This document shows positions 1 to 64,000 of a stretch of DNA of 64,000 nucleotides, piece after piece. The DNA comes from Kibdelosporangium persicum (GTDB lineage: Bacteria; Actinomycetota; Actinomycetes; Mycobacteriales; Pseudonocardiaceae), in assembly GCF_013280595.1 (NCBI RefSeq), contig NZ_JAAATY010000005.1, forward strand, positions 248,001 to 312,000, given 5' to 3'. The notes under the pieces are model-generated. The model did not search any database. It saw nothing but the letters and a program-made list of their open reading frames with translations, and was not told the DNA's origin. The position numbers and the translations under genes are program-made. Numbering within the stretch: the first letter of the stretch is position 1; each line of letters begins with the position of its first letter.

Positions 1-553
1 CCGGCGCGCCGGCAAGGTCGACAACGGCCAGGAAACCCGCAGGCGGCTGCGGGATCTCGCCGTCGTTGACGTCCTCGTCCCGTTCGTTCTCGATCGCGAT
101 CGCGGCGTACCGGCCGTCCCGGGAGATGTCGATCGAGTCCGGCTGGCCGCCCAGCTCGCGCGTGGCCACGACCGAGCGCTTGGCCAGGTCGACGACCACG
201 AGCACGCCCGACGGGTCAGCGTGCGACTCCGACGTGTTCACCGCGACCAGGGCCAGGCCGCCGAGGATGTCGACCGACGTCGGCTCGCCCGGCATGGCCA
301 GCACACCGTCGGGCGTGAGCCGCTGGCCCGCCTTGACGAACCCGATCCTGCGCGCGGGCGAGTCGGTGTAGACGATCAGCTTGCCGTCCGCCGTGGCGGC
401 GGCGATCTCCGCCGCGGTGTGCTCGGCGGCAGAACTGTTGCGGTACACCGACATCGTGTCGAACCGCTGGAACCGCTCGGGGGCGGCCGCCGTCGCCGGG
501 ACCGCCGGAAGGATCAATCCGCAGGTCACCAGACCCGCACATAACCGGAACAT
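1..553 (-). CDS. Secreted propeller-like protein, N-terminal part (cut by window edge)
   Basis: Reading left from an ATG at 553-551 there is an open frame to the window edge (184 codons, no stop), so only the N-terminus is present. It opens with a short signal peptide (MFRLCAGLVTCGLILPAVPA, then ATAAA). The mature part has repeated beta-strand-like segments (KLIVYTDSP, PTSVDILGG, LALVAVNTS, GVLVVVDLA, PDSIDISRDGRY) ending near IENERDEDVNDGEIPQPP and FLAVVDL. This pattern is known from the exported choice-of-anchor-I / esterase-like phytase group of beta-propellers, which I assign from sequence feel only. No clear Shine-Dalgarno sequence precedes the ATG. An extracellular location is inferred from the signal peptide; substrate unknown. 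Confidence 0.7.
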   Translation of the reverse strand, partial: MFRLCAGLVTCGLILPAVPATAAAPERFQRFDTMSVYRNSSAAEHTAAEIAAATADGKLIVYTDSPARRIGFVKAGQRLTPDGVLAMPGEPTSVDILGGLALVAVNTSESHADPSGVLVVVDLAKRSVVATRELGGQPDSIDISRDGRYAAIAIENERDEDVNDGEIPQPPAGFLAVVDLAGAP

Positions 554-604
554 CGGCGCAGTGTGGCCGACCGAAGCGACCTGCGGATGAACGGCAGGAG
601 GCGA

Positions 605-883
605 TCAGCCGAGACCGATCTGCTGGAAGAACGCCTGGTTGTCCCAGAACAGGAACTCCTCGTCCATCGAGCCGTGCCGGTTCCACAGGCCGATGGTGGC
701 CATGTTGATGGCGTACCTCTTGCCGGTCGGCTGGATGAAGCCGCCCCTGCCGTCCGGCATCGGCCGGGTGAACGTGCCCTTCATGACACCCGCGACGGCG
801 GTCAGCCCGCCGTTGGCCACGCGGAGGTAGTGCGACTCGATGCCCCACCAGGGCAGCCGGAATGGCGACCTGCCACGTAGCAT
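605..883 (-). pseudogene. Truncated SnoaL-like / ester cyclase remnant
   Basis: The 92-residue frame matches only the C-terminal half of a SnoaL-like ester cyclase: GTFTRPMPDG, then PTGKRYAINM, then MDEEFLFWDNQAFFQQIGL. Full-length members run to about 130-150 residues with an N-terminal half carrying the first helices. Here the frame upstream of the ATG gives unrelated residues and a stop within about 15 codons, and the neighbouring FAD oxidoreductase starts at 913 on the other strand. The missing half was therefore probably lost when the flanking DNA was rearranged. A short functional protein cannot be fully excluded because the remaining frame is intact. Confidence 0.5.
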
Positions 884-912
884 TCCCAGGAGAGCGAGCG
901 AAGGCAGAACCG

Positions 913-2505
913 GTGCGCATCCTGCTTATTCACCCGTCCGCGGGGACGTCGGACCCGGCGACAGTGATCCACCGGCCGGATCTGGTCACGGCCAGTGACG
1001 AGGTGGTTGCCGAAGCGATCGAGGAACTCAGGCCCGACGCGGTCGTACGGCCTGAAGGCGACGTGGACGCCGCCCTGGCCGCGGCGGAACGGGACTTCGC
1101 GGACCGGATGCCGATTCCGGCAGGCACCCAGGGAAACAGCGTCGCGATGGTCGGCGCGGGAATCGTGAACCTGGTGTCCGCCTTGACCTTGGTCCGCGCG
1201 GGTTACCAGGTCGACGTGTACGAGCGGTCGCCGGACCCGAGGGCGGATGCCGACTGGACCGTCTACGGCTGCACGCGAGGCGGCGGCGACGGCCGGATGT
1301 TCACCCTCACCGAGGCCGACAGCTACAACAGCCGATCGTGGCCCGGCAACGACCTGCTCACGCGACCGGTCACCGACCATGGCTGGCTGGTGGCGAAACC
1401 GGGTGCGCTGTCCGCCAGGGAACTGGCCTGGGCCAACGACTTCCACCGCATCCCGGCATGGCTGGCCGACAGTTACACCCAGGACATCTTCGACACCAAC
1501 CGCGCGGCGGGCCAAGGCTGGGAACGGCTCATGGCCTCCGATCCCGGTCTGTTCGACGGATACCGGGACGGCATTCTGCGGCTGTACACCGACGACGACT
1601 ACTTCCAGTGGCACGTCGACCGCAACAACAGGCTCGGCGCGACGCGTAATGTCCTGACACCCCACCAAGTTCGAGCCGCTTACCCCGCGTTGGCCGACGC
1701 CCCGGTCGCCGGCGGCCTCGAAGTCGTCGGGTTCACCGTGAACATCCACAGGTTCATGGCCCGGCTGGTCGATCTGCTGGTCGCCGAAGGTGTCCGGTTC
1801 CAGTGGGACACAGCGGTCACCGGCATCCGCTGGGCCGGCACGACGCCGGACGGATTACTGACGGACGGCGGCACGATCAAGGCCGATCACTATGTCCTCT
1901 CCCCCGGCGCGTACGGCGAGGAGTTGTTGCGTGGCACGGCTTCGCACGGCCAGATCATGGGCATGCTCGGTGTCTGGCTGACCGTGCCGAACGTCGAGCC
2001 GCGGCTGGACCACTCCGTCAAGATCGCACGCAAGGGCCACCGGGCCGAGGAGACCAACGTGACGCTCGGGACCGGCCCCGACGGTGCGCCGATCCTGATC
2101 TGCGGCGCGGGTTACGGCTGGACCGGCACCGATCCCGCCGCCATCGACCAGGCCGAGCTGGAGACGCTGTTCGAGGCGCTGGCCGACACGATCCGCCGGT
2201 TCTTCCCGAAAGCCTATGCGGCGGCACGGGAAGCGGGCACGCTCGCGGCGAGCCGCCGGATCTGCGTGCGGCCGTGGACGGCGTCCTGTCTCGGCGTCTT
2301 CGAGACCATGGTGACGGCGAGCGGCGGCACGCTCGTGGTCACCGGGGGCCACAACACCGGCGGATTCACGCAGTCACCTGACGTCGCCGACGCCGTGCTC
2401 GCGGCCCTGCGAGGCCGGAGGCACCGGATGCACACCCGGTTCCACCCGGCCCGGCTGGACCGGTTCTACTCGGCCGACACCGTCAGTTTGAGGATCACGT
2501 CCTGA
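913..2505 (+). CDS. FAD-dependent amino-acid-oxidase-type (DAO) oxidoreductase with N-terminal extension
   Basis: This 530-residue protein starts at the GTG at 913, after an AAGG at 900-903; the open frame runs back to 862 but the extra residues look non-coding. About 75 N-terminal residues (MRILLIHPSAGTSDP...) form an extension resembling a response/receiver-like strand pattern. Then comes the dinucleotide-binding motif VAMVGAGIVNLVSALTLVRAGYQ region (GAGIVN) with the acidic VYERS end of strand 2. The C-terminal part has the FAD-contacting GGHNTGGFTQSP segment typical of the DAO fold (D-amino-acid dehydrogenase/glycine oxidase relatives). The likely reaction is oxidative deamination or dehydrogenation of a small amine or amino acid; the substrate is not readable. 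Its last 40 bp overlap the end of the convergent membrane-protein gene. Confidence 0.8.
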   Translation: MRILLIHPSAGTSDPATVIHRPDLVTASDEVVAEAIEELRPDAVVRPEGDVDAALAAAERDFADRMPIPAGTQGNSVAMVGAGIVNLVSALTLVRAGYQVDVYERSPDPRADADWTVYGCTRGGGDGRMFTLTEADSYNSRSWPGNDLLTRPVTDHGWLVAKPGALSARELAWANDFHRIPAWLADSYTQDIFDTNRAAGQGWERLMASDPGLFDGYRDGILRLYTDDDYFQWHVDRNNRLGATRNVLTPHQVRAAYPALADAPVAGGLEVVGFTVNIHRFMARLVDLLVAEGVRFQWDTAVTGIRWAGTTPDGLLTDGGTIKADHYVLSPGAYGEELLRGTASHGQIMGMLGVWLTVPNVEPRLDHSVKIARKGHRAEETNVTLGTGPDGAPILICGAGYGWTGTDPAAIDQAELETLFEALADTIRRFFPKAYAAAREAGTLAASRRICVRPWTASCLGVFETMVTASGGTLVVTGGHNTGGFTQSPDVADAVLAALRGRRHRMHTRFHPARLDRFYSADTVSLRITS

Positions 2506-3533
2506 TGCGTCTGGCCGTACTTGCGGTTGAAGACGTCCAGGGCCATCGCCAGATCAGGGGACGTGTGGTCCAGCGGTGTCAGCAGATACGGTTTGGACCG
2601 GTGTACCTCACCCTTGGCGTTGTCGTTGACGATCCGCACCGGTAGCCCGTCGATGCCGCCGCGCAGGTTGCGCTCCACGATTTTCCGGCCGCTGACGTAG
2701 ATCTGCTCGTCCACGTGCACGAACCGCGCCTCGTAGCGCTCGTTCCGGTCCTCCAGCGTGAGCGTCCAGAACTGGTCGAGCCAACGGGTGCTGCGCGCCT
2801 CCCACAGCTCGTCGAACTTCGTCCCGACAAACTGCCCCAGCTGGGCCTGCGGGCTGGTCTGGTACTGCGCGGCGTTCCACGACGTCATGTTCACCGGGTA
2901 GAACGAGACGATCACGTGATCGTCCACCCGGTACATCTGCACCGGCGGCAACGCCGAGTAGATCCGCACTTCCAGATAACGGCGGAAGTGCTCGGGCAAG
3001 TCGCGTTTGAACTCGTGCAGCACCCGCAGGTTGTCCAGGATGTTGTTGACGACGTCGGTCTGCTGCAACAGGTCGTCCGCGCGCTGCTCGGCCGCGCGGG
3101 CGTCCGGGTCGAGCAACAGGATCCGCACTTCGACCTTGCGGCTGAGCACTTCCCTGACGGCGGTCAGGAACTCGTCCTGGTAGCCGCCCTGCAACAGGTC
3201 CGTCCACAGTTCCATGACCATGACGCGGTGCCGCGCGCTCGCGGCCTGCCGGATGAAGGCGCGGTGGTTGAACCGGTCGAGCACCGCCTCGTTGAGCCGG
3301 TCCGCCTTGGTGAGGAAGGGCGCGATCAGAAACAGCACCACGATCGTGCCGATCAGGTCGGCGCCGAGGTTGAGGCTCAGGTTCATGCCGTAGTGTTCGA
3401 GCGGCCGCGAGTACAGCAGCAGAACCACCACGACAACGACCAAGGCCGCCGCGACGATCGCGTAGTAGCGTCTTCTTTGAACCCACGCCAGGAAGAAGTT
3501 CGCAGTCCTCGTCCGCAGACGGCCCTCGCCCAC
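2466..3533 (-). CDS. Two-helix membrane protein with PLD-like (DUF5919-type) cytoplasmic domain
   Basis: 355 residues. Two hydrophobic segments lie near the N-terminus (about 22-42, rich in V/A/L; about 55-73, LGADLIGTIVVLFLIAPF). After them comes a soluble domain with a strand-loop pattern recalling phospholipase-D-like folds: HRVMVMELWTDLL, then VEVRILLLDPDARAAEQRA, then VDDHVIVSFYPVNMTSW. The canonical HxKxxxxD catalytic motif is absent (the candidate reads DHVIVSFY), so hydrolytic activity is doubtful. I suspect the DUF5919 family, from memory only. It probably sits in the inner membrane with the domain in the cytoplasm. The gene is convergent with the FAD oxidoreductase and shares its last 40 bp. 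The aminotransferase starts 126 bp beyond on the opposite strand, so the intergenic region serves both promoters. Confidence 0.65.
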   Translation of the reverse strand: MGEGRLRTRTANFFLAWVQRRRYYAIVAAALVVVVVVLLLYSRPLEHYGMNLSLNLGADLIGTIVVLFLIAPFLTKADRLNEAVLDRFNHRAFIRQAASARHRVMVMELWTDLLQGGYQDEFLTAVREVLSRKVEVRILLLDPDARAAEQRADDLLQQTDVVNNILDNLRVLHEFKRDLPEHFRRYLEVRIYSALPPVQMYRVDDHVIVSFYPVNMTSWNAAQYQTSPQAQLGQFVGTKFDELWEARSTRWLDQFWTLTLEDRNERYEARFVHVDEQIYVSGRKIVERNLRGGIDGLPVRIVNDNAKGEVHRSKPYLLTPLDHTSPDLAMALDVFNRKYGQTHQDVILKLTVSAE

Positions 3534-3658
3534 AAGGCCTCCCCTTCTTGTTCGGCCAGGTGCTCCGTTGGCCGATTCTACTGAACCGGTGGCCCGGCGA
3601 ACGGGCGTCCCGGCAGTCTTATAGCGTCCAGGACGACGCCAACGCCGAAGGACGACCC

Positions 3659-4921
3659 GTGAACACAGATCAGAACACCGACCTGTCAGCGAGCCTCGAC
3701 GCCGCCAGGCGGGACTACGCCGCGTTGCTGGAGCGGAAGCTGAAGCTGGACCTGACCCGGGGCAAGCCGTCGGCGCGGCAGCTCGACCTGTCGAACGAGA
3801 TCCTGGCCCTGCCCGGCGACCGGTACAAGTCGGCCGACGGCACGGACTGCCGCAACTACGGTGGGCCGCAAGGACTACCGGAGCTGCGGGAGATCTTCGG
3901 CGAACTGCTGGACGTCCCCGCCGGCCAGTTGCTGGCGCTGGGCAACTCCAGCCTCACCCTGATGCACGACACCGTGGTGCACGCGCTGCTGGGCGTGCTG
4001 CCCGGGGCGCGGCGCCGGTGGGCCGACGAGGAGCGGATCGCGTTCCTGTGCCCAGTGCCCGGCTACGACCGGCACTTCGACATCTGCGAGCGGTTCGGCA
4101 TCGAGATGATCCCGGTGCCGATGACGCCGGACGGGCCCGACATGGCCGAGGTCGAGCGCCTGGTCAGCGCCGACGCCGGGATCAAGGGCATCTGGTGCGT
4201 GCCGAAGTACAGCAACCCGGACGGCACCACGTACAGCGACGAGACCACGCGCCGGCTCGCCGCGATGCCGGCCGCGGCCCCGGACTTCCGGATCTTCTGG
4301 GACAACGCGTACGCCGTGCACCACCTGACCGACGAAGAGGTCCAGGTCGCCGACATCCTCGCCGCGTGCGCACAAGCCGGGAACCCGGACCGCGTGTTCG
4401 TCTACGGGTCCACCTCGAAGATCACGCTGGGCGGCGCGGGCGTGGCGTTCTTCGGCTCGTCCGAGGCCAACGTGAAATGGCTGCTCGGCCACCGCGGCAA
4501 GCAGACCATCGGACCGGACAAGATCAACCAGTTGGCGCACGTGATGTTCCTGCGCGACGCCGACGGCGTGCGGGCGCAGATGCGCGGGCACCGCGAGCTG
4601 ATCCAGCCGAAGTTCGACGCCGTGCGGCGGATCTTCGCCGAGCGGCTGGACGGCCTGGCGACCTGGTCGGAGCCGAAGGGCGGCTACTTCATCACGCTCA
4701 CCGTGCCGGACGGCTGCGCCAAGGAGGTCGTCCGCAAGGCGGCCGAGGCCGGGATCGCCCTGACACCGGCCGGTTCGACCCACCCGTACAAGGATGACCC
4801 GCGGGACAACGTCATCCGGATCGCGCCGACGTTCCCCGACGTCGCCGAGCTGGAGCAGGCCATCGAAGGTGTCGCGACGTGCGTCCGCCTGGTCGGTTAC
4901 GAGAAGCTCGCGTCGGCGTAG
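3659..4921 (+). CDS. aspT: Aspartate aminotransferase, subgroup Ic (AspT/AspB type)
   Basis: PLP enzyme of fold type I, 420 residues, expected to interconvert aspartate/2-oxoglutarate and oxaloacetate/glutamate. The GTG at 3659 is chosen as start because homologues begin shortly before LDLTRGKPSARQLDLS; the longer frame from 3548 would add 37 unrelated residues. Visible landmarks are the substrate-binding RGKPSA, YGGPQG, the asparagine of KYSNPDGTTYS, the aspartate of FWDNAY, and YGSTSKITLGGAG, whose SK lysine should form the Schiff base. These fit the actinobacterial Ic subgroup better than classical AspC. The gene's stop abuts the stop of the convergent dnaE, with no intergenic base between them. 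Confidence 0.88.
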   Translation: MNTDQNTDLSASLDAARRDYAALLERKLKLDLTRGKPSARQLDLSNEILALPGDRYKSADGTDCRNYGGPQGLPELREIFGELLDVPAGQLLALGNSSLTLMHDTVVHALLGVLPGARRRWADEERIAFLCPVPGYDRHFDICERFGIEMIPVPMTPDGPDMAEVERLVSADAGIKGIWCVPKYSNPDGTTYSDETTRRLAAMPAAAPDFRIFWDNAYAVHHLTDEEVQVADILAACAQAGNPDRVFVYGSTSKITLGGAGVAFFGSSEANVKWLLGHRGKQTIGPDKINQLAHVMFLRDADGVRAQMRGHRELIQPKFDAVRRIFAERLDGLATWSEPKGGYFITLTVPDGCAKEVVRKAAEAGIALTPAGSTHPYKDDPRDNVIRIAPTFPDVAELEQAIEGVATCVRLVGYEKLASA

Positions 4922-7900
4922 TCATCGTTCCACCCGGACACCACGTACTGATCGCAGTTCGGCCAGCAAAGCCGGGCTGACGGTGACCGGATAGTCGTCG
5001 ACCGCGAGGGTCGTGCGTCGTTGCTTGTGGTCGACGACTATCCGCACGGGTGTGGAGCCTCGATGCGCCCGTAAGGTGGAACGCAACTCCGCCACCATGT
5101 CGTGGTCCACAAGGGACGCCGGCATTTCCAGGATCAGCGGCGGCTCTTGCACTTGGGTCACGTCCAAGGGTGTCAGGTCCGAGCCGACCACGGCCATCTT
5201 GTCCTCGCGCCAGTTGACCCGGCCTTTCACGAGGACCACGGTGTCCTCGGTCAACTCGGTGGCCAAGGTGCTGTAGGTCTTCGGGAAGAACAGCACCTCG
5301 ACCGAGGCGTCGAGGTCCTCGATCACGGCGATCGCCCAGCTCTCGCCCTTCTTGGTGACCCGGCGTTCGAGCGAGGAGACCATGCCCGCCACGACGACTT
5401 CGCCTTCCCGGGGCGGGTTGGCCAGCAGGGCCGCGATCGGCTTCGGCGAATGCCTGCGCAGCACGTGATCGGCGCCGTCGAGCGGGTGGGCGGAGACGTA
5501 CAGGCCCAGCATTTCCCGTTCCAGGCCCAGCAATTGCTTACGCGGCCATTCGTCCCCGTCGAGCCGCAGATGCGACAGCGGCGACGCCGAGGGCGCGGAT
5601 TCCGTGGCACCGAAGAGGTCGAACTGGCCCATGGCCTGCCGGCGTTTGAGTCCGGCGACGGCGTCGACGGCTTCCTCGTGGATGTCCATGAGGGCCTTGC
5701 GGTGGTGACCGAACGAATCGAACGCGCCTGCCTTGATCAGCGATTCCAGGACACGTTTGGTGCAGCACACCAGTGAGGACTTCTCGACGAAGTCCGCGAA
5801 GGACGTGTACTTTCCTTTCGTGGCACGGGTTTCGACGATCGACTCGACCACGTTCGCGCCGACGTTGCGCACCGCGCCCAGTCCGAAGCGGATGTCGTCG
5901 CCGACCGCGGCGAACCGCGGCACGGACTCGTTGACGTCCGGCGGCATGACCTTGATGCCCAGCTGGCGGCACTCGGACAGGTAGACCGCTGACTTGTCCT
6001 TGTTGTCCGACACCGACGTCAGCAGTGCCGCCATGTATTCGGCCGGGTAGTTGGCCTTGAGGTAAGCGGTCCAGTAGCCGACCAGCGCGTAGCCCGCCGC
6101 GTGCGACTTGTTGAAGGCGTATCCGGCGAACGGCAGGATGGTGTCCCACAGCGCCTGTACCGCCTCGTCGGAGAAACCCTTGGCCCGCATTCCGTCGCGG
6201 AACCCGGAGAACTCCTTCTCCAGCACCTCTTTCTTCTTCTTGCCCATCGCACGGCGCAGCACGTCGGCGCGGCCCATCGAGAACCCGGCCACCCGTTGCG
6301 CGATCTGCATGATCTGCTCCTGGTAGACCACCAGGCCGTGGGTTTCGGCGAGGATGTCCCGCAACGGCTCGGCCAGTTCCGGATGGATCGGCTCGATCGG
6401 CTGCCTGCCGTTCTTGCGGTCCGCGTAGTTATTGTGCGTGTTCATCGCCATCGGGCCCGGCCGGTACAGCGCGTTCACCGCGACGATGTCCTCGAAACCC
6501 GTGGGCCGCATCCGCCTGAGCAGATCGCGCATCGCACCGCCGTCGAGCTGGAACACGCCAAGGCTGTCACCCCGGGAGAGCAGTTCGTACGTCCTGGCAT
6601 CGTCGGTCGTCAGCACGTCGAGGTCGATCTTCTCGCCGCGGTTGGTCTCGATGTTGTCGATCGCGTCCCCGATGACCGTCAGGTTGCGCAGACCGAGGAA
6701 GTCCATTTTGAGCAGTCCGATGGCCTCGCACGACGGGTAGTCCCATGCGGTGATCACCGCCCCGTCGTCCCTGCGCCACAGGGGAATCACATCCAGCAAC
6801 GGCTCGGACGACATGATCACCGCGCAGGCGTGCACGCCCGCGTTGCGGATCAGCCCTTCGAGGCCCCGTGCGGTCTGGAAGATCGTCGACACGTCGGTGT
6901 CGGACTCGACCAGGGCGCGGACTTCGGCGGCTTCCGGATACCGCTCGTGCCGCGGGTCCGTGATGCCGGACAGCGGGATGTCCTTGGCCGCCACGGGCGG
7001 CGGGAGCGCCTTGGAGATCCGGTCGGCGAGGGCGTATCCGGCCTGCCCGAAGTGGACACGGGCGGCGTCCTTGATCGCCGCCTTGGTCTTGATCCTGCCG
7101 AACGTGATCACCTGGGCGACCCGGTCGGCACCGTACTTCTCGGTGGCGTAGCGGACCATCTCGCCGCGGCGGCGGTCGTCGAAGTCCATGTCGATGTCGG
7201 GCATGGAGACGCGTTCCGGATTGAGGAACCGCTCGAACAGCAGGCCGTGCTCGATCGGGTCCAGGTTGGTGATGCCCATCGCGTACGCCACCAGCGACCC
7301 GGCCGCCGACCCACGGCCAGGGCCGACGCGGATGCCGACCTCGCGCGCGTGGTTCATCAGGTCCGCGGTGATCAGGAAGTACGCCGGGAATCCCTTCTGC
7401 ACGATGACGTCGATCTCGAACTCGGCTCGTTCGACGTAGCCTGCCGGTACTCCGCCCGGCAGTCTTCGGGCGAGGCCGCGCATGACTTCCTCGCGGAACC
7501 ACGACTGCACGTCATGGCCCTCCGGCGGTTCGTGGATCGGCATCCGGTCACGGTGCTCCCACACCTCGGCATAGGACTCGATCCGTTCGGCGACAAGCAA
7601 AGTGTTGTCCGTGGCACCTGGGACCTCGGTGTCCCAGTACGCCCGCATCTCCTCGGCGGAGCGCAGGTAGTAGCTGTCGCCGTCGAACTTGAACCGTGTC
7701 GGGTCGTTCAAGGTCTTGCCCGCCTGCACGCACAGCAGTGCGGCGTGCGCCTCGGCCTGCTCTTGACGGACGTAGTGCGAGTCGTTGGTGGCCAACGGCT
7801 TCAGGCCGAGCCGTGCGCTGATGTCGAGCAGCCCGTCGCGGACCACCTTCTCGATGCTCAGGCCGTGGTCCATCACCTCGACGAAGAAGTTCTCCTGGCC

Positions 7901-8437
7901 GAAGATGTCCCGGTAGTCGGCGGCGGCCCGCAGCGCTTCGTCCTGCTGGCCCAGTCTCAGGCGGGTCTGCACCTCGCCGGACGGGCAGCCGGTGGTGGCG
8001 ATGATCCCCTCGGCGTGCCCGGCGATCAGCTCACGGTCCATCCGAGGCTTGCGGTAGTAGCCCTCCATGCTGGCCAATGAGGACAGCCTGAACAGGTTCC
8101 GCAGGCCGGTGGCGTTGCGCGCCAGCATGGTCATGTGGGTGTAGGCGCCACTTCCGGAGACGTCGCCGTCACCCTGACCGCCTTGGCCCCAGAAAACGGG
8201 TTTCCTGTGCAGCCTGCTGCCGGGCGCGACGTAGGCCTCGATGCCGATGATCGGCTTGATCCCGGTCCGCGTGGCGACCTGGTAGAACTCGTCGGCGCCG
8301 GACATGGTGCCGTGGTCGGTCATGCCCACCGCGGTCATGCCGAGCCGCGCGGCCTCCTCGAAAAGCGGATTTATCTTCGCCGCGCCGTCGAGCATCGAAT
8401 ATTCGGTGTGCACATGCAGATGAACGAACGAGGACAC
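4922..8437 (-). CDS. dnaE: DNA polymerase III alpha subunit (replicative DnaE1)
   Basis: About 1171 residues, the length of mycobacterial DnaE1 and longer than the mutasome DnaE2. The N-terminus has the PHP domain ([33 protein letters not shown]). The polymerase core shows [16 protein letters not shown] and the catalytic aspartates in [12 protein letters not shown], and later YRPGPM and [10 protein letters not shown]. The C-terminal half contains an OB-fold-like region ([19 protein letters not shown]). Start choice is uncertain: a TTG at 8473, a GTG at 8443 and a GTG at 8437 are in frame. The last gives the family-typical [13 protein letters not shown] start. No SD is visible, and a TTGACC at 8473-8468 followed by TCGAAT suggests a leaderless transcript. 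It is divergent from a LysR gene. Confidence 0.95.
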
Positions 8438-8525
8438 GCGCACATTCGAGCCGGAAACACAGACGCCGGTCAAACAAACGACACGCTCACCACCACAACG
8501 AACAATTGTCGGCTACGCTGGGCCC

Positions 8526-9485
8526 GTGGGTGACCTGGACCTGGCCGCGTTGCGGGCGTTCGTCGCCGTCGCGGACTTCGGGCACTTCGGCGAGGCCGCG
8601 GCCGAACTGGGCATCACCCAGCAGGCGGTGTCGCGGCGGATCGCCAAACTCGAGGCGGGTTTCGGCACCGTCCTGCTCACCCGGCTGCGTTCCGGGACGA
8701 CGCTGTCCAAGGAGGGCGCGGCGTTCCTGCCGTACGCCCGCAACCTGCTGACAGTGGCCGACCAGACCGCGGAGATGTTGCGCGGCAAGCGATTGCCCCT
8801 GCGAGTGGACGTGCTCGACACGCGGGTGGCGTCCACCGACCTGGTACGCGGATTCCACCGCACGGCGCCGGACCTGGCGCTGGAGATCACCACCTCCACC
8901 GGGCTCAGGGCCGCCCGCGAAACCCTCAAGGCCGGCACGGTCGACGCCGCCCTCGCCCGCGTGGTCGGCTCGCTCGACCAGGACGGAATCACCTCGATCC
9001 CGGCCTGTCTGGAAGCCGCCGAGGTCATGGTGAACACCCGGCACCCACTGGCGAAAATGCCCAGTATCCCCATGCGTGAACTGTCCGGCCGGCAGATCTG
9101 GATGCCGGGAAACATCCCCGGCAGCGAATGGGCGGATTTCCACGACCGCCTCGGCGACGAATTCGGCCTGCACATAGACACCAGTGGCCCGAATTTCGGC
9201 TGGGAGGATTTTGTGCACCGGTTCGGCGAATCGGGCGACATCGTCGGAATCGTCGGCGAGCAGTGCAGGCTTCCGGCGCACCCGCACGTGGTCCGGATTC
9301 CGATCACCCGTCCACGCCCCTGCTACCTGTGGTCGCTGCTGTGGCACCGCCGCAGGCCGCATTCCGCCCTCCCGCAACTGATCTCCTACGTCCGCCGCAC
9401 GTACCAGCCGCCCCGCCGCGAGGACGTCTGGCTACCCGCGGCGGACTGGGCGCAGGTCGAGCGAAACGTGATCACGACGGCTTGA
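8526..9485 (+). CDS. LysR-family transcriptional regulator
   Basis: 319 residues starting at GTG 8526. The N-terminal winged HTH reads LAALRAFVAVADFGHFGEAA, then LGITQQAVSRRIAKLEAGFG, as expected for LysR proteins. Residues from about 90 onward form the periplasmic-binding-like effector domain (LRVDVLDTRVASTDLVRGFH). It is divergent from dnaE, but its more plausible functional neighbour is the convergent FAD-linked oxidase, whose end overlaps this gene by 14 bp. The effector and target are unknown; LysR proteins usually regulate a nearby divergent gene, and dnaE would be an unlikely target. Confidence 0.85.
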   Translation: MGDLDLAALRAFVAVADFGHFGEAAAELGITQQAVSRRIAKLEAGFGTVLLTRLRSGTTLSKEGAAFLPYARNLLTVADQTAEMLRGKRLPLRVDVLDTRVASTDLVRGFHRTAPDLALEITTSTGLRAARETLKAGTVDAALARVVGSLDQDGITSIPACLEAAEVMVNTRHPLAKMPSIPMRELSGRQIWMPGNIPGSEWADFHDRLGDEFGLHIDTSGPNFGWEDFVHRFGESGDIVGIVGEQCRLPAHPHVVRIPITRPRPCYLWSLLWHRRRPHSALPQLISYVRRTYQPPRREDVWLPAADWAQVERNVITTA

Positions 9486-10716
9486 TGTTCAGGTTGCGGT
9501 GGAAGACATTGGCCGGGTCCCACCCGGCCTTGACCTCACGGAGGCGCTGGTAGTCGGCGGCGGTGTACGCGGTCTCCACGGCGTCGGCGTCGTGCAGGAA
9601 GTTCAGGAACGAACCGCCGGTGGCGTACGGCCAAAGGTGCTCTGCCGGGCCGTCCACGGCGATGGAGAACGGTACGTCACGGTATCCGGCCGGGCTGGTG
9701 CCTTCGGTGATCGCGCCGCCCCAGTAACGGAATTCGACGGAGTTGGCCTGTGTGGCGAGGATCGATTCGAGCAGCGAGTCGGGCACCTCGGTGAACAGTT
9801 CGAAGTTTCGTGGCGCGGTGCCGGGAACACTTGCCTGGGCAACGGACACCTCGGCGAACGTGCTCTGCACCGGCGTGCCCGCGACATTCCACAGTGGTCG
9901 CAACGCGTGCTGTGCCGACGACGCGTCACCGGCGTACGTGGCCCGGATCGCGACGTGCTCGCCGACCAGGGCGATCGTGCAGCTCAGTTCCCGGGGCATA
10001 ACGGGTGCGTAGTCGCGGTAACGGGCCAGCAGGTCGGCCGCCCGTGCGATGGAGAACAGCGCCTGACCGGCGTAGACCTCGTCAACCGGGTGCAGCCGGA
10101 TCTCCAGGGACGTCACCACACCGAAATTGCCGCCGCCACCGCGGACCGCCCAGAACAGGTCCGCGTTCCGGTCGGGGGTGGCTGTGACCAGCTCACCGTC
10201 CGCGGTGACCAGGTCGACGCGCAGCACGTTGTCCGCGCCGAGGCCGTACTTGCGTGACAGCGGGCCAAGGCCGCCGCCCATGCTGAAACCGGCGACGCCG
10301 ACCGTCGGCGACGAACCGGAAACCGGAGCGAGCCCGAACGGGGCGGCCGCGGCGAGGACGTCGCCCCACACGGCACCGGCACCCACCCGTGCGATCCGCC
10401 GGTCCGGGTCGACGAACACGCCGTCCAGCCGCGCGGTTCTGATCAACAGGCCGCCGTCGGAGGGCACGTACGTGCCGTGCCCGGTCGCCTGCACCGCGAG
10501 CGGCAGGTCGTGCTCCCGTGCCCAGACCACCGCGGCCTGGACGTCGGCCGCGCTGGTCACTTCGGCGACTACCACGGGGTGGGCGTCGAAGGCCGGGTTG
10601 AGTGACGCGCGCAGGGTGTCGTAGGCGTCGTCACCGGGGCGGTGCACCTGGCCGCGGATGAGTCGGCCCAGGTCAGCGGTGGTCTGCGGGTGGCGGGCGA
10701 ACAGCTGCTGGGTCAT
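9472..10716 (-). CDS. FAD-linked oxidase of the berberine-bridge / VAO family
   Basis: 414 residues from ATG 10716, which has a good SD (AGGAAGG) 8 bp upstream; the frame extends to 10782 but that part lacks similarity. The PP-loop FAD-binding domain shows QATGHGTYVPSDGG, whose His is the likely 8-alpha attachment site, and VGVAGFSMGGGLGPLSRKYG. The usual second anchor Cys before VG..G is Ser here (SGSSPTVGVAGF), so mono-covalent flavin is inferred. The C-terminus ends with the BBE segment NVFHRNLNIKPS. These enzymes oxidise alcohols, sugars or alkaloid-like compounds, often in secondary metabolism. It is divergent from the histidine kinase, with a 123-bp shared promoter region. Confidence 0.85.
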   Translation of the reverse strand: MTQQLFARHPQTTADLGRLIRGQVHRPGDDAYDTLRASLNPAFDAHPVVVAEVTSAADVQAAVVWAREHDLPLAVQATGHGTYVPSDGGLLIRTARLDGVFVDPDRRIARVGAGAVWGDVLAAAAPFGLAPVSGSSPTVGVAGFSMGGGLGPLSRKYGLGADNVLRVDLVTADGELVTATPDRNADLFWAVRGGGGNFGVVTSLEIRLHPVDEVYAGQALFSIARAADLLARYRDYAPVMPRELSCTIALVGEHVAIRATYAGDASSAQHALRPLWNVAGTPVQSTFAEVSVAQASVPGTAPRNFELFTEVPDSLLESILATQANSVEFRYWGGAITEGTSPAGYRDVPFSIAVDGPAEHLWPYATGGSFLNFLHDADAVETAYTAADYQRLREVKAGWDPANVFHRNLNIKPS

Positions 10717-10839
10717 CGGGGTGCCTTCCTCGTCGTGGGCGTGCACCCCTGCGTCGAACGGGCCACCGCGAGATCGACACACTCACAAAAATTTCGAGCC
10801 GATGGACAGTCCGCCGTGGATCGCGGGCATGATGGGCGC

Positions 10840-12006
10840 ATGGAAGCGGATCTGCCCGGGGGTCTGCGCCATCACCGGCAACTCGAGGAGTCGCGCCGCC
10901 GGGAGGCGTGGCTGCGCGCGTCCAACGAGATCACCGCGACGCTGCTGGGCGGAACGTCCACCGACGAGCTCGACCTGATCGCGCGGCACGCCCGGGAGGT
11001 CGCCGGCGCACCGATCGCGGCGATCGCGTTGCCCGATGCCGACGACCGGCTCGTGGTCGAGGTCCTCCAAGGCGTCGACGACCTCGCCGGTGCGCCGATC
11101 GACATCGACGGGACCGCGTCGGGGCGTGTCTTCCGGACCGGTCAGCCGGTGCTGATCGACCATTACGGTGACGCGGCGGCGAGCTGGCAGGGCGACGCCG
11201 TTCCGCACTGGCTGAAGGACCTGGGTTCGGCGGCGATCGTCCCGCTTCCGGCCGGTGACGAACTCCTCGGCGTGCTGCTGTTGGTCCGGCTGCGGCACGA
11301 GCCGTTGTTCGAACAGGCCGATTTGGAGCTGCTGCGCAACTTCGCCGCCCACGTGGCCATGGCGCTGCAGTACTCCCGCGCACGCGCCGACCAGCAGCGG
11401 CTCGTGGTGTTCGAGGACCGCGAACGGATCGCGCGCGACCTGCATGACCTGGTCATTCAGCGGGTGTTCGCCACCGGTATGGCACTGGAAGCCGCGGCCG
11501 CCGTCATCCCGGTGAACCCCGGCGACGCGGCCACGCGGGTCCGGCATGCCGTCGACGACCTCGACAGGACCATCCAGGAGATCCGGACCACGGTGTTCGC
11601 CCTGCAACAGGACTCGACCGGCAGCCTGCGCTCGCTCGTGCTGGCCACCGTGCAAGACGCGAAGGCCACGCTCGGCTTCACCCCGTCCGTCCGGTTCCGC
11701 GGCCCGGTGGACACGTCGGTTCCCGGGCCGGTCAGCGACCAGTTGCTCCCGGTTCTCCGGGAGGCACTGTCCACTATGGCGCGACACGCTTCGGCGACTG
11801 AGGCGTCGGTGGAGGTGGCGCTCGGCGAGGACCTGCTGCTGCGGGTCACGGACAACGCCCTCGGCATCCCCGGCTCAGGACGTAGCAGTGGCATCGCCAC
11901 CATGACCGCCCGTGCCGAACACCTCGGCGGCACGTGCACGGTCACGTCGGCCAACCCCGGCACGGACCTGCAATGGCGCGTCCCGCTGCTCAAAGCTCGT
12001 GAGTGA
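10840..12006 (+). CDS. GAF-domain histidine kinase of the DevS/NarX-HisKA_3 type, degenerate ATPase
   Basis: 388 residues from ATG 10840. A short N-terminal helix (LEESRRREAWLRASNEITATLL) leads to one GAF domain (about 35-180) with no transmembrane segment, so it is cytosolic. The HisKA_3 dimerisation box ERIARDLHDLVIQRVFATGM carries the phospho-accepting His. The ATPase part departs from the family: the N-box reads LREALSTMARHA, with Thr where the Mg-binding Asn is expected, and the G1 box reads VTDNALGIP rather than DNGxGIP. No response regulator lies nearby, so it is an orphan. It may still accept phosphate or act as a signal-binding partner, but autophosphorylation is doubtful. Confidence 0.8.
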   Translation: MEADLPGGLRHHRQLEESRRREAWLRASNEITATLLGGTSTDELDLIARHAREVAGAPIAAIALPDADDRLVVEVLQGVDDLAGAPIDIDGTASGRVFRTGQPVLIDHYGDAAASWQGDAVPHWLKDLGSAAIVPLPAGDELLGVLLLVRLRHEPLFEQADLELLRNFAAHVAMALQYSRARADQQRLVVFEDRERIARDLHDLVIQRVFATGMALEAAAAVIPVNPGDAATRVRHAVDDLDRTIQEIRTTVFALQQDSTGSLRSLVLATVQDAKATLGFTPSVRFRGPVDTSVPGPVSDQLLPVLREALSTMARHASATEASVEVALGEDLLLRVTDNALGIPGSGRSSGIATMTARAEHLGGTCTVTSANPGTDLQWRVPLLKARE

Positions 12007-12041
12007 TTATCCGGGTTAGAGCACGGATAATCACTCACGAG
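11996..12041. terminator. Perfect 18-bp-arm hairpin, bidirectional terminator and dispersed repeat (copy 1)
   Basis: CTCGTGAGTGATTATCCG at 11996-12013 is exactly complementary to 12024-12041, with a 10-nt loop. It overlaps the last codons of the histidine kinase and lies just before the end of the convergent serpin gene, so it can stop transcription from both sides. A close relative with the same CTCGTGAGTG core lies at 60987-61036. Confidence 0.85.
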
Positions 12042-12054
12042 GAGGAGGGGTCGT

Positions 12055-13251
12055 CTACTGAGTCGGATCGTTGATCCGGCCGAGGAACAGCGGCGCTCCG
12101 GTCGCGGTGTCCGTGATGACGAAGAGGAACGGCCGGTCGACGGTCACGGTCCGGTAAGCGGGCGCTGACACGGGCTGCATCTCGACGCCGGTCGCGGCGG
12201 CGGCTTCGGTGCCTTCCTCGTCGACCTGAACGAAAGTCTTGTGCCGCACCGACGCTATCAGCAGGGCCTCGTCATCGGTGATGCCGCTGAAGTCGGCGGA
12301 CGGCGTGAACGCGAGCGGCATTCCGGCCTGCACCAAGGTCTCCTTCAGGTCCAGCTCGGACCGGGTGGTGAAGCGGGGCATGGCCAGCTGCACGGCCGTC
12401 GGCCGGACCTGGCTGAGGATCTCGGCGATTCCCTGGCCCCGCAACACTTCGATGGACGCGGGCGCGATCACGGTGAAAGCCAGCCTGCCACCGCGGTACG
12501 GCAGCGTGACCACCTGGTAGCCGGGGCCCTGCGCGTATCCCAGCTGAGCCTTCGGGTCGTTGTGCATCATCGGCACGGTCACCGTCGACCCGTCCGCGCG
12601 GGTGAAGGGCATGTCCCTGGTCCGCTCGCGGGGAAACTCCCGTGCCCACGCGGCTTTCAGGTACAGCGCGTTGGTCAGGACGAGGCGGGTGTCACGCGTG
12701 ATCGCGTCAGGCGGGAACAAGTCCGTGATCTTGCCCGCGGTCTGGTCGGCGACGGTCTTGTTGATCCGGCCTCGGGCAGCATCGCTGTCCCGGACGAAGT
12801 CCGCTTCGTTCATGGTCGTGCCGAACTGGTCGCCCAGCGCCTCGGTGTAGCGGGGTTTGAGAGTCAGGCCCTGCTGGACCCAGGCCGTGTTCGACAGCTT
12901 CAGATCCGTCTGGTCGAACGCGGGCAGCGCGGGCCGTACGCCCTGCGGCAGGTGCAGCACCTTGGTCATCTGTGCCGCGGTCTCCCCTGCCGCACCGGCG
13001 GCGGCCATCTGCAACGCCAACGAGGCGCTGACCGGCGACACGACCAGATTGGTCTTGTCCGCCAAGGCGGGCGCGGTCACCAGATCGAGCCCGAACGCGT
13101 CCGTCGCCGAGACCAACGCCGCCATGTCCGCGGGAACCTGCCGTGCGACGGGCACCGGCGGTGGCAGCGGCTCGTTGTCCGCGGATTGCGCGCCGCATGC
13201 CGTGACCAACAGAACCACACAAAGTGCCGCTAACCGGGTCGTGACCGCCAT
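12055..13251 (-). CDS. Serpin-family protease inhibitor, lipoprotein
   Basis: 398 residues. The N-terminus is a lipoprotein signal with lipobox VTAC (Cys about 19), so the protein should be anchored outside the membrane. A full serpin fold follows: NLVVSPVSASLALQMAAAGA, then TNALYLKAAWAREF, and the C-terminal DRPFLFVITDTATGAPLFLGR. The hinge is of the inhibitory type (EEGTEAAAATG, small residues P15-P9). Counting from the P15 Gly places P2-P1-P1' at Pro-Val-Ser in EMQPVSAPAY, the same register as alpha-1-antitrypsin's PMS. A Val P1 predicts elastase- or subtilisin-like targets. A trypsin-like protease is encoded 3 kb away, but its specificity would not obviously match. Confidence 0.93.
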   Translation of the reverse strand: MAVTTRLAALCVVLLVTACGAQSADNEPLPPPVPVARQVPADMAALVSATDAFGLDLVTAPALADKTNLVVSPVSASLALQMAAAGAAGETAAQMTKVLHLPQGVRPALPAFDQTDLKLSNTAWVQQGLTLKPRYTEALGDQFGTTMNEADFVRDSDAARGRINKTVADQTAGKITDLFPPDAITRDTRLVLTNALYLKAAWAREFPRERTRDMPFTRADGSTVTVPMMHNDPKAQLGYAQGPGYQVVTLPYRGGRLAFTVIAPASIEVLRGQGIAEILSQVRPTAVQLAMPRFTTRSELDLKETLVQAGMPLAFTPSADFSGITDDEALLIASVRHKTFVQVDEEGTEAAAATGVEMQPVSAPAYRTVTVDRPFLFVITDTATGAPLFLGRINDPTQ

Positions 13252-13341
13252 ATCTCATGGACGGTTCCCACTCGGCCCTGGTTGCACGGGATTCCGCGGA
13301 CAGCCTTCGATGATCCGCGGGCGTCGAACCTGTCCGAACGG

Positions 13342-14124
13342 TCAACCGACGATCGCCTGCTGGATGGTGACCGGGATCTTCGGCTTGCCGTCGCCTTCCC
13401 GGTACTCCCCGGCAGTCACGCCACCCGCCACCACCTTGTCGATGACGGTCAGCGCGGCGGTGGTGTAGCTGCCCAGCACCGGATAACTCGGCGGCAGCTG
13501 GGAGTCGCCGTAGACGAGGAAGAACTGACTGCCGTTGGTGCCCGGGCCGGCGTTGGCCATCGCCACCGTGCCCGTCGGGTAGATCACCGTGCCCTGACCC
13601 GCGGGCTTGAGGTCGGACGGCAGTTCGTCGTCGAACTGGTACCCGGGTCCGCCATATCCGGAGCCGCTCGGGTCACCGCACTGCAGGACCTTCAACCCGG
13701 CCACGATCGTCAGCCGGTGGCAGGGCGTGCCGTCGAAGTACTTCTTGCCCGCCAGGAAAAGCAGGCTGTGCACGGCACAGGGTGCCTTCGCCCGGTCGAG
13801 GGTGATCGGGATGTCGCCCTGGTCGGTCCTCAGTGTGAACTGGACGGTGCCCGTGTCGGGCGCCTGTCCCGCATTGTCAGGCAGGCCCACGTCCTTGCCG
13901 ACCGGGCCATCCGACGCCCGGTTGTACACACACGAAGTGGTGGAACCGGCGCCGCTGGCCGATGTCGTGGGTCCTGCCGTGGGTTCTGCCGCGGGTCCCG
14001 CCACCGCGATTCCGGCGACGCTGCCCCGATCCGGCACCAGGACCGCGACCGTGACGCTGACCGCGACGATCAGCACAGCCGCGGCGATGGCGACGATCAG
14101 ACCGGTTCGTGGTGTGGAGGTCAC
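13342..14124 (-). CDS. Membrane-anchored cyclophilin-type peptidyl-prolyl isomerase
   Basis: 260 residues. One N-terminal transmembrane or signal helix (about 8-30, LIVAIAAAVLIVAVSVTVAV) is followed by a Pro/Thr/Ser-rich linker and then a cyclophilin domain (about 95-258) with FDGTPCHRLTIVAGLKVLQCGD, GTVAMANAGPGTNGSQFFLVY and YPVLGSYT. The usual catalytic FHRVI segment appears as CHRLT, keeping the Arg. It should assist folding of exported proteins at the outer face of the membrane. The gene follows the 5'-nucleotidase gene on the same strand, but a hairpin at 14205-14232 separates them, so it probably has its own promoter. Confidence 0.88.
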   Translation of the reverse strand: MTSTPRTGLIVAIAAAVLIVAVSVTVAVLVPDRGSVAGIAVAGPAAEPTAGPTTSASGAGSTTSCVYNRASDGPVGKDVGLPDNAGQAPDTGTVQFTLRTDQGDIPITLDRAKAPCAVHSLLFLAGKKYFDGTPCHRLTIVAGLKVLQCGDPSGSGYGGPGYQFDDELPSDLKPAGQGTVIYPTGTVAMANAGPGTNGSQFFLVYGDSQLPPSYPVLGSYTTAALTVIDKVVAGGVTAGEYREGDGKPKIPVTIQQAIVG

Positions 14125-14204
14125 GGCTCGATCATCGTGCGGCTGACAGAAACTGTTTCAGCGGCTCGGCCAATCCCAAACCGTTCTGACGTCTCAACGC
14201 GGAA

Positions 14205-14232
14205 CGGCCCGCCGATCAGCATCAGCGGGCCG
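14205..14232. terminator. Hairpin terminator after the 5'-nucleotidase gene
   Basis: CGGCCCGC at 14205-14212 pairs with GCGGGCCG at 14225-14232. The 12-nt loop itself contains a GAT/ATC pair. It lies 15 bp downstream of the 5'-nucleotidase stop on the minus strand; there is no T-run, as is usual in high-GC actinomycetes. Confidence 0.6.
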
Positions 14233-14246
14233 CCCCGTCTTGTCAC

Positions 14247-16091
14247 TTACGCGAGCTTCGTGATCCTGTTGCGCGGACCGGGCGCGACCGGGGCGGTGCC
14301 GAGGTGGGCGATCAGTGCGTCCACGTCGAAGCCGGGTGCGGTGACGCGGCCGGTTCCGGCGGACAGCTTCGTGAAGCCGTCGCCGCCGTTGGCCAGGAAG
14401 TCGTTGCTGGTCACCTTGTAGGCGGCGGCCGGGTCGATCGGCGTGCCGTTGAGCGCCAACGCGGACACCCGCTCACCTGCCGGCCTGGTGCTGTCGTACG
14501 AGTACGAGAACCCGGCCGAGATCTGCAGGATGCGTTGGGTCGTCTGCCCGGCGAAGCCGACGAACTGCTGCTCCAGCACTTCCTTCAGCTGCGCACCGGT
14601 CAGGGTCTGCGTGACCACCAGGTTGTTGAACGGCTGCACGGTGAACGCCTCGCCGTACGTCACGTCACCGACCGGCTCACCGCCGGGTGAAGTCGCGTAG
14701 CTCAGGTCCGCGCGGATGCCGCCCGGGTTCATCAACGCGATCTGGGCGCCTGCCGACGCGGTGTAGGCGAGCTGGGCGTCGGCGATGACGTCACCGAGCG
14801 CGCTCTCGCCCGCCGGTGTCGTCGCGCGGGTGATGTCCGCGGTGATCTTGCCGACCACGCGGTTCGCGATCGGGGCGACGGCCGCGCGGTACTTGTCGAC
14901 GAGGGCCTTGGCGTTCGCGTCCACCAGGTCGGGGTTACGCAGGAACGCGCCGGACGGGTCCGTGGCCCACGTGCCGTCCGCGCGCTTCACGCCGTTCTCC
15001 GCGATCACGTTGCGCGCCGACACGCTGGCGAAGCGCTTGGTCGCCTTGTTGACGGTGAACTGGATGTCGGTGATCAGCGTGCCGTTCGAGCCCGCGCTCG
15101 TGACGACCGTGTTCGCGCCGGAGGAGTTGGGCAGCGCGCAGCTGTAGAACCGGTGCGTGTGCCCGGAGACGACCACGCCGAACTCGGGACGCAGACCCTT
15201 GACGATGCCGGTGATCGGACCGGCGAAGTTCGCGCAGCTCGACGGATCCTGCACGGCGGGCGGCGCGGACTGCGCCCCACCCTCGTGCACCAGCAGCACC
15301 AGGGATTTGATGCCGATCATGCGCAGCAGGTCGGCGTAGGAGTTGGCCGTTTCGACCTCGTCGAGGAACTCGACGTCCTTGATCCCCGACGGGTTGACGA
15401 TGCTCGGCGTGCCCTTCAGCGTCATCCCGACGAACCCGACCGGCACGCCCTTGACGAACCTGATGTCCACCGGCGCGAGGATCGGCAGCCGGGTCTTCTT
15501 GTCCACGACGTTCGCGGCCAGGTAGCGGTAGGCCGCACCGGCGAACCCGTCACCGTCCTGGCAACCGTCGACCGGGTGGCAGCCGCCCCGCTGCAACCGC
15601 TTGAGTTCGGTGACGCCTTCGTCGAACTCGTGGTTGCCGACCGAGCTGATGTCCAGGCCGAGCCCGGACAGCGCTTCCACGCTCGGCTCGTCGTGGAACG
15701 CCGCGCTGATCAACGGAGTCGCGCCGACCAGGTCACCGGCACCGACCGTCAGCACCTTCTCGCCGTTGGCCTCACCGGCCGAACGCAGCCGCTTGACGTG
15801 CGTCGCGAGGTACTCGACACCACCCGCGGGCGTGCCGTTGACCAGGCCACCGCTGCTGGTCGGCGGTTCGAGAGCACCGTGGAAGTCGTTGAAGGCCAAC
15901 AGCCTGCCCTTGGCGGCCGCACCGCGTTCGGTGTCGTAGCTGACCGCGACGGGAGACATCGGCGTCCACTCCGGTGCCTGCTGGGCCGTCGGCGCCGACA
16001 CCAACGGGATCGCCACGACGACACCGGCGGCCACGGCAAGCCCGACGGCGGCCCGCAACGCCGATCCGACACCTGACACAAGGGCCTCCAT
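14247..16091 (-). CDS. Secreted bifunctional UDP-sugar hydrolase / 5'-nucleotidase
   Basis: 614 residues from ATG 16091; a GTG at 16109 is an alternative, and no start has a strong SD. The signal peptide covers about 1-30 (LRAAVGLAVAAGVVVAIPLV). The metallophosphatase domain shows the metal ligands in LLAFNDFHGALEP, GAGDLVGATPL, VGNHEFDEG and VVSGHTHRFYS. The C-terminal 5_nucleotid_C substrate domain begins near VVGKITADITRATTPAGES and includes LMNPGGIRADLSY and TSNDFLANGGDGF. The family hydrolyses nucleotides and UDP-sugars outside the cell to recover nucleosides and phosphate. There is no C-terminal cell-wall anchor, so it is probably released. No Pho box was recognised upstream. Confidence 0.92.
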   Translation of the reverse strand: MEALVSGVGSALRAAVGLAVAAGVVVAIPLVSAPTAQQAPEWTPMSPVAVSYDTERGAAAKGRLLAFNDFHGALEPPTSSGGLVNGTPAGGVEYLATHVKRLRSAGEANGEKVLTVGAGDLVGATPLISAAFHDEPSVEALSGLGLDISSVGNHEFDEGVTELKRLQRGGCHPVDGCQDGDGFAGAAYRYLAANVVDKKTRLPILAPVDIRFVKGVPVGFVGMTLKGTPSIVNPSGIKDVEFLDEVETANSYADLLRMIGIKSLVLLVHEGGAQSAPPAVQDPSSCANFAGPITGIVKGLRPEFGVVVSGHTHRFYSCALPNSSGANTVVTSAGSNGTLITDIQFTVNKATKRFASVSARNVIAENGVKRADGTWATDPSGAFLRNPDLVDANAKALVDKYRAAVAPIANRVVGKITADITRATTPAGESALGDVIADAQLAYTASAGAQIALMNPGGIRADLSYATSPGGEPVGDVTYGEAFTVQPFNNLVVTQTLTGAQLKEVLEQQFVGFAGQTTQRILQISAGFSYSYDSTRPAGERVSALALNGTPIDPAAAYKVTSNDFLANGGDGFTKLSAGTGRVTAPGFDVDALIAHLGTAPVAPGPRNRITKLA

Positions 16092-16307
16092 TGTCGTTTG
16101 CGCACGAACGCATGCATCCTGCCCCGTGCCGTCCGCCTTTGGGTGAACGATCGATAACGGATTCCTCATCGGACTTGCAGGCACCAGCAGGGGCACCGAG
16201 CGGTGCGGAACAAGGCATGCGTTGCCGTGCAAGACAAACCACGACCAAGGCAACGCGGCGACCGTGGTCCGCGAACGCGCCGGAAGGCCCGGTCGCGGCG
16301 CACGGGC

Positions 16308-17171
16308 TCAGCTGATGCCGGTCTGCTGGCGGATCCAGTCGGCCACCGTGTCGATCCGGGCGACGATCTCACGCCCGGGCTGCGGGCAGGCCGGCCCGGT
16401 GTTCACGATCGCCACCAGCGTGCCGGTGCGTTCGTCGTCCGTGACGAAGAACGGCGCGCCCGAGTCCTGCGGGCAGGGGCTGTTCTCCACCGTGCGCGGC
16501 ACCACCGGTGACGTTTCCAGGACGTACTGGCTGATCTTGGCGACCGTGAACTCGCCGCGTTTGAGGTGGTCGGACGGGGCGAGCTTGGTCGCCGAGAGCG
16601 ACCCCCACCCGGCGAACTGGAGTTTCTGCCCGATGGTGGGTTTGGCGTCGGCCAACGTCAGCGGCGTGATGCCGGTGACCGGGTCGGCGAGCTTGGCCAC
16701 CGCCAGGTCGCTGAAGGGGGACTGCTTGACGTCGACGACCATGGTGGTGTGCCCGCCGGGATCGCTGTCCTTGAGCTTGCCGATCACCACCTTCATGGTG
16801 TAGCGCGGCTTGCCGCTGACCCGCACGTCCCTGCCGTTGTGGAAACAGTGCCCGGCGGTCACGATCCAGGACGGCGCGATCAGCGAGCCGCTGCACGCGC
16901 CGCTGCGCACCCCGCCGCCCTGGGCCGGGATGTCGTCCGAGGTCAGCTTCGCGTTGAAAGGCAGGATCGGGTCCGGCGGCGGAGGAGGTGTGGTGGTGCT
17001 CGGTGTCGTGGTGGGTTGCGGCTCGGGAGTGTCGCTGGGGATCAGCACGCTGTGCCCGGCGGCTTGCGCGTCGGCGGGCGGCGCGTGCGTGCGTAAGTCG
17101 CCGGCCACGGCATAGGCGAAGGCAACGCCCGCGCCCACGACCATAGCGGCCGCGACCACTGACAGCCTCAT
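16308..17171 (-). CDS. Secreted trypsin-like (S1) serine protease
   Basis: 287 residues from ATG 17171, which has GGAAGGG about 11 bp upstream; the frame runs to 17255 without plausible coding content. Layout: signal or anchor helix (about 3-22), a Thr/Pro-rich linker (TTTPSTTTPPPPPD), then the protease domain. The triad is visible: His in IVTAGHCFHNG, Asp in QSPFSDLAVAKL and Ser in CPQDSGAPFF. The last departs from GDSGGP, having Gln before DSG and Ala for the second Gly, so activity may be modified. Two disulphide-type Cys pairs are present (GACSGS/GHC; SPCPQ/GPACP). It is an exported enzyme of unknown substrate. The 215 bases between its stop and the 5'-nucleotidase start hold nothing I recognise. 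Confidence 0.9.
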   Translation of the reverse strand: MRLSVVAAAMVVGAGVAFAYAVAGDLRTHAPPADAQAAGHSVLIPSDTPEPQPTTTPSTTTPPPPPDPILPFNAKLTSDDIPAQGGGVRSGACSGSLIAPSWIVTAGHCFHNGRDVRVSGKPRYTMKVVIGKLKDSDPGGHTTMVVDVKQSPFSDLAVAKLADPVTGITPLTLADAKPTIGQKLQFAGWGSLSATKLAPSDHLKRGEFTVAKISQYVLETSPVVPRTVENSPCPQDSGAPFFVTDDERTGTLVAIVNTGPACPQPGREIVARIDTVADWIRQQTGIS

Positions 17172-17318
17172 CAGCGGGCGAGCCCTTCCCTCACGAGATC
17201 CCACGTCTGGAATACGAGCGGAAGCCCGGAAAAGTTGTGCCCGATCATGATCCATGCCCGCCCGTACACCGAACGGTTCCCCCTTTTCCGCCGGTCAGCC
17301 CCTTGCGGGAGCTGTCGG

Positions 17319-17336
17319 TAGTGATCCTGTTCACTA
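17319..17336. promoter_or_regulatory. Inverted repeat, probable MarR auto-operator
   Basis: TAGTGA and TCACTA form perfect 6-bp arms around TCCTGT, ending 10 bp before the marR ATG. Inverted repeats of about 18 bp directly before the gene are typical autoregulatory sites of MarR proteins; the binding itself is inferred. It could also influence the divergent protease gene 148 bp away. Confidence 0.55.
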
Positions 17337-17346
17337 GACTGCGGCC

Positions 17347-17793
17347 ATGGCGTCGGACCACGAGGTGGACGAGTTCGCCCGGGCGTGCAACCGGGTGTAC
17401 TCGCTCATGCGCCGCAACCGCAGCAGCCTCGCCGCCACGGCCGGAGCGGGCCAGCTCTCGGAATCCCAGCTCACTCTACTGACCCCGTTGGCGGAGCACG
17501 GACCGCTGCCGGTCGGCCGGCTCGCCCGGCTGGCCAGGGTGTCCCAGCCGACGGTGACGCGAGCACTGAAGCAGCTGGAAAGCAACGGGGTCGTCCGGCG
17601 GGAACGCGCCGAACCGGCCGACCGCACGGTCCTCGTCTCGCTCACCGCCGACGGCAGTGCCGCCATGCGGGCCGCCACGGACCGCGTCCGCGCCTTGCAA
17701 CGTGCCGCGTTGGAAGCCCTGCCGCCGGAGCGTCGCCGACCGGTGATCATGGCGCTGACCGAACTGGCCACGGCCATCGACCGGATCAGCTGA
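17347..17793 (+). CDS. MarR-family transcriptional regulator
   Basis: 148 residues, full family length. The winged-helix core reads LTLLTPLAEHGPLPVGRLAR, then VSQPTVTRALKQLESNGVV, and the wing reads RRERAEPADRTVLVSLTADG. Terminal helices form the dimer interface (QRAALEALPPERRRPVIMAL). It is divergent from the secreted protease and has a palindrome immediately upstream. Its stop is 3 bp from the end of the convergent methyltransferase. Ligand and targets are unknown; self-regulation is the safest guess. Confidence 0.88.
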   Translation: MASDHEVDEFARACNRVYSLMRRNRSSLAATAGAGQLSESQLTLLTPLAEHGPLPVGRLARLARVSQPTVTRALKQLESNGVVRRERAEPADRTVLVSLTADGSAAMRAATDRVRALQRAALEALPPERRRPVIMALTELATAIDRIS

Positions 17794-17796
17794 CGG

Positions 17797-18525
17797 TCAC
17801 CGGCGCGGGTCAGGTACCGCCCGGATGGCGAGGAATCCGCTCGGTTCGCTGGTCAGCCGCTCGTAGGTGGCCTGGCTGATCTCGGCCGCCTGGGGCTTCG
17901 GCCGCGGTTCGAGCAGCCGTTCGATGAGGAACCCCGCCTCGTGCAGCTCCTCGCACGTCCGCTCCAGCGGAGCGAGCCAGTAGCGGACCCGCCAGCCCTT
18001 GTTCCAGACCTCTTCGATCACGCGGACGTCGAAGTAGTTGCCGCCCTGCCGCAGCCAGTCACCCGTGGGATGCATCCGGGACAGCACGAGCGCGCCGTCC
18101 GGCCGCAGTACCCGCCGCAGCTCCCGGAGCGCCGCGGTCCGGTCGTCGACGTACTCCAGCGCCAGCGCGAACAACACGAGGTCGACTGAGCCGTCCGGCA
18201 GCCAGTCGAGCCGGTCGGCGAGGTCATGGACGCGAAACCGCCCCATCGGCTCCCGCTGCCGTGCCAGCTCGATCATGCGCGGGCTCTGGTCCAGCCCGAT
18301 CACCGTGGCGCCGCGCGTCACCAGCTCCTTGGCGTACAGTCCCGGTCCGCATGCCGCGTCGAGGACAACGCGGCCGGACACGTCGCCCAGCAGCTCCAGA
18401 CACGCGGGCCGGTCGTAGTGCGCGTTGTACAAGCCGTCCCGCGCGTGCTCAAGGAACTCGTCGGCGAACACGTCGTACTGCGGCTGCGAACCCACGGCGT
18501 CAGGCACACCATTAGAGTGCACCAT
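17797..18525 (-). CDS. Class I SAM-dependent methyltransferase
   Basis: 242 residues from ATG 18525; the frame extends to 18582 but overlaps the divergent gene's promoter and first codons. Motif I is VVLDAACGPGLYAKELVTRG, motif II acidic end IGLDQSPRMIELAR, motif IV SVDLVLFALALEYVDD and the post-motif LRELRRVLRPDGALVLSRMH. This is the Methyltransf_11/25 type acting on small molecules, related in layout to UbiE and toxic-compound methylases. The start lies only 22 bp from the arginase-fold gene on the opposite strand, so the two share a very short divergent promoter and are probably co-regulated. Confidence 0.88.
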   Translation of the reverse strand: MVHSNGVPDAVGSQPQYDVFADEFLEHARDGLYNAHYDRPACLELLGDVSGRVVLDAACGPGLYAKELVTRGATVIGLDQSPRMIELARQREPMGRFRVHDLADRLDWLPDGSVDLVLFALALEYVDDRTAALRELRRVLRPDGALVLSRMHPTGDWLRQGGNYFDVRVIEEVWNKGWRVRYWLAPLERTCEELHEAGFLIERLLEPRPKPQAAEISQATYERLTSEPSGFLAIRAVPDPRR

Positions 18526-18547
18526 TGATCCACTCTCGGGGGCTGGT

Positions 18548-19441
18548 ATGAGCACGATCGTCGTCCTGGACGCACCGTCCAACCTGGGTTTGCGGATGCC
18601 CGCGCCGGGTGTCGTGCCCGGCTGCTACAAGATGGCGGGTGCCTTGCGGGATCAGGGATTGCTCAGCCGGATCGGTGCTCGCGACGCCGGCTACGTCGTA
18701 CCGCCGCGGTACGACATCTCGGGCTGGTCGCCGGGCGACGGGATCTTCAACGCCTCCGGGATCGCGCGGTACGCCAAGCGTCTCGCCGAGCGCATCGCCG
18801 GGCATCTGGACCGCGGCGAGTTCCCGGTCGTACTGGGCGGCGACTGCAGCATCCTGCTCGGGCCGATGCTGACGCTGCGCCGCCGGGGCCGTTACGGATT
18901 GGCCTACTTCGACGGCAGCGCCGACTTCCTCCGCCTGGCGCAGGCCGGGCGGATCGGTGCGGCGGCGGGTGAGACGCTCGCGCTCGTCACCGGCAGGGGC
19001 CAGAAGGACGTCACCGACATCGACGGCCTGGGCCCGTACGTCCAGGACAGCGACATCGTGGTGCTGGGCAACCGTGACGAGGACGAGGACGTGCCCAACC
19101 TCGCCGAGGCGGGCATTCTGGGCCTGACGGCACCGCGGATCCAGGCCGAGGGCACCGCGACGGTGGCCGGACGGACCCTGGAGCGGTTCGACGGCCTGGA
19201 CGGGTTCTGGGTCCACGTGGACGTCGACGTGCTCGACATCGACGTGCTGCCCGCCGTGGACGCCCCGGACCCCGGCGGGCTGCGGTACCCGGACCTGATC
19301 GGCCTGCTGCGGCCGATGCTCGCGGACGAACGGTGCGTCGGCGTCAACGTGACGATCTACGATCCGGACCTCGACCCGGACGGCCGGTACGCCACGGAAC
19401 TCACCGACGCGATCGTCGCGGCGTTCAGTCCACGAGGCTGA
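18548..19441 (+). CDS. Arginase/agmatinase-fold (ureohydrolase family) protein with altered metal site
   Basis: 297 residues from ATG 18548. The ureohydrolase pattern is clear: VVLGGDCSILLGPML for the first metal loop, YFDGSADFLRL for the second, and WVHVDVDVLDIDVLPA for the third. In arginase the ligands are GGDHS, DAHxD and DxD. Here the first His is Cys (a variant I recall in one subfamily) and the His of the second motif is Ser (DGSAD), which should weaken one Mn site. A formiminoglutamase- or guanidinobutyrase-like role is possible but unproven. The last 17 bp overlap the convergent AlaX gene. Confidence 0.8.
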   Translation: MSTIVVLDAPSNLGLRMPAPGVVPGCYKMAGALRDQGLLSRIGARDAGYVVPPRYDISGWSPGDGIFNASGIARYAKRLAERIAGHLDRGEFPVVLGGDCSILLGPMLTLRRRGRYGLAYFDGSADFLRLAQAGRIGAAAGETLALVTGRGQKDVTDIDGLGPYVQDSDIVVLGNRDEDEDVPNLAEAGILGLTAPRIQAEGTATVAGRTLERFDGLDGFWVHVDVDVLDIDVLPAVDAPDPGGLRYPDLIGLLRPMLADERCVGVNVTIYDPDLDPDGRYATELTDAIVAAFSPRG

Positions 19442-20168
19442 TCCGCACGCGGCGGTTCTGCCTGCCCTTGTTCTCCACTTTGGTCACGCGAATCCGCCCG
19501 ATCTGCGCGGTCGACGCGACGTGCGTGCCGCCGTCCGCCTGCACGTCCAGCCCGACGATGTCGACGATGCGCAGTTCCGGCTCGTCCGGCGGGCTGACGC
19601 CCATGGTCTTGACCAGTTCGGGGTTGGCCAACGCCTCGGCGCGCGGCAGGAACCGGACGTCGATGCGCCGGTCGGCCTCGATCTCGCGGTTGACCGCGTC
19701 CTCGATGGTGGCCTTGAAGTTCGGCGGCAGCTCGGGCAGGTTGAAGTCCATCCTGGCCTCGCCCGGCTCCATGTTGCCGCCGGTGACCAGTGCGCCGAAG
19801 TCACGGAACACCGTGCCGCACAGGACATGCAGGCCGGAGTGTGTCCTCATCAGACTCGTGCGGCGGTCGTCGTCCAGCGCGCCCTGCACGACGGTGCCCA
19901 CCGGCGGGACCGGCTCGCCCGGCTCGGGCAGCAGGAACAGGTCCTCGCCCTTGCGTGTGCCGGCGATCCGCGTGCGAACTCCTTGCCACAGCAGCACACC
20001 ATGGTCCGGCGGCTGCCCTCCCCCACCCGGGTAGAACGCCGAGCGGTCCAGCACGATCCCGGCTTCCGGGTCGTCCGGATCCGACCACAGGACCGTGCAC
20101 TCCCACTCGCGGACCGTCGGGTCCTCCCAGTCCAGCCGGTACGTCCGGCCGTGATGACCAATACCCAT
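19425..20168 (-). CDS. Stand-alone alanyl-tRNA editing protein (AlaX type)
   Basis: 247 residues, related to the editing domain of AlaRS (threonyl/alanyl-tRNA synthetase second additional domain). The N-terminal part has DRSAFYPGGGGQPPDHG, a family landmark. Zinc ligands come from RTHSGLHVLCG (HxxxH) and the later QADGGTHVAST, where the usual Cys is Asp. It should hydrolyse mischarged Ser- or Gly-tRNA(Ala) in the cytosol. It overlaps the convergent arginase-fold gene by 17 bp and is followed across a 14-bp gap by the ClpS-linked gene pair on the same strand. Since those genes lie upstream of it in transcription terms only if read from 20874 leftwards, co-transcription is possible. Confidence 0.88.
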   Translation of the reverse strand: MGIGHHGRTYRLDWEDPTVREWECTVLWSDPDDPEAGIVLDRSAFYPGGGGQPPDHGVLLWQGVRTRIAGTRKGEDLFLLPEPGEPVPPVGTVVQGALDDDRRTSLMRTHSGLHVLCGTVFRDFGALVTGGNMEPGEARMDFNLPELPPNFKATIEDAVNREIEADRRIDVRFLPRAEALANPELVKTMGVSPPDEPELRIVDIVGLDVQADGGTHVASTAQIGRIRVTKVENKGRQNRRVRISLVD

Positions 20169-20182
20169 GCCGACAACCTACT

Positions 20183-20638
20183 TCAGCCGTTGAGCTTGTC
20201 CCTGATCAACGGCTGGAACCAGCGGCCGGCCAGTTCGTCGTGCAATGTCAGGGCCCGGACGAAGATGTCCTCGGCGATCGGCGCCGCCGGGACGTCACCG
20301 CGACGGGACCGCAACATCAGCCGCAGGTGCGCCAGGGTGACGACGAGGTCGTCGAAGTGGGACTGGTCGCAGCCTTCCTGACACACGTGTCCCCACCGCT
20401 CAAGCGCACGGCACACCGCGGCGAAGACCTCGGCGCGCATGTGGCTCTCATGCCGTTCCCGGAACGCCCCCGCGATGGCCGGGTCCGGCGAGACGGGTGC
20501 GAACAGGGCGGCGAGCGCCTGCGGGCCGCCGAGTTTGGGCGAGAACACCCCGGCGGACGGGAGTCTGCGCGCGGGACCGCCTTGCAGGGTCTCGGCGAGC
20601 AACTGCACGGCCTCGTAGATCACGCGATCCGACGTCAC
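20183..20638 (-). CDS. Uncharacterised protein translationally coupled to a ClpS-like adaptor
   Basis: 151 residues from GTG 20638, whose first bases overlap the clpS stop codon (GTGA). I do not recognise a family. It looks all-helical and soluble, with segments VIYEAVQLLAETLQ, PQALAALFAPVSPD, HMRAEVFAAVCRALERWGHV and FDDLVVTLAHLRLML, plus a Cys pair in HVCQEGCDQSH. It is not the DUF2017 protein that usually follows clpS in actinobacteria. The coupling argues for stoichiometric production with the ClpS-like protein, for example as a partner or a substrate-specific co-adaptor. The longer frame to 20860 is ClpS DNA in another frame. Confidence 0.65.
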   Translation of the reverse strand: MTSDRVIYEAVQLLAETLQGGPARRLPSAGVFSPKLGGPQALAALFAPVSPDPAIAGAFRERHESHMRAEVFAAVCRALERWGHVCQEGCDQSHFDDLVVTLAHLRLMLRSRRGDVPAAPIAEDIFVRALTLHDELAGRWFQPLIRDKLNG

Positions 20639-20874
20639 TCCGGGACCACCCCGCTGTGCAGGCCGAACACCTGCATCCGGGCGGCGGTCAACTCGGCGTC
20701 CTCCAGGTCGTCGTAGCGGCCGACTTCCGCGACGCCGCGCGCGTCCACTTCGTGCGGCAGGTCGAGCGCGGTGCCGAGCGGCAGACCGACCACCCGGTGC
20801 AACACGAACGCTACGGTGGCCGGGGTGTTGGTGTCGTCGTCCCACAACACCACGCGCCATCTTCCACTGCTCAT
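20635..20874 (-). CDS. Divergent ClpS-like N-degron adaptor
   Basis: 79 residues. The ClpS core is recognisable: WRVVLWDDDTNTPATVAFVL, then a helix, then LPHEVDARGVAEVGRYDDLE and LTAARMQVFGLHS. Canonical ClpS reads VILxNDDxTPMEFV and VHxxGxxxxG. Here the substrate-pocket Asn is Asp (WDDD) while TP and the pocket His are kept, so N-degron preference may differ or be lost. It should bind the ClpC N-domain in the cytosol and steer substrates to ClpCP. There is no SD: GATAAT ends 7 bp before the ATG, so a leaderless mRNA is likely. It overlaps the next gene by 4 bp. Confidence 0.72.
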   Translation of the reverse strand: MSSGRWRVVLWDDDTNTPATVAFVLHRVVGLPLGTALDLPHEVDARGVAEVGRYDDLEDAELTAARMQVFGLHSGVVPE

Positions 20875-20920
20875 GAATGCATTATCGGGGCATTGACGAC
20901 GGCGCGGGCATGCCTCACGA

Positions 20921-20949
20921 TTGACTAGCTACTCACGAGTAGGTACACC
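20921..20949 (+). promoter_or_regulatory. Candidate promoter with palindromic operator for the SGNH hydrolase gene
   Basis: TTGACT (20921-20926) and TACACC (20944-20949) are spaced 17 bp and sit 25 bp before the ATG at 20974. The spacer contains CTACTC-AC-GAGTAG (20929-20942), a perfect 6-bp inverted repeat, so a repressor could block RNA polymerase there. The promoter assignment is by eye. Confidence 0.5.
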
Positions 20950-20973
20950 CGTCGTCGATGCCGGAGCGTGCCC

Positions 20974-21825
20974 ATGCCCCGCCGTGCCCTGCTGTCCCTT
21001 GCCGCGGCCACCCTGACTCTCGTCGCCGCGTCCCCTGCCGCCCAGGCCGAACCCCTGACCTACGTCGCACTCGGCGACTCCTACAGCGCGGCGTCCGGTG
21101 TCCTGCCGGTCGACCCCACCGCGCCGCTGCTCTGCCTGCGCTCAACCCGCAACTACCCGCACGTCATCGCTGCCCGGACCGGCGCACAGCTGACCGACGT
21201 CACGTGCGGCGCCGCCGACACCAACGACTTCACCGCCGCCCAGTACCCGGGCGTCCCGCCACAGCTCGACGCCGTCAGCGCGGACACCGACCTGATCACG
21301 ATGACCATCGGCGGCAACGACAGCAACGTGTTCATCGGTGCCCTGCTGGCCTGTGGCGCGGCCGGCATCCTGAGCCTCGGCCAAGGCAGCCCGTGCAAGG
21401 ACCAGCACGGCTCCAGCTTCGAGGACACCATCCGCACCAAGACGTACCCGTCGCTGGTCAGCGCGTTGCGGGCGGTACGCGCCAAGGCACCCGGCGCCGA
21501 AGTGGGTATCCTCGGCTACCCGTGGATCCTGCCGCCGACCGGCGGATGCTTCACCAGGATGCCGGTCGCCCACGGCGACGTACCGTACCTGCGTTCCCTT
21601 CAGGCGACCCTGAACGACGCAGTCCGCCGCGCGGCCGCCGAAACCGGCGCGACCTATGTGGACATGAACACCGTGTCGGAAGGGCATGACGCCTGCCAGC
21701 CGTTGGGCGTCCGCTGGATCGAACCCGTACTGCACACGACGAACCCCGTTGTCGTGCACCCGAACGCGCTCGGCGAGGCGAAGATGGCCGCGCAGGCCGT
21801 CAAGGTCCTCGGTCTGTCTTCATAG
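20974..21825 (+). CDS. Secreted SGNH/GDSL-family lipase-esterase
   Basis: 283 residues from ATG 20974 (GGAG 8 bp upstream fits better than the GTG at 20968). The signal peptide runs over about 1-25 (RRALLSLAAATLTLVAASPA, then AQA). Block I is YVALGDSYSAASG with the nucleophilic Ser; block III is ITMTIGGNDSNVF with the oxyanion Gly/Asn; and block V is VVVHPNALGEAKMA with the catalytic His. Six Cys are consistent with the three disulphides of Streptomyces-type extracellular lipases (SGNH, Rimosus/SCO7513 group). Probably an extracellular esterase on lipids or acetylated polymers. Confidence 0.92.
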   Translation: MPRRALLSLAAATLTLVAASPAAQAEPLTYVALGDSYSAASGVLPVDPTAPLLCLRSTRNYPHVIAARTGAQLTDVTCGAADTNDFTAAQYPGVPPQLDAVSADTDLITMTIGGNDSNVFIGALLACGAAGILSLGQGSPCKDQHGSSFEDTIRTKTYPSLVSALRAVRAKAPGAEVGILGYPWILPPTGGCFTRMPVAHGDVPYLRSLQATLNDAVRRAAAETGATYVDMNTVSEGHDACQPLGVRWIEPVLHTTNPVVVHPNALGEAKMAAQAVKVLGLSS

Positions 21826-21835
21826 GACACCAGCA

Positions 21836-21867
21836 CGGGTGCCCCCGCTGACGTCCGGGGGCACCCG
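21836..21867. terminator. Bidirectional hairpin terminator between convergent genes
   Basis: CGGGTGCCCCC (21836-21846) pairs perfectly with GGGGGCACCCG (21857-21867) across a 10-nt loop. It is centred between the SGNH hydrolase stop and the SDR stop. Confidence 0.85.
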
Positions 21868-21878
21868 ACGGCGTCCGA

Positions 21879-22628
21879 TCAGCCGTAGCAGGCGCCGAAC
21901 GAGATGTTCACCTGCGTCGACGTGATGCTGCGGCCCTTCTCCGAAGCGACAAAAGCGGCCACGCTGCCCACGTCCGACATGGTCGCCGCCCGCTTGAACG
22001 GCGAGTTGTCGATGATGCTCTGCCTGGGCCCTTCCATCTCGGGGATGTCCGGGAACGTGTCGATGATGCCGCCGGTCAGCAGCGTCACGGTGCGGACGCC
22101 GTGCGGCGCCAGCTCCACGGCCCACTGCCTGCGCAGTGACTCGACGGCGTCGAAGCCGACCTGCACGTTGCCCAGGCCGGGGCTGGTGTTCGCGTTGTCC
22201 GACCCACCGAAGAACAGCAGCACCCCGGACTCCTGCTTGACCATGTGCCGGGCCGCGGCCTTCGTGGTGATCAGCTGCGAGGTCAGCGCCTTGCCGATGG
22301 CGGCGACGAAGTCGGGCGTCGAGATGTCGGCCAGCGGCTGGAAGATCCCCTCCTGGGTGATGACGTTGACCGAGATGTCCACACTGCCGGTCTTCTCCAC
22401 CACGGTGTCGATGTGGTCGTTCACGGCGGCCGCGTCCAGCGCGTCGACCACGGCCGTCTCGGCCTGCCCGCCCGCGCCCCGGATCCTGTCCGCGACCGCC
22501 TCGAGCTTCGCCGGCGTCCGGCCGGCCAGGAAGACCCGGGCGCCCTCGGCGGCGAAGGCACCGGCCATCGCACCGCCGATCGAGCCGCCGCCACCGTAGA
22601 TCACCGCGGTCTTGTTCTCCAGCAACAT
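21879..22628 (-). CDS. SDR-fold protein lacking the catalytic Tyr-Lys (probable pseudo-enzyme)
   Basis: 249 residues, whole Rossmann fold. The cofactor loop is VIYGGGGSIGGAMAGAFAAE, close to TGxxxGIG, and VFLAGRTPAK suits NADP(H). The usual NNAG reads VNVITQE. Aligning QVGFDAVESLRRQWAVEL with the classical YxxxK helix puts Val at the Tyr and Phe at the Lys position, so normal dehydrogenase chemistry looks impossible. It may be a binding protein or use another mechanism, as some SDR-like regulators do. The SD AAAGGAGAAG is strong. It lies 101 bp after the LAL regulator on the same strand and may be its target or co-transcribed. Confidence 0.8.
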   Translation of the reverse strand: MLLENKTAVIYGGGGSIGGAMAGAFAAEGARVFLAGRTPAKLEAVADRIRGAGGQAETAVVDALDAAAVNDHIDTVVEKTGSVDISVNVITQEGIFQPLADISTPDFVAAIGKALTSQLITTKAAARHMVKQESGVLLFFGGSDNANTSPGLGNVQVGFDAVESLRRQWAVELAPHGVRTVTLLTGGIIDTFPDIPEMEGPRQSIIDNSPFKRAATMSDVGSVAAFVASEKGRSITSTQVNISFGACYG

Positions 22629-22729
22629 CAGCTTCTCCTTTCGTTGCCAGAGAAGCTATGGCCCGGGCACACCGGTGCACATCGGTCACGCGACTGGCGT
22701 TGGGGCTCCTCGCCCGGCCGGCGGTTAAG

Positions 22730-25465
22730 TCATCCGAGCCCGAGCTGCGCCAACTCGATCCGTCGGGTGACCCCCAGTTTCGGGTACGCGCGGTACAGGT
22801 GGTGGCCGATCGTGCGCGGGCTGAGGAACAGTTGCGCGCCGATCTCCTTGTTGCTCAGCCCGGCCGCCGCCAGTCGAACGACTTGCACCTCCTGCGGTGT
22901 CAGGTTCTTCAGTGGATCGTCGGCGACCGGTTCGAGCGTCGGCCGCTCACCCAGTGCGGCGAGTTCGCTCGTCGCACGCGCTTCCCACGTGCACGCGCCC
23001 AGCCGCTTGAACCCGGCCAACGCGTCGTCCAGCTCAGCTCGCGCCTCGCCACGGCGGCGTCTGCGACGTAGCCACTCCCCGTACAGCAACTGGGTCCTGG
23101 CCTGGTCGAACCGGCCGCCGTGCTTGTCGTGCAGGTCCAGTGCGGCCCGGTAGTGCTCCTCGGAGTCCTCGATCATCGCCTGGCAGCGCCGCAGCAGTGC
23201 GGTCGCGAGCGGCGTGTCCACGTGCTCCGCCCACCGCTTGAACGTCGCGAACTGGTCCGCGACGCGTCCCGGGTCACCGTCCCGCACCGCCGCCTCCACC
23301 AGGTCGGCGACCGCGCGGATAAGGAAGTCGTACTTCGCGGGACCGACGCACACGGCGTGCAGCGCGTCGAATGCCTCCCGGTACCGTCCCGCGGCGAGAT
23401 CGAGCAGGCCAAGACCCCAGGAGATCAACGCGGCGCCGACCGCGTGCCGTCCGTCGAGCACCGGCAGCACCTCGGCGGCCAGTTCGCGGCATCGCGGTTC
23501 GTCGCCCGTCACCGCGGCAAGCCAGACGGAGGTCGCCCGTAACACCGCGATTTCCATGTCCATCCCGAACTCGGTGCTGAGCGACACCGCCTCGGCCAGG
23601 CAGGTCTGCGCCGCGAGGAAGTCGCCGCGCAGCGCCTGGGCCACCGCGGCGATCTCCTGCGCGTACGGGATCCACGTCAACGCCCCGCTGGCACGCACCT
23701 CGGCCAGCAACACGTCGATGACCGCGACCGCCGCGTCGTCCTCGGCCAGCATCAGCGCGCTGAACCCGGCCACGACCCGGTGGACGTAGTCCGCGTCGCG
23801 GCCACGCGCGACGTTGATCATCACCCGGAGCGGGCCGACGGCGTTCTCCGGCCGGCCGGCCAGCAGATCGGCCCAGGCGACCTGGGCCTCGGCGGCCGCG
23901 CGCGCCCCGGACTCCGGCGGCAGCCGCAGCCCGGCCATCAACCGCCCGCCCTCGGCGATCAGCGGCAGCGCACCGGCGTCCCGCCCGGCGCAGATCATCT
24001 CCGTCAGCATGACGACCGCGCGTTCGGGGTCGCTGTCCATGACCAGCCGAGCCGCCTCCGAGGCGAGTGCGGCGTCCGCGACGGGAGAGGTCCGCTCGTA
24101 TTCGATCTGGCCACGCAGCAGCGTCGCTTCCGCGACAAGAGCTGGGTCCTTGGTGAGCGATCCGACTTCCGTGGCCAGGCGCGCGGCACGGTCGGGTTTG
24201 CCCGCGTCGTAGGCCGCGAGCGCGGCCTTGGCGATGCGGCGGGCCTTGCGCTCCGGGTCCACGCTCAACCGGCCGGCCCGGTCGTACGCGGCGGACACCG
24301 CCATGGCGCCGCCTCGGCGTTCCGCCCGTAACGCGGTTCGCTCCAGTTCGGCGGCCACTGTCTCGTCCGGTTCGGTGGTGGCCGCCGCGAGGTGCCAGGC
24401 GCGACGGTCGAGGACGTCCGGGGCGGTGAGTGCCTCGGCGAACGCCCGATGCACCGCGATCCGCTGGTGGTGGGTGGCGCACTGGTAGGCCGCGGCCCGG
24501 ACCAACGGGTGCCGGAACGCCAGCTCCCCGTCCGTCACGCTGATCAGACCGGCGCGCTCGGCCGCGTCCAGGTCGGACGTGTCCGCACCGACCGCACGGG
24601 CGACGCTCAGCACCGTGTCCATGCCGGCGAAGCGGTCGGCCGCGGCGACCAGCAGGATCGACTGGCACCTACCGGGCAGGCTGACGATCTGCTCGCGGAA
24701 CGTCTCCTGCACCCGTCGCGTGACCGGCAGCGGGCCGACCTGGTGCGCGGGCTCGGCACGCCCCGCACGCTGCGCGGCCAGCCGCGCCGCCCCCAGTTCG
24801 AGCAACGCGAGCGGATTCCCGTTGGCCTCCTCGAGAACCCATGCCCGCACCGGCGCGGTCAGCCCAGGACTGTTGCGGTCCAGCAGCCTGGCCGCCGCGT
24901 CCGGCGGCAGGCCGGGCAGCCGCAACTCCTCAAGGCCCGGTGTCGGAAACGGCACGGCCGTGTCGCGGACGGCGAACAGCAACGCGACCGGGTCCGCCTG
25001 GAACCGTCGAGCGGCGAACAGCAACGCGTCCGACGACCCACGGTCCAGCCATTGCGCGTCGTCGACCACGCACAACAACGGCTTCTCCGCGGCCAGCTCG
25101 GCGAGCAACGTCAACGTCGCCGCACCGATCAGGAACGGGTTGGTCGCCGCGGCGTCGCTCAGCCCGAACGCGCCGCGCAACGCGGCCGCCTGCGGAGCGG
25201 GCAGCAGATCAAGGCGATCCAGGTACGGGTAGAGCAGCAGGTGCAGAGCGCCGAACGCCAGCTCGGCCTCGGACTCGATACCCACGCCCCGCAGCACACG
25301 CATGCCTCCTGCGTGTGTCGCGGCCGTGGCCACCGCATGATCGAGCAGCGCCGACTTGCCTATCCCCGCCTCGCCTCGGATGACCACCGCCGCGCTGCGA
25401 CCGGAACACGCCTGCCCCAGTAACCGTTCGACGTGGTCCCGTTCGTCATCCCGGCCGACCAACAT
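22730..25465 (-). CDS. LAL-type LuxR-family transcriptional activator with AAA ATPase domain
   Basis: 911 residues. N-terminal ATPase: Walker A IRGEAGIGKSALLDHAVA and Walker B LLCVVDDAQWLDRGSSD, followed by the STAND-type region GLPPDAAARLLD and NGNPLALLELGAARL. The middle (about 380-820) is helical TPR-like and rich in Ala, the presumed signal-sensing part. The C-terminal LuxR HTH reads NLTPQEVQVVRLAAAGLSNK, then EIGAQLFLSPRTIGHHLYRA. LAL proteins are large activators of catabolic or antibiotic genes, typically ATP- and ligand-gated. The downstream SDR gene is the nearest candidate target. No biosynthetic cluster is visible around it. Confidence 0.93.
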   Translation of the reverse strand: MLVGRDDERDHVERLLGQACSGRSAAVVIRGEAGIGKSALLDHAVATAATHAGGMRVLRGVGIESEAELAFGALHLLLYPYLDRLDLLPAPQAAALRGAFGLSDAAATNPFLIGAATLTLLAELAAEKPLLCVVDDAQWLDRGSSDALLFAARRFQADPVALLFAVRDTAVPFPTPGLEELRLPGLPPDAAARLLDRNSPGLTAPVRAWVLEEANGNPLALLELGAARLAAQRAGRAEPAHQVGPLPVTRRVQETFREQIVSLPGRCQSILLVAAADRFAGMDTVLSVARAVGADTSDLDAAERAGLISVTDGELAFRHPLVRAAAYQCATHHQRIAVHRAFAEALTAPDVLDRRAWHLAAATTEPDETVAAELERTALRAERRGGAMAVSAAYDRAGRLSVDPERKARRIAKAALAAYDAGKPDRAARLATEVGSLTKDPALVAEATLLRGQIEYERTSPVADAALASEAARLVMDSDPERAVVMLTEMICAGRDAGALPLIAEGGRLMAGLRLPPESGARAAAEAQVAWADLLAGRPENAVGPLRVMINVARGRDADYVHRVVAGFSALMLAEDDAAVAVIDVLLAEVRASGALTWIPYAQEIAAVAQALRGDFLAAQTCLAEAVSLSTEFGMDMEIAVLRATSVWLAAVTGDEPRCRELAAEVLPVLDGRHAVGAALISWGLGLLDLAAGRYREAFDALHAVCVGPAKYDFLIRAVADLVEAAVRDGDPGRVADQFATFKRWAEHVDTPLATALLRRCQAMIEDSEEHYRAALDLHDKHGGRFDQARTQLLYGEWLRRRRRRGEARAELDDALAGFKRLGACTWEARATSELAALGERPTLEPVADDPLKNLTPQEVQVVRLAAAGLSNKEIGAQLFLSPRTIGHHLYRAYPKLGVTRRIELAQLGLG

Positions 25466-25565
25466 GGCACCGAAGCCTAGCTGCTGGAATCGCGCGGCAA
25501 TGGCGGCCGTGTGTCGTCGGCGGAGCCTTGACAGAAGACATCCGTCGCCCGATACTCAACCAAAC

Positions 25566-25577
25566 GGTTTATAAACC
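25566..25577. promoter_or_regulatory. Palindrome before the arsR-AHSA1 operon, probable ArsR operator
   Basis: GGTTTATAAACC is a perfect 12-bp palindrome 17 bp before the arsR start, inside an unusually AT-rich stretch with outer CAAC/GTTG arms (about 25557-25593). ArsR proteins commonly repress their own operon through such sites. Specific binding is inferred. Confidence 0.6.
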
Positions 25578-25594
25578 TGATAGTTGGGTGTTGA

Positions 25595-25927
25595 ATGGAC
25601 GACGAGCTCAGCCGGACGTTCGCGGCACTGGCCGACCCGACCCGGCGGGCGATCCTCGCCCGGCTCGCGGACGGCCCGGCGCCGGTGAACGAACTGGCAC
25701 AGCCGTTCGACATGACGCCGCAGGCGATCTCGAAGCACCTCAAGGTGCTGGAGTCCGCCGGGCTGATCAGCCGGAGCAGGCAGGGCCAGTGGCGGCCGTG
25801 CCGGCTCGAGGTCGCGCCGTTGGACGCGGTCACCGCGTGGATCGCGCGCTACCGCGCGGCCTGGGCGGACTCGTTCGACCGGCTCGAAGCGGAAATCAAG
25901 AAGATGCGGCACAAGGAGGACGGATGA
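25595..25927 (+). CDS. ArsR-family transcriptional repressor
   Basis: 110 residues, winged helix: ELSRTFAALADPTRRAILAR, then PVNELAQPFDMTPQAISKHL, then KVLESAGLISRSRQGQWRPC. It lacks the CxC metal site of ArsR/SmtB sensors and belongs to the non-metal group normally paired with AHSA1/SRPBCC genes. Its stop overlaps the ATG of the next gene (ATGA), so the three genes 25595-26869 form one operon. An unknown hydrophobic ligand, perhaps bound by the SRPBCC products, may be the signal. Confidence 0.9.
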   Translation: MDDELSRTFAALADPTRRAILARLADGPAPVNELAQPFDMTPQAISKHLKVLESAGLISRSRQGQWRPCRLEVAPLDAVTAWIARYRAAWADSFDRLEAEIKKMRHKEDG

Positions 25928-26394
25928 CCGAGGTGATTTTCGAGCCGGGCAGGCAGGACATCATCATCAGGCGCGAGTTCGACGCACCGCGCGAGAAGGT
26001 GTTCAAGGCCTTCACCGACCCGGAGCTGATTCCCCGCTGGTGGGGCGCGCGGCGCTTCACCACCACCGTCGACCGGATGGACGTCCGCCAGGGCGGCCAA
26101 TGGCGATTCGTCACCCGCAACAACGACGACGGCAGCGAGTACGCGTTCCGCGGCGTCTACCACGACGTCGCCGCCCCGTCGGGCACGGTGTTCACGTTCG
26201 AGTTCGAACCCGGCGGGCCTGGCTACCTCCAGTTCGTCACCGAAACCTTCGAGGAGGCCGACGGCCGCACGGTGTACACGCAGGTCTGTCTCTTCCAGTC
26301 CGTCGAGGACCGTGACGGCTGGATTCCGACCGACATGGACAAGGGAATCCGGGAATCCCTGGACCTGCTGGCCGATCTCATCGCGAGGAGCTGA
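25924..26394 (+). CDS. SRPBCC / AHSA1-type START-like protein, first of two
   Basis: 156 residues from ATG 25924. The SRPBCC landmarks are IIIRREFDAPREKVFKAFTD, then PRWWGARRFTTTVDRMDVRQ and GGQWRFVTRN, then the closing helix MDKGIRESLDLLADLIARS. The fold makes a deep hydrophobic cavity that binds lipophilic ligands; members next to ArsR genes have no agreed function. It overlaps arsR by 4 bp and is followed 1 bp later by a paralogue, so both are co-translated. The pair could form a heterodimer or handle two related ligands. Confidence 0.88.
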   Translation: MTEVIFEPGRQDIIIRREFDAPREKVFKAFTDPELIPRWWGARRFTTTVDRMDVRQGGQWRFVTRNNDDGSEYAFRGVYHDVAAPSGTVFTFEFEPGGPGYLQFVTETFEEADGRTVYTQVCLFQSVEDRDGWIPTDMDKGIRESLDLLADLIARS

Positions 26395-26395
26395 C

Positions 26396-26869
26396 ATGGA
26401 CGTCGTGGCGACCCGCGTGTTCGACGCGCCCGCCGACCAGGTCTGGCAGGCCTGGAGCAAGGCTGAGTACGTGCACCGGTGGTGGGGCCCGGACGGCTTC
26501 ACCGCACCGATCGCCGAGATGGACGTCCGCGAAGGCGGGACTTCCCGCGTGAGCATGCGTTCCCCGGAGGGGCACGAGTTCTACAACACGTGGACGTACT
26601 CGCGCGTGATCCCCCGCGAACGCCTGGAGTTCACCATGGACTTCGCCGATTCGTCCTGGCAGCCCCGAAGCCCGGCCGAACTCGGCCTGCCCGCCGACAT
26701 CCCGGTTCCGGTACCGCACGTCGTCACGTTCGCCCGCGCCGGCGCGAAGACCGAGCTGACCGTCACGGAGTCCGGTTACACCTCACCACAGACAGCCGAA
26801 ATGTCCAGGCTGGGGCTGGAACAGTGCCTCGACAAAATGGCGATCGCCTTGTCGGCGAAGGAACACTGA
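26396..26869 (+). CDS. SRPBCC / AHSA1-type START-like protein, second of two
   Basis: 157 residues from ATG 26396, one base after the previous stop, with GAGGAG as SD. It is the same fold as its neighbour: VVATRVFDAPADQVWQAWSK, then YVHRWWGPDGFTAPIAEMDV and REGGTSRVSM, then MSRLGLEQCLDKMAIALS. Identity with the first copy is moderate, concentrated in the RWWG block, so the duplication is old. The 26876-26905 hairpin ends the operon. Confidence 0.88.
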   Translation: MDVVATRVFDAPADQVWQAWSKAEYVHRWWGPDGFTAPIAEMDVREGGTSRVSMRSPEGHEFYNTWTYSRVIPRERLEFTMDFADSSWQPRSPAELGLPADIPVPVPHVVTFARAGAKTELTVTESGYTSPQTAEMSRLGLEQCLDKMAIALSAKEH

Positions 26870-26875
26870 GGCCGG

Positions 26876-26905
26876 CACCGCTCGGCCACTGTGGACCGAG
26901 CGGTG
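26876..26905. terminator. Bidirectional hairpin terminator
   Basis: CACCGCTCGG (26876-26885) and CCGAGCGGTG (26896-26905) form a perfect 10-bp stem with a 10-nt loop, placed between the AHSA1 operon and the convergent small membrane-protein gene. Confidence 0.8.
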
Positions 26906-26917
26906 AGACGACCCCTC

Positions 26918-27325
26918 CTACGCGTGCACCACACGCACAAGGCGTTCGTGCACCCAGAGGAACCCGATCGCGAAGCCCACGCTGATGATCGCCTGGTACG
27001 CCAGGAAACCCCAAGCGTTGGGCGGCAGGCCGGGCTCGCCGACGAACACCAGCCGGGTCAGGACTTCCTGGAGCAGTCGTGCGACGGGAAACGCGACCAT
27101 CCAGAACAGACACGCCGGAGCGAACCTGCCGCGTGGCACCTTTCCGGACGCCAGCAGCAAACTGTAAGCCGCGCCGAACAATCCCAGCGGCACGCCGAGC
27201 GTGACCACAGCGACGAGGGCCCAGCTCCACGGCTGACCGACCACCACGGCCATCAGACCGGCGAGCGAGCCCGCGAGGAAACCTACGGCGAAGCCGGGCA
27301 GGCTCGCGTCGACCAGGCGTTTCAT
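26918..27325 (-). CDS. Small multi-pass membrane protein coupled to the NRAMP-like transporter
   Basis: 135 residues from ATG 27325, whose first base is the last base of the transporter's stop codon (TGATG). I recognise no family. About four hydrophobic segments are seen: FAVGFLAGSLAGLMAVVVG, WALVAVVTLGVPLGLFGAAY, FAPACLFWMVAFPVARLLQE and FLAYQAIISVGFAIGFLWVH. Strict coupling implies it is made with the transporter, perhaps as an auxiliary subunit. Such a partner is not part of ordinary MntH systems. Confidence 0.75.
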   Translation of the reverse strand: MKRLVDASLPGFAVGFLAGSLAGLMAVVVGQPWSWALVAVVTLGVPLGLFGAAYSLLLASGKVPRGRFAPACLFWMVAFPVARLLQEVLTRLVFVGEPGLPPNAWGFLAYQAIISVGFAIGFLWVHERLVRVVHA

Positions 27326-28815
27326 CAGCCCACCACCACGCCGAACCGGATCAGCGAGTACAGCAGCATGCCGAGGTAGAACACCGCGCCGAACCCGATG
27401 ACCAGGTTGGTGTACCACTTCGGACGGATCGGCCGCGGCAGCATCCTGTTGTTGACCAGCAACAACACCACGCAGTACGAGCCCATGGCGAACGTGGACA
27501 GGAACGCCAGGACGTCCAGCACCGAGCCCGGCCCGTCGACCGGGCCGAACAGCAGGATCAGGATGCCGAACGTGATCAGGCCCCAGAGGAACCCGGCGTA
27601 CAGGTGGGACATCTTCACCCGCTTGGCGCCCTTGACGAAGAAGTACGTCATGTCCGCCTGACCGCGGGAGAACGAGTCGAACAGCCCCAGCGTCGCGTTC
27701 AGGCCGATCAGCGCGATGAAGCCGAGGAAAACCGCACCGAGCACGGAACCGCCCGCTTCGGCGAACGCGTCCGACATCGCCGACAACGCGGCTTCGCGTT
27801 CGCCGTTCTCGATCAGTCCGCGGATGTCCGGGTTGGCCCGGACCGCGGACTGCGCGAGCACCGTGAAGGAGACGGTGACGAGCATCGTGATGCCCCAGAA
27901 CAACAACAGGGCGTCGAACGTGACCCAGCGCCGCCATCCCTTCCACTTGCGCATCTCGTCCGGGTTGCCGGTGTCGAACATGAAGCCACGGCTCGGCATC
28001 TGTTCTTCCTCGCCCGCGTGCCGCAGGCCGCGCAGCTTCGGGATGTACGCACCCATCCCGGCGCCGCTGTCGCGCAGGTGCAGCGTGTACCACATCTGCT
28101 GCATACCGGACGGGCCCGCGAAAGCGACCGCACCCACGACGATCGGGAACCACGCCTCCGTCAACGCGCCGGAGGGAACGTACCCGAACGCGAACATACC
28201 GCCGACTGTAGAGGCCAGGTCCTCCCAGTTGCCGACGAACGACGCGATCACCGCGGTGCCCACCACGAGCAGTCCGATGAGGATCGCCAGCACGTTCTCG
28301 AGCAGGTTGTAGATGACCCTGGCGAGGCTGAACAGGATGCCGACGACCACAAGGGCGACACACGCGGTCACGACCCACGGTATGCCGGTGATCTCCTCGA
28401 GCGCCGCCGCACCCGCCGAAAGGTGGCCCGGCCAGATGTAGACGAGGATGGCCACGACGAAGAAAAACCACATGATCGGCTTGAACACCCGGGCGGCGCC
28501 GGCGAAGATGCTCTCGCCGGTGGCCATGGTGTAGCGGGCCATCTCGAGCATCACGACGGCCTGCAGGGTGACGCCGATCAGGAACAGCCACCTGATCTCG
28601 GGGCCGAAGACCAGCACCAGCCTCGGCCACATGTAGGACTCGCCCATCCCGACGCCGAGCGCGACCAGGAAGACCGTCGGTCCCAGCAGGTGCATGGCCG
28701 GGGGCGGCTCCGGCAGGGTGCGGATCGGCATCGGTTCGAGCCGACCGGCCCGCCACACCCTGTTCCCGGCGGCCAGTGAGCGATGTCTGGCCGCCGGGGT
28801 ATGCGAGGTTTCCAT
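27325..28815 (-). CDS. Divergent NRAMP-superfamily transporter
   Basis: 496 residues from ATG 28815 with SD GGGAGAGGGA; the frame to 28920 lacks support. About eleven transmembrane helices. In classical NRAMP metal transporters TM1 has DPGN and TM6 has MPH. Here the matching places read VALGVGMGESYMWPRLVLVF (TM1) and AFAGPSGMQQMWYTLHLRDS (TM6), so the metal-binding Asp, Asn and Met are not conserved as such. A long soluble loop (about 270-310, LRGLRHAGEEEQMPSRGF) separates helices. Substrate could be another metal or a different solute. It is the first gene of a two-gene coupled unit. Confidence 0.8.
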   Translation of the reverse strand: METSHTPAARHRSLAAGNRVWRAGRLEPMPIRTLPEPPPAMHLLGPTVFLVALGVGMGESYMWPRLVLVFGPEIRWLFLIGVTLQAVVMLEMARYTMATGESIFAGAARVFKPIMWFFFVVAILVYIWPGHLSAGAAALEEITGIPWVVTACVALVVVGILFSLARVIYNLLENVLAILIGLLVVGTAVIASFVGNWEDLASTVGGMFAFGYVPSGALTEAWFPIVVGAVAFAGPSGMQQMWYTLHLRDSGAGMGAYIPKLRGLRHAGEEEQMPSRGFMFDTGNPDEMRKWKGWRRWVTFDALLLFWGITMLVTVSFTVLAQSAVRANPDIRGLIENGEREAALSAMSDAFAEAGGSVLGAVFLGFIALIGLNATLGLFDSFSRGQADMTYFFVKGAKRVKMSHLYAGFLWGLITFGILILLFGPVDGPGSVLDVLAFLSTFAMGSYCVVLLLVNNRMLPRPIRPKWYTNLVIGFGAVFYLGMLLYSLIRFGVVVG

Positions 28816-29028
28816 CTGTCCCTCTCCCTTGAGGAATACCGATGTGACGCAACCCCGATCGCCCTGTTGTAACCCGGCGAACACCATAGGCGGGCACGAC
28901 CACGCCATGCCAGTGCCCAATGATCACAGACTGGCCACAGTCCAGAAGTCACACCATTGACCAGCCGTCCACTTAGGAATGCTCAGCGCCACCACTCGAA
29001 ACACCGTTACCCCGCGAGCCGTCCCCGC
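28816..29028. other. Gene-free leader between the NRAMP-like gene and the 22-bp repeat arrays
   Basis: This is the 5' part of a 495-bp gene-free stretch (28816-29310). It should hold the transporter promoter. I see only a weak inverted repeat GACTG-GCCA-CAGTC (28929-28942) and no confident promoter, ORF or RNA. Confidence 0.4.
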
Positions 29029-29116
29029 GTGTCCACCGTTCCAGCACCCCGTGTCCACCATTACGACACCCCGAGACGCCCGTTCCGGCACGCCGTGTCC
29101 ACCGTTCCGGCACCAT
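29029..29116 (-). repeat. Array of four 22-bp tandem repeats, minus orientation
   Basis: Units 29029-29050, 29051-29072, 29073-29094 and 29095-29116 are each exactly 22 bp. Read on the minus strand they share GGTGCCGGAA followed by GGTGGACAC; unit 29073-29094 is the most diverged. Since 22 is not a multiple of 3, the array is not a peptide repeat. A second array of the same unit in the opposite orientation lies at 29214-29301. Confidence 0.88.
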
Positions 29117-29149
29117 GAAATTCCCCTGCCAGCCGCAGCGGGGGATTTC
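29117..29149. repeat. Hairpin at the inner edge of the first 22-bp array
   Basis: GAAATTCCCC (29117-29126) can pair with GGGGGATTTC (29140-29149) with a single mismatch-type wobble, loop 13 nt. It directly follows the last unit of the first array, so the whole element is arms-in with a hairpin between the arrays. Confidence 0.6.
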
Positions 29150-29213
29150 GTGGTCATGGGTTGACCGGGTCGTTACGGGACAGGCGGTCAGGCTGCTTCG
29201 GACTGGCGCCTCG

Positions 29214-29301
29214 CCGGTGCCGCAACGCGCATTTCGAGGTGCCGGAACGGGAACTTCGAGGTGCCGGAAAGGTGGACACGGGGTGCCGGAGTGGTGGACA
29301 C
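29214..29301 (+). repeat. Array of four 22-bp tandem repeats, plus orientation
   Basis: Units 29214-29235, 29236-29257, 29258-29279 and 29280-29301 are each 22 bp with GGTGCCGGAA near the start; the two right-hand units end in GGTGGACAC, the two left-hand units have drifted to GCATTTC/GAACTTC. The array ends 9 bp before the glpD stop codon. Together with 29029-29116 it forms two facing arrays. Confidence 0.85.
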
Positions 29302-29310
29302 GCGGGGACG

Positions 29311-30996
29311 TCAGACGGTGACGAAGCTGAGGCGGGTCGCGTTGGCGGTGACGTCGTCCGGCTGCTCCTGGGCGGAGCGTTCGGCGTGCACGCGGGACAG
29401 GTAACTGTCCAGTTCGTGCTGTTTTTTCGCCTCGTCCCAGTCCAGCAGCGGTGCGATCAAATCGGCCACCTCCGCGGCCGCTGTCACGCCACGGTCCCGT
29501 TGCTCGATGGAGATTCGGGTCCGCCGGGTAAGGACGTCCTCCAGGTGCAACGCGCCCTCATGCGTCACCGCGTACACGGCTTCTGCCTTGAGGTACTCCT
29601 CCGCGCCGGTGATCGGCTTGCCGAGGTCCGGCTGGTCGTCGATCAGCCACAGCAGGTCGTGGATCGCCGTGCCGTACCGTTGCAGCAGGTGTTCGACGTA
29701 ATCCAACGACAACCCGGAGCGCCGGGCCACGTCGTGCCGGGAGCGCCACAGCGAGTGGTAGCCGTCCGCGCCCAGAATCGGCAGCTGCGCGGTGGGCGAA
29801 GGCTTCACGTCACCAGAAAGGTTGGTAGCAGCGACATCCACCGCGTCCGAAGCCATCACGCGGTAGGTCGTGTACTTGCCGCCCGCGATCATCACCAGGC
29901 CGGGCACGGGATTGGCGACGGCGTGTTCACGGGACAACTTGGTCGTCGAAGCGGCCTTGGCGGCGAGCAACGGACGCAGGCCCGCGTACACGCCCTCGAT
30001 GTCGGCATGCGTCAAAGGCTTGCGCAGCACGGAGTTCACGTGATCGAGCACGTAGTCGACGTCCGCGCGACTCGCCGCCGGGTGGTCACGGGACAAATCC
30101 CACGGCGTGTCAGTGGTGCCGACGATCCAGTGCCTGTCCCACGGGATCACGAACAGCACGCTCTTCTCGGTCCGCAGGATCAACCCGGTGTCCAGGTCGA
30201 TTTTCTCGCGCGGCACAACGAGATGGATGCCTTTGGACGCCCGGACCGTGAAAGGCGCGGGAATCCCGGCCGCGGCACACACGTCATCGCTCCACACCCC
30301 GGTGGCGGCGACCACGACCCGAGCCCGCACCTCGAAGTCCACATCGGACTCCAGGTCACGGACCACGGCGCCCGTGACCCGGGAACCCGACCGCAGCAGG
30401 GCAGTCATCCGCGTGCGAGTCAGCACGGACGCGCCCAGCTCCGCGGCGGTACGGGCGATCATCATGGTGTGCCGGGCATCGTCGACCTGCGCGTCGTAGT
30501 ACTGGATCGCACCGATCAACGCGTCCGGCGAGAGTCCTGGAGCGACGGAGAAAGCGCGACGCCGGCTGAGGTGCCGGTGCCGGGGCAGGGCGCGTGCGCC
30601 GCCAAGGGTGTCGTAGAGCATCACACCCGCGCCGATGTAACCACGCTCCCACACCCGGTGCTTCAGCGGCACCAGGAACTTCACCGGGCGCACCAGGTGC
30701 GGAGCCAGCTTCGTGAGCAGCAGCCCACGTTCCCGAAGTGCCTCCCGCACCAGCTTGAAGTCGAGCTGTTCCAGGTACCGCAGGCCACCGTGGATCAGCT
30801 TGCTCGACCGGCTCGACGTCCCCGCGGCGAAGTCACGGGCCTCGACCAGCCCGACGGACAGCCCCCGGGCCGCCGCGTCGAGCGCGATCCCGGCTCCGGT
30901 GACGCCGCCGCCGATCACCAGGACGTCGACTTCCCGGGTGCGCAGCCTGGTCAGGGCTTCGGCACGGTACCGCGGGGAAAGAGGTACGGAAGGCAC
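29311..30996 (-). CDS. glpD: Aerobic glycerol-3-phosphate dehydrogenase
   Basis: 561 residues from GTG 30996 with AGGAGAG upstream. FAD-binding motif VDVLVIGGGVTGAGIALDAA, family signature LVEARDFAAGTSSRSSKLIHGGLRYLEQ region (GTSSRSSKLIHGG), then DAQVDDARHTM and the substrate-side GGKYTTYRVMA. A C-terminal GlpD cap domain follows. It oxidises glycerol-3-phosphate to dihydroxyacetone phosphate, passing electrons to quinone at the membrane. Third gene of the glpF-glpK-glpD operon, 10 bp after glpK. Confidence 0.95.
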   Translation of the reverse strand: MPSVPLSPRYRAEALTRLRTREVDVLVIGGGVTGAGIALDAAARGLSVGLVEARDFAAGTSSRSSKLIHGGLRYLEQLDFKLVREALRERGLLLTKLAPHLVRPVKFLVPLKHRVWERGYIGAGVMLYDTLGGARALPRHRHLSRRRAFSVAPGLSPDALIGAIQYYDAQVDDARHTMMIARTAAELGASVLTRTRMTALLRSGSRVTGAVVRDLESDVDFEVRARVVVAATGVWSDDVCAAAGIPAPFTVRASKGIHLVVPREKIDLDTGLILRTEKSVLFVIPWDRHWIVGTTDTPWDLSRDHPAASRADVDYVLDHVNSVLRKPLTHADIEGVYAGLRPLLAAKAASTTKLSREHAVANPVPGLVMIAGGKYTTYRVMASDAVDVAATNLSGDVKPSPTAQLPILGADGYHSLWRSRHDVARRSGLSLDYVEHLLQRYGTAIHDLLWLIDDQPDLGKPITGAEEYLKAEAVYAVTHEGALHLEDVLTRRTRISIEQRDRGVTAAAEVADLIAPLLDWDEAKKQHELDSYLSRVHAERSAQEQPDDVTANATRLSFVTV

Positions 30997-31006
30997 TTCA
31001 TCTCTC

Positions 31007-32518
31007 CTAGTTGACTTCGACCCAGTCGAGGGTCCGGCCGACGGCCTTCTTCCAGCCCGCGTACCCGGAGGCCCGTTGCTCCTCGGTCCACGTCGGCTGC
31101 CAGCGGTGGTCCTCGTTCCAGTTCTGCTCGAGTTCGTCAGTGGACTTCCAGAACCCGACCGCCAGCCCGGCCGCGTAGGCCGCGCCCAAGGCGGTGGTCT
31201 CCGCGACCACCGGCTTGGACACCGGTACGCCGAGGATGTCGGCCTGCATCTGCATGCATAGCTGGTTCGCCGTCACGCCTCCGTCGACACGCAGCACGTC
31301 CAGCGGCACGCCGGAGTCGTTCTGCATGGCCTCGACGACATCCCGGCTCTGGTAGCAGATCGCCTCGAGCGTCGCCCTGGCCACGTGCGCGTTTGTCGTC
31401 GCACGGGTGAGCCCGACGATCGCCCCGCGGGCGTCCGACCGCCAGTAAGGCGCGAACAAGCCGGAAAACGCCGGTACGAAGTAGACTCCGCCGTTGTCGG
31501 CGACCTGGGACGCGAGCGTCTCGCTCTGCGAAGCGCCGCTGATGATGCCGAGCTGGTCACGCAGCCACTGCACCGCCGAACCGGTGACCGCGATCGAGCC
31601 TTCCAAGGCGTAGACCGGCTTGTCGTCGCCGAACTGGTAGCACAACGTGGTCAGCAGGCCGTGCTTCGAGCGCACCAGCTCGTGCCCGGTGTTGAGCAGC
31701 AGGAAGTTGCCGGTTCCGTACGTGTTCTTGGCTTCACCCGGCCGGAAGCAGACCTGCCCGACGGTCGCGGCCTGCTGGTCACCGAGGTCACCGGTGAGCG
31801 CGACCTCGCCGTGCAGCGGGCCGTTCGCCCTGGTGGTGCCGAAGTGGCCGGACGACGGCTTGATCTCCGGCAGCATCGCTCGCGGAATGCCGAAGAACGA
31901 CAGCAGTTCGTCGTCCCACGCCAGGGTTTCCAGGTCCATCAGCATGGTCCGGCTGGCGTTGGTCGGATCGGTGACGTGCAGGCCGCCGTCCGGGCCACCG
32001 GTCAGGTTCCACAGCAGCCACGTGTCGGTCGTGCCGAACAGCGCTTCGCCGTTCTGCGCGTCCGCCCGCACGCCGTCGATGTTCTCCAGGATCCACTGCA
32101 GTTTCCCGCCGGAGAAGTAGGTCGCGGGCGGCAGACCGGCCTTGCGGCGGATCACGTCACCCTTGCCGCTGCGGTCCAGTTCCGCCGCGATGCGGTCGGT
32201 CCTGGTGTCCTGCCAGACGATCGCGTTGCAGTACGGCCGACCGGTGCGGCGGTTCCACACGACGGTGGTCTCGCGCTGGTTGGTGATGCCCAGTGCGGCA
32301 AGGTCCCGGTAGGTCAGGTTGGTCTTGGTGAAAGTGGACTCGATCACCGAGCGGGTGCGTTCCCAGATCTCGGTGGGGTCGTGCTCGACCCAGCCCGGCC
32401 TGGGCAGGATCTGCTCGTGTTCGAGCTGGTGGCGGGCGATCTCGTTACCGCCGTGGTCGAAGATCATGAACCGGGTGCTCGTGGTGCCCTGGTCCACCGC
32501 TGCGACGAAGTCCGGCAT
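31007..32518 (-). CDS. glpK: Glycerol kinase
   Basis: 503 residues, the normal length of the FGGY-family glycerol kinase. N-terminus [20 protein letters not shown] binds phosphate; [20 protein letters not shown] and [11 protein letters not shown] contact glycerol; [35 protein letters not shown] and [19 protein letters not shown] are the further signatures. It makes glycerol-3-phosphate for glpD. It lies 20 bp after glpF and 10 bp before glpD, so one transcript is expected. A second, fused kinase is encoded at 34297-36132; this copy has no extension. Confidence 0.95.
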
Positions 32519-32538
32519 TGCTCAACACTCCCGATGGA

Positions 32539-33366
32539 TCAGGCGGACGGTTCGAGGTCCTTGGCGGCTGACGGCGCGGGGCCGACGACGTCGTCGGCGG
32601 GCAGGAACTTCTCGATGAGGTACTTGTAGATCGCGGCGCCGATCAGGCCGCCGATGATCGGCGCGACGATCGGTATCCACCAGTACGGGTAGTCGTACTG
32701 GTCCTTGAACGCCGTTTCGTAGCCGGTGAGCCAGGACGCCAGCCGCGGCCCGAAGTCGCGGGCGGGGTTGATCGCGTACCCGGCGTTGGTCCCCCACGCC
32801 ATCCCGATCGCGACGACGGAGAACCCGACCAGCAGCGGGGTCATGTTCGCCAGGGGCGCGGAGTTGCGCAGGTCGGTGATCGCGAAGATGACCAGGACGA
32901 GGATCGCGGTGCCGATGATCTGGTCGCGGAACGCGCCCCAGTCACCCACCGGAAGCGTGCCGTTACCCGGAAGAGTGGAGAACACGCCCTGGGTCTTGAT
33001 CGTCAGGCCGGGATCGGCGGCGTTGAGCACCTCGGTGTAGTTCCACCGCACCAGCATGGCGGCCACGAACGCGCCTGCCGTCTGGGCGAGCGCGTAGGGC
33101 GCGACCTTCCGCCACGAGAAGCCTTTGAACACCGCGAGCGCGATCGTCACCGCGGGGTTGAGGTGTGCGCCGGAGATCTTGGCGGCGACGTAGACGCCCA
33201 GCGTGACGCCCAGCCCCCACGCCCAGGCGATGCTGTCGTGATCACCGATCCCGGCGGCCACGACCTGGGCCACCACCCCGCACCCGAACAGGATGAGGAT
33301 CAACGTCCCGACGAACTCGGCGGCCATTTCGCCGCCCAATCCGCGGGCCCTGAGGTTTCGCACCAT
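32539..33366 (-). CDS. glpF: Glycerol uptake facilitator (aquaglyceroporin)
   Basis: 275 residues from ATG 33366, preceded by GGAGGAGAG. The open frame continues to 33486 through the operator region and is not coding there. Six membrane helices and both NPA boxes are present: SGAHLNPAVTIALAVF and AGYAINPARDFGPRLA. The Asp after the second box (NPARD) is typical of glycerol-conducting rather than water-only channels. First gene of glpF-glpK-glpD. Two IclR-type sites lie 83-127 bp before the start. Confidence 0.94.
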   Translation of the reverse strand: MVRNLRARGLGGEMAAEFVGTLILILFGCGVVAQVVAAGIGDHDSIAWAWGLGVTLGVYVAAKISGAHLNPAVTIALAVFKGFSWRKVAPYALAQTAGAFVAAMLVRWNYTEVLNAADPGLTIKTQGVFSTLPGNGTLPVGDWGAFRDQIIGTAILVLVIFAITDLRNSAPLANMTPLLVGFSVVAIGMAWGTNAGYAINPARDFGPRLASWLTGYETAFKDQYDYPYWWIPIVAPIIGGLIGAAIYKYLIEKFLPADDVVGPAPSAAKDLEPSA

Positions 33367-33448
33367 TGCTCTCCTCCACAAAGGACACCCGGCTCCCCTG
33401 GCCCGGCGAACGTTAAGATCGTGGAAAGAGCAGGTCAACGCGGCCGGG

Positions 33449-33493
33449 TCGGCATTGTCGAACGCCGCACGCGGGGTGTTCGACATTGTCGAA
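33449..33493. promoter_or_regulatory. Paired IclR/GylR-type operators between glpF and iclR
   Basis: TTCGACATTGTCGAA (33479-33493) is a perfect 7+1+7 palindrome. A second copy at 33449-33463 differs at two of 15 positions. Their centres are 30 bp apart, about three helical turns, placing both on one DNA face. They lie between the two divergent glycerol transcripts; the assignment to the adjacent IclR protein follows from GylR precedents. Confidence 0.75.
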
Positions 33494-33521
33494 TCGCAGC
33501 CGGTCCGGTTAGGGTCAGGCC

Positions 33522-34289
33522 GTGCCAGGTCCCATCCAGTCGATCGAACGAGCCGCCGCGATCCTGCGGCTGCTGGCCCGCGGCTCCGGCAGGCTCGGGG
33601 TCGGCGAGATCGCCGAATCGCTGGAGCTGGCCAAGGGCACCGCGCACGGCATCCTGCGCACGTTGCAGGGCGTCGGGTTCGTCGAGCAGGACAAGGACTC
33701 CGGCAAGTACCAGCTCGGCGCCGCCCTGCTGCACCTGGGCACGAGCTATCTCGACGTCAACGAGCTGCGGTCGCGGGCCATCAACTGGGCTGACGCGCTG
33801 GCCGCGCGCAGCGGCGAGGCGGTCAGGATCGGAGCGCCGCTCGAAGGCCGGGTGCTCGTCGTGCACCACGTGTTCCGGCCGGACGACTCGCTGCAGACCC
33901 TCGACGTCGGCACGTTGCTGCCGTTGCACGCGACCGCGCTCGGCAAGGTCCTGCTGGCTTTCGACGCGGCTCTCGTGGCATCGTTGCGCGGCGGTGAACT
34001 GGAGGCCTACACCCGGCGGACCCTGGCGTCACCGACCGCCGTCAAGCGCGCCCTGGCCAAGGTGCGGGAAGCGGGCTGGGCGGGCGAGCTCGGTGAGATG
34101 ACGCCCGGCGAAGCCGGGATCGCGGCGCCGATCAGGGGGCATGGCGGCATAGTCGTCGGCGCGCTGGGGATCTCCGGGGCGGTGGAACGCCTCTGCGACC
34201 CAGATGGCAGTCCCAAAGCGACCTTGCTCGGCTACGTGCGGGACGCCGCCCGAGCGGTGTCCCGTGATCTCGGCGCGTCCCGGTGGTGA
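33522..34289 (+). CDS. IclR-family regulator of glycerol genes (GylR-like)
   Basis: 255 residues from GTG 33522. Winged HTH: SIERAAAILRLLARGSGRLG, then VGEIAESLELAKGTAHGILR, then TLQGVGFVEQDKDSGKYQLG. The C-terminal effector domain (about 80-245) ends with AAPIRGHGGIVVGALGISGA. In Streptomyces the homologous GylR represses the glycerol operon and itself and is relieved by glycerol-3-phosphate. It is divergent from glpF, with two matching palindromes between them, and is followed 7 bp later by the fused glycerol kinase, which should be co-transcribed. Confidence 0.9.
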   Translation: MPGPIQSIERAAAILRLLARGSGRLGVGEIAESLELAKGTAHGILRTLQGVGFVEQDKDSGKYQLGAALLHLGTSYLDVNELRSRAINWADALAARSGEAVRIGAPLEGRVLVVHHVFRPDDSLQTLDVGTLLPLHATALGKVLLAFDAALVASLRGGELEAYTRRTLASPTAVKRALAKVREAGWAGELGEMTPGEAGIAAPIRGHGGIVVGALGISGAVERLCDPDGSPKATLLGYVRDAARAVSRDLGASRW

Positions 34290-34296
34290 ATGAGAC

Positions 34297-36132
34297 ATGG
34301 TCCAGCGTTACGTGATGTCGATCGACCAGGGCACCACGTCGACCCGGTGCATCCTGTTCGACGCGCGGGGCAGGCTGGTGTCGGTGGTGCAGCGTGAGCA
34401 CCACCAGCACTTCCCCCGGCCGGGCTGGGTGGAGCACGACGCGACCGAGATCTGGCGCAACGTCACCAGGATCGTTCCCGACGCGCTGGCCCAGGCCGGG
34501 GTCGGCGCCGGCCAGGTGGTCGGCCTGGGCATCGCCAACCAGCGGGAGACGACCGTGCTGTGGGACCGGCGGACGGGTGCGCCGGTCAGCCGGGCGATCG
34601 TCTGGCAGGACACCCGCACCGACCAGATGATCGAGTACCTGTCGCGTGAACCGGCCGCCAAGCGGGTCCGTGAGCTGTGCGGGCTGCCGCTGACCACGTA
34701 CTTCTCGGCCCCCAAGATCCGCTGGCTGCTGCAGAGCACGCCGGGCCTTCAAGAGCGCGCCGAGCGGGGCGAGGTGCTGTTCGGCACCATCGAGAGCTGG
34801 CTGATCTGGAACCTCACCGGCGGGTTGCACGTGACCGACGTGACGAACGCCAGCCGGACGATGCTGATGAACCTGCGCACCCTGTCGTGGGACAACGAAC
34901 TGCTGGAGTTCTTCGACATCCCGCGCGCGATGCTGCCAGAGATCCGATCGTCCACAGAGGTCTACGGCACCACGACGACGGTCGTGCCGGGCATCCGGAT
35001 CGCGGCGGCGCTGGGCGATCAGCAGGCGGCGTTGTTCGGCCAGACCTGCTTCGCCCCCGGCGAGGCGAAGTGCACGTACGGAACGGGCAGTTTCCTGCTG
35101 CTCAACACCGGGCAGAACCTGGTGCTGAGCAAGCACGGGATGCTGACGACGGTCGGGTTCAAGATCGGCGACGAGCCCGCGGTGTACGCGCTGGAAGGCT
35201 CGATCGCGGTGACGGGCTCACTCGTGCAGTGGTTCCGCGACGGCCTGGAGCTGATCAGCAGCGCGCCGGAGATCGAAACGCTCGCGCGCACGGTCGAGGA
35301 CAACGGCGGCTGCTACATCGTGCCCGCCTTCTCCGGGCTTTTCGCGCCGCACTGGCACAGCGAGGCACGCGGTGTGATCGCCGGGCTGACGTCGTACATC
35401 ACCAAGGGACATCTGGCTCGCGCGGTGCTGGAGGCGACCGGCTGGCAGACCCGTGAGGTGGTCGACGCGATGAACGCCGATTCGGGCCTGGCTCTGTCCA
35501 CTTTGAAGGTCGACGGCGGGATGACCGCGGACAACCTGCTCATGCAGTTCATCGCGGACGTCCTGGACGTGCCCGTGGTCCGGCCGATGGTCGCCGAGAC
35601 GGTGTCGCTGGGCGCGGCGTACGCGGCGGGCCTGTCCGTCGGCTACTGGCCTGACCTCGAAGGGCTGCGCCGCAACTGGCACCGCGCGGGCCAGTGGCTG
35701 CCCGCGATGGCACCGTCCCGGAGGGACACCGAGTACGCGCAGTGGCGTCAGGCGGTGGAGCTGACGTTCGGCTGGATGCGTCCGAGCACGAACACCGCGC
35801 GTCCACCGAGGACTGACCTGATCGAGGTCATCCTCGACGACCACCGGCAGATCGAGCACCTGCTGCGTGAACTGCGCAACGAGGATGCCGACCGGACTTC
35901 ACTGCTGGCCGAGCTCTCGGCGGTGCTCACCGCACACTTCACCGCCACCGAACGAATCCTGCACAAGCGAGTCGGCATCGACGTGACCGCATTGTCCGAA
36001 GAGGACCTGGAAGACGCCGTCAACGCCCACATCCGTGACGAGGAACGGCTCCTTCTCAACGAGCTCCGCCGCTCACTGTCCCCATCGGACCGCACCGCGC
36101 TGGGGCGAGCGTTCCGGCACCTGTCCTCATGA
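34297..36132 (+). CDS. Glycerol kinase fused to a C-terminal hemerythrin-like (HHE) domain
   Basis: 611 residues. Residues 1 to about 500 are a complete glycerol kinase: [71 protein letters not shown] and [20 protein letters not shown]. From about 506 a four-helix domain follows that resembles HHE cation-binding proteins: [16 protein letters not shown] (His516, His521), [16 protein letters not shown] (His547, Glu552, His556) and [16 protein letters not shown] (His578, Glu582). These could bind a di-iron centre, making the kinase responsive to oxygen, redox state or iron; that is inference. It lies directly after the glycerol regulator. The last 6 bp overlap the convergent LysR gene. Confidence 0.88.
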
Positions 36133-37038
36133 GGGCAACGGGAGACCGTCGGCGAAAAGCGTCCGGCAGTACCGCAGGAACACCTCAGCCCGTCGCGTCA
36201 ACCGACCGCCGCCCGCCCAGCCGAGCACTACGGGCGTAGTGGGCACGGTGTCCCGCACCGGACGTACCACGATCGGCAGTCCTTCCAGCGAAACCTCGAC
36301 TGGAGGTCGTTGTACGGCAAGCGAATAACCCAGTCCACGCGCGACGAGCGCACGAGCGAGGTCGAAACTGCCCACTCGGTGGGCGACGTGCATCTCCAGC
36401 CCCACGGCGTCGAACACCGCCTGGAAGTACCGTGCGCTCGGGGCGACGTCCAAGAGGATCAACGGTTCGTCAGCGACTTCCTTCAGTGCGACCGTTTTCC
36501 GTTTGCTCAACCGATGCCCGGCGCTGAGCAGCACGCTCGGTCGCTGGTCGTAGAGAACCTCGGTCCCGATCCCGGGCCGTAGCTCCTGCTGGTAGAGAAA
36601 CGCCAGTTCACAAGTGCCGTCGAGGAGGAGGGCCTGGAGGTCCGGCAGGGTGCCTTCGACGAACTCGACGTCGACTTCCGGGTGCTCGGCACGAAAACCC
36701 GCGATCGCGGCCGGCAGGTGCAATGGCGCGATGGGGGCGTAACACCCGATGCGCAGCCGCCCGGCCAGCTCACGTCCCAGCCTCCGCGCACCGGCGCCAA
36801 GCTCCGACACGGCGCCCAGGACACGACGCGCCTCGGCCACGACGTGGCGTCCGGCCTCGGTCAAGGCGGTGCCACGCTTGGGGCCCCGGATGACCAACCG
36901 GACATCGAGTACGCGCTCCAGCTCCGAGACCGCAAGCGAAACAGCCGACTGGGAGACGTGACAGCGCGCCGCGGCGGCCGTCATCCCGCCCGTGTCAGCG
37001 ATGGCGACCAGGTATTCGAGCTGGCGCAACGAAGGCAT
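36127..37038 (-). CDS. LysR-family transcriptional regulator (OxyR/CatM-like layout)
   Basis: 303 residues. [23 protein letters not shown], then [20 protein letters not shown], then [20 protein letters not shown]. The effector domain is standard ([32 protein letters not shown]). It is divergent from the nitroreductase with 70 bp between starts, which is the classical LysR-target arrangement, so that gene is its likely target. A TCGGTTTTCCGA palindrome lies between them. It overlaps the end of the fused glycerol kinase gene by 6 bp. Confidence 0.87.
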
Positions 37039-37059
37039 GAGCGGAGCTTATGGGATTCT

Positions 37060-37071
37060 TCGGTTTTCCGA
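37060..37071. promoter_or_regulatory. Possible LysR box between lysR and the nitroreductase gene
   Basis: TCGG-TTTT-CCGA is a perfect short palindrome 22 bp before the lysR start and 38 bp before the nitroreductase start, and fits the T-N11-A rule loosely. Weak evidence taken alone. Confidence 0.35.
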
Positions 37072-37108
37072 GCTGGACTGATGGATTGCCGCGTGTCATG
37101 GTCGGATC

Positions 37109-37819
37109 GTGCCGTCGCGAACCCATGCCTATCCGTTCATCCCGTACACGCCGGACCGCGTCCCGGCGGCCGAAGGACTGCGCAGAGGCGCGGATTTCCA
37201 CCGGCTGATGGACCAACGCCGGTCAGTACGCTGGTTCTCGCCAGACCCGGTGCCATTCGAGGCGATCGAGACCGCGGTCAGGACCGCCAACACCGCCCCG
37301 AGCGGAGCACATCACCAGCCGTGGACGTTCGTCGCGACGAACGATCGTGGACTGAAACACCGCGTACGGCAAGCCGCGGAGGCGGAGGAACGGAAGTTCT
37401 ACCACGACCGTAGCGTCCCGCAGTGGCACGCCGCGCTCGCCCGCCTGGAAACCAACGAGGACAAGGAGTTCCTCGACACAGCACCATGGCTCGTCGTGGC
37501 GTTCGCACAGAAGAGCACGCCCATGCCGGACGGCAGCCTGCGCAAGAACTACTACGTCTCGGAAAGCATCGGAATCGCATGCGGCTTCTTCATCGCCGCC
37601 CTGCACACCATGGGTCTGGCCACGTTGACCCACACACCGAGCCCGATGTCCTTCCTCACCGAACTGTTCGGCCGCCCGAGCACCGAACGCCCGTACGTCC
37701 TCTTCCCCGTCGGCTACCCCGCGGAGGACTGCGAAGTGCCTGACCTCCAACGAAAGCCGCTCTCCGAGGCACTCGTCGTCCACCAGGGACCGAACTCCCA
37801 CGCGACCAACAGCGCGTAA
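37109..37819 (+). CDS. Nitroreductase / iodotyrosine-deiodinase-like flavoprotein
   Basis: 236 residues from GTG 37109. FMN-binding and dimer motifs: FHRLMDQRRSVRWFSPDPVP, then NTAPSGAHHQPWTFVATNDR, then NYYVSESIGIACGFFIAALH and MGLATLTHTPSPMSFLTELF. The SGAHHQPW block and the overall length are closer to the iodotyrosine deiodinase/BluB-side subgroup of nitroreductases than to NfsA/NfsB. Likely a FMN enzyme reducing nitro, quinone or halogenated aromatics with NAD(P)H. It is divergent from a LysR regulator, suggesting induction by an aromatic compound. Confidence 0.88.
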   Translation: MPSRTHAYPFIPYTPDRVPAAEGLRRGADFHRLMDQRRSVRWFSPDPVPFEAIETAVRTANTAPSGAHHQPWTFVATNDRGLKHRVRQAAEAEERKFYHDRSVPQWHAALARLETNEDKEFLDTAPWLVVAFAQKSTPMPDGSLRKNYYVSESIGIACGFFIAALHTMGLATLTHTPSPMSFLTELFGRPSTERPYVLFPVGYPAEDCEVPDLQRKPLSEALVVHQGPNSHATNSA

Positions 37820-37845
37820 GCGACCGCCCCAGCGTAAGAAGCAGA

Positions 37846-39570
37846 CTAGTGGCCGAAGACCTGAAGATCCCAGAGCGAGTAGCCCCACTGAGTGGCACGC
37901 TGCGTACCTTCGACCCGAACGTAACGCGCAGAGCCGGAGACGATGACCTCGTCAATCCCGCCATCGCCGGCACTGGTGGTGTACGCGGTCGTCCAGGCCG
38001 AGCCGTCCGCGGAGAACTGGATCGCGTACGACTTGGCGTAAGCGGCCTCCCAGTTCAGCCGAACACGGCTGATGTCGTGCGAAGCACCGAGGTCGACGGC
38101 GATCCACTGTGGATCGGAGTGCACACTGCCCCACCGGGTCTGGTTGTCGCCGTCGACGGCGTTCGCACCCACGTGTGAACTGTCAGGCTCCACACTGGAC
38201 ACCGTGACCGGACGATCCCTGGCCAGGTCCTGATCGGACGGACCGCCGTCCTGGCGGACGCGGATGTTGCGGTAGCTGATGTCCAGGCCCGCGCCGTCGT
38301 TCTGGACGCCGACGTAACCGAAGGCGATGTCGCGCTGGCTCGTGTATTCGTTGATCTTCACGCCGTTGAGCCAGACCTCGACCAGCTGGCCGTGCACGGC
38401 GATCTCGTACGCGTTCCACTGGCCCGGCGGGTTCAGCACACTGTCGCGCAGTGCCCGGTCGGGGGCGCGGAAGCTGTAGACGCTCCCGGTCGTGCGGGTC
38501 GGATCGCCGTCGGTGGCGTCGATCTGGATCTCGTGCCCCGCGTTCACCGGCTTCCACGGATCTCCTTGCGGGTCAGGGAAACCGATGAACACGCCACCGT
38601 TGTCGTCGCCCGGCATCATCCAGTCGAGACGCAGTGAGTAGTAACCGAACCGCTGCACCGGGAACCACAGCAGGCCCATGCCGCCGTGGGACACCAGCGT
38701 GCCGTCGGTGAGGGTGAAGCCACCGGGACCGGCCTGCCGCCACCGGTCCAGGCTCGCCTGGCTGCCGTCGAAGATCGCGGTGTAGCCGGTCTCCGGGCGG
38801 CAGTCGGCGTTGCTCGCGCCGCCGGCGATCTGGATGCCGCCGAGCAGCATCCTGGTGAACGCCGGGTCCGAATAGGACTCGGCGGTGTGCCCGAGTCCGG
38901 TGTACCACGCGCGGCCGCCCTGGTACTCGTGGCACCAGGTGATGGGGTGGTCGCCCATGGTGCCGCCGCTGTACGACGATTCGTCGAGGCTCGCGAGAAC
39001 CCGGACGTTCGCCCGGGGATTGGCGCGGTAGTTGTACCACTCGTCGAGACGCGTCCAGGTCTGCGGCAGGTGCGAGGTCGAGACGTTGGACCGGTCCTCG
39101 ACCCTGATCCGCGCGGTCTGGTTCGCCGGGTGCGAATGGAAGTACGCGCCGACCAGCCCGCCGTACCACGCCCAGTCGTACTCGGTGTCGGCCGCGGCGT
39201 GGACACCGACGAACCCACCACCGGCTGCTACGTACTTCTCAAAAGCTGACTGCTGACTGGCATCCAGCACGTCACCGGTGGTCGACAGGAACACGACGGC
39301 CTGGAAGCGCATCAGGTTCGTCTCGGTGAACTGGTTCGCGTCGGCCGTGGCGGTGACGGTGAAACCGTTCTGCCGACCCAACTGGCGGACAGCCTCGACG
39401 CCCGCGGGGATCGACGGATGCTGATATCCGGCGGTCTTGTGGAACACCAGCACATGCCGCAACGGCACGTCGGCGGAGGCACTCGGCGCGATCACCAACG
39501 CCCCCAGCAGGGCGAGGACTGAAACGATTCCGTAGACGGCCCGGGACAGGCCACTGGACACAGCTCGCAC
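37846..39570 (-). CDS. Secreted ThuA - DUF1080 - F5/8C multidomain glycan-active protein
   Basis: 574 residues from GTG 39570, chosen because GGAGGA lies 6 bp upstream and a clean signal peptide follows (GIVSVLALLGALVIAPSASA); an ATG at 39621 in the same frame is less likely. Domains: ThuA-like glutamine-amidotransferase fold (about 38-250: VLVFHKTAGYQHPSIPAGVE, GGGFVGVHAAADTEYDWAWY); DUF1080/3-keto-glycoside-hydrolase-like lectin fold (about 262-435: GYTAIFDGSQASLDRWRQAG, DNGGVFIGFPDPQGDPWKPV); and a C-terminal discoidin/CBM32 domain (about 445-574). It should act outside the cell on plant or fungal polysaccharide-derived glycosides. An 83-bp repeat copy lies 74-157 bp upstream of the start. 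Confidence 0.9.
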   Translation of the reverse strand: MRAVSSGLSRAVYGIVSVLALLGALVIAPSASADVPLRHVLVFHKTAGYQHPSIPAGVEAVRQLGRQNGFTVTATADANQFTETNLMRFQAVVFLSTTGDVLDASQQSAFEKYVAAGGGFVGVHAAADTEYDWAWYGGLVGAYFHSHPANQTARIRVEDRSNVSTSHLPQTWTRLDEWYNYRANPRANVRVLASLDESSYSGGTMGDHPITWCHEYQGGRAWYTGLGHTAESYSDPAFTRMLLGGIQIAGGASNADCRPETGYTAIFDGSQASLDRWRQAGPGGFTLTDGTLVSHGGMGLLWFPVQRFGYYSLRLDWMMPGDDNGGVFIGFPDPQGDPWKPVNAGHEIQIDATDGDPTRTTGSVYSFRAPDRALRDSVLNPPGQWNAYEIAVHGQLVEVWLNGVKINEYTSQRDIAFGYVGVQNDGAGLDISYRNIRVRQDGGPSDQDLARDRPVTVSSVEPDSSHVGANAVDGDNQTRWGSVHSDPQWIAVDLGASHDISRVRLNWEAAYAKSYAIQFSADGSAWTTAYTTSAGDGGIDEVIVSGSARYVRVEGTQRATQWGYSLWDLQVFGH

Positions 39571-39643
39571 GACTCGTCCTCCCTCGCGCCGCCGCGATGC
39601 GACTCGACGAGCAGTGAACATCGGACGTCTGGACCTCGTCAAG

Positions 39644-39727
39644 GGAGCACAAGATCGACGGAACCACAAGAAGGGCCGTTTTCCGCCATCGATTGCTCCG
39701 ATGCGCGGATTGACGGACCAGGTCGAC
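39644..39727. repeat. 84-bp dispersed hairpin repeat, copy 1
   Basis: Nearly identical to 40771-40853. Its core folds: CCGCCATCG (39683-39691) pairs with CGATG-C-GCGG (39699-39708) with one bulge and a 7-nt loop. It lies in the leader of the ThuA gene and carries no ORF. No transposase is nearby. Confidence 0.85.
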
Positions 39728-39805
39728 GCCGGTGTCCACACCAGCCTGTCGATGCACCGTGGCTCGCCGCCCGACCTGCTGAGGCCGGTGAACGGTGACC
39801 GGGTT

Positions 39806-40165
39806 TCACGTCCCGGCGAGATATGTCCGGTTGATGTCGATGAGGTTGTCGAGCGCGGCCTTGGCGGCGATGAGACTGTCGATGTCGGATGACAACCGGT
39901 TCCGCTCGCGACTCATGATCGTGAGGGCCCGCTGAGCTTTGCGCCTGCTCGGCGCCGCCATGCAGGGAACCATCTCGGCAATGGTGGCACTGGACATGCC
40001 CGCGGCCAGAAAGGACCGGATGAGCCGGACTCGTTGGACGTGTTCCTCGTCGTAAAGACGTTGGCCCGCGGGAGAACGCGAGCTGACCAGCAAACCCTGG
40101 TCCTCGTAGTAACGCAGCAACCGACGGCTGACACCCGTCCGGGCCGACAGTTCACCGATCCGCAT
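39806..40165 (-). CDS. MerR-family transcriptional regulator
   Basis: 119 residues from ATG 40165 with AGGAG 8 bp upstream; the longer frame to 40192 is not needed. The HTH is typical: MRIGELSARTGVSRRLLRYY, then EDQGLLVSSRSPAGQRLYDE, then HVQRVRLIRSFLAAGMSSAT. A dimerisation helix (KAQRALTIMSRERNRLSSDI) follows. There is no metal-binding Cys pair at the C-terminus, so a small organic or redox ligand is more likely; one Cys is present in VPCMAAPS. It is divergent from an EthD-domain gene, with a palindrome between them. Confidence 0.88.
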   Translation of the reverse strand: MRIGELSARTGVSRRLLRYYEDQGLLVSSRSPAGQRLYDEEHVQRVRLIRSFLAAGMSSATIAEMVPCMAAPSRRKAQRALTIMSRERNRLSSDIDSLIAAKAALDNLIDINRTYLAGT

Positions 40166-40193
40166 CGTCACTCCTGTTGTGCGGTGGAACACA

Positions 40194-40226
40194 TAACCTT
40201 GCCCCTCACATCGATGTGAACGGTTA
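40194..40226. promoter_or_regulatory. Nested palindrome between merR and ethD, probable MerR operator
   Basis: TCACATCGATGTGA (40206-40219) is a perfect 14-bp palindrome, flanked by TAACC (40194-40198) and GGTTA (40222-40226). A TTGCCC / TACCGT pair with an over-long 20-bp spacer overlaps it, as in MerR-activated promoters. Confidence 0.6.
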
Positions 40227-40272
40227 CCGTGACTCTACCAACCTCTTTGCCGAGCAGGAGAAACAGCAGCCA

Positions 40273-40608
40273 GTGATCAAGTTCGCCTATCTGGTCAACC
40301 GCCGCGAGGGAATGTCCTTCGAGCAGTTCGTCGACTACCACCGAGGCCATCACGCGCCCCTGTTCACCTCCATTCCGGAGGCACAGCGGTATGTGAAGAA
40401 GTACACCGTCTCCCACCCGGTGCCGGCCGGGACCTACCCGAAACCGGCCTACGACGGCCTGACCGAGATCTGGTTCGAGAACTGGGAGGACCACAACGCG
40501 TTTTTCGCCTCCCAGAACTACCGGCAACTGGTCAATCCGGACGAGGCCGAGTTCATCGACATGGATTCGGTGGCGATCATGGTCACCGAGGAGACGACCG
40601 TGATCTGA
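40273..40608 (+). CDS. EthD-domain protein
   Basis: 111 residues from GTG 40273; the frame reaches back to 40177 through the operator region and that part is not coding. The dimeric alpha/beta-barrel EthD pattern is clear: KFAYLVNRREGMSFEQFVDY, then HRGHHAPLFTSIPEAQRYVK, and later YDGLTEIWFENWEDHNAFFA. EthD proteins were first seen with ether-degrading P450s and often accompany oxidative or polyketide-tailoring enzymes. None is present here, so the gene forms a two-gene unit with the divergent MerR regulator. Confidence 0.85.
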   Translation: MIKFAYLVNRREGMSFEQFVDYHRGHHAPLFTSIPEAQRYVKKYTVSHPVPAGTYPKPAYDGLTEIWFENWEDHNAFFASQNYRQLVNPDEAEFIDMDSVAIMVTEETTVI

Positions 40609-40709
40609 CCGCCACCGCGTGGGACGCGCTCCCGGCCTCGGGTCCGGAGCGAACTTCGTTCGGCCGGCCACGAAGAGGGATGCCTCCGCCCGCGTGGTCG
40701 GCATCGGGG

Positions 40710-40770
40710 CGCCGGTGCGTCAGCGGCGGGCGCGGACCGCCGCGAGTCATGTCCGGGCCGACGTCTCGAC
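40710..40770 (-). pseudogene. Decayed second copy of the aroF 3' end
   Basis: 40710-40743 is identical over 34 bp to 46272-46305, which covers the last codons and stop of the intact aroF and 10 bp beyond. 40741-40770 matches 46371-46400 (codons for VGPNMTRG) at about 26 of 30 positions. The 65 bp between these blocks in the intact gene are missing, with CCGC as microhomology at the junction. Same orientation as aroF, 5.5 kb away; the toxin operon lies between them. Confidence 0.8.
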
Positions 40771-40853
40771 GGAGCACAAGATCGACGGACTGACAAGAAG
40801 GGCCGTTTCCGCCATCGATTGCTCCGATGCGCGGATTGACCGATCAGGTCGAC
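40771..40853. repeat. 83-bp dispersed hairpin repeat, copy 2
   Basis: Nearly identical to 39644-39727. Stem CCGCCATCG (40809-40817) with CGATG-C-GCGG (40825-40834). It directly abuts the aroF remnant on one side and ends 34 bp before the immunity gene's stop on the other, so it may also serve as that operon's terminator. Confidence 0.85.
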
Positions 40854-40886
40854 CGAGAACCCGGCGAACCGTTCAGGGCCGGACCG

Positions 40887-41354
40887 TCAGGCGATGCGGA
40901 ACCGGCGTTGTACGTACGTGCCGAAGTCGTCGGCCAGGCGCTCCGGGCCGCCGCGGTCCGCGGCGCCGGGATCCCAGACGACCACCGGATATTCGCCGTC
41001 CGCGTCGGGCTGGGCGCTGTCGAGGGAGACGATGCCGCCCATCCCGTCGTACTCGATGATGAGCAGCTCAGGCGGGAACCGGTCGTCCGCACGCGTTTCC
41101 AGGGTTTGCGACACCGTGCCGAGCAACCGGTCGCCGCGGGCCGGGGTTCGGTAGACGCCGAGCAGCTCCACGCCATCCCCGTCGCAACTGCCCAGTTCGC
41201 TCAAGAACAGCCGGTACGACGGCGGGAACGTCGCCGCCAGCTCCGCTTCGGCGCGCTCGATGTCCTGGTCGCTCAGTCCGCCGGTGTAGTTGTACTCGTC
41301 GGGGTTGCCGCGCACACGCTCGACGAGTTCGCGCACCGAATCGACACCGCTCAT
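40887..41354 (-). CDS. SMI1/KNR4-family immunity protein
   Basis: 155 residues. The SMI1/KNR4 signature is present: LSDQDIERAEAELAATFPPS followed by YRLFLSELGSCDGDGVELLG, and later PELLIIEYDGMGGIVSLDSA and YPVVVWDPG. This superfamily supplies immunity proteins in many bacterial polymorphic toxin systems. Its ATG overlaps the stop of the RHS toxin gene (ATGA), so it is made together with the toxin and should bind the C-terminal nuclease domain in the cytosol. It is the last gene of the four-gene operon. Confidence 0.9.
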   Translation of the reverse strand: MSGVDSVRELVERVRGNPDEYNYTGGLSDQDIERAEAELAATFPPSYRLFLSELGSCDGDGVELLGVYRTPARGDRLLGTVSQTLETRADDRFPPELLIIEYDGMGGIVSLDSAQPDADGEYPVVVWDPGAADRGGPERLADDFGTYVQRRFRIA

Positions 41355-44300
41355 TTCTTAGGACACCACCCGAATCCCTTGGCCCGTTCCTTCCAGTATT
41401 CCTTCTTCCAGTCGGCGAAGGCATCCCGGTCGATCCCGCTCGGAATGTCCGTTCCCGCCTTCCAGTGCAACGTATTGTACGAACCGCTGCCCTGGTACGC
41501 GCCCTGAGCGAGGTGCATCGACTGGGTCACCTCGGCCAGCGGGCCGTCCTGTGTCTGCAGCATGTGGTGCACGTTGATCGGCTTGTCGTCGGGTCCCATC
41601 GGCGCGAGTCCCTGGATCATCCGCTTGAGGTTCGTGCGCCCGTACTTGTCCTCCGGGGAGACGTAGTTCGGGTCGATCAGATCGTCGCGCTGGTACACGC
41701 GTTGGCCGTTGTAGTCGACCGCCGACCAGAACTTGGTGAAGCCCAGTTGCAACGGCGTGAACGCGGACAGACCGAGCGGGTCGATCCACATCAGCGGGTT
41801 GTCGACGTACCGGTGCGGGTTCGTCGCGGGCCGCAGCCCGAACGGGTCGGGTGACAGATACGCGGCGATGTCCGCGTCGTAGTAGCGCGTCAGGTTGTAG
41901 TGCAGGCCTGTCTCGACGTCATGGTACTGACCGGGGAACCGCAGCGGACAGTCCACGCCCACGTCACCGGTCGCGAAACCCTTGCCCCAGAGGGTGGATG
42001 TTCGGCGCCATGCGATCCGGCCGTCGAGTGTCACCAGTTCGCTCGGCGTTCCGACAAGGTCGGTGACGATCGCGTAGAACCGACGGTCGACTTCCTCCTG
42101 GCTTTGCCAGGTCCGGTGCAGCTGCGTGGCGGCACGGTAGCTACCAGGCTCGTAGTCCCACGTCATCGCCTGCTGGGTCGCGCCCGAGATGGTGCGCTGC
42201 TCGGCGAGCGCGGCACCGTCCCAGCTGAACTCGACCGCTTCGACGATCGATCCGTCGGGGCCAAGGCGTGCTTTGCCGATCCGACGTCCAATTGCGTCGT
42301 AGCGATACGTCCACGACGTACCGTCGGGCGTCACGACACCGATCAGCCGATCGTCGAGGTCCCAGGTGTAACGCCATTCCTGCCGCTGACCGGACAACGT
42401 ACGTCGCAGCGCACGAACGACCCGGCCTTGCTCGTCGTAGTCATAGCTGAGCCGGCCTGCCTGCCGCACGAGCGTCCCCTGCGCCTGGCGGACGCCCTGA
42501 GTCATGTCATCCGGTGCCGGGTAGTTCGCTGCCACGAGATTGCCCATTGCGTCGTAGGCATACGTTTCATACCCGGCGGTGGCGTGCACAGCCGTGACTC
42601 GTCCAGCGGGATCCAGGTCGAACCGCCGATTGCCGCCCAGCTGATCCGTGATCTCAAGCGGCCGGCCGTCGGGGTGGTAGCGGTAGCCACGGGATTGCAG
42701 CCTGCGCTGCGGGCTGCCCGGAGTCACTCCCCATATCTCCTGGCTCACCAGTTGGTCGGCCGGATCCCACGTCTGGGCCAGCGAACCGAGGCCGAACGTC
42801 CGGTTGATCTCCCGCCCGGCCGCGTCGTGCTGGAACGACAGGACGCCGCCCGCGGTGGCCAGCGCTTCCGGCAACCCGACCTCGTCATAGGTCCACGTGG
42901 ACACCGCACCCGACGGCGTGACGCGACGAATACGTTGTCCAGCAAGGTCGTACGTGTGGCTGACCGTCCTGCCGTCGACGGTTTCCGCAACGATCCGGCC
43001 GACCAGATCGTAGGCATACTCCAGCACACTGCCCTGTGTGGCTGCTCGAATCGTTCGACCCGCTCTGTCGTACGCATACGTTGCAATCTGACCGTGGTCA
43101 GCAATGGTTCGTTCGACGCGCCCGACGACGTCACGCTCGTAACGCACGGTTTGACCGGTACCGGTTGTCCTTGCCACCAGCCGATTCGCCGCGTCATGGG
43201 AATACCGGAGTGTCCGATCGTTGAAGTCGGTCTCCTCGACCAGCCGACCGGCAGCATCGAACTCGTATCGCCACCGCAAACCGAGCGGATTGGTCACGCC
43301 GGTCAGCCGCAGCTCATGGTCATGCGTGAACTCGTACCGCGCACCGTCGGGGTCGGTCCGCGTCGCCGGTGTACCGAAAGGACCGTACGTGAATGCCGTC
43401 ACCAACCCGACCGGATTGCGGTACTCGATCATGTTGCCCTCGGCGTCGTAGCGCCACTCTTCGCGTGCGCCGTCGGCCGAGACGCGCCATAACCGCTGTC
43501 CCTCGATGCTCCACCCCAGACGCGTGATCGCCTGCAGTGGGTCGATGGTGGATGTGACCCGCCCGAAGGCATCACGCGTAAGCCGTGCCGTGTCGCCCCT
43601 CGCCGACGTGACACCGACGACAAGACCCGCGGGGTCGGTTTCGTAGCGTTCGACGCGACCGATCGGATCGGTACGTGCGATGCGATGTCCGCGTGAGTCG
43701 TACGTGTATGCGATCACCCCACCCATCGGGTCGGTAGCCGTGAGCAAGTTGCCCCGGTCGTCGTAGGTGTGTCGCCAGATCCCACCAACCGCAGCGACGA
43801 AGTGCACCGGACGGCGGTTCTCGTACTGGATCGTGACGCGGGAACCGTCCGGTTGCTCGATCTCGATCGGGTCGCCGTTGTCATCGAGCGTGTAGCGGAT
43901 CGTGTTTCCGAGCCCGTCGGTGTGGGCCAGAAGCCTGTGATAGCGGTCGTATTCCAGGCCGACCGCGTTGCCGAGCGGGTCGACCACTCGAACCAGGTGA
44001 TTATGTCGATCGTAGTGATACGTCGTGCTCTGCCCCAGAGCGTTGGTGACCGTGGTGACGCGATTCGTTGTGTCATAGGCGAACGTGGACGACAACTCGC
44101 CGTCCTGCCCGTATGCCCGAACCACACGACCATCCGCGCTGTACTCGTACGAGTACTGATAACCGTTGCGGTCGATCCACGCGGTAATTCGATTCGAGAA
44201 GTCGTATTCGTAGCGATACGGAATACCGGTCGAGTCCGTAATCGCCGTCAACCTGCCGCCCTCGTCGTATGCGTACTGCACCAACGGAATGCCGTCCGCG

Positions 44301-45157
44301 GTGCCGTCGAGCAAACGTAAGGCAGTGACTCGTGGCCCGGCCGGGTTGTCCGCACGTTCGACCGCCACCAGGTAGCCGCCCTCGTGATGGACTCGGTCGT
44401 GGGTGAAGGTGATGCGGTTGTCGTTGCGGTCGGTCAGAGCGACGAGCGGCCAGCGGTCGGGCGTCGACTCGTCCGGCGCGAAATGCCGTACCCAGCCGGA
44501 TTGCGGGTCCTCGACACGGTAGACATTCCCGTCCTTGATCAACGGCCAGCGCGCACCCGCGGCCGGCAGCACCGGTTCGGCGTCCGGGTACGGATAGATC
44601 AGCACCTGCGCGTTGTCGCCGATGTACCGGACAGCGTCGCGGGTGAACTCGAGCCGCTGGTCGAGCGTCGAGGACCAGCCCGGCCCGAACAGCCCGCCGT
44701 CGGTGTACCCGGAGGCGTACGCCCGGCGCAGGATCAGCGGCAACACACCGGCGAGCGCCACATCGACCGTATCGGTGATCATTTGCCCGGACACCACGTC
44801 GACCGGGTCGCCGCCCGTGCCGTCGACGCCGTCGTTGCCGTCCGATCGCTGCCCGCCGTTCGGCTCCGTGCCGTTGTCGCCAGGCCTTCCCGGCGTACCA
44901 GGCGTTCCGGACGTCCCGGTCGGGCTGGTGCCGGTGGCGGCGGATGACTGGCCGCCGCCCGGCGGAGTCCCCCGCGACGCCAGGTCGCCGACGGTGTCCT
45001 GCGCACCGGACACGCTGCCGGACGCATCGACCGAACCATGTCGCTGGGCCGGCTTGCCGTCGCCGTCGGACGGTTTTCCGTTGCCGCCGCCGGTTTTCGT
45101 CTTCTTGTGCAGGGCGAACCACACGAGGACGAAGAGCAGCGCGATGAGTGTCCGCAC
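41351..45157 (-). CDS. RHS-repeat polymorphic toxin with C-terminal LHH (HNH/EndoVII) nuclease
   Basis: 1268 residues. One N-terminal membrane helix (LIALLFVLVWFALHKK), a long Gly/Pro/Thr-rich linker to about 110, the DUF6531-type entry GGDPVDVVSGQMITDTVDVA, then about 25 RHS/YD repeats (YEYDFSNRITAWIDRNGYQY and similar) forming a cocoon shell. The RHS core end reads RYYDADIAAYLSPDPFGLRP and the self-cleavage-type motif DPLGLS. The last 137 residues are the toxin tip: GRTNLKRMIQGLAPMG and PINVHHMLQTQDGPLAEVTQ match LHH nucleases of the HNH/Endo VII superfamily. Export by a type VII system is inferred from the EspC- and WXG-like genes upstream. Its stop overlaps the immunity gene. Confidence 0.93.
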   Translation of the reverse strand: MRTLIALLFVLVWFALHKKTKTGGGNGKPSDGDGKPAQRHGSVDASGSVSGAQDTVGDLASRGTPPGGGQSSAATGTSPTGTSGTPGTPGRPGDNGTEPNGGQRSDGNDGVDGTGGDPVDVVSGQMITDTVDVALAGVLPLILRRAYASGYTDGGLFGPGWSSTLDQRLEFTRDAVRYIGDNAQVLIYPYPDAEPVLPAAGARWPLIKDGNVYRVEDPQSGWVRHFAPDESTPDRWPLVALTDRNDNRITFTHDRVHHEGGYLVAVERADNPAGPRVTALRLLDGTADGIPLVQYAYDEGGRLTAITDSTGIPYRYEYDFSNRITAWIDRNGYQYSYEYSADGRVVRAYGQDGELSSTFAYDTTNRVTTVTNALGQSTTYHYDRHNHLVRVVDPLGNAVGLEYDRYHRLLAHTDGLGNTIRYTLDDNGDPIEIEQPDGSRVTIQYENRRPVHFVAAVGGIWRHTYDDRGNLLTATDPMGGVIAYTYDSRGHRIARTDPIGRVERYETDPAGLVVGVTSARGDTARLTRDAFGRVTSTIDPLQAITRLGWSIEGQRLWRVSADGAREEWRYDAEGNMIEYRNPVGLVTAFTYGPFGTPATRTDPDGARYEFTHDHELRLTGVTNPLGLRWRYEFDAAGRLVEETDFNDRTLRYSHDAANRLVARTTGTGQTVRYERDVVGRVERTIADHGQIATYAYDRAGRTIRAATQGSVLEYAYDLVGRIVAETVDGRTVSHTYDLAGQRIRRVTPSGAVSTWTYDEVGLPEALATAGGVLSFQHDAAGREINRTFGLGSLAQTWDPADQLVSQEIWGVTPGSPQRRLQSRGYRYHPDGRPLEITDQLGGNRRFDLDPAGRVTAVHATAGYETYAYDAMGNLVAANYPAPDDMTQGVRQAQGTLVRQAGRLSYDYDEQGRVVRALRRTLSGQRQEWRYTWDLDDRLIGVVTPDGTSWTYRYDAIGRRIGKARLGPDGSIVEAVEFSWDGAALAEQRTISGATQQAMTWDYEPGSYRAATQLHRTWQSQEEVDRRFYAIVTDLVGTPSELVTLDGRIAWRRTSTLWGKGFATGDVGVDCPLRFPGQYHDVETGLHYNLTRYYDADIAAYLSPDPFGLRPATNPHRYVDNPLMWIDPLGLSAFTPLQLGFTKFWSAVDYNGQRVYQRDDLIDPNYVSPEDKYGRTNLKRMIQGLAPMGPDDKPINVHHMLQTQDGPLAEVTQSMHLAQGAYQGSGSYNTLHWKAGTDIPSGIDRDAFADWKKEYWKERAKGFGWCPKK

Positions 45158-45163
45158 GGCCGC

Positions 45164-45868
45164 CTACCCGTCGAGGAGCTTGGAGAGGTTGGTCAGGCTG
45201 TCGATCAGCGCCATGGTGTAGGTCATGATCCGGCCGGCCCACTTGACCACCGCGGCGGCGATCTGCGCGGCGATCACCGGGATCGTCACCACGAAGATGG
45301 CCTCAGCCACCCAGACGATCACCCGTGCCACCAGGTCGGCGATCAGGTCGCGGACGATCTCACGGGTCAGCTCGACCAGCCCGCCCGCGCCTTCGGTGGC
45401 CGAGGCCATCGCGGCGGAGATCGCGCCGAGACCACCGATCGCCTCGACGTTGTTGGCCATCAGCGTCTGGTACGCGTCCGCCGCCGTGCCTTTCCAGTCC
45501 GGGAGGTCGGTCTTGAGGTGGTTGGCCAGATCGGTGGACATGCCGTGCAGTTCGGTCGCCATGTTGTTCCACGTCGCGGCGTGTGACCTGACCACGTCCG
45601 GCTTCCCGGTCAGCTCGTCGAGCATCTGCCGCAGGGGCTCGAAGTACTCCATGGCCCAGCCGATGCCGTTGGCCAGCAGGGCACTGATCGGGTCCATCAC
45701 CGTCGCGGCGACTTCGAGGCCCAGCCCGGCGCCGGCCAGGACGTCGTCCACCCAGCCTTCGCTCCTGATCGCGTCGACCAGGCCCTCGAAGCTTTCGGCC
45801 GTGCCCGCCCCGGTCCACGCCTCCCGGGTGGACTCGACCGGCGCGACCAGGGAGTTGGGTTCGCTCAC
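45164..45868 (-). CDS. WXG100-like type VII secretion-associated protein
   Basis: 234 residues. An N-terminal helical part is followed by a WXG-type hairpin: SHAATWNNMATELHGMSTDL, then LPDWKGTAADAYQTLMANN with the W-x-G turn, then EAIGGLGAISAAMASATEGA. The C-terminal third is strongly hydrophobic (VRDLIADLVARVIVWVAEAI, FVVTIPVIAAQIAAAVVKWA), so it may insert in a membrane. The layout recalls the PPE-like or long WXG carriers that escort toxins to ESX-type machines. It overlaps the EspC-like gene by 4 bp and is 6 bp from the RHS toxin. No EccC or other machine component is in the window. Confidence 0.78.
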   Translation of the reverse strand: MSEPNSLVAPVESTREAWTGAGTAESFEGLVDAIRSEGWVDDVLAGAGLGLEVAATVMDPISALLANGIGWAMEYFEPLRQMLDELTGKPDVVRSHAATWNNMATELHGMSTDLANHLKTDLPDWKGTAADAYQTLMANNVEAIGGLGAISAAMASATEGAGGLVELTREIVRDLIADLVARVIVWVAEAIFVVTIPVIAAQIAAAVVKWAGRIMTYTMALIDSLTNLSKLLDG

Positions 45869-46185
45869 CGCGCACCTCCGCCGTCGGCGGAGTTGAGCAG
45901 ACTGACGTTCCCACTCTCCCGGGACTCGTACTGCTGGGCGGAGTCACGCAGTGCTTTCGCAACGAGCAGCAGGTTGTTCTCCACCTGCGCTATCAACTCG
46001 TCCTGCCGGGTGTGCCGTCCCTCGAGGATGCCCGAAATCCACCCGCACAGCAGTCCGTACGCCTGGTCGTCCTGCGCGATGTGCCCACTCGCGCCTTTGA
46101 CCGCGGCGAACCGTTCCCGTATTGCGTCCACGTGATCGGCGTGGGCGCGCAACTGCGCGACATTGACGTTGTAGCCATCGGGCAT
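45865..46185 (-). CDS. EspC-like type VII secretion target
   Basis: 106 residues. Pattern of the ESX-1 EspC family: NVAQLRAHADHVDAIRERFA at the N-terminus, DDQAYGLLCGWISGILEGRH with the turn, and a second helix VENNLLLVAKALRDSAQQYE, whose Tyr fits the YxxxD/E export signal (YESRE). First gene of the operon, preceded by 96 bp of non-coding DNA that must carry the promoter. It probably pairs with the WXG-like protein encoded next, which it overlaps (ATGA). Confidence 0.82.
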   Translation of the reverse strand: MPDGYNVNVAQLRAHADHVDAIRERFAAVKGASGHIAQDDQAYGLLCGWISGILEGRHTRQDELIAQVENNLLLVAKALRDSAQQYESRESGNVSLLNSADGGGAR

Positions 46186-46281
46186 GGCTCACCCCCAGTC
46201 CGTTCGCCTCCCGTTCAGCAGGCCTCAGCGTAACGGCCCAAGGCCTGCGGTAACGGTGAAACGAAGGCAATCGCCGGTGCG

Positions 46282-47340
46282 TCAGCGGCGGGCGCGGACC
46301 GCCGCCGCCAGCTGCTGGACCGTCGATTCCGTCGTGTCCCAAGCCATGCAGGCATCGGTGACGGACTGGCCGCGAGTCATGTTCGGACCGACGTCCTGAC
46401 GTCCGGCGACCAGGAAGCTCTCCAACATCACCCCGGCGATGCCGCGCTCGCCACCGGCGATCCGGGCGGCGATGTCGCCGGCCACCACCGGTTGCCGGGC
46501 GTGGTCCTTGCCGCTGTTGCCGTGGCTGGCGTCGATGATCACACGCTCGGGCAGTCCGGCGGCACGCAGGCGGCCGAGAGCCGCGGCGACGTGTTCCGCA
46601 CTGTAGTTCGGTCCGTTCGCCCCGCCCCGCAGGACGAGGTGGCAGTCGGGGTTGCCCGCCGTGCTGACCAACGCGGCCAGCCCGTCGGCGTTGACGCCCA
46701 TGAACACGTGCGGCGCCGCGGCGGCGCGGATGCCGTCGACGGCGTCGGCGACCTCACCGGAGGTGGTGTTCTTGATCCCCACCGGCATGGACAGGCCGCT
46801 GCACAGCTGCCGGTGTGTCTGGCTGGCGGCGGTCCGTGCGCCGATCGAGCCCCAGGCGACGAGGTCGGTGAGGAACTGCGGAGTGATCGGGTCGAGGAAC
46901 TCGCAGCCGACCGGCAGGCCCAGTGCCAGCACGTCCAGCAGCAGGCGGCGGGCCAGCCGCAGACCGGTGTTGACGTCGAAGGTGCCGTCCAGGTGCGGGT
47001 CGTTGATCAGTCCCTTCCACCCGACCGTGGTGCGCGGCTTCTCGAAGTACGCGCGCATGACGATCCGCAGCTCGTCGGAGACCGAGGCGCTGAGCCGCGC
47101 GAGCCGGTGCGCGTACTCCAGCGCGGCGTCGGTGTCGTGGATGGAGCAAGGTCCCACCACGACAAGGAGACGGTCGTCGCGGCCGTCGAGGATGTCGACG
47201 GCCTCCGCGCGTGCCTGGGCGACCGTGGCCGCCATCGTTTCGTGCGCGGGTAGCTCGTGGCGCAGCAGGGCCGGCGACAGCAACGGGCTGAACTGGTTGA
47301 TGCGGTGGTTGTCCTGGGCGACTGCCGTGACAACTGACAT
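46282..47340 (-). CDS. aroF: 3-deoxy-7-phosphoheptulonate (DAHP) synthase, class I
   Basis: 352 residues. Class I AroF/G/H signatures: VVVGPCSIHDTDAALEYAHR, RAYFEKPRTTVGWKGLINDP, GCEFLDPITPQFLTDLVAWG, IGARTAASQTHRQ, and IIDASHGNSGKDHARQPVVA with the metal-binding His. It makes DAHP from phosphoenolpyruvate and erythrose-4-phosphate, the first step of aromatic amino acid synthesis. Most actinomycetes rely on a class II enzyme, so this is an additional, probably end-product-controlled form. The SD (GAGAGGAC) sits inside a hairpin loop and a 21-codon aromatic leader ORF precedes it. The 3' end has a decayed duplicate at 40710-40770. Confidence 0.93.
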   Translation of the reverse strand: MSVVTAVAQDNHRINQFSPLLSPALLRHELPAHETMAATVAQARAEAVDILDGRDDRLLVVVGPCSIHDTDAALEYAHRLARLSASVSDELRIVMRAYFEKPRTTVGWKGLINDPHLDGTFDVNTGLRLARRLLLDVLALGLPVGCEFLDPITPQFLTDLVAWGSIGARTAASQTHRQLCSGLSMPVGIKNTTSGEVADAVDGIRAAAAPHVFMGVNADGLAALVSTAGNPDCHLVLRGGANGPNYSAEHVAAALGRLRAAGLPERVIIDASHGNSGKDHARQPVVAGDIAARIAGGERGIAGVMLESFLVAGRQDVGPNMTRGQSVTDACMAWDTTESTVQQLAAAVRARR

Positions 47341-47371
47341 CGGGGCGTCCTCTCATGGCCGAGCCGCCCCG
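47341..47371 (-). promoter_or_regulatory. Hairpin enclosing the aroF ribosome binding site
   Basis: CGGGGCG (47341-47347) pairs perfectly with CGCCCCG (47365-47371). The loop holds the SD (47347-47354) and the stem abuts the aroF ATG at 47340, so folding should block initiation. A second stem, CGAGCCGG (47382-47389) with CCGGCTCG (47398-47405), competes: 47399-47405 can instead pair with CGAGCCG at 47360-47366, which would open the SD hairpin. Confidence 0.6.
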
Positions 47372-47416
47372 CGATACCCGCCGAGCCGGCTCGATGTCCG
47401 GCTCGAAGGTGGATGG

Positions 47417-47482
47417 TCAGCGCAGCGGATCGCCCGCCGACCCACTCCGGGCCGGGCGTCCAAACCAATACTGGCGCTGCAT
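47417..47482 (-). CDS. Aromatic leader peptide upstream of aroF
   Basis: A 21-codon ORF beginning MQRQYWFG, with Tyr, Trp and Phe in consecutive codons, ends 76 bp before the aroF start. AGGGTGG just upstream could be its SD, or TAGGGT could be a -10 giving a near-leaderless message. The three aromatic residues are the end products of the pathway that aroF opens. Ribosome slowing there when any one is scarce would change pairing of the two downstream stems. Too short for standard gene calling; function inferred from composition, order and position. Confidence 0.75.
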   Translation of the reverse strand: MQRQYWFGRPARSGSAGDPLR

Positions 47483-47584
47483 GCCGCCCACCCTAGCAGA
47501 GCGTACGGTGGGCGCGTCGGTCGACGCGGTTTGTCGCAGTCCTTGCGTCAAAGAGCCGCCACTTGGTGTGGCGCAGCTCGCTTT

Positions 47585-47601
47585 TTGTAGGTTCCCTACA
47601 A
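47585..47601. promoter_or_regulatory. Palindromic operator upstream of the fused carboxylase gene
   Basis: TTGTAGG-TTC-CCTACAA is a perfect 7+3+7 palindrome in the aroF-carboxylase intergenic region, 138 bp before the carboxylase start and 103 bp before the aroF leader ORF. No regulator gene is adjacent, so the binding protein is unknown; GntR- and TetR-type fatty-acid regulators use sites of this shape. Confidence 0.6.
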
Positions 47602-47738
47602 CCCCACGGCTCCGGCATGCGCGATGCGGCACATAGGTGTACTCGCCGGTAATCGAGCAGGGTAGAGAGCAGGTGCAGGCGACGCTCCGGGACCCGGACG
47701 TCGCCTTCTGTGCGTGGGTACTTGGGAGGCTCAAACCG

Positions 47739-53228
<5,490 letters not shown>

Positions 53229-53235
53229 CGGGTCC

Positions 53236-53265
53236 GGGGACCGGCCTCATTTCCGGCCGGTCCCC
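53236..53265. terminator. Bidirectional hairpin terminator
   Basis: GGGGACCGGCC (53236-53246) and GGCCGGTCCCC (53255-53265) form a perfect 11-bp stem with an 8-nt loop, between the carboxylase stop and the convergent DUF1232 gene, whose stop lies in the loop. Confidence 0.85.
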
Positions 53266-53570
53266 GTGATCTCGTCGCGGTTGCGCCTGAACTTCCTCAG
53301 CACCCGGCCGACGTACAGCAGCGCCGCGGCCAGCACGCCGATGTCGTCGACCAGGATCGGGTCCGGCAGCAGGTCGACCGGCAGCACCGCGTAGGCGATC
53401 GACCCGTAGTACGAGATCTTGGCCGAAACCGGAACACCGGGCTGATGCACCTTCCGGTGCCGCCGGATCATCGTGATCGCGAGCACCAGCACCACGACGG
53501 CCGTCACCACGACCGCGACCAGCGCCACCACACCCAATGCGGACAGCACATCCCAGCCTTGGTCCGGCAT
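53247..53570 (-). CDS. DUF1232 (YkvA-type) small membrane protein
   Basis: 107 residues. An N-terminal hydrophobic helix (about 10-33, LGVVALVAVVVTAVVVLVLA) precedes the DUF1232 core YYGSIAYAVLPVDLLPDPIL, then VDDIGVLAAALLYVGRVLRK. The DLLPD..P..DD motif is diagnostic of the family, whose function is unknown; members are small membrane-associated proteins. Lys/Arg-rich tail (RKFRRNRDE). It is monocistronic, divergent from the STAS gene and convergent with the carboxylase. Confidence 0.85.
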   Translation of the reverse strand: MPDQGWDVLSALGVVALVAVVVTAVVVLVLAITMIRRHRKVHQPGVPVSAKISYYGSIAYAVLPVDLLPDPILVDDIGVLAAALLYVGRVLRKFRRNRDEITGTGRK

Positions 53571-53733
53571 CGCAGTCCTCCCGTCCGGTTCTCCTTCCAG
53601 ATATACCCGGCGCGAGCGGCCTCAACCCGCCCGACTGTCCACTATGGACCAGAACGGGCGCTCATTACGTCCCGTGGTCGTTCACCAGGTAAGTTCATCG
53701 GCAGGACACACCGGATGGGACAGGACCGGAACC

Positions 53734-54090
53734 GTGAGTGAACAGCAAGACCACGCGCGCCTGCACTGCCGAGTCGAACAACGGGAGGAGACGGTCGTCA
53801 TATCGGTGAGCGGCGCCATCGACCTGGCCACCCAGGCCACCTTCGCCGAGACGATCCAGCGGGCGTTCCAGGGGGACGAGCAGGCGGTGGTGATCGACCT
53901 CACCGGGGTCACCTTCCTCGCCTCCCCCGGTCTGGCCGTCCTGGTGGAGGCTCAGGAGAACGCGATGCGCGCGCAGAAGGATCTGCGCGTGGCGGTCGGC
54001 AACGACACGGTCAAACGGTCCATCGAGATCACCGGATTGGCGCAGATCCTGTCACTCGCACCGGACTTGCGGGCGGCACTGGACAACTGA
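53734..54090 (+). CDS. STAS-domain anti-sigma-factor antagonist
   Basis: 118 residues from GTG 53734, preceded by AGGA; the frame to 53473 is antisense to DUF1232. STAS fold: TVVISVSGAIDLATQATFAE, then QAVVIDLTGVTFLASPGLAV, then LVEAQENAMRAQKDLRVAVG. The SpoIIAA-type phosphorylation site is the Ser of FLASPGL, where most antagonists read DSSG/DSAG; the preceding Asp is Ala here. It would release a SigB/SigF-like factor by binding an RsbW-type kinase, none of which is encoded in the window. Confidence 0.87.
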   Translation: MSEQQDHARLHCRVEQREETVVISVSGAIDLATQATFAETIQRAFQGDEQAVVIDLTGVTFLASPGLAVLVEAQENAMRAQKDLRVAVGNDTVKRSIEITGLAQILSLAPDLRAALDN

Positions 54091-54132
54091 CCGGACAATC
54101 TCCCCAAGGACCGGAACGCGAGTTCGCATCCC

Positions 54133-54996
54133 TCAGCGGAGGTTATGCTTGGCGAGGAAGTTCTCGATCAGGCCGGCGACCTCGTCGAGGTGGCTTTCCA
54201 GCAGGAAGTGGCCACCGTCCAGCAGGTGGATCTCGGCCTCCGGCTGGTCGGCGGCGAACGCGCGAGCGCCGTCCGGGCCGAAAATCTCGTCGTTCGCTCC
54301 CCACACCGCCAGGACAGGCACACGGCTGGTGCGCAGATATTCGTGCAGCCGTGGGTAGAGCGGCGGGTTGGTGGCGTAGTCAGCGAACAGCTTCACCTGG
54401 ATCACGTCGTTGCCTGGCCGGGACACCATCGCGAAGTCGTGGTGCCAGGTGTCGGGGCTGACGACGGTCTCGTCCGGCACGCCGTGCAGGTACTGCCACC
54501 TGATCGCCTCCAGCGTGAGCGCTTCCCGTACCCCGGCTTCCGTCTCGGACGTGCGCGAACGGTGGAACTCCCATATCGGACGCCAGAACTCCTGGACGAA
54601 CCCGGCTTCGTAGCCGTTGCCGTTCTGCGTGATGATCGCGGTGATGGCGTCCGGGACACGCAAGGCCAGGCGCCAGCCGACGGGCGCGCCGTAGTCCTGT
54701 ACGTAGATGGCGTAACGGGTGACGCCGAGCTGGTCGAGCAGCCCGGCGGTCAGGTCGGCCAGCGCGTCGAACGTGTAGTCGAAATCCTCGGCCGGCGGCG
54801 CGTCGGAGTGTCCGAATCCGAGGTAGTCCGGCGCGATCACCCGGTTGTGCCGGGCCAGCCGGGGGATCAGGTCGCGGAACATGAACGAGCTGGTCGGAAA
54901 GCCGTGCAGGAGCACGATCACGGGCGCGTCCGCAGGTCCGGCCTCGCGATAGAACAGCGTGTGACCGTTGACGGTGGCGTACCGGTGACGCGTCAT
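54133..54996 (-). CDS. Alpha/beta hydrolase of the haloalkane dehalogenase / epoxide hydrolase group
   Basis: 287 residues. Oxyanion motif LLHGFPTSSFMFRDLIPRLA, then VIAPDYLGFGHSD. The nucleophile is the Asp of YAIYVQDYGAPVGWRLALRV; the acid is in VLAVWGANDEIFGPDG and the His in LLDGGHFLLESHLDEVAGLI. An Asp nucleophile excludes ordinary esterases and points to dehalogenase or epoxide hydrolase chemistry. It is divergent from a CGNR-type regulator; the 83-bp gap carries repeated GGTTAGAGAT sites, so it is probably repressed by that regulator and induced by a substrate. Confidence 0.88.
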   Translation of the reverse strand: MTRHRYATVNGHTLFYREAGPADAPVIVLLHGFPTSSFMFRDLIPRLARHNRVIAPDYLGFGHSDAPPAEDFDYTFDALADLTAGLLDQLGVTRYAIYVQDYGAPVGWRLALRVPDAITAIITQNGNGYEAGFVQEFWRPIWEFHRSRTSETEAGVREALTLEAIRWQYLHGVPDETVVSPDTWHHDFAMVSRPGNDVIQVKLFADYATNPPLYPRLHEYLRTSRVPVLAVWGANDEIFGPDGARAFAADQPEAEIHLLDGGHFLLESHLDEVAGLIENFLAKHNLR

Positions 54997-55081
54997 CTCT
55001 AACCCCTTTGAGCGGTGTTTGATGGTTAGAGATAAGCACGTGTGCTATAACCTGTCAAGGGGGTTCAAGGAGGTTAGAGAT
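54995..55081. promoter_or_regulatory. Repeated GGTTAGAGAT operator in the hydrolase-CGNR divergent promoter
   Basis: GGTTAGAGAT occurs at 55024-55033 and 55072-55081, and in reverse at 54995-55004. The outer two are part of a 17-bp inverted repeat (54995-55011 with 55065-55081, 15 of 17 matching) that covers both ribosome binding sites and start codons. The arrangement suits coordinate control of both genes by the CGNR protein. Confidence 0.7.
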
Positions 55082-55568
55082 GGGCGACGAGACACTGCTG
55101 CTCGCGTTGCTCAACAGCGCGCCCATGGTCGACGGCGTGCCGCGCGACCACCTCGTTGACGCGAGCGCATGGCTGGCCGATCAAGGCCGGCCGGAGGCGA
55201 CCGACTCCGCGCAGACTCTGCGCGAGGCGCGCGAGGCACTGAAAGCGGTGGTCCGCGGCCAGGCGACGCCGGTCGCACTGAACCCGTTCCTCACGAATGT
55301 CCGGAGTACCCCGTCCACCACCGACGACGGTCTCGAGTGGACACTCGACGACACGTCGGCCCGATCCGTTGTGGTCCACGCGATCCTCGCCTGGGACGAG
55401 CTCGCCAAGAAGAGCCCCGGACGGCTGCGAGCCTGCGCCAACCCCGACTGCGAACTCTTCCTGATCGACCGCAGCAAGGCCAACAACGCCCGCTGGTGCT
55501 CGATGGCCGCGTGCGGCAACAGGATGAAGGCCCGCCGACATTACCGGCGGTCCCGCCAGGCGCCCTAG
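55080..55568 (+). CDS. CGNR zinc-finger (ABATE-domain) transcriptional regulator
   Basis: 162 residues. The N-terminal ABATE domain (about 1-110) is the presumed ligand-binding part (LLNSAPMVDGVPRDHLVDAS, AWLADQGRPEATDSAQTLRE). The C-terminal CGNR finger shows RACANPDCELFLIDRSKANN, then ARWCSMAACGNRMKARRHYR: four Cys for zinc and the CGNR helix that contacts DNA. It is divergent from the alpha/beta hydrolase; its start codon lies inside one of the shared GGTTAGAGAT sites, so autoregulation is likely. Confidence 0.9.
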   Translation: MGDETLLLALLNSAPMVDGVPRDHLVDASAWLADQGRPEATDSAQTLREAREALKAVVRGQATPVALNPFLTNVRSTPSTTDDGLEWTLDDTSARSVVVHAILAWDELAKKSPGRLRACANPDCELFLIDRSKANNARWCSMAACGNRMKARRHYRRSRQAP

Positions 55569-55614
55569 GAACAGGCAGCACCCCTTCCCTGCCGGGCCGT
55601 CTTCGGGTACAAGT

Positions 55615-55630
55615 AACTATCTAGTACGTT
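55615..55630. promoter_or_regulatory. Shikimate-regulon palindrome, site 1 (before the dehydrogenase gene)
   Basis: AACTATCTAGTACGTT fits AACNNNCTAGNNNGTT exactly, 24 bp before the GTG of the shikimate dehydrogenase gene. The same motif precedes the dehydratase (58327-58342) and transporter (59133-59148) genes. Confidence 0.75.
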
Positions 55631-55653
55631 CATTCCCGTGGAGGGACAGCGGC

Positions 55654-56535
55654 GTGACGGCACTGCGCGACGGTGGCCGATATCTGGTCGGCCTGATCGG
55701 CTCGGGCATCGAGACGTCACTGAGCCCGGCACTGCACGAACGTGAGGCCGACGAACTCGGGCTTCGCTGTCTCTACCGCACGCTCGACCTGACCACGCTC
55801 GGCCTGCCGCCCGAAAACGTCGGCGACCTGCTGGCGGCGGCCAGACTCGCGGGCTACGACGGGCTCAACATCACCCACCCGTGCAAGCAACTCGTGCTCA
55901 GCCACCTCGACGATCTCTCCGCCGAAGCGGACGCCCTGCGAGCCGTCAACACCGTCGTCTTCACCGACGGCAAGGCCATCGGCCACAACACCGACCTGTC
56001 CGGCTTCGCCCGCAACATCGCCTTGGGACTGCCCGATTCCGCGGTCGACAGGGTGGTTCTGCTCGGCGCCGGCGGCGCCGGAGCCGCCGCGGCACACGCC
56101 CTGCTGACCATGGGCACCGGAACGGTGCACGTCTTCGACACCGACCGGGAGCGCGGCGAAACACTCGCCGGATCACTGCGCGGTCGCTTCGGCGCAGGCC
56201 GAGCCACCGCGGGAAGTCTCAAAGACGATCTGGCGCCATCCTTGCGTGAGGCGAACGGGCTGGTGCACGCCACGCCGACCGGAATGGCGGCGTATCCGGG
56301 ACTTCCGTTGCCCGAGCACCTGATCATGCCGCATCTGTGGGTGGCCGATGTGGTGTACCGGCCGTTGGACACCGAGCTGGTGGTGACCGCACGCGCCAAG
56401 GGATGCCGGGTGCTCGACGGTGGCGGCATGGTCGTTTTCCAAGCGGCCGAGGCGTTTCAGCTCTTCACCGGGTACACGCCGGACGTCGGCCGGATGGTGC
56501 GGCACTTCGGTGAGCTCACTCGTGACTCAGCCTGA
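55654..56535 (+). CDS. Shikimate / quinate dehydrogenase (catabolic AroE-family)
   Basis: 293 residues from GTG 55654 with GGAGGG upstream. Substrate domain: VGLIGSGIETSLSPALHERE, then YDGLNITHPCKQLVLSHLDD with the catalytic Lys, then ALRAVNTVVFTDGKAIGHNT and DLSGF. NAD(P) domain: VVLLGAGGAGAAAAHALLTM, with FDTDRERG suggesting NAD rather than NADP. Neighbours (3-dehydroshikimate dehydratase, MHS transporter, TetR, shared operator) indicate a catabolic role: quinate or shikimate to 3-dehydroquinate or 3-dehydroshikimate. It overlaps the convergent dehydratase gene by 20 bp. Confidence 0.9.
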   Translation: MTALRDGGRYLVGLIGSGIETSLSPALHEREADELGLRCLYRTLDLTTLGLPPENVGDLLAAARLAGYDGLNITHPCKQLVLSHLDDLSAEADALRAVNTVVFTDGKAIGHNTDLSGFARNIALGLPDSAVDRVVLLGAGGAGAAAAHALLTMGTGTVHVFDTDRERGETLAGSLRGRFGAGRATAGSLKDDLAPSLREANGLVHATPTGMAAYPGLPLPEHLIMPHLWVADVVYRPLDTELVVTARAKGCRVLDGGGMVVFQAAEAFQLFTGYTPDVGRMVRHFGELTRDSA

Positions 56536-58297
56536 ACTGCCGATGGGCGGCCATCCGCACCGGCGAGTTGGCCACACCGTAGCCCGCGTAGCCGTCGATG
56601 CGTTGCACCACCTCGAAGAACATCCGCGACCCCACCATGTGCGTGTAGAAGTGGAGAAACTCGCCGTGCTCGTCGCGGTCGTAGAGCACCGAGTACTCGC
56701 GTAGAGACGCCAACCGCCCGGCCGGGAGATCGAACCGCGCGGCGAGATCGTCGTAGTAGTTGCCCGGAATGTCCAGCAGTCGCGCACCGAGTTCCCGCAT
56801 CGCCTTGGCGCTGGCCACGACGTCGTCGGAGGTGAACGCGATGTGTTGCGGCTCGCGGACAGCAGGCGCCCAGTCGCCACGCCGCAGGGCCGCCACGTTG
56901 AGCGCGATGCGGATTCTGCGCCCGGCGTCAGCCGACGACCGGCTGCGGATCAGGCCGAACGGTGCCGCGAACTCCGTTTCCGGCTCCGCTTCCAACCCCA
57001 GTGCCGCGCGGTAGAACAACGCGATCTGGTCGAAGTCGTCGAACGGCGCGGTCAGCGAGACGTGGTCGATTCCGGTGATGCCGCAGGTGGTCACCAGCGC
57101 AGGGTCCGGCGGCGTGAAATCCGCCATCCAGTCGCCTTCCGGGCGGCAGAAGACAATGCCGACGCCGTCGGGCGCTCGCACCGCGGGGTCGTCGTAGTCC
57201 AGATCGGACAGAGCCGGAGCCAGCAACCGCTTCGCGCGCCGGGCGGCGGCGTGTGGATCGGGTGTCGCCACGCCCAACGCGCCGATCCGCACATCGGCGT
57301 CGGACCGCACCACGATCCGGGCGTCTCCCTGCTGCCACAGGTGAGCCGGACGGGACTCGTGTTGTCCGATGTAGACGAACCCGAGCGCGGCAAGAACCTC
57401 GGCCGGGTCCGGCGCGGTCAGTTCCACGAAGGCGTAGCCATCCGAAGGCGGAACGACCGGCAATCCGGCGACACGCATCCGCTCAGGTCCCCTGCGGGCG
57501 GTCGCTTCCCGCAGGACGAGCAACGACCGCATGGCGTCGACGGCGGTGTGCACGGGGTCCGATTGCCGGAAGACGTCGTTGAACACCTCCAGCGACAGCG
57601 GCCCGGCGTATCCGGTCGCCGCCACCGCGCCGAGGAAGGCGCTCAGGTCGAACGCGCCCTGCCCCGGGAACAGCCGGTGATGCCTGCTCCACTGCAGCAC
57701 GTCCATCCGCAGCCGCGGGGCGTCCGCCAGTTGCAGGAAGAAGATCTTCGCCCCCGGGATGACCTTGATCCCGGTGATCCCGCTTCCCCGGGACAGCACG
57801 TGGAAACTGTCCAGGCACAGCCCGAGGGACGGATGGCCCGCCTTCCGCACGATCCGCCACGAGTGCTCGTAGGTGTTCACGAACCGGCCCCACGCAAGGG
57901 CTTCGTACGCGATCCGGATGCCGCGGCCCGCGGCTCGGGACGCCAGCTCGTGGAGTTGCTCGGCGGCGAGGTCGTCATCGTCGACCGCGTCCGGGGACAC
58001 GGACGAACAGACGAGCATGGTGTCCGCGCCCAGCTGTTCCATCACGTCGAACTTGCGCCCGGCCCGGCGCAGGTTCGCCGCGAACACGTCCGGCGGCACC
58101 GCCTCCAGGTCGCGGAACGGCTGGTACAGGTCGATCGACAGGCCCAGATCGGCGCACCGCCGCCGGATCTCCCGGGGTGTCCACGGCGAGACCACCAAGT
58201 CGTTCTCGAAGATCTCCACGCCGTGGAAACCCGCGCCCGAGGCGGCGGCCAGTTTGTCGTCGAGCGTGCCGGACAGGCACACCGTGGCGATGTCCAT
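56516..58297 (-). CDS. 3-dehydroshikimate dehydratase fused to an HPPD-like VOC domain (QuiC type)
   Basis: 593 residues from ATG 58297 (GGAAG upstream; an ATG at 58318 is possible but lacks an SD). N-terminal TIM barrel (about 1-280): MDIATVCLSGTLDDKLAAAS, GVEIFENDLVVSPWTPREIR, with metal ligands expected in IAYEALAWGRF, LCLDSFHVLSRGSG and PLSLEVFNDVFRQSDP. C-terminal 4-hydroxyphenylpyruvate-dioxygenase-like half (about 290-593): TGIDHVSLTAPFDDFDQIAL, HIAFTSDDVVASA and FLHFYTHMVGSRMFFEVVQR. The first half dehydrates 3-dehydroshikimate to protocatechuate; the second resembles that of QuiC1 and its role is unclear. Divergent from tetR with an operator 30 bp upstream. Confidence 0.92.
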   Translation of the reverse strand: MDIATVCLSGTLDDKLAAASGAGFHGVEIFENDLVVSPWTPREIRRRCADLGLSIDLYQPFRDLEAVPPDVFAANLRRAGRKFDVMEQLGADTMLVCSSVSPDAVDDDDLAAEQLHELASRAAGRGIRIAYEALAWGRFVNTYEHSWRIVRKAGHPSLGLCLDSFHVLSRGSGITGIKVIPGAKIFFLQLADAPRLRMDVLQWSRHHRLFPGQGAFDLSAFLGAVAATGYAGPLSLEVFNDVFRQSDPVHTAVDAMRSLLVLREATARRGPERMRVAGLPVVPPSDGYAFVELTAPDPAEVLAALGFVYIGQHESRPAHLWQQGDARIVVRSDADVRIGALGVATPDPHAAARRAKRLLAPALSDLDYDDPAVRAPDGVGIVFCRPEGDWMADFTPPDPALVTTCGITGIDHVSLTAPFDDFDQIALFYRAALGLEAEPETEFAAPFGLIRSRSSADAGRRIRIALNVAALRRGDWAPAVREPQHIAFTSDDVVASAKAMRELGARLLDIPGNYYDDLAARFDLPAGRLASLREYSVLYDRDEHGEFLHFYTHMVGSRMFFEVVQRIDGYAGYGVANSPVRMAAHRQFRLSHE

Positions 58298-58326
58298 CCG
58301 GACTTCCGGACCGTCCATGGCAAATG

Positions 58327-58342
58327 AACGTACCAGATAGTT
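58327..58342. promoter_or_regulatory. Shikimate-regulon palindrome, site 2 (dehydratase / tetR)
   Basis: Read on the minus strand this is AACTATCTGGTACGTT, one base off the CTAG centre. It lies 30 bp upstream of the dehydratase ATG and 117 bp upstream of tetR, so one site could serve both. Confidence 0.72.
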
Positions 58343-58458
58343 AATAGTTCGGCCGGTCGATCACGTCGTCCGGATTCGGAGCCGACCACGACGTGCGCAC
58401 GGGCCATCAGCCCCGACTACAGTGAACAGACCCGATCATCACCACGAAAGGCGAGTCG

Positions 58459-59091
58459 TTGGCCGCACCGGACCGCGGCCGGGATCCCGACCGGACCCGC
58501 GCCGACATCCTCGACGTCGCGACCGCCGAATTCGCCGACAAGGGCTACACGGGTGCCCGGGTGGACGAGATCGCCGCACGGATGAGCACCACCAAGCGGA
58601 TGATCTACTACTACTTCGGCAACAAGGAACAGCTGTACATCGCGGTGCTGGAGCGCGCGTACACCGGCATCCGGACCATCGAACAGGGCCTGGACGTCGA
58701 GCACCTCGACCCGGTGGACGCCATCCGGCAACTGGCCGGGCTCACGTTCGACCACCACGAGTCGCATCCGGACTTCGTCCGGCTGGTCAGCATCGAGAAC
58801 ATCCACCGCGCCGCGCACATCACCCGGTCCTCGGTGCTGTCCGGGCTCGCCGATCCGGCCTTGGACGTTCTGACCACGATCCTCGAACGCGGGCGGGACG
58901 CGGGCGTCTTCCGTGCCGACGTGGACCCGCTCGACGTGCACATGGTGATCAGCGCCTTCTGCGTGTTCCGCACGGCCAACCGGCACACGTTCAACGCGAT
59001 CTTCAAGCGGGACATGCTCGATCCCGGGCTGCGCGAGCACTACCGCGAGATGCTGGGCGACCTGGTCCTGGCGCACGTCGCCGCCCGCTGA
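58459..59091 (+). CDS. TetR-family regulator of the shikimate/quinate cluster
   Basis: 210 residues. The start is a TTG at 58459 after AAAGG; no ATG or GTG fits. HTH: RADILDVATAEFADKGYTGA, then RVDEIAARMSTTKRMIYYYF, then GNKEQLYIAVLERAYTGIRT. The C-terminal ligand domain resembles TetR_C_33-type proteins (LTFDHHESHPDFVRLVSIEN). It sits in the middle of the cluster, divergent from the dehydratase and 103 bp before the transporter. Three AACNNNCTAGNNNGTT sites around it suggest that it controls all three structural genes, with shikimate, quinate or protocatechuate as the likely ligand. Confidence 0.9.
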   Translation: MAAPDRGRDPDRTRADILDVATAEFADKGYTGARVDEIAARMSTTKRMIYYYFGNKEQLYIAVLERAYTGIRTIEQGLDVEHLDPVDAIRQLAGLTFDHHESHPDFVRLVSIENIHRAAHITRSSVLSGLADPALDVLTTILERGRDAGVFRADVDPLDVHMVISAFCVFRTANRHTFNAIFKRDMLDPGLREHYREMLGDLVLAHVAAR

Positions 59092-59132
59092 ACCGGCCCT
59101 TGACAAGTCGCCTGGGTCACATCATCTTAATT

Positions 59133-59148
59133 AACTATCTAGTTCGTA
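59133..59148. promoter_or_regulatory. Shikimate-regulon palindrome, site 3 (before the transporter gene)
   Basis: AACTATCTAGTTCGTA matches the shared motif except for the last base, 46 bp before the transporter start. It shows that the transporter has its own controlled promoter rather than depending only on tetR read-through. Confidence 0.65.
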
Positions 59149-59194
59149 CCTACGCCCCGCTGTTCCGCAACGCCGCCTGACAGAGGAGCACGAC

Positions 59195-60511
59195 GTGACA
59201 CCACCCGCGAGTGCGCACCCGGTGGGCAAACCCAAGCAGGCCGCGGTCGCGGCCTGGATCGGCAGCGCACTGGAGTACTACGACTTCTTCATCTACGGCA
59301 CCGCCGCGGCGCTGGTGTTCAACAAGGTCTTCTTCCCCGCGTCCGATCCGGCCACCGGCACGCTGCTGGCCGTGGCCACCTTCGGGGTCGGCTACGCCGC
59401 CCGCCCGGTCGGCGCGTTCGTGCTCGGGCACATCGGCGACCGCTACGGGCGCAAGAAGGTCCTCGTCTTCACCCTGTTGCTGATGGGCGTCGCGACGTTC
59501 CTGGTCGGCTGCCTGCCCACGTACGACCAGGCAGGCGTGCTGGCACCGGTTCTGCTGGTGGTCTTACGCCTGCTGCAAGGTCTTTCCGCGGCAGGCGAGC
59601 AGGCGGGCGCGAACTCCATGACTCTCGAACACGCCCCGGCGCATCGCCGCGCGTACTACACGAGCTTCACGCTCAGCGGCACACAGGCGGGGCAGATCCT
59701 TGCCACGGCGGTGTTCCTGCCCGTCGCCGCGTTACCGGAACAAGCCCTGCTGTCGTGGGGGTGGCGGATTCCGTTCTGGGCCAGCTTCATCGTCGTGGTA
59801 GCCGGGTACGTCATCCGGCGGAAGCTGGACGAAACCCCTGTGTTCGAACGAAAAGCGGCCACGGAGGGCGTGGCCCGGCTGCCGGTCGCGGTGCTGTTCC
59901 GCGATCACTGGCGTGATGTCCTGCGTGTGGTGCTCGCCTCGATCATCGCCTCGGTCAGCACGATCTTCAGCGTCTACGCTTTGAGCTATGCGGTGAACAC
60001 GGTCCAGCTGGACCGGTCGGCGATGCTGTGGGTCGGCGTGCTCGCCAACGTCGCCGCGCTGGTGGCGCTTCCCCTGTGCGCCACCCTCGCCGACCGGATC
60101 GGCCGCAAACCGGTGTTCATCGCGGGATCGGCCGGGTGCGCCGCCCTGATGTTCGCGTACCTCGGTGCCATCTCGGCCGGGAACCACCTGTTGATCTTCG
60201 TGGTGGGCATCGTGATGTTCGGCGTGGTGTACAGCGCCACCAACGGAATCTGGCCCTCGTTCTACGGCGAGATGTTCACCACCGAGGTCCGGTTGTCCGG
60301 CATGGCGATCGGCACCCAGATCGGTTTCGCCATCGCGGGTTTCGCGCCGGCCATCGCCGCCGCGATCGACGGCGCGGGCTGGGTCCCGGTCGCTGTGTTC
60401 ACCGCGGCCCTGTGTGCCGTCAACATCGTCGCTGTCGCCAGCGGTCGCGAGACTTACCGCGTACCCACCGAGCAACTCGGTCTGCGGCCTGCCAAACAGG
60501 TTGCCGGCTGA
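59195..60511 (+). CDS. MHS-family (MFS) shikimate-type proton symporter
   Basis: 438 residues from GTG 59195 with AGAGGAG upstream. Twelve transmembrane helices. MHS signatures: AAWIGSALEYYDFFIYGTAA in TM1, the loop GHIGDRYGRKKVLVFTLLLM, RLLQGLSAAGEQAGANSMTL, the second-half loop ATLADRIGRKPVFIAGSAGC and YGEMFTTEVRLSGMAIGTQI. This subfamily carries shikimate (ShiA), citrate, proline/betaine and aromatic acids. The neighbours and the shared operator make shikimate or quinate import the best assignment. It ends at a strong hairpin. Confidence 0.9.
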   Translation: MTPPASAHPVGKPKQAAVAAWIGSALEYYDFFIYGTAAALVFNKVFFPASDPATGTLLAVATFGVGYAARPVGAFVLGHIGDRYGRKKVLVFTLLLMGVATFLVGCLPTYDQAGVLAPVLLVVLRLLQGLSAAGEQAGANSMTLEHAPAHRRAYYTSFTLSGTQAGQILATAVFLPVAALPEQALLSWGWRIPFWASFIVVVAGYVIRRKLDETPVFERKAATEGVARLPVAVLFRDHWRDVLRVVLASIIASVSTIFSVYALSYAVNTVQLDRSAMLWVGVLANVAALVALPLCATLADRIGRKPVFIAGSAGCAALMFAYLGAISAGNHLLIFVVGIVMFGVVYSATNGIWPSFYGEMFTTEVRLSGMAIGTQIGFAIAGFAPAIAAAIDGAGWVPVAVFTAALCAVNIVAVASGRETYRVPTEQLGLRPAKQVAG

Positions 60512-60516
60512 CCCGA

Positions 60517-60555
60517 GGGTTGCCGGAGCGGCTTGATCCGCCGCCCCGGCAACCC
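60517..60555. terminator. Bidirectional hairpin terminator
   Basis: GGGTTGCCGG (60517-60526) pairs perfectly with CCGGCAACCC (60546-60555); inside, GCGG and CCGC extend the stem around CTTGAT. It lies between the transporter stop and the stop of the convergent small secreted protein gene. Confidence 0.85.
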
Positions 60556-60561
60556 GCTAGT

Positions 60562-60912
60562 TCACCAGCGCAGCCCGATGTTGGACGGTCCCTGCGGGCC
60601 CAGCACGGAGGCGGACAGATAGCCCCCGGCCACATTGCTGCACACCCAGGACTGCGGAGGCGCCGAAGCACTGAAGTTCAACCGGCAAGCCACGCGGTCG
60701 CCGGAGAACACCACCCATTCGGCGCTACCGCTGCCATGCACGTCGGCGTCGACGGACAACCTTCCCCCCGGGAACCCACCCGCTTCGACACTGCACGCCG
60801 GGCCGGCGCAGTTGTTCGAGGCACCGCCTGCCGACGCCGCCAGTGGTGACATGACAAACGCTGCTGCCGCGACTGTCCCCAGCACAGCCGCGCGCTTCAC
60901 TGATCGACTCAT
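60562..60912 (-). CDS. Small secreted protein of unknown function
   Basis: 116 residues from ATG 60912 with GGGAGGG 8 bp upstream. Signal peptide: VKRAAVLGTVAAAAFVMSPL, then AASAG. The mature part is about 88 residues with four Cys (NNCAGPACSVEAG; VACRLNFS; SWVCSNVAGG), probably two disulphides, and beta-rich segments (AEWVVFSGDRVACRLNFSAS). I recognise no family; small Cys-paired exported beta proteins of this type are common in actinomycetes. It follows the cellulase gene on the same strand but a hairpin separates them. Confidence 0.75.
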   Translation of the reverse strand: MSRSVKRAAVLGTVAAAAFVMSPLAASAGGASNNCAGPACSVEAGGFPGGRLSVDADVHGSGSAEWVVFSGDRVACRLNFSASAPPQSWVCSNVAGGYLSASVLGPQGPSNIGLRW

Positions 60913-60986
60913 CGAATCCCTCCCTGTTCGAAACCTCGAACCGATCCTGCCGAAGACCGGCTTCACTTCGGCAACAGCGTGGTTTC

Positions 60987-61036
60987 CCCTCGTGAGTGTT
61001 TATCGGCGTTCTAACACGGACAAACACTCACGAGGG
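60987..61036. terminator. Hairpin after the GH9 gene, dispersed repeat (copy 2)
   Basis: CCCTCGTGAGTGTTT (60987-61001) pairs perfectly with AAACACTCACGAGGG (61022-61036). The stem continues inward to 61010/61013 with three mismatches. It shares CTCGTGAGTG-TTAT and the overall design with 11996-12041 and lies 72 bp after the cellulase stop. Confidence 0.82.
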
Positions 61037-61107
61037 TTTACCTGCGGGAGGGGTTGGTTGGGCAGACCCCGCACCGTCGTACGGGGCCCGCCCGGTCTGG
61101 GAGGAAT

Positions 61108-63327
61108 CTACTCGTGCCGGCGCTCGGCCTGTTCGGCCGCGAACGCGGCCACCCAGGCCAGTGCCGAGTTCCAGTTGATGGTGACCTCGTTGGTCGCCCA
61201 GGAACCGATGTCGTCGATGTAGCACATCGCGTCGGCGCATCCCTTGAGCTTGTCCTGCGCCACCGGGTCCTGGATGTACGAGTTCGGTCCACCGGCGAGT
61301 GATCCGGCGGGCGGGTTCGGCAGCGCGGCATCCATCTGGTGCGCCCAGAACCGGTGGTGCTGGTTGTGCGCGTCCCGTTCGCCGTACCCGGTGATGTACG
61401 AGATGTTCAACGGGTTGCGGCCGAGGATGTAGTCCAGGCCGGTGAACACGGCGTCGCGATACGCGGTCCTCCGAGTCAGGTCGTAAGCCGTGGCCAGGAC
61501 GACAAGGTTGTTCAGCACCTGGCTGTTGGATCCCCAGACGTACTTCCCTTCGGGCGGGGCGTACGCCAGGCCGTAAGCCTGGCTCCGTGCCGTGGCGAGG
61601 TACTTGTCGGCACCGGCGATGACCGATTGACGTACCCGCGCACGATCCGGGAGTCCATTCGGGACGGTCGCCAGGTCGAGCCGGCCCAACGCCGCGACCG
61701 ACTGCCAGGAGAAGCCGTCGGCGGTGAAGACGTCCGCGGTGTGCACCGGGGACGAAAGCACGGCGTCGCGATACTCCACGCCCTTCGTCGTCAGGTACAA
61801 CTCGGCCGCGGCCCAGTAGAACTCGTCGTTCACGTTGGTGTCGTCGTACGCGCCGCCACCTGTCGCGTCCGAAGGAGACGCATAGATCGCGGGGTTCGCT
61901 TTGGCGGCGGCCCATGCCTGACGCGCCGCGGTCAGGCACCTGGCGGCGAACTTCCGGTCGTAGCGGCTGAACAACCGGGCGCACTGGGCGGCGGTCGCGG
62001 CGAGGTTCAGCGTGGCCGCCGTGGACACCGGATGCAGCTCGCGGAGTTTCGGATCCAGGTGCGGCGGCAGCGGCAGACCGGTCCACTCGTTGTCGTGGAT
62101 CTTGTGGTGTGCCATGCCCGCGTACGGCTTGCCCGCCGGAACCTGCATGCGCAGCAGGAACTCCAGTTCCCATCGGGCTTCGTCGAGGATGTCCGGCACA
62201 CCGTTGGCGCGCTCCGGGATGCGCAGGTTGCCGTCACCGAACGCCCGCGGGGACCGTTCGAACTCGCTCATCAACTGCGCGACCGAGATGCCGCCGTTCA
62301 CCACGTACTTGCCGTGGTCGCCCGCGTCGTACCAACCGCCGCGGACATCCAGCCGGTAGTCACAAACACCTGGCTGGCAGGCGACGTTCGTGTCGCCCTG
62401 GTTCGGCGGGACGTCCAGGTGCCCGGCCGGGCGTGCGTACCGCGCTCCGACCAGCGACTCCTCGATCGGGGTTCCGCTTCGCTGGTGGTAGAAGAAGGCC
62501 AGGGAGTCGGTCTTCAGCCGTTGGTAGAACTCTCCCCCGATGTCGAAGGGAACGCTCGTCTCGCCGTCCGCGCTGAGCGTGTAGCCCTTGCCCGGGGCGG
62601 CCCGGCTGAAGTCGATCGTGTGCGTGTTCTGGCGTGAGGTCGGATCGATCCCTCGCGGCTTGGAGTTCCCGCTCGCCGCGACAGTGCCGTCCGGGCGGGA
62701 CAGCCGCCACGCGACCGGCTCCGTCGCCGTGGTGACGAGGGTCGCGTGCTTCGCCGAACTGGGCAGATAGCCGGTCTGGTTGACCCTGACCCGTGGTCCG
62801 GTATCCGGAATGTACGGCGGCGGCTCCGAACCGCCGGCCAACGACACGTCGTCCACGCAGAAATCAAAGGAATCGGCGTTACCGCCGATCTGGAACGCCA
62901 CCTGCGCCTTGGCCGTGGTCACCGTGGAGGTGAACTCGTACTCCTGCCTGGTCGCCGACGAGGTGAGCGGAACCTGTTGGGACAGTTCGGCGGTGTACGG
63001 CGGGTCGGCCAGCTGGACGTTGGCCCGGACAGTGGCCGAAGTGGACGCCGACGCGGTGAACGCGAACTTGTACGACTGCCCGGCCTCCAGGTCGATCTCG
63101 TTCTGGCCGATGATCGCGTCCCATGGGTTGACCGTCCCGCCCGGGACGGTGGCGCATAACCTGCCGTCGACGACCGCGCCGGGCGCGTTGCTCGTCCACC
63201 ACCATGGCGCCGTACCCGCGTCAAAGCCGCCGTTGGTGACCTGTTCGGCCGGCTCGGCGGTCGCCGCGGCCGGTGTCGTCAGCGCCAGCGACATGCCCAG
63301 CAACCCGATGAACGTCTTGCGCCACAT
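61108..63327 (-). CDS. Secreted GH9 cellulase (endo/exoglucanase) with CBM4/9-like and Ig-like domains
   Basis: 739 residues from ATG 63327 (AAAGGA upstream; the frame to 63405 crosses the CebR box and is not coding). Signal peptide about 1-24. A CBM4/9-like domain (about 26-165: [38 protein letters not shown]), then a CelD_N Ig-like module (about 175-260: [20 protein letters not shown]), then GH9 (about 275-735). Catalytic bases lie in [20 protein letters not shown], the loop Arg/His in [10 protein letters not shown] and the acid Glu in [20 protein letters not shown]. It cleaves beta-1,4-glucan outside the cell. A perfect CebR box precedes it. Confidence 0.94.
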
Positions 63328-63360
63328 CTGCCGTCCTTTCGCAGGGGAGTACGCAGATTC

Positions 63361-63374
63361 TGGGAGCGCTCCCA
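63361..63374. promoter_or_regulatory. CebR box
   Basis: TGGGAGCGCTCCCA is a perfect 14-bp palindrome identical to the known binding site of CebR, the cellobiose-responsive LacI-type repressor of cellulose genes in Streptomyces. It lies 34 bp upstream of the cellulase ATG. CebR itself is not in the window. Confidence 0.92.
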
Positions 63375-63467
63375 GTCTGGCCTCCGCCTGCCCGGCCGTC
63401 AACAACCGATTCGGGAGAGGTCCCGGGCGGGCGGGGCACGCTGAGGCGGAACCCGTTAGGAGAGATC

Positions 63468-63854
63468 ATGATCGGACCCATGCCGCCACCGCCGGACCCG
63501 GCCGGCGATCAGGTTCCCGCGCCCGGCGCCATCAAGGCGGCGTCGACATTGTGGATCATCACGGGAGTTCTCGTGACCTTCGCGTACGGCTACGCGGCGT
63601 TCCGCGCTTACGGCGCGGGCGACGATCGTCTTGCCGCACTGGCCGCGGTGTTCACGGTCGTCGGCCTTGTCCTGTGGCGCTTCGGCAGAGCGCTTCGCTA
63701 CGGCCGGGACCACCGCAGGGCGTTGATGGTCTGTGGCGCACTGGTCTCCATCGCGATCATTCCGCTGATTCTCGTCATCCCCGCGATGGTGTTGCAGTAC
63801 CAGCAGACCGGCAACCACTGGTTCGCCCTGCCACCGGCCGGTTCCCAGGCGTGA
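63468..63854 (+). CDS. Small membrane protein of unknown function
   Basis: 128 residues from ATG 63468 with AGGAGAG upstream. A Pro-rich N-terminus (MIGPMPPPPDPAGD) leads to three or four hydrophobic segments: TLWIITGVLVTFAYGYAAFR, LAALAAVFTVVGLVLWRFGR and LMVCGALVSIAIIPLILVIP. No family recognised; similar short proline-headed membrane proteins are frequent in actinomycetes. It is divergent from the cellulase, with 140 bp between starts, so the CebR box might also affect it. Confidence 0.75.
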   Translation: MIGPMPPPPDPAGDQVPAPGAIKAASTLWIITGVLVTFAYGYAAFRAYGAGDDRLAALAAVFTVVGLVLWRFGRALRYGRDHRRALMVCGALVSIAIIPLILVIPAMVLQYQQTGNHWFALPPAGSQA

Positions 63855-63951
63855 CCCGCGAGCACTACCCCTTGTGGACAGCGTTTCCCGGCTCGCGGCA
63901 GATGCCCGGCATACAGCGCCGAAATCCGCTCGATAACCACCGCCTTGACTG

Positions 63952-63985
63952 TTGACTCTGTCAAGCATTAGCTTGACTATGTCAA
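63952..63985. promoter_or_regulatory. Two tandem TTGACTnTGTCAA palindromes at the right edge
   Basis: TTGACTCTGTCAA (63952-63964) and TTGACTATGTCAA (63973-63985) are 21 bp apart, two helical turns. GGGAGGG at 63992-63998 looks like a ribosome binding site for a rightward gene starting at or just beyond the window end. TTGACnnnGTCAA repeats are typical operators of MarR-type regulators; the 97 bases before them hold nothing recognisable. Confidence 0.6.
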
Positions 63986-64000
63986 CGACTTGGGAGGGCG

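Follow-up and report, generated by a model that had tools for sequence, protein, structure and literature searches.

A conserved Tyr-Trp-Phe leader peptide and a candidate translational attenuator upstream of the class I aroF gene of Kibdelosporangium persicum

Introduction

The step at which carbon is committed to the aromatic amino acids, and to many of the antibiotics of actinobacteria, is catalysed by 3-deoxy-7-phosphoheptulonate (DAHP) synthase. The leader described here, upstream of a gene for this enzyme, is of a kind already known, ribosome-mediated attenuation, and the nearest published case is the aroR leader of Corynebacterium glutamicum, the transcription of which is leaderless. 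In the translational attenuators of erm and cat genes, a ribosome stalled on the leader rearranges helices and frees the Shine-Dalgarno sequence (SD) of the main gene, and in ermA the helices form a multi-segment chain. These attenuators answer to antibiotics and not to tRNA charging, and their likeness to the present locus lies in the proposed stall-driven release of the SD.

The aroR leader precedes the aroF DAHP synthase gene of C. glutamicum (Neshat et al. 2014; cited through PMC11802643, PMC4046766 and PMC8079986). According to the passages of PMC11802643 that deal with it, it carries Phe-Tyr-Phe, with no Trp mentioned, and it controls transcription, the availability of Tyr being without effect. 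In Streptomyces and Corynebacterium, the terminators of the trp attenuators are GC-rich and a U-tract follows them (Seliverstov et al. 2005, PMC1262725). Passages of the same study describe an SD-sequestering hairpin in actinobacterial ileS T-boxes, at the place where other bacteria have a terminator, and state that no conserved RNA structures were seen before actinobacterial phenylalanine or tyrosine operons. For Streptomyces lividans, eight leaders are given in passages of PMC8079986, none of them before aroF, and the excerpts of PMC12125101 and PMC4833913 contain nothing further on aroF leaders. Across the titles, abstract openings and passages of the open-licence literature, no account was found of such a leader before aroF in Pseudonocardiaceae or of an aroF attenuator that acts on translation.

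The locus studied here lies in a 64,000 nt stretch of the K. persicum genome (contig NZ_JAAATY010000005.1, positions 248,001 to 312,000), hereafter called the window. As in C. glutamicum, a leader peptide with aromatic codons precedes an aroF DAHP synthase gene; compared by description only, the window differs in having a Trp codon and a candidate relay to the SD, no relay being described in the passages on aroR. With the actinobacterial trp attenuators it shares an end-product-codon leader and alternative helices ahead of a biosynthetic gene (PMC1262725), but no terminator was found in the leader of the window, whereas those of Streptomyces and Corynebacterium have a terminator and U-tract. 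The replacement of a terminator by an SD hairpin is a likeness to the ileS T-boxes, which sense tRNA directly and without a leader peptide (PMC1262725). The terminator-free translational variant, with its relay, breadth and evolution, is new as far as our literature search reached.

Materials and Methods

The comparison covered 225 other class I aroF loci (80 from among the matches listed, 29, 29, 60 picked from a larger table, and 27), in which some species are present twice, from two collections. An ORF of 12–34 codons was called as a leader if two or more aromatic residues stood near one another in it, all three kinds not being required; a TAnnnT box ahead of its start and a GAGCC-like motif behind its stop raised the score. 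Leaders in which a pattern found a terminator-like hairpin between strands A and B (Table 1) were classed as T-type, the U-tract being weak in a few of them (L152, L156, L159), and those in which it found none as N-type. There were 145 N-type entries, counting the window and its own copy (L081), and reduction by similarity left 110 sequences. From these, 71 were chosen for alignment with MAFFT and 95 entered the duplex tests, in which RNAduplex was used to compare each strand and its own partner with partners exchanged between genomes (native versus swapped). All 110 were folded in two states, with the ribosome at the leader stop or stalled at the first aromatic codon. The AroF tree was a quick IQ-TREE run with SH-aLRT support on 155 proteins (86 N, 45 T, 3 long-loop and 21 leaderless), from which the 60 loci of the picked set and near-identical proteins were left out.

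Results and Discussion

The leader ORF and the elements upstream of aroF

The features of the locus are given in Table 1. An ORF of 21 codons with consecutive Tyr, Trp and Phe codons was reported in the preliminary description of this DNA, and it is indeed present ahead of aroF, on the minus strand. As in ribosome-mediated attenuators generally, codons for the end products of the pathway (YWF) are thus placed before the gene for its DAHP synthase. From the spacing of the TAGGGT box to the leader ATG, the transcript is expected to be leaderless. Between 47200 and 47800 of the window, a scan detected no sigma-70 consensus promoter, and no terminator-like site was found, so that the intrinsic terminator that stands between leader and gene in trp-type attenuators was not seen here. 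A search of Rfam with 46000-48500 gave two irrelevant matches far below the gathering scores, neither of them in the leader.

Table 1. Features of the aroF leader region, with positions numbered along the window.
Feature	Position	Strand	Sequence, partner or evidence
-10-like box TAGGGT, 7 nt 5' of leader ATG	47490..47495	minus	sequence
Leader ORF, 21 codons	47482-47417	minus	MQRQYWFGRPARSGSAGDPLR, followed by the stop; ORF translation
Sensing codons TAT TGG TTT (Tyr-Trp-Phe), codons 5-7	47462..47470	minus	sequence
Element 2, leader codons 10-14 and first base of codon 15	47440..47455	minus	CCGGCCCGGAGTGGGT; partner, element 3
Element 3, stop-proximal strand and A	47398..47414	minus	partners, element 2 or B
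A (part of element 3)	47405-47398	minus	CGAGCCGG
Element 4 (B)	47382..47393	minus	3' part for A, 5' part for C
B, 5' part	47393-47387	minus	CGAGCCG; pairs with C
B, 3' part	47389-47382	minus	CCGGCTCG; pairs with A
Element 5 (C)	47360..47371	minus	47366-47360 with B; 47371-47365 with the SD-side arm
Element 6 (D)	47341..47354	minus	SD GAGAGGA (47354-47348) and arm CGCCCCG (47347-47341)
aroF, class I 3-deoxy-7-phosphoheptulonate (DAHP) synthase	47340-46282	minus	TIGR00034, 493 bits, E 3.3e-148

The aroF SD is enclosed in a hairpin in the putative off state, as in erm-type translational attenuators, and the 7-bp stem that had been noticed closing over it was recovered. This stem (47371-47365/47347-47341) abuts the aroF start codon and holds the SD (47354-47348) in its loop, where GAG of the SD pairs with CUC inside the hairpin. 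The predicted energy is -19.6 kcal/mol, reached by 5 of 200 shuffled sequences, and for the stretch with elements 2 and 3 (47456-47395) one shuffle in 200 folded as well. The leader of the window as a whole folds only modestly better than its shuffles (z -1.98, 8/200), and it is therefore the comparative evidence that carries the case.

Conservation of the leader and its codons

Leaders with the same layout were called in 198 of the 225 other loci, and comprise 143 N-type, 51 T-type and four that were assigned by hand after reading: L060, with a terminator, and L078, L092 and L093, which have a long loop and are without one. The structure tests were made without the 27 loci in which no leader was called. 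Several of these are paralogues that share about 60% identity or less, while L054, L058, L197 and L088 seemingly have remnants or an unusual start. L054 and L058, both from Saccharopolyspora, keep A-, B- and C-like sequences upstream of aroF with no leader ORF called, and their leader is perhaps decayed or differently started. When 20 further loci were read, 12 were found to have a leader (ORFs in L233 and L234 were rejected, and the inclusion of L242 is doubtful).

There are 135 distinct leader ORFs, the one in the window included (94 N-type and 41 T-type). Within residues 2–13, Tyr, Trp and Phe all occur in 118 of these, 13 being without Trp and four without Tyr. This codon content suggests that the three aromatic amino acids may be sensed simultaneously, as was proposed earlier. 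A TAnnnT box is found 6–8 nt before the start in 135/135, although the box contributed to the choice of starts. The last Phe codon of the leader is UUU in 131 of 135, as against only 4 of the 858 Phe codons in the aroF homologues of the longer loci. Since UUU is so scarce in these genes and yet nearly universal at this place, it is a rare codon that marks the sensing position, and may heighten the sensitivity of the sensor.

Covariation between the paired strands

Native partners were clearly superior to swapped ones for three of the helices. For elements 2 and 3 (2:3), in a comparison that is free of register, the difference was z -7.4 (0/5000), and z -4.0 (0/5000) when partners were exchanged within groups of similar leaders; on fixed alignment columns covariation was not above that of shuffles, probably because the length of the linker varies. 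The 5' half of B with C gave z -8.5 (0/5000; within groups z -5.1, 0/5000), and C with D gave z -7.6 (0/5000; within groups z -6.2, 0/5000). The alignment of 71 sequences tells the same for B:C, with 64 double-change cells against 29.3 in shuffles (0/500). In the variable triplets of B and C, 164 of 192 cells are canonical (64/71 rows, the other seven being unscorable), compared with a shuffled mean of 122.8 (sd 4.3; 0/10,000), and there are 12 distinct fully paired combinations, for example AAG/CTT, GGA/TCC, GAA/TTC and CAG/CTG.

The A:B helix is conserved in another way. It is 98.1% paired and almost invariant over the 71 sequences, five of its eight pairs being constant and three varying on one side only, so covariation is absent, and native partners did no better than swapped ones (z +2.1). 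The four helices overlap in a chain: A is common to 2:3 and A:B, the CCGG of B is common to A:B and B:C, and C is common to B:C and C:D. Neighbours in the chain are thus mutually exclusive, and one of the helices (2:3) uses leader codons, as is usual in ribosome-mediated attenuators. A direct pairing of element 2 with B or with C was also considered and discarded, there being no native advantage for either (z +1.3 and +0.4).

In the T-type and long-loop relatives, B:C is present (z -4.5, 0/5000; 33 of 55), and 2:3 is plain by eye in sequences that differ from one another. Free swaps of 2:3 gave z -7.8 there (30 of 43 distinct rows), and swaps within small groups of T-type relatives gave z +0.3. 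Covariation in the stems and conservation of the aromatic codons at orthologous loci were the two tests on which the preliminary description had staked its case beforehand. With B:C, C:D and 2:3 covarying and the leader codons remaining aromatic, both were passed, and the interpretation offered there is partly supported.

A proposed relay to the aroF ribosome binding site

We consider it probable that the leader is an attenuator of aroF translation and works by a relay of alternative helices. The leader would be translated, probably from a leaderless transcript. While charged aromatic tRNAs are plentiful, the ribosome would run through the leader and element 2 would be unavailable, in which case A:B (3:4) and C:D (5:6) would form, the SD would be hidden and aroF would be off. 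The footprint of a ribosome stalled at aromatic codons 5–7 would end at or just before element 2 (codons 10–15). Element 2 could then pair with element 3 (2:3), drawing off A and leaving B free for C (4:5), whereby the SD would be freed and aroF turned on. Transcription produces the elements in the order 2, 3, 4, 5, 6, so that the state formed would be decided by whether element 2 is available. Judged from sequence comparison, the leader is real and widely conserved, and the translational relay is well supported by covariation and weakly by folding.

The window RNA, when ended at 47320, is predicted to flip from A:B and C:D to 2:3 and B:C, among the mask lengths tried, only if 22–28 nt of the leader are masked. 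For a footprint of 12 nt counted from the A site, this corresponds to Tyr or Trp in that site, and a ribosome stalled at Phe, with 30 nt masked, is predicted to give the OFF state; with a footprint of 10 nt it would fit all three aromatic codons. The flip depends on the 3' end chosen, being partial at best with 47330 and absent with 47310 or 47300, and with 27 nt masked the full ON structure was the minimum with one of the five 3' ends tried. In the predicted ON structure the SD pairs with aroF coding sequence (0.27 unpaired versus 0.57). Among the 110 N-type sequences, the stalled state has 2:3 reaching 4 pairs in 67, and A:B falling by at least 0.3 in 41; C:D loses at least two pairs in 39 and gains in one, while B:C gains at least two in 18. 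Mean SD accessibility was the same in the two states (0.52 and 0.52; Wilcoxon p 0.077). Equilibrium folding thus backs the switch weakly, and the two states may lie near each other in energy, with the order of folding choosing between them.

Alternative explanations

Other readings of the locus differ in how much of this evidence they can accommodate. Transcriptional attenuation, in which stalled or completed translation of the leader would govern termination, either by Rho or at a weak intrinsic site, and the SD hairpin would play a secondary part, is unlikely but deserves some weight: a terminator-like hairpin occurs in the same leader of the 51 T-type loci, the aroR leader of C. glutamicum is described as affecting aroF transcription (in passages of PMC11802643), and an untranslated aroF with a hidden SD would presumably favour Rho. 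The lack of a terminator-like site in the searched part of the window speaks against it, as does the covariation of C:D and B:C, the helices around the SD, in relatives that are free of terminators. The switch of the preliminary description was of a different design, A alternating between B and C, with A:C opening the SD hairpin. Its premise is sound in so far as, in the window, strand 47405-47399 is complementary both to 47388-47382 and to 47366-47360, because the 5' half of B repeats A. Yet among the relatives C changes along with B and D, and A hardly changes at all; a single double-change cell was counted for A:C (296/500 shuffles are as high), and native partners of A:C are no better than swapped ones (z +1.6, within groups +0.8), which makes a switch of this kind very improbable.

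Translation coupling, with re-initiation at aroF after the leader, or a functional small peptide whose C-terminal half itself acts, could account for the fact that this half of the peptide is conserved too. Leader start and leader end also pair better natively than when swapped (z -4.0), though this is an RNA feature; in the leader stretch that lies beyond the Phe codon, the two halves pair with each other weakly (z -2.2, 57/3000). We regard these explanations as improbable, given that 76 nt separate the leader stop from the aroF start in the window and that the C-terminal conservation is largely explained by element 2, which changes in step with element 3. That a chance ORF and chance hairpins have come together in a GC-rich intergenic region would agree with the modest fold of the whole leader, but it is refuted by conservation (198/225 loci, with covariation, and a single copy at aroF) and can be given next to no credence.

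Terminator forms and a possible origin of the translational variant

The translational relay that we favour for the window has relatives of another form. A terminator-like hairpin with a U-tract lies between A and B in L036, L044, L057, L073 and other T-type loci, and 2:3 abuts the terminator in T-type leaders. The contrast with terminator-type attenuators that was drawn earlier for this locus accordingly holds for the clade of the window, in which itself none was found, and not for the 51 related leaders with such a hairpin. Control of the T-type terminator by 2:3 was tried as an explanation and rejected: of the 55 T-type and long-loop loci that were folded, 22 had the terminator stem in their minimum-energy structure whichever state was assumed, and folding found no pairing in T-type leaders that would prevent the terminator.

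On the AroF tree, N and T rows differ by one change of state. All 86 N rows, together with three leaderless rows, make up one side of a branch with a support of 99; the support is 44 if L078, L092 and L093 are added to this side, and 97 if the T rows L045 and L090 are added as well. Rooted on the leaderless paralogue L107, which has a long branch, the tree has T-type clades preceding the N clade on the path to the window. A single conversion from the terminator form to the translational form would fit this order, with the long-loop leaders, whose placement is weakly supported, as possible intermediates. For the family as a whole we tentatively propose, at chances a little short of even, that all three aromatic tRNAs are read simultaneously through a five-segment relay to the SD, and that one clade, in a single conversion, lost the terminator lying between elements 3 and 4 and became purely translational, the long-loop, terminator-free leaders being possible intermediates. 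The converted clade is taken by us to consist of Pseudonocardiaceae, some Mycobacteriales and Asanoa.

If signals from Tyr, Trp and Phe are pooled by a conserved leader, it becomes understandable that the first step can be controlled without a dedicated repressor, and in antibiotic producers the aroF leader would be a target through which the supply of precursors might be deregulated. If the proposal is true, it is also a case of a transcription attenuator that turned translational with its sensor unchanged.

Dedication to aroF and genome context

A covariance model of the leader has one match in the genome of the window, before aroF. In 60 relatives there were matches in 18 genomes, at one place each, and all 16 matches with E <1e-6, the window's own included, lie directly before class I aroF; two were weak (G041 and G042, E 0.004–0.009). 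A pattern search matched 13 of the 60 genomes, 12 at aroF and one (G002) elsewhere, the latter probably by chance.

Seven other genomes of the genus gave no match to the covariance model; class I aroF is distant in four of them (53–61% identity) and absent in three. On the tree, the AroF rows closest to the window are those of G158 and Asanoa, within a supported clade of four rows, and the aroF-leader unit may have moved horizontally. The genome of the window also has class II DAHP synthases (PF01474), two of the matches being long and a third one split in two (G000:C12:214788-216095, G000:C18:103451-104737 and G000:C1:448400-449518), so aroF is one of several first-step enzymes.

Divergent from the leader is an ORF of 1863 aa (47637-53228, plus strand), the listed start of which is 155 nt from the leader start codon; its N-terminal part is that of a biotin carboxylase, and it also has a region resembling a biotin carrier. 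Immediately downstream of aroF, the minus strand (41351-46185) encodes a protein with Rhs repeats and, at the C-terminus, an LHH nuclease domain (PF14411), preceded by WXG100-like and EspC-like small proteins, an arrangement that resembles a polymorphic-toxin cassette of the kind used between bacteria.
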